DNA of 32,471 nucleotides from Dehalococcoidia bacterium (GCA_009776515.1 WRNP01000006.1:1-32471), one strand, 5' to 3'. Counted from the stretch's first letter, positions 1-32,471 are shown. Program-made: numbers and translations. The notes: generated from the letters alone by a model not told the origin.

Positions 1-122
1 CCCGCCGAGCCGGTGAAGCCTGACAGATAGCGGCGGTTTTCGGCACTGGAAACTAATATCGCCGCCAGTCCTTGCTGCTTGATCTGAGCGCGGAGGCCAG
101 CCAGACGCTTAAGAGTGTTCAT
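1..122 (-). CDS. Xaa-Pro aminopeptidase family protein, N-terminus only
   Basis: The gene runs off the left edge of the window, leaving about 40 codons. The N-terminal peptide contains NRRYLSGFTGSAG, the hallmark of the creatinase/prolidase N-terminal domain of M24 Xaa-Pro peptidases (PepP/PepQ type). These are cytosolic metalloenzymes that remove N-terminal residues preceding proline. The ATG lies inside the end of xerC (14-nt overlap of ATGAACACTCTTAA), so translation is probably coupled to it. The metal-binding catalytic domain is outside the window, so the exact subfamily cannot be told. Confidence 0.8.
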   Translation of the reverse strand, partial: MNTLKRLAGLRAQIKQQGLAAILVSSAENRRYLSGFTGSA

Positions 123-1059
123 CGCCTGCCTCCGCTTGGGCCATAGGGTGAGAGGCTAGATAGACCTTGCGGGCTTGAGCCTGGGTCACGTGGGTGTAGA
201 TTTGCGTGGTGGCCAGGTTGGCGTGGCCTAGGAGCTCTTGTACGACCCGGAGGTCGGCGCCACCATCAAGCAGGTGAGTGGCAAAGGTATGGCGCAAGAG
301 GTGAGGGTGCACTTTTTTCTCTAGTCCTGCTGCCGCAGCGTACTTCAAGACAAGTTTTTGTATCCAACGGGGGCTGAGACGTTTCCCCTGATAGTTCAAA
401 AAAAGGGCTGGCTCTGTCTTCGTTTTTTCAAATAGCGGGCGGATTATGTTGAGATAGGTGGAGAGGGCTTGGACGGCGGGATAACCCATAATTACCACGC
501 GCTCTCGGTTGCCTTTGCCCAGAACGCGCAGGGTGCGGCCGTCAAGGTCGGCGCTTAGCTTATCCAGGCCGGCAGCCTCGCTTACGCGCAGACCGGCAGC
601 GTAGATGAGCTCCATGACGGCGCGGTCGCGCAAGCCATGTGGCGTGGAGGAGTCGGGGCAACTTAAGAGGCGGTCCATTTCATCTGCGCTCAGAAAGCTT
701 GGCAGGTGCTTGTCCAATTTGGGTGAGGATGCCTCTTCAATGGGGTTGCGGCTTATCAGCTCTTCGCGTAAGAGATAGCGGTAGAAAGAGCGAATAGCCG
801 AAAGCTTGCGCGATAAGGAGACCTTGGCGACTCCTTGGTCTATAAGGTGGCTGAGATAATCGCGCAATAAACGCTTGTCCACCGCTTCCAGCGAGGCTAC
901 CCCGTGCTGTGTCAGAAATTGGAGAAAGCCCTTTTCGTTATCACCGATGTTTCCTCTGATATCGCTTTTGTAATTGCGTACGGTATAGCGCGAGGCGTGC
1001 CTTTCGGCCTCTAGGTAGATCAGGTAGCGGTCGAGATAGCCATTAAAATTATTTGACAT
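109..1059 (-). CDS. xerC: Site-specific tyrosine recombinase XerC/XerD
   Basis: This 316-aa tyrosine recombinase has the normal length for Xer proteins, which resolve chromosome dimers at dif with a partner recombinase. An N-terminal SAM-like core-binding domain (about residues 5-100) precedes the catalytic domain. All catalytic residues are visible: R158 in GLRVSE, K182 in GKGNRE, H253 and R256 in HPHLLRH, H279 in LLGH, and nucleophile Y288 in IYTH. The ORF track starts 46 codons upstream, inside topA. I chose the ATG at 1059 because it begins the family-like sequence and lies 11 nt after the topA stop. No strong Shine-Dalgarno is present, which fits coupling to topA. The topA-xerC order resembles the topA/codV neighbourhood of Bacillus. 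XerC and XerD cannot be separated from sequence alone. Confidence 0.9.
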   Translation of the reverse strand: MSNNFNGYLDRYLIYLEAERHASRYTVRNYKSDIRGNIGDNEKGFLQFLTQHGVASLEAVDKRLLRDYLSHLIDQGVAKVSLSRKLSAIRSFYRYLLREELISRNPIEEASSPKLDKHLPSFLSADEMDRLLSCPDSSTPHGLRDRAVMELIYAAGLRVSEAAGLDKLSADLDGRTLRVLGKGNRERVVIMGYPAVQALSTYLNIIRPLFEKTKTEPALFLNYQGKRLSPRWIQKLVLKYAAAAGLEKKVHPHLLRHTFATHLLDGGADLRVVQELLGHANLATTQIYTHVTQAQARKVYLASHPMAQAEAGDEHS

Positions 1060-1070
1060 AGTGGATCTGG

Positions 1071-3263
1071 CTAACCTTTCTTGCCGACCCGGGCCCTGGA
1101 TGGCTTCTTTGAAGCCGGTCGTGCCTTGCTGGCGGATCGTACTTGTCTGCCCAATGGGGGTGGGGCGTTGTGTTTTCCGCCTCGGCGTTTGCTGCATTCA
1201 TAGCAGCGTACTTGCTTACCTGCCTCCATGAGCAGACCGCCGCACTTTGGGCAAGGCTCCATAAGAGGGCGATAGTTAAGGGCGAACTTATGCTTGGGGA
1301 ATTTATCGCATCCGTAGAACAGCTTGCCTTTTTTACTGTAGCGACCGACAAGCATCCCTTGTTCCGGGCAGCCGGGGCAGGGGACGCCCGTGCTGATGCG
1401 GAATGACTGCCGGAAGATGCAGGTGGGGCACTCCATGTATTTGCCATAGCGCCCGACTTTCACCAGCAGCTTTTCTTTGTTGCACTGGGGGCAGATATCC
1501 TCTGAGACTTCTGGGGCAAGCTCAATCTTCTCAATACTTTCTGAGGCTCTGGAAAGATTATCCTCCAGCGGTCCGTAAAAACCGCGCACCACTCGTACCC
1601 AATCCTCGGCATCGCTGACGATCTTGTCCAGTTCGTCCTCAATGCGTGCGGTATAGTCGATGTTAACGATGTCGCTGAAATTATTGGCCAACAGATCGGT
1701 GACCAACTCCCCAAGCTCAGTCGGCTTGAAAGCACCGGCTTCTTTGATCACGTATTCGCGATCTAAAATAGTGGAGAGGATGGGGGCATAGGTGGAAGGC
1801 CGGCCGATACCGTTTTGTTCCAATATCTTAATAAGAGTAGCCTCGGTGTAGCGGGATGGTGGTTTGGTAAAGCTCTGTGTAGGGGTAAGGCCCAGTAGCG
1901 TGAGCGCCTCGCCCTTAATTAACTTCGGCAGGCTGGCAAGAGGGAGCTTATCATCTTCGTCGTCTTTCTGCTCGGCATAGAGGGCTATGAATCCCGGGAA
2001 GACATTGACCGAACAGGTGGCGTGTAGAAGATAGCGGTTTTTCGCAGTTTTGGGCTTGGCCTCTACGTCAACAGCCGTATTCTCAAAAACCGCCTCTGCC
2101 ATTTGACTGGCGACCATCCTCTGCCAGATAAGTTGATAGAGCCGTAGCTGATCGTTGGTGAGATAGGGCTTGAGGTTGCTGGGCTCGCGATCAATACGGG
2201 TAGGCCGGATGGCCTCATGAGCCTCTTGGGCGCCCTTTACCTTTCGGGCATAGACCCGGGGGCGCTCGGGCAGATACTCAGCGCCATATTTGCTCTTGAT
2301 AAATTCGCGTGTTTCAGCCAAGGCCTCCTTGGCTATGTGAGTGGAGTCGGTGCGCATATAGGTAATCAGACCGACCTCCCCCTCAACCCCGGTGTTTAGT
2401 CCTTCGTAGAGCTGCTGCGCCAGCGCCATGGTTTTTTTGGCGGTAAAATGGTGGCGTCGCCAGGCCTCTTGCTGTAGGGTGCTGGTGATGAAGGGAGGGG
2501 CAGGAGAGCGTTTGGTATTCTTGGTCGTCACCTTGAGAACGGCGTAAGCGGCACTGTCCAGCTCTTCAAGCAGGGCATCTGCCATCTTTTTGTTGGGGAT
2601 GCTTATTTTGCCGCCAGCGGCGAATCCAATCAAGGTGGCCTGGAAATTGGGGCCGGCTCCTTTGGTTTTCTTGAGCTTGGCCTCAATGGTCCAGTATTCC
2701 TGGGGTTTGAAAGCCTCAATTTCACGCTCGCGGTCAACCACGATCTTTACCGCCACCGATTGCACCCTGCCGGCTGAGAGGCCACGTCTGATTTTACGCC
2801 ATAGCAAAGGGCTGATCTGATAACCTACCAACCGGTCCAAGATACGCCTAGCCTGTTGAGCATTAACCATGCGGAGGTTGAGTTCGCGGGGATGGGCAAA
2901 AGCATCTTTGATGGCCGAGGCGGTGATTTCGTGGAAAACGACACGCTTGAAAGACTTAGTGCCTGATTCTGTCAGCTGCGCCAGGTGCCAAGCGATGGCC
3001 TCCCCTTCGCGGTCGGGGTCGGTGGCGAGGTATACAATGCCAGCTTTTGCGGCGGCACCCTTAAGGTCCTTTACCGTTTGGCTCTTGTCGCGTGAGACAA
3101 CATACTTTGGCTCAAAATCGTGCTCTACATCCACTCCGAGGCTACTTTTGGGCAGATCACGCACATGACCCATGGAGGCCTTGATGACATAGCTTGTACC
3201 CAGCATTTTGCTCAAGGTGCGAGCCTTAGCCGGCGATTCAACGATGACTAAGCTTTTCTTCAT
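1071..3263 (-). CDS. topA: DNA topoisomerase I (type IA)
   Basis: This 730-aa cytosolic enzyme relaxes negative supercoils through a 5'-phosphotyrosine intermediate. The TOPRIM domain starts at residue 4 (VIVESPAKA) and carries the metal motif TDPDREGEA (81-89). The active-site tyrosine is Y302 in GLITYMRTDST. The C-terminus (from about residue 595) holds three zinc-ribbon-like modules: CPQC...CPTC, CPGC...YGC..FPKH, and CPKC...CYEC. In the middle module the expected fourth cysteine is a histidine. The tail is strongly basic. The gene has its own promoter (TTGCCA-17-TAGAAT) about 20-30 nt upstream and leads an operon with xerC and the peptidase. Length and motifs are those of an intact enzyme. 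Confidence 0.97.
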   Translation of the reverse strand: MKKSLVIVESPAKARTLSKMLGTSYVIKASMGHVRDLPKSSLGVDVEHDFEPKYVVSRDKSQTVKDLKGAAAKAGIVYLATDPDREGEAIAWHLAQLTESGTKSFKRVVFHEITASAIKDAFAHPRELNLRMVNAQQARRILDRLVGYQISPLLWRKIRRGLSAGRVQSVAVKIVVDREREIEAFKPQEYWTIEAKLKKTKGAGPNFQATLIGFAAGGKISIPNKKMADALLEELDSAAYAVLKVTTKNTKRSPAPPFITSTLQQEAWRRHHFTAKKTMALAQQLYEGLNTGVEGEVGLITYMRTDSTHIAKEALAETREFIKSKYGAEYLPERPRVYARKVKGAQEAHEAIRPTRIDREPSNLKPYLTNDQLRLYQLIWQRMVASQMAEAVFENTAVDVEAKPKTAKNRYLLHATCSVNVFPGFIALYAEQKDDEDDKLPLASLPKLIKGEALTLLGLTPTQSFTKPPSRYTEATLIKILEQNGIGRPSTYAPILSTILDREYVIKEAGAFKPTELGELVTDLLANNFSDIVNIDYTARIEDELDKIVSDAEDWVRVVRGFYGPLEDNLSRASESIEKIELAPEVSEDICPQCNKEKLLVKVGRYGKYMECPTCIFRQSFRISTGVPCPGCPEQGMLVGRYSKKGKLFYGCDKFPKHKFALNYRPLMEPCPKCGGLLMEAGKQVRCYECSKRRGGKHNAPPPLGRQVRSASKARPASKKPSRARVGKKG

Positions 3264-3289
3264 GGTGGTCTTTCTAATCTGTTTTTTCT

Positions 3290-3318
3290 ATTCTAACATG
3301 GGGTACGGAGGGTGGCAA
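3290..3318 (-). promoter_or_regulatory. Promoter of topA-xerC operon
   Basis: On the minus strand, TTGCCA (3318-3313) and TAGAAT (3295-3290) are separated by exactly 17 nt. The predicted start is about 20 nt before the topA ATG. Confidence 0.6.
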
Positions 3319-3567
3319 CGAAGCCGACAGTTATCCGTTCGCCCCATCCTTGCCAACATGGCTGGTGTCAAATCATGCGGATGGCAGAAGATACCATGAC
3401 GGGCGCATTGTCAGGCATAGCAGCCGGTGTGTTCCCGTTGAACCTGAGGAAATGTGGTATAGTAAGGACCTTGGCAGCCGCAAGGGTCGAGGGAAAGGGG
3501 CTTTAGGAAAAGCATTGCCACTCATTATGCTAAGGACGTTGAACAAGGAATTACAGGAGGCATGGGC
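3319..3567. other. Intergenic region between topA and the beta-helix lipoprotein gene
   Basis: The divergent spacer between topA and the lipoprotein gene is about 300 nt in total. It holds the topA promoter at one end and a candidate extended -10 element on the plus strand, TGGTATAGT (3455-3463), about 95 nt before the lipoprotein start. Short ORFs here overlap in several frames and look like chance. I see no RNA gene. Confidence 0.4.
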
Positions 3568-5133
3568 GTGAAAAAAACATTAATGCTTGTTGCGACCATC
3601 GCGCTCGCAGTATTTATATTTACAGCTTGTGGTGGCGGCGGGAACGGTGGTACAAGCTCCAGTAGCAGTACTCCGGCGGTTTCAAATAGTAGTGGCGCAA
3701 CATTAGAAACCACTGTTGCGCCAAGCTCTGCCGTCCATACAGAATCGGGGAGTAGCACCCCGCCAGCTTCAATTAACAGCAATAGCACAGCCTCGGGAAC
3801 CACCGTTCCGCCAAGCTCCCTTCGTACTACAAAGCCGTTCGTCAATTCTGACGATGACCCCGCTGATGGCATTTATGTTTCTCCGGGTGGCAATGACGCT
3901 GTGGCAACCGGTTCAATTGACGCGCCGTATAAGAGCATTATCGCGGCTTTGGCAGCTGCGGAGCCTGGCGATACGATAATTCTGCGCGGCGGCCGTTACT
4001 ATGAAGGTGAAAATGTCCGAGTGCGCAGACCTAATATCACCATAAAGTCTGCAAGCGGTGAATGGGCGATCATTGACCTAACTATCTGCAATCCTGGCCA
4101 CGAGGAAGACTCCGGGGTATATTTCGATGTTGATTCGTCAGGCGGTAAGCTGCAAAGCGTCGAAGTCATAGGAGGATATTACGCTGTTTGTCTGGAAACC
4201 AAATGGCGCTGGATGGGTGATGACGATTGGGCGGCGGCGTCCGATATCATCATTGAGGGTTGCGTTTTGCATGACTCACGATACGACGTCGTAAAAATCA
4301 AACCTAATTGTGATAACGTCATCATCCGCAACAACGAAATTTTTAATTCAGGACGGGCAGAAATCGATGAGCCCTACTGGCTCGACGGAGAAGCAAATGC
4401 TGAAGGCATTGATAATGTCAACGGCGACAATATGTTAGTTCAAGACAATTACATTCATGATATCGGCGGAAACGGGATTTACGCTAAAGGCGGGGCAACC
4501 GATGTACTGATTGAAAACAACCACATTGAGCGCATATTCGGTGCCGGGATCATGGTTGGCTTTGATACCAGTCCGGAATGGTTTGATATCACGGTTAACC
4601 CGCGGTATTACGAGAATATTGGTTGCGTTGTACGCAATAACCTGATTATTGATACAGGCTGGGAGGGTATCGGTTTTTATGGTTCCAAGGATGCGCAGGT
4701 TTATAACAACACCTTGGTTAATGTAGATAATGGCGGATTGTATCACAGCGCGATTTACTTTGGGCTGACATATCAGGATTGGGAGCCTTATGCTGGCCGT
4801 CCTGCTAGCATCAACCCGAACATTCATCACAATATTGTATGCCAGCCGGCATCTTTCAGCCGCCAAATGATAGAGATCCGCTATTCAAACGATCTTGGAG
4901 GCATGTCTGCTCTCGACGGCAATCCGGTGATGGGTAACAACTGCTATTATATTATCGGTAACAGCGCATTATTTACGGATCATAGACCGGGAAGCACCTT
5001 GGAAAATATGGGGCTCTCTGACTGGCAAGCTCATATCGGCGGGGATGACGGCTCGATTGAGGTCGACCCCGCCCTTGATGCCGATTATATACCTACTAAC
5101 CCGCAGTGTGCCGGCATGGGGATGGTAAAGTAA
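3568..5133 (+). CDS. Secreted right-handed beta-helix lipoprotein
   Basis: This 521-aa protein is predicted to be lipid-anchored outside the cytoplasmic membrane. A lysine-containing start and hydrophobic stretch end in FIFTAC followed by glycines, a lipobox-like signal peptidase II site. A Ser/Thr-rich linker (about 25-90) follows, then YVSPGGND and PGDTIILRGGRYYEG, the usual opening of pectate-lyase-like beta-helix proteins. After that come many PbH1-type turns with Asn ladders (IIRNNEIFNSG, MLVQDNYIHDIGG, VLIENNHIERIFG). The track starts at ATG 3562, only 1 nt from AGGAGG. GTG at 3568 sits 7 nt from it and is the better start. The substrate is unknown; such folds include polysaccharide lyases, epimerases and adhesins, and I see no diagnostic catalytic motif. 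The linker carries an imperfect repeat around ACCACYGTTSCGCCAAGCTC. Confidence 0.85.
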   Translation: MKKTLMLVATIALAVFIFTACGGGGNGGTSSSSSTPAVSNSSGATLETTVAPSSAVHTESGSSTPPASINSNSTASGTTVPPSSLRTTKPFVNSDDDPADGIYVSPGGNDAVATGSIDAPYKSIIAALAAAEPGDTIILRGGRYYEGENVRVRRPNITIKSASGEWAIIDLTICNPGHEEDSGVYFDVDSSGGKLQSVEVIGGYYAVCLETKWRWMGDDDWAAASDIIIEGCVLHDSRYDVVKIKPNCDNVIIRNNEIFNSGRAEIDEPYWLDGEANAEGIDNVNGDNMLVQDNYIHDIGGNGIYAKGGATDVLIENNHIERIFGAGIMVGFDTSPEWFDITVNPRYYENIGCVVRNNLIIDTGWEGIGFYGSKDAQVYNNTLVNVDNGGLYHSAIYFGLTYQDWEPYAGRPASINPNIHHNIVCQPASFSRQMIEIRYSNDLGGMSALDGNPVMGNNCYYIIGNSALFTDHRPGSTLENMGLSDWQAHIGGDDGSIEVDPALDADYIPTNPQCAGMGMVK

Positions 5134-5439
5134 GGCGACGAAGTATTATTTAAGTAGAAAGAAACACGTTCTGGAAACCCAGTATGGTCACATAGGTTCT
5201 AGCAAATATAGCCAAACGAGATGAAGAAGCAATTTTGTCTGCCCTTACTTTGGCCGTACTCTCTGCCTGCCAGATTGAAACCGCGTAAATGGTAACTATT
5301 ACGGAAACCGCGACCTCAATGATGGCGCTCATTCTTGTTGCTCCGCCCATGCCGGATGATTTCTATATCGTTTATCAATCGTCTGTCGGCGCATTGCTGG
5401 ATACAAAAAATAACGTTCTTGGTGTTAGATCGGGCAATT
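5134..5439. other. Gap with possible decayed coding sequence
   Basis: No intact gene is supported. In one plus-strand frame, two short open stretches separated by a single TAA (about 5281-5290) give protein-like text. The second (5289-5477) ends in an acidic, aromatic-rich tail (SGNYEYVFADNC) that overlaps the start of the next gene. It could be the remnant of a secreted-protein gene, but I recognise no family. Confidence 0.2.
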
Positions 5440-6630
5440 ATGAGTATGTCTTCGCAGACAACTGCAACGATTGGTAAAATTCATGATATCTTGGTGGTCG
5501 GTGCGGGGCCGGTGGGTTGCCGGGTGGCGGCGGAGGTTGCCCGAGCCGGCTACGACGTGGTTATTATGGAGCAGAAGCCCTCGCTGGATAGTCGGATTTG
5601 CTGCACTGCCCTAGTAAGCGATGAGTGCCTGAAACGGTTTGATCTAGCCCCAGAATTGATTGCTAAGTCTTTTGATGGCGCCATGGTCTTCCCCCCGGCG
5701 GGGGAGGCAATATCCGTAAGGCGCGACAGGGTTCAGGCACATGCCCTAGGCCGTCCGGCGCTTGACCGGCGGCTTTACCAAGTGGCGATGGCGCATGGTG
5801 CCCAAGGTCTTTTTGGGGCCCGGGTTACAGCTCTCTTGCCGGATGATGACGGCATCATCGCTAAGGTTTCCAGGGATGGCCTACCAGAGGAGGTCAGGGC
5901 CCGGGCGGCGGTTTTGGCCGCAGGCTTTGGCTCTAGGCTTCCCGGCAGTCTTGGTCTGAAGAGTGCCGCAGACTGGACTATTGGTGTGCAGGCCGAAGCG
6001 GAGATGGCCAAGGATGTGGGGGTTGAGGTTTATGTTGGCCGGACATTCGCACCAGGGTTTTTTGCCTGGCTGGTGCCCGTTGCCCCGAACCGAGCCCATA
6101 TCGGGCTTATGGCGCGCCGTAGGGCAAAAGCCAATTTCGTAAGCTTTTTGGAACGGTTGTGCAACAGTGGCAAAGTGGAGGGAAGTACACCCCCGGATTT
6201 TCGAGGCATTACCTTGGGTCTGCCACCCCGAACTTATGGTGAGCGTTTTCTGGTAGCTGGCGACCTAGCCGGTCAGGTAAAACCTCTCACCGGAGGCGGT
6301 TTGTATTTTGGCTTGCTTTGTGCTGATATCGCCGCGCGTCACTTAACGGCTGCTTTGGGCAAGGATGATCTGTCTGCCAGGGCGCTGGCGGCCTATGAGC
6401 AGGAGTGGCGCGCTCTGCTGGAACGTGAGCTGAGGCTGGGACGGCATGCTCGCCGAGCCTTTGAGCTCCTTGGGGACCGCCAGTTGGGTTTTTTGTTCGG
6501 CCTAGCCAGACGTTACGCTTTGGCTGAACGCTTGGCACGGAGCGATGACATCGGTTTTGATTGGCATGGTGCCGCCCTTAGCCGGGCGTGGTGCCTTTTG
6601 AATCCATTCAATCTTAAGGAGTGTAAGTGA
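5440..6630 (+). CDS. Geranylgeranyl reductase family FAD-dependent oxidoreductase
   Basis: This 396-aa flavoprotein belongs to the PHBH-like/geranylgeranyl reductase superfamily, whose members reduce isoprenoid double bonds or oxidise small substrates. The N-terminal dinucleotide-binding motif is VVGAGPVGCRVA. It is followed by EQKP, the ribose-binding acidic end of strand 2, and CCTALVSDEC, the Cys-containing segment typical of this family. The second FAD motif is VAGDLAGQVKPLTGGGLYFG. No membrane segment is evident. The track ORF starts 35 codons earlier. I chose ATG 5440 because family similarity begins just after it; ATG 5446 is equally possible and no clear Shine-Dalgarno decides. The stop overlaps the GTG start of greA (GTGA), so the two are probably cotranslated. 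Substrate unknown; reduction of membrane-lipid or quinone prenyl chains is the family-based guess. Confidence 0.82.
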   Translation: MSMSSQTTATIGKIHDILVVGAGPVGCRVAAEVARAGYDVVIMEQKPSLDSRICCTALVSDECLKRFDLAPELIAKSFDGAMVFPPAGEAISVRRDRVQAHALGRPALDRRLYQVAMAHGAQGLFGARVTALLPDDDGIIAKVSRDGLPEEVRARAAVLAAGFGSRLPGSLGLKSAADWTIGVQAEAEMAKDVGVEVYVGRTFAPGFFAWLVPVAPNRAHIGLMARRRAKANFVSFLERLCNSGKVEGSTPPDFRGITLGLPPRTYGERFLVAGDLAGQVKPLTGGGLYFGLLCADIAARHLTAALGKDDLSARALAAYEQEWRALLERELRLGRHARRAFELLGDRQLGFLFGLARRYALAERLARSDDIGFDWHGAALSRAWCLLNPFNLKECK

Positions 6631-7427
6631 CGGAGCAAGCAGTAACGGTGGAAAGTGCACTGGAAAACTATTTAGCCGATCATCCGGTGGTTGAAGCGAC
6701 GGAACAGGTCGAACTAAAGCGCTTTGAGCAGTGGCTGGGCAAGACCAAAATCCTGGCCGGTCTTAAGCCTTTGGATATGGAGCATTATGCTGGGCGATTT
6801 TCTCCTTCTGACCCGGATGGTAGCCGCAAACTGGAGATCGTGCGGAGATTCTTAGCCTATACCCGTGACCAGGGATGGACGGCAACCAATCTGGGTATTC
6901 ACCTTAAGGCTAAAAAAAGCAAGCCCAAAGTCGGTGGCGTCACGCGTGCCGTGAGGCCCGAGCTGGCGGTGCTTACCCGGCAGGGATATGTTGATCTAGT
7001 GCGGGAACTGGCGGAACTTAAGGTCCAGCGTCCGCAGGTGCTGGAAGAGATTCGCCGCGCTGCTGCCGATAAGGACTTTCGGGAAAATGCCCCGCTCCAG
7101 GCTGCTCGGGAACAACTGGGGCATATTGATGGGCGCATCCAAGAACTTACGGCTACCATCAAATCAGCGAGTATCATCGGTGAAGTGGGGACGGGAGGAG
7201 ATCGCATGGCGGTGGGCGACACCATTATCCTGGTCGAGACGGTGTCTGAGCAGACCCTAGAGTATACCGTTGTCGGTCCCAAGGAGACCAATCCTGCGAA
7301 GGGCAGAATCTCGCATATCTCGCCCATAGGCCGAGCGGTAATTGGGAAATCCTTGGGGGACGTGATTGAGGTTGCCACGCCGGCTGGGAGTCACTGTTAT
7401 CGGATTAAGGGCATACAAAAATGTTAG
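6627..7427 (+). CDS. greA: GreA-type transcription elongation factor with extra N-terminal SAM-like domain
   Basis: This 266-aa protein is about 105 residues longer than ordinary GreA. The C-terminal ~155 residues are GreA. Its coiled coil has LAELKVQRPQVLEEI and KDFRENAPLQAAREQ, which keeps the acidic Asp and Glu at the tip that stimulate RNA cleavage in backtracked RNA polymerase. The globular domain follows (VGDTIILVET, ISPIGRAVIGKSLGD). The N-terminal ~95 residues (ALENYLADHP, RFEQWLGK, RKLEIVRRFLAYTRDQGW) resemble the helical core-binding domain of tyrosine recombinases, although no catalytic domain is attached. GTG at 6627 has a good AAGGAG 5 nt upstream. It overlaps the preceding stop by GTGA. 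The added domain may bind DNA or an RNAP partner; that part is inference. Confidence 0.88.
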   Translation: MTEQAVTVESALENYLADHPVVEATEQVELKRFEQWLGKTKILAGLKPLDMEHYAGRFSPSDPDGSRKLEIVRRFLAYTRDQGWTATNLGIHLKAKKSKPKVGGVTRAVRPELAVLTRQGYVDLVRELAELKVQRPQVLEEIRRAAADKDFRENAPLQAAREQLGHIDGRIQELTATIKSASIIGEVGTGGDRMAVGDTIILVETVSEQTLEYTVVGPKETNPAKGRISHISPIGRAVIGKSLGDVIEVATPAGSHCYRIKGIQKC

Positions 7428-7445
7428 ATTTTGCCAATAAATCTA
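7425..7445. promoter_or_regulatory. Perfect 7-bp inverted repeat abutting a promoter
   Basis: TAGATTT, a 7-nt spacer, and AAATCTA form a perfect dyad. It starts in the greA stop codon and ends one base before the -35 of the next promoter. It could be an operator or a weak terminator; no U-tract follows. Confidence 0.4.
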
Positions 7446-7474
7446 TTGACACCGCCCAGCGGCTGAGATAATCT
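7446..7474 (+). promoter_or_regulatory. Promoter of the DUF4870-like gene
   Basis: A perfect -35 TTGACA (7446-7451), a 17-nt spacer and a -10 TAATCT (7469-7474). It lies just upstream of GGAGGG and the ATG at 7503. Confidence 0.65.
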
Positions 7475-7502
7475 GATGAAAAATAACTTGGGAGGGCAAT
7501 AG

Positions 7503-7820
7503 ATGGCCGGGAATAACGATATCCAGGAAAATACTGCGGGTCTACTTTGTTACTGCCCCGCTAGCATTGGCTTAATTGCCAGCATTGTATTTCTGATCAT
7601 TGATAAGAGAAAGTTTGTGCGCTTTTGCGCTATCCAGTCACTGCTTTTGTATGTCGTGATGATAGTACTTTCGGTGTTCTTGTGGTTGATGCTATTTGTC
7701 GGGATAATTATTACGCTGGCGATGCTTGCCCTTTGGATCATCCTGATGGTTAAGGCTTATCAGCACGAGATGTTCAAGTTGCCGGTGCTGGGGAACCTTG
7801 CTGACCAATGGTCTAATTAA
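7503..7820 (+). CDS. Small DUF4870-like (Tic20-like) membrane protein
   Basis: This 105-aa integral membrane protein has three predicted helices: about 13-33, 45-70 and 68-85, the last two nearly continuous. The arrangement NTAGLLCYCPASIGLIASIVF, a short KRKFVRFCAIQSLL loop, then VKAYQHEMFKLPVLGNLADQW is typical of DUF4870 proteins. These are widespread and have no assigned molecular function. The start is well supported: GGAGGG lies about 6 nt upstream and a good promoter lies before it. The gene stands alone and converges with the small membrane protein gene on the other strand. Confidence 0.85.
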   Translation: MAGNNDIQENTAGLLCYCPASIGLIASIVFLIIDKRKFVRFCAIQSLLLYVVMIVLSVFLWLMLFVGIIITLAMLALWIILMVKAYQHEMFKLPVLGNLADQWSN

Positions 7821-7839
7821 GGCTGCCACCGTTTGATAG

Positions 7840-7873
7840 ATAGGCCGGTTACCTTCGCAGGTGGCTGGCCTAT
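7840..7873. terminator. Long hairpin between convergent genes
   Basis: ATAGGCCGGTTACCT and AGGTGGCTGGCCTAT pair over 15 bp (with G-U wobbles) around a TCGC tetraloop. It lies between two convergent stop codons, a position that fits a bidirectional terminator. The U-tracts on both sides are poor. Confidence 0.6.
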
Positions 7874-8115
7874 TAAATTATGCCGCCGCCTATAATGAGT
7901 CGTATGGCGGAAATGATGAGCACTATGGAACAGACAATGGTGCCGATAAAGCCCAATACCCGTCCATTATTGCGCTGTACTCCCATCAGGCTTGTCACCA
8001 GACCGATACAGACGAATGGCACCAAGAACCAGTTGAGCCATCCATGGAAAGGAATTATGGCTACAAGCATGAAAACCAAGCTTACCGCTGATATTAGAAA
8101 ACCGATATAGCCCAC
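7873..8115 (-). CDS. Small hydrophobic membrane protein
   Basis: This 80-aa protein has three hydrophobic helices (about 3-22, 24-43 and 54-77). GW(L)NWF lies between the first two, and a short polar turn (GVQRNNGR) precedes the last. Small conserved membrane proteins of this pattern are common in anaerobes and lack a known role. The start is GTG at 8115, with AAAGGAG about 5 nt upstream. A perfect -10 TATAAT lies 30 nt before it. It is not a shadow: start, SD, promoter and hydrophobic pattern agree, whereas the plus-strand ORFs over it have none of these. Confidence 0.7.
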   Translation of the reverse strand: MGYIGFLISAVSLVFMLVAIIPFHGWLNWFLVPFVCIGLVTSLMGVQRNNGRVLGFIGTIVCSIVLIISAIRLIIGGGII

Positions 8116-8144
8116 AGCCGACTCCTTTGGGTATTGTATGAACT

Positions 8145-8150
8145 ATTATA
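8145..8150 (-). promoter_or_regulatory. -10 box of the small membrane protein gene
   Basis: TATAAT on the minus strand, about 30 nt before the GTG start. No convincing -35 is seen at 16-18 nt; TATGAT is the hexamer at 17 nt. Confidence 0.45.
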
Positions 8151-8345
8151 CAGTATGGGCTAGGCCGATCATAGACCAAGCGCACTGGTCGTTTCCGCGC
8201 AAACAATACGTCAAGAGTGCGCGTCGGTGTTGGTAAGTTTTGCGGGATATCTGAGGATATAGTGTGCTGCGGACGGGCATTTATAAATAGACGCTGCTGA
8301 TGCTACAAATCCCCCTTTTGCTGGCGGAGGAAAGCAGGCATTTCG

Positions 8346-10694
8346 TCACTTTAGTTCGATAATGGTTGCTCCGTCACCGCCCTCCTCGGGTGGCGCGGCA
8401 TGAAAAGACTGCACCAAGGGATGACTTGCGGCCTGGTCGCGGATGATGGTGCGCACCGTCCCTGTGCCAAAGCCGTGGATGATACGCACACTTCGCCGCC
8501 AGCCTAAGGCAGCATCGCTCAGATAGCCGTCCAGCAAGGACTCAACCTCCTCAGCGCGTCGCCCGCGCAGGTCAAGCTCGGGCGAGACCTCTTTCAAATT
8601 CAACTGAGGGCGGTGGTGTTCTGGATGTTCCGGTCTGGAAGGAGGGGCTTTGCTGACGGACTCCCGGCTTACCCGGAAGCGGAGGTGCCCGGAGGTAGCC
8701 TCTATCTGACCGGTGCGCTCATTTATTGATATAACATCAGCTGCCACCCCAACCTCTTTCAGCCACACCCTGTCGCCAACGGCTATGGAGACATCGTCCC
8801 CGGGCATGGGGATAGTCTCTATGGCGGAGAAAGTCTTGGCAAGACGCCCTCGGACTGCCTGAGCGGTTCGGCGCGCTTGGCTAACTGCTGCTTCGGAGCG
8901 TTCGCGTTTTAAGGCGGCGGCGGCTAACTTGATCTCTTTTTGCAAGTTGGACATCTCGACGACCAGATTGTCACGGGCATCGTCAATGAGACGCTGCCTA
9001 TCGATGTTAAGCTTCTTAAGTTCGCGCTTAAGTTTGGCTGAGCTCGCGCCCAGTTCTTCTCTTTCACGCTCTAAAGATTGGGTCAGCTCTGCCATACGGG
9101 CTCGCTCAACCCGGAGCCCGGCAAGCAAGGTTTCCATCTCTCTTGCGCCTTGACTTAAGGAGCTACGGGCGCCAGTGATGATGGCGGGTGGCAGGTTGAA
9201 GCTCTCGGCAGTAGCGATGGCATTTGAGCCGCCGGGGGTACCTAGAGTAAGGTGATAGGTGGGACGAAGGGTGTGAGGCTCAAAGTCGAACGAGGCGTTT
9301 TGGAGACCAGGTGTGACGTGGGCGAAAACTTTTAACTCGGTATAATGAGTGGTGGCTGCCCCTAGAATACGGTGATCCAGGAGATGCTGAATGATTGCCC
9401 GGGCCAAAGCTGCTCCCTCCTGAGGATCGGTGCTGGCCCCTAGTTCATCGAACAACACCAAGCTGGCCCCTTTCGCCTCGCGCAGGATGCGACTGATATT
9501 GCTCATATGCCAACCGAAAGTGGAGAGGGTCTCCTGGATGCTCTGCTCGTCGCCGATGTCGGCAAAGATGCCTTCAAATACGGGTAAGCGCGTGCCCAGG
9601 CCGACTGGGATGGGTAGCCCAGCTTGGGTCATCAGGCATAAAAGGCCGATGGTTTTAAGGGCTACGGTCTTGCCGCCAGTGTTGGGGCCGGTGATCATGA
9701 GGATGGCAAAATCCCTACCCAACTCCATGCTGAGCGGCACGGCACTACTGCCTAGCAGGGGATGACGAGCATCAACCAGCCGGATGCAGGGGGAATGCTC
9801 AGCGTCTGGGGCATATACTGTGGCCTCGATAGCTCCCACCCGCTCGGCGTAGCGTGCCTTGGACAGCTCTAGGTCTATAGCCGCTGCAGCTTCAAGCGAG
9901 GTGCTGATTTCGGCACTCAGCTTACCTACGAGCTCGCTGATTTCGGTCAGGATGCGCTCAATCTCACGCCCTTCCTCAATCTGGAGCTCTTTTAAGGCAT
10001 TGCCCATTTCCAGTGTCTGCCACGGCTCGACGAATAAGGTAGCGCCGGTATTGGATACATCGTGTACGATACCAGCCACGTCGCCGCGACGCTCGCTTTT
10101 CACGGACACTACATAGCGTCCCTCGCGTTCGGTAACGATAGGTTCTTGGATGTAGTGTCGCTCGGCATCGGCGGCGATGAATGCTTGGAGTTTGTCCACA
10201 AGGGCGCTACGGGTATCCTGCGCACGGCGGCGGAGGGACACCAGCTTGGATGAGGCATTTGGCAGCAACTCGCCGTTCGGCGATATGGCATGCGCTATGG
10301 CGCTGATCACAGGAGAAAAGTCATCAATGGCTGATGCTCGGACGGCGAGTGAGGGCACCTCTTCTCGATGGGGAACAATCCGGTTCCTAAGGAGACGGAG
10401 CGCTTCCAGGGTGGTGCGCACCTTGGCTAGGGTTTTGGCATCAAGGGGCTTGCCTCTGGCGGCGGCGTGAATTTCGGGACCGATATCCTCTATGCCGGAG
10501 GCACTGAGGGACGGCTCGGCGGCAAAGAGGATGCGCGCTTGGGCTGAGGCAGTGAGGCCGGCCTGAACCACCCTAATATCATCTGAGGGGGAAAGGGCGG
10601 TAGCCAAGTCGCGGCTTAACGAAAACGTGCAACAACCGGCGATGATAGCACGCACGGCCGGGAATTCAAGCAAGGCTAAATCTTTAGCGTCCAA
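8346..10694 (-). CDS. mutS2: MutS2 family ATPase/endonuclease with Smr domain
   Basis: This 782-aa protein has the usual MutS2 length and layout. An N-terminal MutS core (LLEFPAVRAIIAG at the start) leads to the ABC ATPase with Walker A GPNTGGKT (336-343). Walker B is LVLFDELGASTDP, and the H-loop region is AATTHYTELK. A long coiled coil (about 530-620) follows. A C-terminal Smr nuclease domain has LDLRG and HGFGTGTVR. MutS2 proteins act on branched DNA and, in Bacillus, on collided ribosomes. The first codon is TTG. Family alignment supports it, but there is no SD, and the predicted transcription start is only about 2 nt upstream, so the mRNA may be leaderless. Confidence 0.95.
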   Translation of the reverse strand: MDAKDLALLEFPAVRAIIAGCCTFSLSRDLATALSPSDDIRVVQAGLTASAQARILFAAEPSLSASGIEDIGPEIHAAARGKPLDAKTLAKVRTTLEALRLLRNRIVPHREEVPSLAVRASAIDDFSPVISAIAHAISPNGELLPNASSKLVSLRRRAQDTRSALVDKLQAFIAADAERHYIQEPIVTEREGRYVVSVKSERRGDVAGIVHDVSNTGATLFVEPWQTLEMGNALKELQIEEGREIERILTEISELVGKLSAEISTSLEAAAAIDLELSKARYAERVGAIEATVYAPDAEHSPCIRLVDARHPLLGSSAVPLSMELGRDFAILMITGPNTGGKTVALKTIGLLCLMTQAGLPIPVGLGTRLPVFEGIFADIGDEQSIQETLSTFGWHMSNISRILREAKGASLVLFDELGASTDPQEGAALARAIIQHLLDHRILGAATTHYTELKVFAHVTPGLQNASFDFEPHTLRPTYHLTLGTPGGSNAIATAESFNLPPAIITGARSSLSQGAREMETLLAGLRVERARMAELTQSLEREREELGASSAKLKRELKKLNIDRQRLIDDARDNLVVEMSNLQKEIKLAAAALKRERSEAAVSQARRTAQAVRGRLAKTFSAIETIPMPGDDVSIAVGDRVWLKEVGVAADVISINERTGQIEATSGHLRFRVSRESVSKAPPSRPEHPEHHRPQLNLKEVSPELDLRGRRAEEVESLLDGYLSDAALGWRRSVRIIHGFGTGTVRTIIRDQAASHPLVQSFHAAPPEEGGDGATIIELK

Positions 10695-10702
10695 GCGCTT
10701 CT

Positions 10703-10730
10703 ATTTTACAGGAAATGAGGCCTGGCACAA
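10703..10730 (-). promoter_or_regulatory. Candidate promoter of mutS2
   Basis: On the minus strand, TTGTGC (10730-10725), a 16-nt spacer and TAAAAT (10708-10703). Initiation would fall almost on the TTG start codon. Confidence 0.4.
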
Positions 10731-10771
10731 ACCGAGCGGTTTTTTGGCAGATGCAAGGACATAACGGCTAA

Positions 10772-10807
10772 CAATATGCCAAGGGCAACATTGTCCTTGG
10801 CATATTG
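10772..10807 (-). terminator. Perfect 13-bp inverted repeat after mgtA
   Basis: CAATATGCCAAGG and CCTTGGCATATTG form a perfect 13-bp stem with a 10-nt loop, starting 22 nt downstream of the mgtA stop. The position suggests a terminator or mRNA 3'-end stabiliser. Only a weak T-rich run (TTGTTAG) overlaps its end. Confidence 0.55.
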
Positions 10808-10828
10808 ATGGTTACGGCGAGAGTTATC

Positions 10829-13546
10829 CTATAGCAGCTCCCCATACCTCCTGACGAAGATCTTTTTAGAAACAGTCACCAATACCATGTACATAATGAC
10901 GGTTAGGCCCAACCACAGGAAATATACCGGCGGCAAAGCCGCGAGGCCAATGGCGTCACCGAAGCTTGTAAAAGGGATGATGGTCAAGGCCACAATACCG
11001 GTAAAGGTGAGTAGCATGACTGATATCGAGGCACGGCTCTGGATAAATGGAATCTTGGGTGTGCGGATCATGTGGATAACCATTGTCTGGCTCCACATTG
11101 ATTCTACAAACCATCCGGCTTGAAACAGGGCGATATAGGCAATCTGTGCAGCCGGATCGGTGAGCTGGTGATAGAGCCCGCCGCATACGGCGGGGCAGAT
11201 GACGAAATACATCAGCAGATAAGTGGAGATGTCGAACACCGAACTGGTGGGCCCAATCCAAATCATGAATTTTCCGATGGAGGAGGCGTTCCATTTTCTT
11301 GGTACCACCAGGAATTCTTTGTCGACGTTGTCCCACGGAATCGTTGTGCAGGAGAGGTCATAAATCAGGTTAAGCAGGATAAGATGGATGGGCATCATGG
11401 GCAAGAAAGGCAGGAAAGCACTGGCTACCAAAACCGAGAGCATATTGCCGAAATTTGAGCTCGCCGTCATCTTGATGTACTTGATCATGTTGGCATAGGT
11501 TTTGCGTCCCGCAATAATGCCTTTTTCCAGAACCATCAGATCTTTTTCCAGCAGGATCACATCGGCGGACTCCTTGGCAATGTCCACGGCGGTGTCCACC
11601 GAAATACCCACATCGGCGGCTTTCATGGCGGGGGCATCGTTGATGCCGTCACCCAAGTATCCGACGCTGTGTCCGTTCTTGCGCAGTGCAGTGATGACCC
11701 GAGCCTTTTGCTGCGGTGAGAGCTTGGCAAACACACTGGCGTTTTCGGTGCTTTCGCGCAGGGTGCTGTCATTCATGTCTTCTACGTCAGCCCCGAGTAC
11801 AATGTTGTCGATGGGGATGCCCACTTGGCGGCAGACGCAGCGGGTCACCATGTCGTTATCGCCAGTGAGTATCTTAACTCCCACTCCGTATTCTTTAAGA
11901 GCCTGGATGGCCTTGGCGGTGGATTCTTTCGGGGGGTCAAGGAAAGCGAGATAGCCCATAAGCACCATATCCGATTCATCAGCAATAGAAAAAACGCCTA
12001 CGGGTGACAGATTGGTCTTCTGGGCCACGGCAATGACCCGCATGCCGTCCTCGTTCAGCTCATCCACTTTTTTCAGAATATACTGGCGGATGTCGTCGGT
12101 TAAGGGCAGTATTTTCCTTTCGTACTCCGCAAAGCGGCAAACTGCCAGCATCTCCTCAACGGCTCCCTTAGTAATCATTTGCGTCTTCCCGCTGGCCGCA
12201 ACCACGACACTCATGCGTCGGCGGACAAAATCAAAAGGGATTTCGTCCACCTTAACAAAACGGCTGGCGAGCCCGCGCAGCTCGTCAACGGTATCCTGCT
12301 CTACCTGTACCCGTTCAATGATGGCAAAATCCATCAGGTTTTTAAGGCCAGTCTGATAATAGCTGTTTAGGAAGGCATGACGGAGCACGCGCGCGTCTTC
12401 TTCCCCGTGAATATTGAGGTGGTACTCCAAGACAACCTTGTCCTGGGTCAGCGTTCCGGTTTTATCGGTGCACAGGATATCCATTGAGCCGAGGTTTTGG
12501 ATGGAGTTTAGGTTTTTAATGATGGTTTTTTCCTTGGACATAGCTACGGCACCCTTGGCTAGGCAGGTAGTGACGATCATGGGCAGCATTTCGGGGGTAA
12601 GGCCCACCGCAATCGACAGAGCGAACAGTGCGGCATGCATCCAGTCGCCTTTAGTAAACCCATTGAGAAATAACACCACTGGGACCATTACCAGCATAAA
12701 GCGGATCAGTAGCCACGAAACCGAGTTTATGCCCTTTTCAAAACTGGTTTGTACTGGCTTACTACTTGCCGTTTTCGCCATTTCGCCGAAGATGGTATCG
12801 TCTCCGGTGCCCAAAACCACCCCTGAGGCGCTACCGCTGATAACGTTGGTGCCCATAAAAACGAGATTTGGGATTTCGGTCAGGGCGGTACGTCCGGTAT
12901 GGGCACTGGCAATTTTTTCTACGGCCATACTCTCGCCGGTGAGGGCTGATTGGCTGACAAACAGGTCTTTGGCGTGGATGATGCGCACATCGGCGGGGAT
13001 CATATCCCCCGCAGCCAAATGCACGATATCACCCACCACCACGTCTTCCAGGGGGATTTCCTGTTTTCCGGCCTCCTGTCGCTGTACGTTGGTGGTGGTC
13101 TTAATCAGCTTTAGCAGGTTTTCTGCTGCGTTGCCGCTCCTTGTTTCCTGTACGAAACGCAAAGCTCCAGATACGATAACCATGGTCGCGATGATGATGA
13201 CCGTGGTGGGGTTGGCTTCCCCGGGATTCGCCAAGATAATATCGGTCAAGGCCGATACTGCCGCCAGGCAAAACAGGATGGCGGTAAACGGGTTGGCGAA
13301 AGAGTCAAGGATGCGCTTGGGGAGCGATATTTTCTTGCCGCGGGTGACGGTATTGGCACCGTAGCGTTCGCGGACGGCCTCAACTTGGACTTCGCTTAAG
13401 CCTCCGAGGGTTGTTTCCAGTGAACTCAGCAGCTCGTCTGTTTCGGCTGAGGCGGCGGACATCAACCTGCCTAGTACTTCGGCACGGCGAGCCATTACCG
13501 CTGGCGTTTTTCTAGTGGCTACACGAGAATTTTGTGATTTTGGCAT
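10829..13546 (-). CDS. mgtA: Magnesium-translocating P-type ATPase (P3B, MgtA/MgtB)
   Basis: This 905-aa inner-membrane pump has the full MgtA length. It imports Mg2+ at the cost of ATP. Visible landmarks are the N-terminal [18 protein letters not shown] and TM1-2 ([20 protein letters not shown]). The actuator loop has [12 protein letters not shown]4 has [20 protein letters not shown], the P3B type. The phosphorylation site is [10 protein letters not shown], the nucleotide domain has [11 protein letters not shown], and the hinge has [18 protein letters not shown]. Four more C-terminal helices follow. ATG 13546 has GGAGGT about 8 nt upstream. A 220-nt structured leader with its own promoter precedes the gene, so expression is probably controlled by RNA folding; MgtA genes are commonly Mg2+-regulated this way. 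Confidence 0.95.
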
Positions 13547-13766
13547 CGGTCTGCACCTCCGGTTTGATGATTTTTGAAGAGATTTGGAAGTACAGCACCT
13601 GAGCTAAGGGGCGATGTTACGGCATGGTGGCGGAATAGAAACCAGGACTCCGTCCGGCCACGATGCCCGAACATCGTCCGTCAGGATCAGGGCTGTTGTT
13701 ACTACTGGTTCCCATTCCGTTCACCTCACTTTTCCGATAGAATTGCACAAGCTCCGCTGGGAGCCT
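13547..13766 (-). ncRNA. Structured 5' leader of mgtA, possible metal-sensing RNA
   Basis: The predicted transcript leader is about 220 nt. Near its 5' end is a small hairpin, GCTCC-CAGC-GGAGC (13764-13751). Next comes a 15-bp helix between CGGAATGGGAACCAG (13719-13705) and CTGGTTTCTATTCCG (13645-13631); all positions pair if two G-U wobbles are counted. Inside it is a third hairpin, ACGATG/CATCGT (13677-13660), with loop TTCGGG. The architecture suits a riboswitch before a Mg2+ pump. It does not show the conserved core of the ykoK/M-box as I remember it, so the class is unassigned. No protein-coding ORF here is credible. Confidence 0.5.
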
Positions 13767-13772
13767 GATGGT

Positions 13773-13801
13773 TGGTTATGATAATCCGCAAAGTGTGTCA
13801 A
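13773..13801 (-). promoter_or_regulatory. Promoter of the mgtA leader
   Basis: A perfect -35 TTGACA (13801-13796), a 17-nt spacer and a weaker -10 TAACCA (13778-13773). It places the start near 13766, at the edge of the structured leader. Confidence 0.45.
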
Positions 13802-13948
13802 ATCCCATGCCCAAGAATCATCAATTAGGCGGGTGAGAAATCGCACCGCTTTGCAGGCCTTTACCCAAGCGGTATTGTGGTACATTTTGAATGCGAAAGT
13901 CAAGGGATTTTTGGGGACTGCGAAAAACTGGAGACCAAGCGATGCTGG

Positions 13949-13977
13949 TTTACCTGCTGTTTAGACTATGCTAAGAT
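13949..13977 (+). promoter_or_regulatory. Promoter of tRNA-Pro and def
   Basis: TTTACC (13949-13954), a 17-nt spacer and TAAGAT (13972-13977). It ends 9 nt before the tRNA 5' end. Confidence 0.5.
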
Positions 13978-13986
13978 ATATAAAGG

Positions 13987-14063
<77 letters not shown>

Positions 14064-14118
14064 TTTGGTGGTTATACGTCCGGAGCGAATAGTTTCCGGT
14101 GGTGCAATGGTTGTAATT

Positions 14119-14628
14119 ATGGCAATTCGGCCTATCATCGCTGCTCCGAACCCCGTCCTCCGCAAGCAAGCTCGGCGCATTCAGGCTATTGATGCGCGTA
14201 TTCGTGCCATAGCGAGAGATATGCTTGACACCTTGGTGCATGCTGAGGGCGTAGGTTTGGCCGCACCTCAAATCGGTGTTTCGCTTCGGCTCTGTGTGCT
14301 GCATGTACCGGAGAAGGAGCCGTTTGTCCTCATTAACCCCGAAATTGTAAAACGCATCGGCGAACGGGAGGTCGTGGAAGGTTGCCTTAGCATCCCAGGA
14401 TATCAAGGGAAGATTAGGCGTGCCATTGAGGTGACGGCGAAAGGCCTTGATTTAAACGGGAAGCCTGTGCGCTTTAAGGCGCGGGAGCTATTATCTCAGG
14501 CTTTAGAGCACGAAATTGACCATTTGAACGGCGTATTGTATATCGACTACTTAGAAAGCCCCGATATGCTCTGCAAAATAGAGCTAGAGAAAGAGGCCCA
14601 GTCGGAAATGGCAGCCCATGTCTCATAA
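14119..14628 (+). CDS. def: Peptide deformylase
   Basis: This cytosolic metalloenzyme removes the formyl group from nascent peptides. All three family motifs are present: GVGLAAPQ (residues 44-51), EGCLS (87-91, metal ligand C89) and HEIDH (131-135, two metal-binding histidines and the catalytic Glu). The protein of about 169 aa is of usual length. The track ORF starts at 14065, beside the tRNA end. I prefer ATG 14119 because the family normally begins MAIR-I; ATG 14107, behind GGTGG, is an alternative. The C-terminal YIDYLESPDMLCKIELEKE matches Chloroflexota-like deformylases as I remember them. The stop overlaps the next gene by 11 nt. Confidence 0.94.
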   Translation: MAIRPIIAAPNPVLRKQARRIQAIDARIRAIARDMLDTLVHAEGVGLAAPQIGVSLRLCVLHVPEKEPFVLINPEIVKRIGEREVVEGCLSIPGYQGKIRRAIEVTAKGLDLNGKPVRFKARELLSQALEHEIDHLNGVLYIDYLESPDMLCKIELEKEAQSEMAAHVS

Positions 14629-15265
14629 GCCCCTCCTCGTCCAGTGCGATTTTGACGGCACGCTAACGGTTGGTGATATCAGCTTCCTTATTTTGGATGA
14701 GTTTACCGGCAAGCTCTGGCGCCAAGAGCTTGCCGACTACCTGCAGGGCAAGGTCACTGTCAACCGCTTCAACAGCAGAGCCTTTGCCCGACTTAAAGCC
14801 GATCGTGCCGAGCTAATACACTTTGTCCGCACCAACTCCGTAGTCCGTCCAGGCTTCCAGGAGCTCTTGGAAACTTGCTGTGAAAAGAACTTCCGCTTTG
14901 TAATCGTGAGCAACGGCATGGCTTTTTACATTGAGACTATCCTGGAAATGCAGGGAGTGCCAGATATTGAGTTCATCGCCGGTCGAGGGGAGTTTTCGCC
15001 ACAGGGCATGAAATCGTGGTATCCCGGACCGGACGGGCAACCTATAGAAGATGGCTTCAAGGTAGCTTGGACGGAGCATTTTTTGGAGCAGGGTTACCGG
15101 TTGATCTACGCCGGCAATGGGATATCCGATTTTGCTCCGGCCTGTCGGTGCGAGCGTATATTCGCCATAGACAGTTTGGCTGAGGAGTGCCGTAAGGCCG
15201 GGGTGGAATACATACCGTTTGCTGATCTGCACGACATTGCTCGTGCGCTCCGAGAAGTCAATTAG
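14618..15265 (+). CDS. HAD-superfamily phosphatase, MtnX-like
   Basis: This 215-aa cytosolic protein has every HAD catalytic motif: CDFDGTLT (nucleophile Asp), VSNG (motif II), a lysine in the DGFKVAW region (motif III), and GNGISD (motif IV, metal-binding Asp). Overall it resembles MtnX and PSP-like phosphatases, which act on small phosphorylated metabolites. MtnX itself handles 2-hydroxy-3-keto-5-methylthiopentenyl phosphate in methionine salvage. No other salvage genes are nearby, so the substrate is open. The ATG overlaps the end of def by 11 nt, and there is no strong SD, so translation is probably coupled. The gene converges on the yggS-like gene. Confidence 0.82.
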   Translation: MSHKPLLVQCDFDGTLTVGDISFLILDEFTGKLWRQELADYLQGKVTVNRFNSRAFARLKADRAELIHFVRTNSVVRPGFQELLETCCEKNFRFVIVSNGMAFYIETILEMQGVPDIEFIAGRGEFSPQGMKSWYPGPDGQPIEDGFKVAWTEHFLEQGYRLIYAGNGISDFAPACRCERIFAIDSLAEECRKAGVEYIPFADLHDIARALREVN

Positions 15266-15333
15266 CCCCAGGGGGCGCCAGGCGGAAAAAGCGTGTCCTT
15301 ATTTGCACCTAAGCTGGGAAAGGCGTCGGTGTC

Positions 15334-15987
15334 CTAACCGCCACCATCGAAGATCTTGTTGCCCAGGCGCACGATGTTAGCCCCTTCCTCAAGAGCCACT
15401 TGGTAGCTGTTGGTCATGCCCATGGAAAGCTGCGCCATCGTTACATTGGGGATGCCCAGCTGTCCAAGATGTTCGAAAAGACGGTGGGTGGCAGTGAAGT
15501 AGGGTCGGGCGGCTTCGGGATCACCGGTGCGCGGCCCCATGGTCATAAGTCCCTTGATGCGAATATGAGTCAAGTGCGATATCTGGGAGATCAACTCCTC
15601 GGCTTTTTCTGGCATCACCCCAGCTTTCTGGGGCTCGCGTCCGCTGTTGATCTCAATCAAGACTGGCATGAGCTTGCCGAGGCGACCGGCGTGGCGGTCG
15701 ATAGCTTGGGCGATGACCAGGGAGTCCACTGTTTCAATCATGTCGCTCAGGCCCACCGCCAGCCCGACTTTGTTCCGCTGGAGTGACCCGATAAAATGCC
15801 AGGCAGCCAGGCGGCCGATAGCCGCTTGGTGCATCTGAGTCTCTTGGAGATAGTTCTCGCCGATGGTTTTCACTCCGGCCTGAATGGCCGAGAGTACCTC
15901 AGCAACGGTGCGCCCCTTGGCCGCAGCTACTAGCTCCACGCCGACCGGGAGCTCGGCCAGCAATGCTTGAACCCTCGCAGTGATCAT
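15334..15987 (-). CDS. YggS/PLPBP family pyridoxal-phosphate-binding protein
   Basis: This 217-aa alanine-racemase-fold protein belongs to the YggS/YlmE/PROSC family, which buffers PLP and influences amino-acid pools rather than catalysing racemisation. Family features are the PLP lysine K24 in VAAAKGRT, GENYLQE, WHFIGSLQRNK, EINSGREPQKAG, LMTMGPRT, and LSMGMTNSYQVALEEGANIVRLG near the end. The N-terminus is a few residues shorter than usual. The ATG overlaps the stop of the upstream protease gene by ATGA, so the two form an operon. Many Gram-positives carry this gene near division genes; here its partner is a protease. Confidence 0.93.
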   Translation of the reverse strand: MITARVQALLAELPVGVELVAAAKGRTVAEVLSAIQAGVKTIGENYLQETQMHQAAIGRLAAWHFIGSLQRNKVGLAVGLSDMIETVDSLVIAQAIDRHAGRLGKLMPVLIEINSGREPQKAGVMPEKAEELISQISHLTHIRIKGLMTMGPRTGDPEAARPYFTATHRLFEHLGQLGIPNVTMAQLSMGMTNSYQVALEEGANIVRLGNKIFDGGG

Positions 15988-16976
15988 GATGCCACGGCGC
16001 GGGCAATCATGGCTTTGGTGTCGTCGATGGGGATGGCAAAACCGATATTATCAATGGGGTAACCCTCGTCATCGACTACGAAGCGGAGAGTGTTGATGCC
16101 GATGACTTCCCCTTTCATATTGATCAAGGGGCCGCCGGAATTGCCGGAGTTGATAGCGGTATCTGTTTGCAGCCAGTCGTAGCCGTCAAAATGGCGCTTG
16201 GCAGAGATGATGCCCATGGTGACGCTGGGCACATCGGCCATCTCGGGATAGAGCGCGTAGGGGAAGCCAATGGCGATGACTTGATCTCCGGTTTTGATGT
16301 CAGCGGAGGAGCCCAGGGCGGCCGTGGGAAAGTCGGTGCGGCTTGAGATTATTTTAAGCACTGCCAGGTCATGGTCGGCATCGGAGGCGGCCACTGTGGC
16401 CAAGGCGATCTCGCCGTTATGCATGGCGATGGAGATGAGGATGGCATCTTCAATGACGTGGTAGTTGGTCAGCACATAGCCGTCTTCTCGCACAATGACC
16501 CCGGAGCCGCTGGCGAAAAACTCAAGGCCGAGGCAAGTTATCCTGACCACCGATGGCTCGACCAAGGCTACCACATCGGCCACCGTATCCTGGCGGGCTT
16601 GAAGCATGCCCAGGCTATCGCTAAGGGAATTGATGTTTTTGTTGGTCTCGGTTAGACCGGATTGCAGACTACTGACGTCTTCTCCGAGGAGGACTGCGGC
16701 GCTTTCCAGGGAACTTACTTGACTGGAAAGCCCAGCCACTCCGCTGTTTAACGCAGCCACGCCGCTGTTAAGCCCATCAACGTTCTGGGCGAGCTTGTCG
16801 AGTGAGTATTGCAGGTCGGACATGTTGATGAGTAGGGACTCAAAGTCTGTCGACATTGCGGCAATCCTCTGCTGATCGGCGGCAAACTTGCCCTGCGTAT
16901 CATGATACAACACGCCGCCGAATACCACGCTGCTTATCAGTAGCATCGTCAGGGTAATTCCCACAAACCATTTCAT
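15984..16976 (-). CDS. Membrane-anchored HtrA/DegP-like serine protease without PDZ domain
   Basis: This 330-aa protein has an N-terminal membrane anchor (residues 4-24). A heptad-like segment follows (about 45-130) with repeats such as DGLNSGVAALNSGVAGLSS, then an S1C trypsin-fold domain. The catalytic triad is H173 in TNYHVI, D203 in DHDLAVLK and S280 in NSGNSGGPL. It probably acts outside the cytoplasmic membrane in protein quality control. HtrA proteins usually carry PDZ domains; here the chain ends right after the protease domain, and the coiled coil may take over oligomerisation. The track start (17030) has no SD. ATG 16976 has AAGGAG 7 nt upstream and begins MKWFVG before the TM helix, so I prefer it. 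It overlaps yggS by 4 nt. Confidence 0.9.
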   Translation of the reverse strand: MKWFVGITLTMLLISSVVFGGVLYHDTQGKFAADQQRIAAMSTDFESLLINMSDLQYSLDKLAQNVDGLNSGVAALNSGVAGLSSQVSSLESAAVLLGEDVSSLQSGLTETNKNINSLSDSLGMLQARQDTVADVVALVEPSVVRITCLGLEFFASGSGVIVREDGYVLTNYHVIEDAILISIAMHNGEIALATVAASDADHDLAVLKIISSRTDFPTAALGSSADIKTGDQVIAIGFPYALYPEMADVPSVTMGIISAKRHFDGYDWLQTDTAINSGNSGGPLINMKGEVIGINTLRFVVDDEGYPIDNIGFAIPIDDTKAMIARAVAS

Positions 16977-17046
16977 CGCTTGTCTCCTTAATCGAGGCAC
17001 CGAAGCCGGAACATGTCGCACCGGAGTCAATACTCCCCGTGCGGTA

Positions 17047-17075
17047 AATATATCTCTTTACCCTAATATGCGCAA
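17047..17075 (-). promoter_or_regulatory. Promoter of the protease-yggS operon
   Basis: On the minus strand, TTGCGC (17075-17070), a 17-nt spacer and TATATT (17052-17047), about 70 nt before the chosen start. Confidence 0.5.
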
Positions 17076-17096
17076 GGTATGGACCAGATAGGTGCC

Positions 17097-17125
17097 TTGG
17101 TTGGCTAGGGCGGCTGTGGTAAAAT
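17097..17125 (+). promoter_or_regulatory. Promoter of tRNA-Leu
   Basis: TTGGTT (17097-17102), a 17-nt spacer and TAAAAT (17120-17125), 9 nt before the tRNA. Confidence 0.55.
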
Positions 17126-17134
17126 ACTGCTGTT

Positions 17135-17219
17135 GGGGGAGTGTCGGAACTGGCAGACGAGCAAGACTTAGGATCTTGTGCCGCAAGGCGTCGGGGTTCA
17201 AATCCCCGCTTCCCCACCA
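17135..17219 (+). tRNA. tRNA-Leu (anticodon UAG)
   Basis: A class II tRNA of 85 nt. The acceptor stem is GGGGGAG/CTTCCCC. The anticodon stem is CAAGA/TCTTG with loop CTTAGGA (anticodon TAG). The long variable arm is TGCCGCAAGGCGT. The T arm is CGGGG-TTCAAAT-CCCCG, followed by an encoded ACCA end. It marks the left edge of the lower-GC accessory stretch. Confidence 0.96.
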
Positions 17220-17327
17220 TTTTGGTTCCTATAGCGATGAACTGACCGCCTTGAAATTTATCCTCCGCGCAATCGCATCCAGTAAACTGAAAACGGCGAA
17301 CTGGCATTCAATACTAAGGCTACCATC

Positions 17328-19139
17328 ATGACTGACCCAAATATAGCCATGGAAACAGAGAGGCTTATCCTCAGGCCGCTTACCGCCGATGATGCTGAAA
17401 CGGCCTTTTATGGCTGGACTGGCGATGCAGAGGTCGCGCAGTATGTCAGTTGGCTGCCGCACCATACTATTGAGGAAACGATAGAATGGCTGAAAGAAAT
17501 TGAATGGCAACGGGATGACTCAGGTAATATCGCCCCCAGTGACAACTACATCTGGGGCTTTGTCCTAAAAGAAACAGGCCAGCTTTTCGGCTCCGGTGGA
17601 CTGATTTGGGAACCAGGTGCCAAGCTTTATCAGGTCGGCTATAACGTCACGAAATCCCACTGGAATTGCGGCTATACCATTGAAGCGATGAGGGCGATTC
17701 TGCGCTATGCCGCCAACATTCTTGGAATAAAGAGGGTCGCCGGAGGTCACGCCAAAGAGAACATTGCCTCGGCAAAAGTGATTGAGAAGCTGGGATTCAT
17801 TTACGATCGGGATAGGCTTATACCTCACGTCGATGGCACCCGACATTTCGACAGCCGGGAGTATTATTTGGATTTAGAAACCGACGAGGAACGGCGTGCC
17901 AGAATATATCCGATTATATTAAGCGCGTACAATCCCGAATGGCCGCAGTGGTATGCCGAAGAAAAGGAACGGTTGATCTGCCTGACACGCGGTAAAAATA
18001 TCGTCCGCATTAGCCATATGGGCAGCACCGCTGTCCCCGGATTGACGGCTAAACCTACGGTGGATATTCTGTTGGAAATCGCTGAAAGCGCTGACATTGA
18101 GCGCTTGGTTGCCGTCCTGCCTGGCAGCGAATATATTTGTCTGCGGCAGCAGACCATTCCCACGCTTGACCGCGTTATGTTCCTGAAAGGATACACCGAT
18201 ACGGGCTTTGCCGAACGAGTCTTCCACATCCATGTGCGTAGCCCCGGCGACTGGGATGAGTTATATTTTCGAGATTACCTGGCTTCTCATCCCGGGGCGG
18301 CCTCTGAATATGCCGCGTTGAAGCTTAGGTTGCTCAAGGATTATGAACATGACCGAGATGGTTACACGGCCGCGAAGGGTGAATTTATCAAAGAACATAT
18401 GCATAGAGCAAGGCAAGAAGCCAAAGGCGGATTAGCCCAAAACGTCCACCAACTTCATACCACTCCTATGGGCGCGGAGCGGATAAAACGCAACCTGAAT
18501 TTACCCGCCGAGGATGTTGTGGCGTGGTGTAAAGAAACCGTAGTGCAGGCGGACCATATCATTAGGTATGGCAAGAACTGGTATGTCTACGTAGGCGGCG
18601 TAGTTATCACCGTAAACGCGCACAGCTTCGCGGTTATCACGGCGCATAAGATAAACGCTAAGGTGCGGCTTATGCGGGAGTCGGATTATGGGTGCCTGAG
18701 CGAATATTTGTATCAGGCGATATTTGTGCCCGAAGGTGCCGCACCGCCGCCGAGGAGCGTTATCAATGCCCCAGAGATCTTTGTTTACATAAATGGCTTT
18801 GGCACACAAGCAGGTGACTTGGGTGTGATCGCAGAGCAGAACGGGCAGATTGTGGGGGTTGCGTGGACGCGCATTATTCCGGCTTACAGGCATATTAACC
18901 CCGAAACACCGGAACTCGCGGTTTCCGTACTGCCGGAATTTCGGGGTAACGGCATCGGCACGAAACTGATGAAGAAGCTACACAAGGTGTTGCGGGAAAG
19001 CGGCTATAAACAGATCTCGCTTTCCGTGCAAAAGGATAATCCCGCAGTGCGATTTTACCAGCGGCTAGGGTACGAGATGTTTGGGGAGCGGGTTGATCAC
19101 GCAGACCACGAGGACTACATTATGAACAAATATTTGTAG
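17328..19139 (+). CDS. Four-domain fusion: GNAT acetyltransferase, GrpB, DUF3781-like, GNAT acetyltransferase
   Basis: This 603-aa single open frame joins domains normally encoded separately. Residues about 8-180 are a RimJ/RimL-type GNAT (TERLILRPLTADDAE at the start, ASAKVIEKLGFIYD at the end). Residues about 193-365 are a GrpB/UPF0157 domain of the nucleotidyltransferase fold (YNPEWPQWYAEEKERL, HMGSTAVPGLTAKPTVDIL, KGEFIKEH). Residues about 378-445 look like DUF3781 (LHTTPMGAERIKRNL, WCKE, GKNWYVYVGGVVITVNAHS). Residues about 450-603 are a second GNAT (VSVLPEFRGNGIGTKLMKKL, VRFYQRLGYEMFGERV). Cytosolic; no signal or TM. The start has only a weak AAGG. Substrates are unknown; small-molecule or antibiotic modification is possible but not shown. 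The domain calls rest on remembered family patterns. Confidence 0.8.
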   Translation: MTDPNIAMETERLILRPLTADDAETAFYGWTGDAEVAQYVSWLPHHTIEETIEWLKEIEWQRDDSGNIAPSDNYIWGFVLKETGQLFGSGGLIWEPGAKLYQVGYNVTKSHWNCGYTIEAMRAILRYAANILGIKRVAGGHAKENIASAKVIEKLGFIYDRDRLIPHVDGTRHFDSREYYLDLETDEERRARIYPIILSAYNPEWPQWYAEEKERLICLTRGKNIVRISHMGSTAVPGLTAKPTVDILLEIAESADIERLVAVLPGSEYICLRQQTIPTLDRVMFLKGYTDTGFAERVFHIHVRSPGDWDELYFRDYLASHPGAASEYAALKLRLLKDYEHDRDGYTAAKGEFIKEHMHRARQEAKGGLAQNVHQLHTTPMGAERIKRNLNLPAEDVVAWCKETVVQADHIIRYGKNWYVYVGGVVITVNAHSFAVITAHKINAKVRLMRESDYGCLSEYLYQAIFVPEGAAPPPRSVINAPEIFVYINGFGTQAGDLGVIAEQNGQIVGVAWTRIIPAYRHINPETPELAVSVLPEFRGNGIGTKLMKKLHKVLRESGYKQISLSVQKDNPAVRFYQRLGYEMFGERVDHADHEDYIMNKYL

Positions 19140-19154
19140 CATGGAGTCGGCGAC

Positions 19155-19454
19155 ATGGAAAATTTGCTGTATGTGATGCTTTTGGAAAAAACAAAATCAT
19201 ATAAAAAGATGAACAAAGGGGCAGTTTTAAGACACGTTGATAACATAAAACTGCTGGATAACGAAGGCAAATTAGAACTTTGCGGGGTACTCAGGAAATG
19301 CCCCGGCTTCGCCGGCTTGGTTATCCTCAAGGCTGGAAGCTATGAAGAAGCTGAAGAGTTGTGCAGGCGCGAACCGCTTGTTATTGAGGGCTACGCAACA
19401 TATAAGCTCATGCATCTGCAGGTGGGAAATAGAGATAACAACTACTTATCGTAA
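19155..19454 (+). CDS. YciI-like small protein
   Basis: This 99-aa protein resembles YCII-related proteins. It has a short beta start (LLYVMLLEKT), a helix with HVDNIKLLDNEGKLELCG, and AGLVILKAGSYEEAEELCRREPLV, the typical YciI ending in which a C-terminal helix selects the next strand. These ferredoxin-like proteins have no firm biochemical role; some act as small hydrolase or dehalogenase-like domains. GGAGTC lies about 7 nt before the ATG, 15 nt after the fusion gene, so the two are probably cotranscribed. Lower GC than the housekeeping genes. Confidence 0.75.
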   Translation: MENLLYVMLLEKTKSYKKMNKGAVLRHVDNIKLLDNEGKLELCGVLRKCPGFAGLVILKAGSYEEAEELCRREPLVIEGYATYKLMHLQVGNRDNNYLS

Positions 19455-19513
19455 CGAACGGTCCAATGTTTGCCATCAGATACGCAGCCGATTTTTATCC
19501 ACGGCAGTCGGTA

Positions 19514-19555
19514 TTTGCCTTGATATGTAACGTAATAAACGTTACGATAGGCAAA
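19514..19555. repeat. Bipartite inverted repeat upstream of the sigma-region-4 gene
   Basis: Outer arms TTTGCCT (19514-19520) and AGGCAAA (19549-19555) enclose inner arms GTAACGT (19527-19533) and ACGTTAC (19539-19545). Both pairs are perfect. It lies between the YciI-like gene and the promoter of the 870-aa gene and could be an operator or an RNA hairpin end. A second small dyad, GGCGC-TCCTC-GCGCC, lies at 19561-19575. Confidence 0.5.
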
Positions 19556-19584
19556 ATTGAGGCGCTCCTCGCGCCAGGGTATTG

Positions 19585-19593
19585 TGATATAGT
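19585..19593 (+). promoter_or_regulatory. Extended -10 promoter of the 870-aa gene
   Basis: TGATATAGT (TGn plus TATAGT) lies 37 nt before the ATG. No -35 is evident, as is usual for extended -10 promoters. Confidence 0.4.
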
Positions 19594-19629
19594 ATAGCGC
19601 GAATAACACACGTAAAGGCTGTTTCCAAA

Positions 19630-22242
19630 ATGATGAACAAACCTAAGAAAAAATCGAGCCTTGGGTGCAGTAATCTGTTGGCGGAAATAGATCAAGATGC
19701 AAGCCGCGCCATTTCCAAAGCACCTCTAATAGTGGAGAAGCCACAGCTTCATATCCAGACCTCCATTTTCGTCTCCGACGCAGAAGCCGATATACATATC
19801 ACATCTGCCCATATTGATACTGCTAAGGTGGTGCAGCTCTTTCTTGAGCACGAAAAGGAAATCGTTGCCTGCGTTTCTGCAAAATCGACATTAGATGTTG
19901 TAGTTGAAGGTCTTTTAGTCAGGCCAAATAAACTGCCGTTGCTTGTATCGCATAAACCCTTTCCACTGCCACGGGATTTACTCTCAGAGCATGAAAACTC
20001 TCATGATATACGTTTTCGGAATTGTGATGAATTCGCCGTTGAGGAAGTATATGACAGATTGACAGCTTTCGTGTGCCGAGTGGCTGATTATTTGCAGTCG
20101 AATGCCGTGCTTCTGAAATTAAAGGAATTGGTTCATAGCACAGCCCCAATCTTTCTGGCGGCCAAGATAAGCCGTCTTGTGGGGCGTAGCTGCCCGGCCC
20201 TTGATGCTCTGTCCGTTATCACTCTCTCCGATATCGACAGCATTGAGGTGTGGAACGTAAGCCTGCCGGAGGCTACAGAGATCGGCGAATTACTCGAGCG
20301 GCGGCTTAAGCAACTGGTCGTTCCTGCTGCTGCACTAGATGCCCTAACCGCCGATTTGTCTGAGCGCGATAGATGTATCATTGAAAACAGGGGATTAAAG
20401 AATAGCAAAACCCTGGCCGCTATAGGCGAAGAATACGGCATTACCCGCGAAAGGGTTCGCCAAATTAGCGAAAAAATAGTAGCTAAGTTCAAGGCGCCGC
20501 AAGGTGCCAAAAGGGCTCTCATAAGGGCACTCTTCTTCTCTGTAAAAATTCTTAGTGACTGCGAACACTGCATTACCGGCGAAGAACTTAACACCTATGG
20601 GATACCGGGAAAAGCCTTGCTGTTTCTGTCGGATACCATGGGCCGCAAGTACGTAACTCATATTGCCGAAACAGACATGATCGTTTTCTATGGTGATGAC
20701 GGGACGTGCCAGTGGCTGGAGGATATTGAAAAGATGGCCAACTCCCTTCCTCCGGTGCTGTCGGCTGAAGAACAGCAGGACATTGTTGAAGAAACCTCCG
20801 GCTCTCTTAGGAAAATGGGATTCGAAATCTCCAAAGACATCATTAAGGAAATAGTCTTTCATAAGCACGCTACGACCGGAGCGATGTTTGCCACGAAGCC
20901 TCTTTGCCAGACTGAAAAATATGCCATCGTTTTGGAGAAGTTCTTTCCCGATGGGATAAAGGTATATCGGCCTGAAGTATTGGATCATTTCCGGGAAAAA
21001 TACCGCGAGCTTTTCAGTGACAAAAAAATTGCGATTAATGATCATGCCTTAGTTGCCAGAATCATTGACAAGTGCATGCTGATTGACCGCGGAACGTATA
21101 TGCTGTACAAAAAAACCGAACTCCCTGTCGAATTATCCCAACAAATACTGACATTCATTTCGCAGTACCCATACACCATGGTTATGGTCAATGCGATTAT
21201 GCACCGGTTTAAGTCAGAACTGGCAGCCATCGGCATTGAAAACAAATACCATCTGCACGGCACCCTTAAACAGCACTTTGCGGCTCAATTTACCTTTAGG
21301 CGGGATTATGTGGTTAAAGGAGAGGTTACCGATACTCTCTATGCCAATATCGCCGGGTTTGTAGAGTCAAATCCGGAGGGGGTTAGCATTCAGGATTTGC
21401 AAGAGCATTTTCAGGGGATACCAAGCGCTGTGCTGCGTTACGCCTTAACAATTGATGATAACATTCTTTCGGTGTACAGCAATAGATGCATACATAAAAA
21501 ATATATTATTTTCCCAGAACACGATCTTGTTTTGCAGTATTTAAAGGAATACATTGCGCGGGAGCACATTCTTTCTGGTAAGCGTGCCTATCGTATGCTT
21601 TACAGAGAGTTCCCGAGCTTTTTTGCCAAAAACCATATAGGGACCAGTTGGTTTCTGCTTAGCATATTGCGCACGTTTTTTAAGGATGAATTCAGGATTA
21701 ACCGTCCTTACATTATTGACTTAGCCACGGATGCCACCGATGGCTATGCCATGCTCAAAAGCTCGTTCTGGGGCAAAAGCAGTGTTGATATTGCTGACAT
21801 CAAAAAATATGCGAAAGAAAAGCAAATCAAGACAACGGGTCTATTAAAGCTGTTAGATTCGTATAACGATGGGTATTTTATGCTCAATAAAGAGAAGCTT
21901 ATTAGCATTGACGAAGTAGGTTACAGTCAGGACGATTACTTACGAATCGAAGATGTCCTGTTGGAGGCGCTGGGCAATGCAAATTATGCCGAGATAGCCA
22001 AGCTGAACGTGATCGAATCATTGCCAAGAGCCAAGGTTCCTCTTAGCGAATGGTTAATCTATTCCATCATACATAAATACGGCACACGGCTTTCGGCGAT
22101 TACATCGGTACATCAATTTGCGGATGCGGTGCCGCTTGTTATGCGCAGCAACGCTGACCCGAAGTCTGTCAAGGACGAGTATGCCTCTGTTGCGGGATTG
22201 AGGCGAAGGATTCCACGCATGCTCCGGCCTTGGCGCTTTTAG
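19630..22242 (+). CDS. Large orphan protein with sigma-70 region 4 helix-turn-helix
   Basis: This 870-aa protein is of a kind I do not recognise as a characterised family. Residues about 238-285 read LSERDRCIIENRGL, TLAAIGEEYGITRERVRQI, a textbook sigma-70 region 4 DNA-binding HTH. Regions 2 and 3 of a sigma factor are absent. The N-terminal ~230 residues are helical. The ~580 residues after the HTH look like several winged-helix-sized modules (for example LTFISQYPYTMVMVNAIMHRF, FVESNPEGVSIQDLQEHF, LQYLKEYIAREHILSGKRAYRML). No nuclease, helicase or ATPase motif is visible. The last ~16 residues (RRRIPRMLRPWRF) look like an out-of-frame tail; the +1 frame reads GIEAKDSTHAPALALLGLSD to a TGA at 22256, so a frameshift near 22195 is possible. 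Low GC and neighbours suggest acquired DNA. A DNA-binding regulatory or defence-linked role is inference. Confidence 0.75.
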   Translation: MMNKPKKKSSLGCSNLLAEIDQDASRAISKAPLIVEKPQLHIQTSIFVSDAEADIHITSAHIDTAKVVQLFLEHEKEIVACVSAKSTLDVVVEGLLVRPNKLPLLVSHKPFPLPRDLLSEHENSHDIRFRNCDEFAVEEVYDRLTAFVCRVADYLQSNAVLLKLKELVHSTAPIFLAAKISRLVGRSCPALDALSVITLSDIDSIEVWNVSLPEATEIGELLERRLKQLVVPAAALDALTADLSERDRCIIENRGLKNSKTLAAIGEEYGITRERVRQISEKIVAKFKAPQGAKRALIRALFFSVKILSDCEHCITGEELNTYGIPGKALLFLSDTMGRKYVTHIAETDMIVFYGDDGTCQWLEDIEKMANSLPPVLSAEEQQDIVEETSGSLRKMGFEISKDIIKEIVFHKHATTGAMFATKPLCQTEKYAIVLEKFFPDGIKVYRPEVLDHFREKYRELFSDKKIAINDHALVARIIDKCMLIDRGTYMLYKKTELPVELSQQILTFISQYPYTMVMVNAIMHRFKSELAAIGIENKYHLHGTLKQHFAAQFTFRRDYVVKGEVTDTLYANIAGFVESNPEGVSIQDLQEHFQGIPSAVLRYALTIDDNILSVYSNRCIHKKYIIFPEHDLVLQYLKEYIAREHILSGKRAYRMLYREFPSFFAKNHIGTSWFLLSILRTFFKDEFRINRPYIIDLATDATDGYAMLKSSFWGKSSVDIADIKKYAKEKQIKTTGLLKLLDSYNDGYFMLNKEKLISIDEVGYSQDDYLRIEDVLLEALGNANYAEIAKLNVIESLPRAKVPLSEWLIYSIIHKYGTRLSAITSVHQFADAVPLVMRSNADPKSVKDEYASVAGLRRRIPRMLRPWRF

Positions 22243-22248
22243 GTTTAA

Positions 22249-22659
22249 GCGATTGACGATATCCCGTCCATTCGGCGCAATCCTGTCATATGCGATATCT
22301 TCAGCCGCCTGAAACTGATGGAGCGCCGCGGCAGCGGGCTCCGAAAAATTATTGACCAGTATCCCGGAGATAGTGAGCCGGTATTTCGTTCCGCGGAGCA
22401 ATCTTTTGTGGTGGTACTGAAGAAATTAAATTCTAATCAAACATCAGTGCCAGTTGGCACTGTAAATGGCACTGTAAAAAATGCTGGAAAAATCTTAGAT
22501 GCCATACTTGCCGATCCGAAAATCACGCGGACAAAACTAGCAACCGAAACAGGACTATCGGTGCGTACTGTTGCGCGCGAATTAAAAACTCTCCGCGAGA
22601 CCAGCGTTATTCGCCGTGTTGGCCCAGATAGATCAGGTCGCTGGGAAGTGGCTGAATAG
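22249..22659 (+). pseudogene. C-terminal remnant of an ATP-binding (AlbA_2/HATPase_c_4-type) transcriptional regulator
   Basis: The open frame begins right after a TAA (22246-22248) with SIRRNPVICDIFSRLKLMERRGSGLRKI. This is the end of the ATP-binding domain of the regulators often annotated as RecG-like or 'putative DNA-binding domain' proteins, normally 400-500 aa. A GTVNGTVK spacer follows, and then a C-terminal winged helix (ITRTKLATETGLSVRTVARELKTL) ending in GRWEVAE. The N-terminal AlbA_2 domain and most of the ATP-binding domain are missing, so it is a 5'-truncated gene. ATG 22318 could still give a 113-aa HTH protein, but no SD supports it. It abuts the possibly frameshifted end of the 870-aa gene, suggesting a deletion junction. 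Confidence 0.7.
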
Positions 22660-22691
22660 GGACTCTGTAAGCACTCGGGAAAGGGGCTAAA

Positions 22692-23483
22692 ATGAACACA
22701 GTTTTCCTTATCATTGAGGGCATAGTAATCGTGGCGCTTCTAATTATCGCCATTTTTCTCTTGAATGGCAAAGGGGCGTTTTTGATTGCTGGCTACAACA
22801 CTAAAAACGAAGAAGAAAAAAGGAAGTATGACGAAAGAGCCATATGCCGCTTTGTAGGCTGGCTGTTAGTAAGCGTATGCGTTGACTTAACAATATTTTT
22901 CACTGGAATACATCTTAACATTACTTGGCTACTATGGGGCGGGATTGCATTCATGCCCGTTGTGGTTGTGGGTGCTGTAATCTATATGAATACGCGCAGT
23001 CGCTTTCGTGTAGATAGTGATGCACTGGAACCTGGCGCTTACAAAAAAACAAAACGAACCGGTGTCATGGTCGCCGTTATTGCCGCAACCGCTATCGTGT
23101 GCATTGCAGTTGGTGCCTTAATTGTTTATGGTGCCAGTGAACCCGCTGTAGACGTCACCAGTAGCAGTATCCGAATCCAAGGAATGTACGGTCTGAGTAT
23201 TGATATCGCTGATATAACCGGCGTGTCTTTGATAGAGCAGAGCATGAGCGATATCGGGGTGGGGCAGAGAACCAACGGCTATGGCGGCTTTGGGGGCGCT
23301 CTCAAGGGGAATTTTAAGTCGGACAGCCTCGGGGAAACCCTGCTTTTTGTTCGGGCGAATTCTTCTCCGACCATACGTGTTGAGCGTAACAGTGGGAAAG
23401 ATGTTTACATAAGTTTTGGCGACGGCGAGAAAACAGAGGATCTATATCGGGAAATTACCGGAGCTATTGCCGCTAAAAGATAG
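22692..23483 (+). CDS. DUF3784-type membrane protein with C-terminal PH-like domain
   Basis: This 263-aa membrane protein has a first half matching DUF3784: a TM at about 5-25, then GKGAFLIAGYNTKNEEEKRKYDERAICRF and two TMs (about 55-72 and 76-95). A further TM (about 112-135) leads to an external domain, DVTSSSIRIQGMYGLSIDIADI ... TLLFVRANSSPTIRV ... VYISFGDGEKTEDLYREI. This resembles bacterial PH domains that read small strand pairs. AAGGGG sits about 5 nt before the ATG. Function unknown. DUF3784 proteins are common in Firmicutes, which together with the lower GC fits gene transfer. Confidence 0.8.
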   Translation: MNTVFLIIEGIVIVALLIIAIFLLNGKGAFLIAGYNTKNEEEKRKYDERAICRFVGWLLVSVCVDLTIFFTGIHLNITWLLWGGIAFMPVVVVGAVIYMNTRSRFRVDSDALEPGAYKKTKRTGVMVAVIAATAIVCIAVGALIVYGASEPAVDVTSSSIRIQGMYGLSIDIADITGVSLIEQSMSDIGVGQRTNGYGGFGGALKGNFKSDSLGETLLFVRANSSPTIRVERNSGKDVYISFGDGEKTEDLYREITGAIAAKR

Positions 23484-23849
23484 ACGATCCCTCCTAGGCG
23501 ACGGAATGGCTTTCCTGCGATTTATGACTGCTTGTGCCGCCCGAACAAGCGGCTTGGCAAACCATGTCCGGTCGAAATACCGTGAGGCATTTTGAGGTTC
23601 TCCGCAAGACTAAGAAAACAATTGGCACCGAGGGTGTGATTTGTCTGGCGGACAACGTGTACCCTGTCATTAAAGAAAAGTATTATGTCCCGGCATGGCT
23701 TATATAAAACGATGTATAATACAAGCGGGGGAGTGGAGTGTTTAAACAGGTGAGTTATGCATGACCCGCAATCTCCTTTAGCATTAACCTGAGGCATTCT
23801 CGCAACGCCCCATATGGAATAAAAAACGAAAAGGAAGGGTAAACCATTA
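23484..23849. other. Intergenic region before leucine dehydrogenase
   Basis: No gene is supported. It holds a small dyad, GCTTGT-9 nt-ACAAGC (23530-23550), and a perfect -10 TATAAT at 23715-23720 in AT-rich sequence, about 130 nt before the dehydrogenase start. No good -35 is seen. The minus-strand 134-aa ORF overlaps the dehydrogenase start and has no SD, so I treat it as chance. Confidence 0.4.
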
Positions 23850-24893
23850 ATGCAAGTCACTAAAGCCATGAGTGAATACGGCCACGAGCAGATTGTTTTC
23901 GTGCAAGACAAAGCAGTGGGGCTCAAAGCGATTATCGCCGTTCATAGCACGGTGCTGGGACCGGCCCTCGGCGGGACCCGTTTTTGGGATTATGCCACCG
24001 AAGACGATGCCCTGTTTGACGTCCTGCGCCTTTCTCGGGGCATGACCCTAAAAAATGCTGCAGCTGGCCTTAAGCTCGGCGGCGGCAAAGCGGTCATTAT
24101 CGGCGATCCGCAAAAATTGAAGTCTCGGGAATTTTTTCATGCGTACGGAAAGTTCATTAATTCGCTGGGTGGCAGGTATTACACCGCCGAAGACGTGAAT
24201 ATCGGGGCGGCGGACGTTGCCCAGATGAACGAAGTAACGAAATATGTCACGGGAACTCCTGAGGTAAGCGGCAATCCGTCTCCCTTTACGGCGCGCGGTG
24301 TATATATGGGCATGAAGGCGGGAGCCAGCGTCAAGTTTGGCTCCGAGGTGCTTAAGGGCAAAACCGTGGCCGTACAAGGCCTGGGAAGCGTGGGGTATAC
24401 ACTCTGCGGGCACCTGAGCAAAGAGGAGGTAAGCCTTAAGGTGCACGATATAAATCAAGCTGCGGTGGACAGGGCTGTGAGAGATTTTGGTGCCACTGCG
24501 GTGGCGGCGGAGGAAATCTTGACTACAGATTGTGATATCTTTGCACCATGCGCTATGGGGGCGGTGTTAAATACCGACAACGCCAAACGCCTGAAGTGCA
24601 AGCTTATTGCCGGGGCGGCCAATAATGTCCTGATGGACGGTGCCACGGGGGATATTTTGAAAGCCATGGATATCCTGTATCTGCCTGATTTTATCATCAA
24701 TGCGGGTGGGGTCATAAACTGCGGTATGGAGATTCCCGACGGCTCATACGACGTCAATGTGATCAACGCCAAGGTGGATCAGATATACGACACCACGCTT
24801 AAAATCATAGCCCTTGCCCAAGAAAAGCAGATCAGTACGTATCAAGCTGCGGATGAGTATGCCGAAAGCATTGTTATGGCAGGCACGAAATAA
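23850..24893 (+). CDS. Leucine dehydrogenase (Glu/Leu/Phe/Val dehydrogenase family)
   Basis: This 347-aa cytosolic NAD-dependent enzyme reversibly deaminates branched-chain amino acids to 2-oxo acids. The sequence follows Bacillus leucine dehydrogenase closely: GLKAIIAVHSTVLGPALGGTR, RLSRGMTLKNAAAGLKLGGGKAVIIGDP with the catalytic lysine at K80 and the substrate lysine at K68. YTAEDVNIG and GLGSVGYTLCGHL (Rossmann GxGxxG) follow, then APCAMGAVLN and INAGGVINCGMEI. It is about 15 residues shorter than the Bacillus enzyme. GGAAGGG lies about 10 nt before the ATG. It is monocistronic, with a Rho-independent terminator right after it. It could supply ammonia or branched oxo acids in amino-acid fermentation. 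Confidence 0.93.
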   Translation: MQVTKAMSEYGHEQIVFVQDKAVGLKAIIAVHSTVLGPALGGTRFWDYATEDDALFDVLRLSRGMTLKNAAAGLKLGGGKAVIIGDPQKLKSREFFHAYGKFINSLGGRYYTAEDVNIGAADVAQMNEVTKYVTGTPEVSGNPSPFTARGVYMGMKAGASVKFGSEVLKGKTVAVQGLGSVGYTLCGHLSKEEVSLKVHDINQAAVDRAVRDFGATAVAAEEILTTDCDIFAPCAMGAVLNTDNAKRLKCKLIAGAANNVLMDGATGDILKAMDILYLPDFIINAGGVINCGMEIPDGSYDVNVINAKVDQIYDTTLKIIALAQEKQISTYQAADEYAESIVMAGTK

Positions 24894-24921
24894 GCTGTCG
24901 GGCCACTGATTTGATACCGCG

Positions 24922-24953
24922 GGAGCGCTCTTAATGGGCGCTCCTTGGTTTTT
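24922..24953 (+). terminator. Rho-independent terminator of leucine dehydrogenase
   Basis: GGAGCGC and GCGCTCC (7 bp, 9-nt loop) followed by TTGGTTTTT, 28 nt after the stop. Confidence 0.8.
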
Positions 24954-24964
24954 GGCGGGCTTCT

Positions 24965-25249
24965 CTAGTGCTGCAGTAGGGTGCACTGGCTGATGGGGAT
25001 GTCGGTGCGCTCGTTTTCGGACTTGCGCACGTACATCTTAAAGGTACTATCTTCGTCTGCGGAATCCAATAGATCGTGACGACGCATTTTGACGAAGCGT
25101 TGCATACTGCGCTTGTTGATGATATCACCCCAGACCTCCATGACGTCGCCGACTTTCATGGTGTCAAGCTGGGTCTTCATCATGAACATGGGTTCGGGGC
25201 AGGTTTTGCCGCGGGTATCCACTGTGCCTACCGTCGTCTGCTCAACCAT
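24965..25249 (-). CDS. TusA-like (SirA family) sulfur-carrier protein
   Basis: This 94-aa TusA-fold protein begins with VDTRGKTCPEPMFMMK, where the cysteine of CPxP is the persulfide- or perselenide-carrying residue. The sequence continues with the usual VGDVMEVWGD and SMQRFVKMRRHDLL. The C-terminal 25 residues extend beyond the normal domain. The track ORF starts at a TTG at 25267, but the predicted transcription start is near 25270, so that codon has no leader. ATG 25249 has GAGG about 9 nt upstream and is preferred. It is transcribed divergently from the yedE operon, from a promoter whose spacer is filled by a palindrome. It probably hands sulfur or selenium to or from that system. Confidence 0.85.
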   Translation of the reverse strand: MVEQTTVGTVDTRGKTCPEPMFMMKTQLDTMKVGDVMEVWGDIINKRSMQRFVKMRRHDLLDSADEDSTFKMYVRKSENERTDIPISQCTLLQH

Positions 25250-25276
25250 TTGGCTTGCCTCGCTCAACTATCTATA

Positions 25277-25305
25277 ATTATAATGGCGCAGATGCCATTT
25301 TTCAA
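25277..25305 (-). promoter_or_regulatory. Promoter of the divergent tusA-like gene
   Basis: On the minus strand, TTGAAA (25305-25300), a 17-nt spacer and a perfect TATAAT (25282-25277). Confidence 0.7.
25282..25299. promoter_or_regulatory. Operator-like palindrome within the tusA promoter
   Basis: AATGGC-GCAGAT-GCCATT, a perfect 6-bp dyad with a 6-nt centre, essentially fills the -10/-35 spacer. A bound repressor would block the minus-strand promoter. The yedE promoter is about 35 bp away. Confidence 0.5.
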
Positions 25306-25333
25306 AAGGTTTTAAAAATTATTAAAAAAAGTA

Positions 25334-25363
25334 TTGACAACCAGGCGCGCATATACATATACT
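25334..25363 (+). promoter_or_regulatory. Promoter of the yedE operon
   Basis: A perfect TTGACA (25334-25339), an 18-nt spacer and TATACT (25358-25363). The predicted leader is about 110 nt. Confidence 0.7.
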
Positions 25364-25481
25364 TTATTCCAGCTAAAAAATATACTTATCTACAAGGTAT
25401 CATGGCAGGCCTTACCTGGAACGGTAGAAGCGGCGACCGGCTCGGGTGTGTCTTGCTAAAAAATATAGGAGGGACATCGGT

Positions 25482-26621
25482 TTGAAAATCCTGTTTTCCC
25501 GCAAGGCTCTTATTTTGTATGCCGGCTTGGCTTTTGGGGTTCTTGCTTCGCTTCTGGTAAAGTGGGGCAACCCCGCCAACATGGGCTTTTGTAGCCTGTG
25601 CTTTTTGCGCGACATCTCTGGTGGCTTGAAACTCCAAACCACGGCTACAGTTCAGTATCTTAGACCGGAGATCATCGGGCTGGTTCTGGGGTCTACGGGG
25701 GCGGCGCTTCTTTTTCGCGAGTTCCGTCCGCGCGGCGGCGCAGCACCCTTGGTACGCTTTGTCCTGGGCTTTTTCATCGCCGTCGGCGCCCTCATCTTCT
25801 TAGGTTGCCCATGGCGCGCCGTCATTAGACTGGGTGGCGGCGACCTATCAGCCCTCATCGGTATTGCCGGGCTAATCGTTGGTGTAGCGGCTGGTATCAT
25901 CTTACTCCGCCGCGGCTTCAACTTAGGCCGATCCAACCGCACTTATGCCGTTGCCGGATGGATCATGCCCGTCATTTTTATAGCCTTGCTTATATTCTTG
26001 GTGGCAGGGGCTTCGTTCATTGCCGAGAGCGCCTCCGGGCCTGGCTCGCTTCACCCTGCGATTTGGATTTCCCTGGTGGTCGGGCTGTTCATCGGCTTTG
26101 TTGCCCAGCGGGTGCGCTTCTGCACTGTGGGCGGTTGGCGTGACCTGATCATGGTCAAGGATGCCTACCTGTTTTTAGGCCTGGTGGGCTTGTTCGTGGG
26201 CGTGCTGGCCACCAACTACATCGTTGGCTTTTTCGGCGATGGCGGCGTGGTCACTTCCACCGGAACGACAGTTGCCTATCACTGGGGTTTTACGAGTCAG
26301 CCCATTGCTCTGCCTGGAGTGGATGCGACAGGGGCTATTCGTTGGACTGATTTCTTGTGGGGTGCCGGCGGTTTGGCCTTATTGGGTCTCGCAGCCGTAC
26401 TGGCGGGTGGTTGCCCCATGCGCCAGCTCATCATGTCTGGCGAAGGCGATACCGATGCCGGCATGACGGTGGTCGGTATGCTCGTTGGCAGTGCGGTGGC
26501 CATGAATTTCGGCATCGCTTCCAGTGCTACTGGTCCCGGAGCGAATGGTCCTTGGGCGCTGGGGATAGGGCTGGTCGTTTGTTTGGTTCTGGGCTTTACT
26601 CTGCGCGAACGGGCGGCATAG
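25482..26621 (+). CDS. yedE: YedE-family (Sulf_transp) selenium/sulfur membrane transporter
   Basis: This 379-aa polytopic membrane protein has about nine to ten hydrophobic helices. It has two pseudo-repeats of the Sulf_transp/YeeE-YedE fold with the conserved cysteines GFCSLCFLRD, FLGCPWRAVIRLGGGD, VRFCTVGGWRD and GGCPMRQLIMSGEGD. YeeE/YedE proteins import thiosulfate or a reduced S/Se species through cysteine relays. The long YedE subtype with CPWR and GGD is the one linked to selenium metabolism. The track starts at 25446, upstream of the SD. TTG 25482, 7 nt after AGGAGGG, is clearly the start (MKILFSRKAL). It is the first gene of the operon. Confidence 0.9.
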   Translation: MKILFSRKALILYAGLAFGVLASLLVKWGNPANMGFCSLCFLRDISGGLKLQTTATVQYLRPEIIGLVLGSTGAALLFREFRPRGGAAPLVRFVLGFFIAVGALIFLGCPWRAVIRLGGGDLSALIGIAGLIVGVAAGIILLRRGFNLGRSNRTYAVAGWIMPVIFIALLIFLVAGASFIAESASGPGSLHPAIWISLVVGLFIGFVAQRVRFCTVGGWRDLIMVKDAYLFLGLVGLFVGVLATNYIVGFFGDGGVVTSTGTTVAYHWGFTSQPIALPGVDATGAIRWTDFLWGAGGLALLGLAAVLAGGCPMRQLIMSGEGDTDAGMTVVGMLVGSAVAMNFGIASSATGPGANGPWALGIGLVVCLVLGFTLRERAA

Positions 26622-26653
26622 AGTCACGGAAAATATCTTGAGGAGTTGTTATC

Positions 26654-27190
26654 ATGGCCGACTCTCCTAAGGGCACTAAATTTGTCGGCGACGGCATCGT
26701 CATCTTTCATGACGTGGCCGGGGCCATGAAGGGCGAAAAAGCGGTGAGGGCAGCGGGCTACGAGGTAAAACTTGTTTCCCCGCCCCCCCAACTGCGCATG
26801 GGTTGCGATCTGGCGCTGGAAATAAACCTGGTGGAAGAACAGGGCATTGAGCGTCTTTTCCAGGAAAAGGAAGTGCCTTTTGTCCAGGTCTTGCCGCTTA
26901 CTAAGGGCGCGTCGGTGCTGTGCGAAGTTATCAAGGTAACCGATTTCGGCCGGTGGTATATGGTGAAGGCTGGTAACATGAAGCTCTCTTTCGAAAAAGA
27001 GACCGGTCTGGTGGTCAATGTCTCTGGCGGAGGGTGCCCCGATATCCCCTATCTCAATGCCGAGATGGTAGATAAGACACTTAGCCAGACACCTCAGCCC
27101 CGCGATATCGGTTATACCCTTTGTGCCACCATGCTGCAACGGGCATATGAAGAAGCCGTCCGCCTATTTGAGGGAGGTAGCCTCTCATGA
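26654..27190 (+). CDS. DUF3343 protein (putative Se/S carrier) with C-terminal extension
   Basis: This 178-aa soluble protein has DUF3343 at about residues 14-85 (VIFHDVAGAMKGEKAVRAAGYEVKLVSPPPQLRMGC). This small domain accompanies selenium-metabolism genes and is thought to carry Se or S on its cysteine. A second ~90-residue part follows, with VLCEVIKVTDFGRWYMVKAG, GGGCPDIPYLNAEMVDKTL and RDIGYTLCATML. Ordinary DUF3343 proteins are 75-90 aa, so this is an extended form; its cysteines may form a second carrier or metal site (inference). GAGGAG lies about 9 nt before the ATG. Its end overlaps the kinase-fold gene by ATGA. Confidence 0.8.
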   Translation: MADSPKGTKFVGDGIVIFHDVAGAMKGEKAVRAAGYEVKLVSPPPQLRMGCDLALEINLVEEQGIERLFQEKEVPFVQVLPLTKGASVLCEVIKVTDFGRWYMVKAGNMKLSFEKETGLVVNVSGGGCPDIPYLNAEMVDKTLSQTPQPRDIGYTLCATMLQRAYEEAVRLFEGGSLS

Positions 27191-28077
27191 TGATCCTTTT
27201 TGGAACGCTACCCTACAATGATTTCCCTCTGACTTTTGGCCAGGTGAGCCGCGAGGGTGATTACCTTAAGGCCGATGGCCGGGAGTTTTCGCGCACCCAA
27301 GGTACCGGGGCCATGATCTCGGCGGCACTGGCGATTGCTACCCACTTCAAAGAAGAACCGCCATACGTGCTGGTGGCGGGAGACATCGGAGGGGGCAATG
27401 GGACGCGCGATATCTATCAGTATCTTACTGAACGGGTGGGGGAACTTGCGCCTGATTTCATTGCCATGCACTATAGTCTGCCTATCATGGCTCTCATGCG
27501 GAAGTTTATAGAAGCGGTGCAGAGATGCGAAAAGAGGCCTTTTCTGATTGCTGACGCCGGGGCCATGTATGCGGCCAAGGGCGCCGGATTATCGGGGGAG
27601 TTTGATATCTTTACGCCGGATCCCTCGGAAATGGCTTTCCTTGCCGACCCGCAGGCAACTCACCCGGCTTATATTGCCAAGCACCTCTTTGAGTGCGATG
27701 CTTCGCTGGTGCCGCAGCAGATTGCGGAGGCTTTCCGGTCGGGGAGCGCTGCTAAATTGCTATTGGTGAAGGGCAAGACCGACTATGTAGCACAGGGTGG
27801 AGAGATCCTCCATGCCGTAAACGAGCCGGACGTGCCTCATTTGGAACCCATCGGCGGTACGGGAGATACCATCACCGGACTTGTATCGGGGCTGGTGTAT
27901 GCCGGACTGGCACCTAAGGATGCGGCGGTCTTTGCCTGCCGCACCAACCGCACCGCCGGCAAGCTGGCAGAGCCTAATCCGGCTACCAAGGTCAAAGAGA
28001 TCATTGATCAATTCCCGCGCGTGGCCAAGGAATATTATTGTTCCTGGAGCGGAGTCTGTTATATGGATGACAAATAG
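27187..28077 (+). CDS. Ribokinase-superfamily protein resembling NAD(P)H-hydrate dehydratase (YjeF C-domain type)
   Basis: This 296-aa protein has the fold signatures of ATP/ADP-dependent NAD(P)H-hydrate dehydratases. These are VLVAGDIGGGNGTRDIY near the start, FLIADAGAM (central strand), FTPDPSEMAFLA, LLLVKGKTDYVAQGG, and the catalytic/anion-hole motif GGTGDTITGLVSGLVYAG, where the Asp is the general base. A C-terminal segment has two cysteines, YYCSWSGVCYMDD. There is no N-terminal epimerase half. It is translationally coupled to the DUF3343 gene and sits inside the Se/S operon, so it may phosphorylate or repair a metabolite used there rather than be general housekeeping. That is inference from context. 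SD GGGAGG is about 9 nt upstream. Confidence 0.75.
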   Translation: MMILFGTLPYNDFPLTFGQVSREGDYLKADGREFSRTQGTGAMISAALAIATHFKEEPPYVLVAGDIGGGNGTRDIYQYLTERVGELAPDFIAMHYSLPIMALMRKFIEAVQRCEKRPFLIADAGAMYAAKGAGLSGEFDIFTPDPSEMAFLADPQATHPAYIAKHLFECDASLVPQQIAEAFRSGSAAKLLLVKGKTDYVAQGGEILHAVNEPDVPHLEPIGGTGDTITGLVSGLVYAGLAPKDAAVFACRTNRTAGKLAEPNPATKVKEIIDQFPRVAKEYYCSWSGVCYMDDK

Positions 28078-28100
28078 CCGGATGTAATGAAGCGCGCGAC

Positions 28101-28143
28101 TCCCGTGATCTCATGGGAATAAACACTCGGGGGCTCGAAGCCC
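28101..28143 (+). repeat. Two tandem hairpins between the kinase-fold gene and tusA
   Basis: TCCCGTG-ATCT-CATGGGA (28101-28118) and GGGCT-CGA-AGCCC (28131-28143) lie in the 81-nt gap before the tusA SD. Neither is followed by a U-tract, so processing or attenuation is more likely than termination. Confidence 0.45.
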
Positions 28144-28158
28144 TAATAAGGAGAAAAA

Positions 28159-28374
28159 ATGTTTGAATTAGATTGCCGTGGTTTGTCTTGCCCTATCCCG
28201 CTAGTCAAGCTACAGAAGGCCATAGATAGTCATCCTAAAGAGCCAATCCTTATGAAAATTGACTCCGAGACTGCCCAGGAGCATGCCACCAGGCTGGCTG
28301 AGGGTAAGGGATATGCTGTTAAGGCGACTCGTCAGGGCGATGATATTGCCTTGGAGCTTAGGCCCGGCAAGTAA
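28159..28374 (+). CDS. TusA family sulfurtransferase
   Basis: This 71-aa minimal TusA protein has LDCRGLSCPIPLVKLQKAI at the N-terminus, where the CPxP cysteine carries the sulfane sulfur or selenium. The regular beta-alpha pattern ends in GDDIALELRPGK. AAGGAG lies 6 nt before the ATG. It is a second, single-domain TusA in the cluster, beside the divergent TusA-like protein and the TusA half of YedF, so the locus encodes three CPxP carriers. It is a likely relay between the YedE channel and acceptors; the acceptor is unknown. Confidence 0.9.
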   Translation: MFELDCRGLSCPIPLVKLQKAIDSHPKEPILMKIDSETAQEHATRLAEGKGYAVKATRQGDDIALELRPGK

Positions 28375-28438
28375 AGCATCTAGCCAACGTCCGAGGTACG
28401 GGGCTTGGCGCTGATATCAGAAGCAGGAAAAGAGACAG

Positions 28439-28487
28439 CCACGCCCCGTTGCGATTTGCTGAGGCTGAGGATCGCGATGGGGCGTGG
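28439..28487 (+). repeat. 17-bp intercistronic hairpin before yedF
   Basis: CCACGCCCCGTTGCGAT (28439-28455) and ATCGCGATGGGGCGTGG (28471-28487) pair at all 17 positions with two G-U wobbles. They enclose a 15-nt loop, TTGCTGAGGCTGAGG. It ends 13 nt before the yedF SD. No U-tract follows. Confidence 0.6.
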
Positions 28488-28514
28488 GCAGATAGAGACG
28501 GGAAGGAGCAGGTT

Positions 28515-29117
28515 ATGATCAAAGAACTTGATTGCCGCAAGCAGGGGTGCCCTCAACCGATCATTGACACCAAAAGGGCGCTTGAGGCGGGCAACGATGA
28601 ATTAAGGGTGGTCGTTGATAGCATTGTCAGCCGCGATAACGTGCGTCGTTTTGCCTCAAGTCAGGGCCACAAAGTGGAGATAGAGGATAAGGGGGGCGGG
28701 CTTTACCACTTGAATATCACGCGCAACCCTGAGGCGGTGGTAAGGCCGGCAGGGGCTGCTCCGGAGGCGGGCAACGTGGCCGGGGGCGTGGTGGTGTTCA
28801 TCACTACTGATAAGCTGGGCGAGGGTGACGAGCGCCTGGGCGCTATCTTGATGAAAGCTTTCCTTAATACCCTCCATGATTCCGAGCCCAAGCCGGCGAT
28901 GATCATGTTTATCAATAACGGCGTAAGGCTTACCACTGAGGGCTCAGAGATGCTGGACAGTTTAGAGGCCCTGACTCACGACGGGGTGCAGATTATGTCC
29001 TGCGGTACCTGCCTTACCTATTACGATATCATGAATAAACTCAAGATCGGAATCGTTGGCAACATGTATGATATTGTAAACGTCATGCTTGAGGCGGAAA
29101 AGGTCATCAAGATCTAG
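28515..29117 (+). CDS. yedF: Selenium-metabolism protein YedF (TusA domain + DsrE-like domain)
   Basis: This 200-aa cytosolic protein has an N-terminal TusA-type domain (LDCRKQGCPQPIIDTKRAL, with the CPxP cysteine) to about residue 75. After a linker rich in Ala and Gly, a DsrE/F-like domain follows (VVVFITTDKLGEGDERLGAILMKAF, MIMFINNGVRL, ILSCGTCL-like QIMSCGTCLTYY). This two-domain layout defines YedF, which co-occurs with YedE and selenium utilisation. The cysteines CGTC in the second half are candidates for the acceptor site. The track ORF starts at 28449 inside the hairpin. ATG 28515, 6 nt after GGAAGGAG, is the start. Last gene of the operon. Confidence 0.92.
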   Translation: MIKELDCRKQGCPQPIIDTKRALEAGNDELRVVVDSIVSRDNVRRFASSQGHKVEIEDKGGGLYHLNITRNPEAVVRPAGAAPEAGNVAGGVVVFITTDKLGEGDERLGAILMKAFLNTLHDSEPKPAMIMFINNGVRLTTEGSEMLDSLEALTHDGVQIMSCGTCLTYYDIMNKLKIGIVGNMYDIVNVMLEAEKVIKI

Positions 29118-29817
29118 GCTGACCTGTCTCTGGGACTTAGAAACACTGCTCATCCGCGGCAGCGTGGATGGTCATTGTCTTTCCTCTCCGTGCCTTACTT
29201 TTAACTGTACCCCAAATAATGGACAAGGTGGGTGTATAAAATCCCATTTACGGACTGATTGTTCTGTACTCCATGCCGATGACGGCTTGCATGTCTATTA
29301 TTTAGCTAAGGCTAGCGTATTCCTACCTTATGGGCACTCCGTGCATGATGGGACTTGAACGAGGAGCCCAACATAGGGCAGAGAAGCCCGAGATTGACAG
29401 TTGTCAGGCAGCCTGGTATGGTTAGAAGAGCAGGCTAAAAATATTCTCCGTACCTCCGGTGCTTAATGGTGGTACTGTACCAAGTATTCTCACGAGCTGC
29501 CGAAGACCAGATTCGGTGGTCGTGATCCACATAGAAAGGTGAAGCCGTTTCGCCTGACGGGCACAGTTTTGTGTTGTGGTTCTCTCGGCGTAATGTGCCT
29601 TAGGTGAATCAGTGTTAACCAGTGCCCACATAAATATGAGCAGACGGGCTGATTGAGCGCTACGCCAACATGGCAACAGCGCAATAAAGTCTTTCTCCCA
29701 TATTCAACTGTATCTATTCAACATAATATCTACTCCCGCATAACGCCTCGGACAGAGGTAGGCGTGCCATGCGGTGAAATTCAGTATAAAAAGCCTGACA
29801 ACTAAGGGGGGATTCTC
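29118..29817. other. 700-nt gap before the large surface-protein gene
   Basis: I find no credible gene. GTACCCCAAATAATGGACAAGG (about 29203-29224) is reminiscent of IS3-type insertion-sequence ends, but there is no transposase and no partner end, so this is weak. A hairpin with arms GCAT/ATGC and ACGCCT/AGGCGT occupies 29738-29772, about 45 nt before the surface-protein start. It is probably the long leader or promoter region of that gene. Minus-strand ORFs at 29422-29684 lack SD and family features. Confidence 0.35.
29738..29772 (+). promoter_or_regulatory. Hairpin in the leader of the surface-protein gene
   Basis: GCAT-A-ACGCCT, an 11-nt loop, and AGGCGT-GCC-ATGC make a 10-bp stem with a small internal loop. 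Confidence 0.35.
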
Positions 29818-32471
29818 ATGTTGCGCAATAGTATGGCATCCGGGCTATCGGTCATCGGTAAATATCTTACCAACTTGGTCTTGGTCCTCTCCCTTCTCCT
29901 GTCATCATCCTCTGGCTTAACATCAGCTCTCATCCGAGCCGAGGGCGAAGCGAACTCCTCCCAAAACCAAGAAATTCTCCCCGAGTTATCCGAAGCGGAT
30001 CCCAATGGTGAACCGAACAATAACTCGGAAGATGCGGAACGGGGACTGGGTAATAGTATCTCCGGTTTCTTATGGGTGGACGGCAACGGTTCCCTCTCCA
30101 CCGATTGGGACGGCCTCTATAACGGCAGTGAATTACCCCTCTCCGGTTATCCCGTCTATCTATACGCAGCGGATGATCTAAGTACCGCCCTGGGTGAGAC
30201 CTACTCCGGTGCGGACGGCACCTATCTCTTCGGTAATATTGAACCCGGAGAGTATGCCTTGGGGCTCAAGTCCGCCACTGTCGCCGGATATGAGTACCTC
30301 TTACCCATGGCTCTAACCTCGGATAACAAGTTTGCCATCGACTGGGCCAGTGATCCCCTTATGGCCTATACCGACATACTCACCCTGGCAGATGACGAGG
30401 CTGTCTCTGGCATCAACGCTGGCATGAGACTCCCTATGGGCATTGTGCGTGCGGCGGATACCTCCCTGGCTGCCATTTGGGCAGCCAATCTCAATAGCCT
30501 TGTCTCCCTTGATGGCTACACTTGGATCGTGGTCGAGAAGAAGACCGTAGGGGGCTTGAACTGCGTCTTGCTGCTCCGGGCGGGTAGTACGAGCTTAGGT
30601 GTTAGCTTTGGATCATCGAATACCTATGAGGGCTCCAACCTGCAGTCCTGGATGACAACCACCTATAATAGCCTAAAAACCATCAAATCCGTCGCGGTAG
30701 TACCCTCTCTGGGGCTTTTCTCATCCCCCAGCGCTATCTCAGAGCCTACGGCCATACCGGCCAGCAGCGTGCCGTCAGGCAAGGACATCCTCTTTGCACT
30801 GAGTTACCAGGATGTATACCGGTGGAATGGTAATAAAATTTCACCGCTGACAACTCCGCTTAACAATTACTTTAGCAATACCGCCAGGCACTGGCTGCGT
30901 ACTTCTGCCGGCGGCTCCGTACATGGGTGGCTTTCTTACTCTTCTAATCCCGCGTCAAGTACTATTGATGCGGGTCTTAATCCCAATGCTACCGGCGCCT
31001 ATGCCGTCCCGGCTGTATGGATCAGCACCACCGCTTTACCGCAGGTGACCGTGCATTATGTTGATGACAGCGACACCATGATCAAGACGCCGAGTGCGGC
31101 ATATCCCCTTGCCCCTGGTTCACCTTTCGCCCTTTCTCCTGCCGAGATTCCCGATATCCCGCTATATGATTACAGCGGCTGGAAGATCGGTCTGGGAGGG
31201 ACCGTCCAAAGCAGCAGCACTCCCGTGAGCATCGCCAGTGTCGACGCGGACACCGATATCTATTTGATATACCAGTCGGTTCCCTACACTGGCACCATTG
31301 ACCTCTCTGAGACGACGACCGGCGGCACGGGTTATACCATCACCGGCGTAACTGCGGGCGATGAATACAGTAGCGGTGCGTATTCAGGAGGCGTAGTGCC
31401 AGCGCCTTCGGGGAAACTCATCTTTGATAATGGTGCTGACGGCTTGGCCTACCGCATTATCCAATCGGGAAATCTTGCGAACCCCACAGATGGACTAAAG
31501 AACGGAACCTCAATTTTTAACGATATCATCATTCTGGATGGGGTGAGTGTCACGCTGATTATAGATGACATCGATCTCAGCGGAAACATTGATGTGAGGG
31601 GCACAGCGGACTTGACGCTGCTACTGGCCAACTCAGGAGACTATGGAATTGTTGATGCTAGCTATATACGTGGCAGTATCTTCGTGATTAATGACGGCCT
31701 GACTGAAGCTTATCTTGCCATCGACAGTGCTATTGTTTCTGGAAGCAGTGATGGCTCCCTTACGGTTACGGCCACCGTCCTCCAAAACGCGGCCGTCGGT
31801 GGTGCCAGTGGCCAATCTGCCGGTCTCATCACCATACTCGGCGGCACAGTTACTGCCACGACTGATCATGGCAACGCCGGCGGAGGCGCGGCGGCCATCG
31901 GTGGTGCTTCTGGGGGTAGCGGTGGGGTCATAAACATCTCCGGCGGCACGGTCATTGCCAATAGCACTAATGGTGCCGCTATCGGTGGCGGTAATGGAAC
32001 CGCCAATGGGGGGATCGTTACCATCAACGGGGATGCCCATGTCAACGCCCATGCCGGCCTGGGTGCGGGTATTGGCACCGGTGCTGGCGGCGACGGCGCG
32101 ACCATCGTCGTCAGTGGCAATGCCGTAGTTATTACCGTCAGTGATGAAGGCGCCGGCATCGGCGGTTACCTCACCACCGGCTCGATCACCATCAATGGTG
32201 ATGCCGAGGTCACAGCCATTGGTGGCACCGGAGCCGGCATCGGTGGCGGCTTCGCCGTTGGCACTGGTGGTAGCGGTGGGGACATCACCATTGGCGGTAA
32301 TGCTACCGTCGAAGCCAGCGGCCTCTACGGCGGAGCCGGTATCGGTGGTGGTGTGGGCATCGACATCGACATCGGTATGAGCAATACCGGTGGCTCAGGT
32401 GGCACTATTATCATCGAAGACGGTGCCAAGGTCACGTCCGCCGGCGTCGTCGGGGCCGGTATCGGCGGCGG
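29818..32471 (+). CDS. Large secreted surface protein with glycine-rich beta-helix repeats (partial, 3' end outside)
   Basis: An open frame of 884 codons reaches the window end without a stop and is therefore absent from the ORF track. ATG 29818 has AAGGGGGG about 6 nt upstream. A signal peptide is visible (hydrophobic LTNLVLVLSLLLSSSSGLTSA), then an acidic linker. An SdrD-B/prealbumin-like domain (about 82-165: ISGFLWVDGNG, GADGTYLFGNIEPGEYALGL) is followed by a DUF6273-like domain (about 228-402: GYTWIVVEKK, NLQSWMTTTYNSL, AVPAVWIS). A MucBP/InlB-like segment (about 410-485: VTVHYVDDSD, YSGWKIG) comes next. From about 690 there are 27-40-aa repeats with GAGIGGG and GG-ITI-G-A-V units, probably a right-handed beta-helix. 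The role is probably cell-surface adhesion or an S-layer-like function; the anchoring signal lies outside the window. Confidence 0.88.
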   Translation, partial: MLRNSMASGLSVIGKYLTNLVLVLSLLLSSSSGLTSALIRAEGEANSSQNQEILPELSEADPNGEPNNNSEDAERGLGNSISGFLWVDGNGSLSTDWDGLYNGSELPLSGYPVYLYAADDLSTALGETYSGADGTYLFGNIEPGEYALGLKSATVAGYEYLLPMALTSDNKFAIDWASDPLMAYTDILTLADDEAVSGINAGMRLPMGIVRAADTSLAAIWAANLNSLVSLDGYTWIVVEKKTVGGLNCVLLLRAGSTSLGVSFGSSNTYEGSNLQSWMTTTYNSLKTIKSVAVVPSLGLFSSPSAISEPTAIPASSVPSGKDILFALSYQDVYRWNGNKISPLTTPLNNYFSNTARHWLRTSAGGSVHGWLSYSSNPASSTIDAGLNPNATGAYAVPAVWISTTALPQVTVHYVDDSDTMIKTPSAAYPLAPGSPFALSPAEIPDIPLYDYSGWKIGLGGTVQSSSTPVSIASVDADTDIYLIYQSVPYTGTIDLSETTTGGTGYTITGVTAGDEYSSGAYSGGVVPAPSGKLIFDNGADGLAYRIIQSGNLANPTDGLKNGTSIFNDIIILDGVSVTLIIDDIDLSGNIDVRGTADLTLLLANSGDYGIVDASYIRGSIFVINDGLTEAYLAIDSAIVSGSSDGSLTVTATVLQNAAVGGASGQSAGLITILGGTVTATTDHGNAGGGAAAIGGASGGSGGVINISGGTVIANSTNGAAIGGGNGTANGGIVTINGDAHVNAHAGLGAGIGTGAGGDGATIVVSGNAVVITVSDEGAGIGGYLTTGSITINGDAEVTAIGGTGAGIGGGFAVGTGGSGGDITIGGNATVEASGLYGGAGIGGGVGIDIDIGMSNTGGSGGTIIIEDGAKVTSAGVVGAGIGG
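31894..32471 (+). repeat. In-frame AGIGGG-type repeat array
   Basis: The core ATCGGYGGYG (reading IGG) recurs at 31897, 31981, 32071 (as ATTGGC), 32158, 32239, 32341 and 32461. Spacings are 84, 90, 87, 81, 102 and 120 nt, all multiples of three. It continues past the window. Confidence 0.75.

Follow-up and report, generated by a model that had tools for sequence, protein, structure and literature searches.

A conserved YedE-DUF3343-kinase-TusA-YedF operon in a Dehalococcoidia genome as a probable selenium acquisition and delivery line

YedE, YedF and DUF3343 were tied to selenium by Lin et al. in 2015 (PMC5322559). In 2024, it was stated that no specific selenium transporter was known in any organism (PMC11097638), and a 2026 review described both the in vivo form of selenium received by SelD and the system that donates it as incompletely known (PMC13188914). 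Among the relatives of YedE, thiosulfate uptake by YeeE runs along a series of cysteines and depends on the CPxP protein YeeD (PMC11073785), and YedE1E2 imports zero-valent sulfur (PMC10812762). In Methanococcus, a yedE deletion had no clear phenotype, and the use of every selenium source tested was retained (PMC11097638). The operon analysed here bears on how bacteria import selenium and hand it to SelD.

Layout of the operon

The window, a stretch of 32,471 nucleotides, is contig C6 of a genome of 1.34 Mb (99 contigs, 91.5% complete) whose named relatives are Dehalococcoidia (Chloroflexota). Our analysis confirmed a five-gene operon at positions 25482-29117 with a divergent TusA gene upstream, as an earlier, sequence-only reading had proposed. 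The features are as follows:

24965-25267, minus strand: divergent TusA-like protein, 100 aa, CPEP motif (PF01206, 51.5 bits)
25305-25277, minus strand: second promoter-like site, for the divergent TusA (consensus match)
25334-25363, plus strand: promoter-like site of the operon, TTGACA-N18-TATACT (11 of 12 consensus positions; a consensus match only)
25482-26621, plus strand: YedE-type membrane protein, 379 aa, TTG start (TIGR04112, alignment)
26654-27190, plus strand: extended DUF3343 (Se/S carrier) protein, here DUF3343ext, 178 aa (PF11823 on residues 14-79, alignment of 49 sequences)
27035-27037, plus strand: TGC codon of Cys128 (SGGGCPDIP) in DUF3343ext, the homologous codon of a paralogue being TGA in about 10 related genomes
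27187-28077, plus strand: ribokinase-fold protein, 296 aa (PF01256, Foldseek, motifs)
28159-28374, plus strand: TusA-like carrier, 71 aa, CPIP motif (PF01206, 49.2 bits)
28515-29117, plus strand: YedF, 200 aa, with a TusA domain (CPQP) and a DsrE-like domain (CGTC) (TIGR03527)

The single promoter claimed for the five genes was matched by the good consensus site at 25334-25363. The claim of short gaps or overlaps held for the first three junctions (32, -4 and 81 nt, the second being a 4-nt overlap of the kinase start with the end of the DUF3343ext gene) and did not hold for the last one, which measures 140 nt. All three CPxP carrier proteins proved to be real (CPIP in TusA, CPQP in YedF and CPEP in the divergent TusA), and the divergent TusA has kept its place in close relatives. 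No RNA leader was found in the 118-nt 5' region of the operon, the Rfam matches in the window being tRNAs only.

Families of the encoded proteins

YedE scored 406.8 bits against TIGR04112 (putative selenium transporter; equivalog cut-off 200) and YedF 220.4 bits against TIGR03527 (cut-off 110), with both the CPQP and the CGTC motif present in the latter protein; both families are NCBI selenium-equivalog families. Five cysteines of YedE (Cys37, Cys40, Cys109, Cys214 and Cys311) were invariant in an alignment with 20 relatives. These assignments bear on an alternative in which the operon would be a sulfur line: YedE would import zero-valent sulfur or thiosulfate, DUF3343ext, TusA and YedF would distribute persulfide sulfur for Fe-S, tRNA and cofactor assembly, and the selenium genes would lie nearby via shared thiol chemistry. 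The thiosulfate and zero-valent sulfur imported by YeeE/YedE relatives (PMC11073785, PMC10812762) speak for such a line. The YedE of the window, however, lies well over the cut-off of the selenium subfamily and gave at most 32.3 bits with the models of the thiosulfate transporter TsuA, far under their cut-offs.

DUF3343ext matched PF11823 with 55 bits (gathering score 25), and only over residues 14-79. At 178 aa, it exceeds the 80-100 aa of a stand-alone DUF3343 (Se_S_carrier, PF11823) protein, and the remaining ~95 residues matched no Pfam family above cut-off and no NCBIfam family. This extension, which had been noticed before, is real and conserved. Three cysteines were kept in 49 homologues, namely Cys51 (RxGCDLA) in the N-terminal DUF3343 domain, and Cys128 (SGGGCPDIP) and Cys157 (TLCA) in the C-terminal extra domain. 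The structure model of the protein had a pLDDT of 87 and gave no PDB fold match at E<=0.001, and searches of the PDB for the C-terminal domain, by sequence and by fold, likewise returned nothing at this threshold. Weak matches to microcompartment-shell proteins were discarded.

The ribokinase-fold protein, hereafter the kinase, matched PF01256 with 43.5 bits. Its model (pLDDT 93.8) was ribokinase-like, with the fold and the GxGD motif of that superfamily. The best Foldseek match was 3rss, the NAD(P)H-hydrate dehydratase TM0922 (E 6e-8, ~15% identity), and the nearest folds were those of NAD(P)H-hydrate dehydratases, ThiD, ThiM and PdxK. Identity as an NAD(P)H-hydrate dehydratase was rejected at 41.6 bits against a cut-off of 129.85 (TIGR00196, yjeF_cterm), and as a thiazole kinase the protein was likewise far under the cut-off. 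Catalysis by the kinase is plausible, since the motifs GGTGD and FTPDxxE occur in all 44 aligned kinases; 25 of the 44 also carry a CxWSGxC-type C-terminal tail.

Conservation and linkage to selenium genes

When a genome collection was scanned with the alignment of the kinase, 418 relatives were found. Among the best 80 of these 418, on which the locus counts rest, and taking as denominators the loci with enough room to test, DUF3343ext lay directly upstream of the kinase in 74/74 loci, YedE preceded in 60/66 and TusA was near the kinase in 64/78. YedF followed downstream in 15/59 testable loci, and selD lay within 2.5 kb downstream in 18/59, so that most loci had no adjoining selD. When 114 kinases were considered, DUF3343ext was at most 60 nt away in 111. 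Carriers were found in Chloroflexota, in Moorella and other Bacillota, in Syntrophaceae and other deltaproteobacterial lineages, and also in Acidobacteria, Actinomycetota, Calditrichaceae and Nostoc. The gene order is thus conserved across phyla, which places the operon as a unit far beyond chance; a lack of such order had been named as the finding that would speak against a unit. Fusions joined YedE to DUF3343ext in one locus (L079) and the kinase to TusA in three others (L094, L118 and L126). In locus L067/L093, DUF3343ext was split by a frame change or a stop, and not by a TGA at the Cys position.

The linkage to selenium genes was in places direct. Three loci (L059, L062 and L064) carry selA on the opposite strand, followed by YedE-DUF3343ext-kinase-TusA-selD-selB. 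A LysR-family gene was located near 27 of the best 80 of the 418 relatives, nearly always on the opposite strand, and the one member tested scored above the cut-off of NF040786 ('selenium metabolism-associated'). Within the class, selD was present in 22/23 genomes with the kinase and in 186/271 without it (Fisher p 0.004). Taken alone, this co-occurrence is weak, because selD is common in the class regardless (208/294 genomes). Of the further carriers of the kinase, a set of 77 that includes some genomes counted twice, 69 had selD. The carriers without it were draft genomes and two Nostoc genomes, in which no selD was detected alongside DUF3343ext and the kinase (one of the two also has YedE).

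The genome of the window itself encodes tRNA-Sec, selD, selA and selB in one block on contig C1, and accordingly has the genes for Sec decoding; the selDAB genes and the operon are thus on different contigs. In its selD, the catalytic codon is an in-frame TGA, and its gene for the formate dehydrogenase subunit Fdh-alpha contains an in-frame TGA as well. On contig C22 there is a second DUF3343ext-kinase pair, followed by two half-length (split) YedE genes. The genome has no dsrA, and a dissimilatory sulfur role for the operon was therefore rejected. Together, these findings speak strongly for selenium, one of the two elements (Se or S) allowed for by the earlier reading, and neither of the two refuting conditions named there was borne out. 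The ybbB gene, which had been named for checking, is absent from the genome, and a selenouridine role was rejected on this ground; selenocysteine, and not selenouridine, is therefore likely to be the use made of the selenium.

For the sulfur line, these results point in both directions. The Nostoc genomes have the genes without selD, and Lin et al. reported DUF3343 also in selD-less genomes (PMC5322559). Against it stand the direct operon linkage to selD, selA, selB and the LysR_Sec_metab regulator, the lack of dsrA and the selenocysteine (Sec) that appears to be encoded by TGA in a paralogue of the carrier (see below). With the scores of YedE added, we regard the sulfur line as unlikely. Rather less probable still is a role in detoxification or export, by which the set would scavenge or expel excess selenide and the kinase would make a disposable selenium metabolite. 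Lin et al. considered export by YedE possible (PMC5322559), but the loci are linked to the biosynthetic genes selD, selA and selB, yedE mRNA of Methanococcus was up 5.3 log2 on selenium starvation (PMC11097638), and the import by YedE1E2 is directional (PMC10812762).

A candidate selenocysteine form and a model for selenium delivery

In about 10 related genomes, the DUF3343ext paralogue beside the second kinase has a TGA exactly at the position of Cys128 (SGGGCPDIP). The set comprises 12 distinct paralogue sequences, nearly all from metagenome-assembled genomes; in these, the reading frame is conserved on both sides of the TGA and the kinase lies directly downstream. Counted from the U of UGA, nt 22-26 form a loop that reads GGUCU in 10 of the 12 sequences and AGUUU in the other 2, flanked in all 12 by a stem of 4-5 bp. 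GGUCU occurred at this place in 0/91 Cys homologues. RNAalifold, applied to the 12 sequences, preferred another pairing of 6 bp without covariation, and because of this choice its fold was not relied on. The claim of a SECIS-like element rests on the fixed place of the loop, the complementarity of the stem and the contrast with the Cys homologues. In its position and its loop, the hairpin resembles the SECIS of E. coli fdhF.

The carriers of the TGA paralogue have the Sec machinery and a TGA-containing SelD, and both DUF3343ext copies of the window genome have Cys at this position, not TGA. In the tree, the predicted Sec sequences did not form one clade. As the Cys versions of the family found in the window make up one nested clade, Cys may be the derived state in this family. 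We consider the TGA-bearing paralogue a candidate for a new selenoprotein family. That its TGA codons are plain stops or marks of decayed genes, in which case the selenoprotein claim would fail and the selenium operon would stand, appears highly improbable. Such a reading could draw on the fact that these paralogues are known from DNA alone, nearly all of it from metagenome-assembled genomes, but 12 different sequences place the TGA always at one invariant Cys in a frame kept on both sides, with the kinase directly downstream, a hairpin loop whose position is the same in 12/12 sequences and which occurs in 0/91 Cys homologues, and carrier genomes that have the Sec machinery and a TGA-containing SelD. 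Neither DUF3343 nor PF11823 occurs in the text of a 2026 review that covers more than 110 families of prokaryotic selenoproteins (PMC13188914), and a Sec-containing DUF3343 would thus add a family absent from it.

We consider it probable that the operon serves to acquire selenium and to deliver it to SelD. The families, the gene order, the fusions, the linkage to selD, selA, selB and LysR, the Sec machinery and the Cys/Sec pair support this reading. Counting against it are the Methanococcus yedE deletion, the sulfur transport by relatives, the selD-less Nostoc genomes and the fact that selD mostly does not adjoin and, in the genome of the window, lies on another contig. Selenium transport, the direction of the relay, the delivery to SelD and the reaction of the kinase are inferred, as is the membrane import-and-relay proposed earlier. 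A reduced selenium species would pass through the membrane along the cysteines of YedE and be taken up by TusA and YedF as cytoplasmic CPxP/CGxC carriers. DUF3343ext would take the selenium on towards SelD as a perselenide bound to Cys (or Sec), and the kinase would be its ATP-using partner, driving a loading or release step. The handover from YedE to TusA, YedF and DUF3343ext is drawn by analogy with YeeE-YeeD and YedE1E2. The overlap of the DUF3343ext and kinase genes and the almost invariant pairing (111/114 within 60 nt) suggest that the two proteins may form a complex with such an ATP-using step.

More tentatively, and with considerable doubt on our part, DUF3343ext and the kinase could together form a two-protein enzyme that loads selenium at the expense of ATP and acts as the missing dedicated donor for SelD, with the Sec paralogue as a new selenoprotein family, a selenium-containing carrier that itself handles selenium. 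If this were true, the making of the Sec-containing carrier would depend on its own product. The conserved cassette brings carriers, a kinase and a candidate importer into direct connection with selD, and the model can be tested in culturable Moorella, of which M. stamsii and M. mulderi carry YedE-DUF3343ext-kinase-TusA.

The combination of a kinase-fold gene with an extended DUF3343 had been suspected to be undescribed. Indeed, we found no description in the literature of a kinase of this kind with selenium, of a DUF3343 with two domains or of a Sec-containing version of it. As far as we found, the near-obligate kinase partner, the C-terminal extension of DUF3343 and its Sec form are new here. 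The genes described by Lin et al. (PMC5322559) share with the present operon the YedE (TIGR04112) and YedF (TIGR03527) families, the DUF3343 domain, a SirA/TusA-like partner and, with the loci studied here, a position near selD and LysR_Se. Their DUF3343 proteins, however, have 80-100 aa, whereas the one described here is longer (178 aa) and has a second domain; no partner kinase appears in their text, where PSTK is the sole 'kinase', and the Sec lyase-like gene of their clusters is not among the recurrent neighbours found here. With YeeE-YeeD (TsuA-TsuB, PMC11073785), the system has in common a channel with conserved cysteines and an essential CPxP TusA-like cytoplasmic partner, which is fused to the channel in some species; it differs in the YedE subfamily, in the additional kinase and DUF3343ext and in its substrate, which would be selenium. 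The split YedE1E2 pair (PMC10812762) is similar to the two half-length YedE genes beside the second DUF3343ext-kinase pair on contig C22, but is coupled to a persulfide dioxygenase, whereas the system described here pairs with DUF3343ext and the kinase. Finally, the kinase shares its fold and the GTGD anion-hole motif with the NAD(P)H-hydrate dehydratase/ThiM/ThiD/PdxK superfamily and is set apart from it by the invariant FTPDxxE motif and the near-obligate partner DUF3343ext.

Candidate selenoprotein genes

Two genes on other contigs of the genome contain an in-frame TGA, a possible selenocysteine codon:

L184 (contig C15) 4451-6445, minus strand: formate dehydrogenase alpha subunit
L006 (contig C39) about 2672-1463, minus strand: YeeE-family membrane protein, TGA at 1804

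The formate dehydrogenase alpha subunit is a likely consumer of the selenium that the YedE-to-YedF operon would deliver. In the YeeE-family gene, the TGA lies in the context PGT-TGA-VTGS, closely followed on its 3′ side by a stable hairpin, and the gene adjoins SufB/SufC-like genes and a lipoprotein rhodanese gene. Its product probably belongs to the known YeeE selenoprotein family (PF04143).

Nostoc carriers, and other proteins of the window

Nostoc has a fusion of YedE to the two-domain extended DUF3343 protein, accompanied by the ribokinase-fold kinase, at these loci:

L079 7367-9891
L114 around 8834-9891

No selD, the gene for the selenium-activating enzyme, was detected in these carriers. 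The copy on the NIES-2107 plasmid appears truncated and adjoins transposase-like genes.

The window itself encodes three further proteins:

17328-19139, plus strand: 603 aa, two GNAT acetyltransferase domains, GrpB and DUF3781, an uncommon set for one chain
19630-22242, plus strand: 870 aa, matched in Pfam only at about residues 242-286, by the helix-turn-helix of sigma-70 region 4
29818-32469, plus strand: large ORF, 884 aa or longer, that continues past the window end, with only weak beta-helix repeat similarity

A second DUF3343-kinase pair

The genome carries a second pair with divergent neighbors:

L007 (contig C22) 8342-5782, minus strand: extended DUF3343 and kinase genes, then two half-length YedE genes
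L007 8395-10292, plus strand: GcvH-like lipoyl carrier and dihydrolipoyl-dehydrogenase-like genes

This layout of the pair is common to the window's family, and some relatives possess a third copy (L181-L183). The divergent genes are also kept in five other stretches (L073, L074, L075, L076 and L108), and they are reminiscent of the lipoyl carriers of sulfur metabolism.
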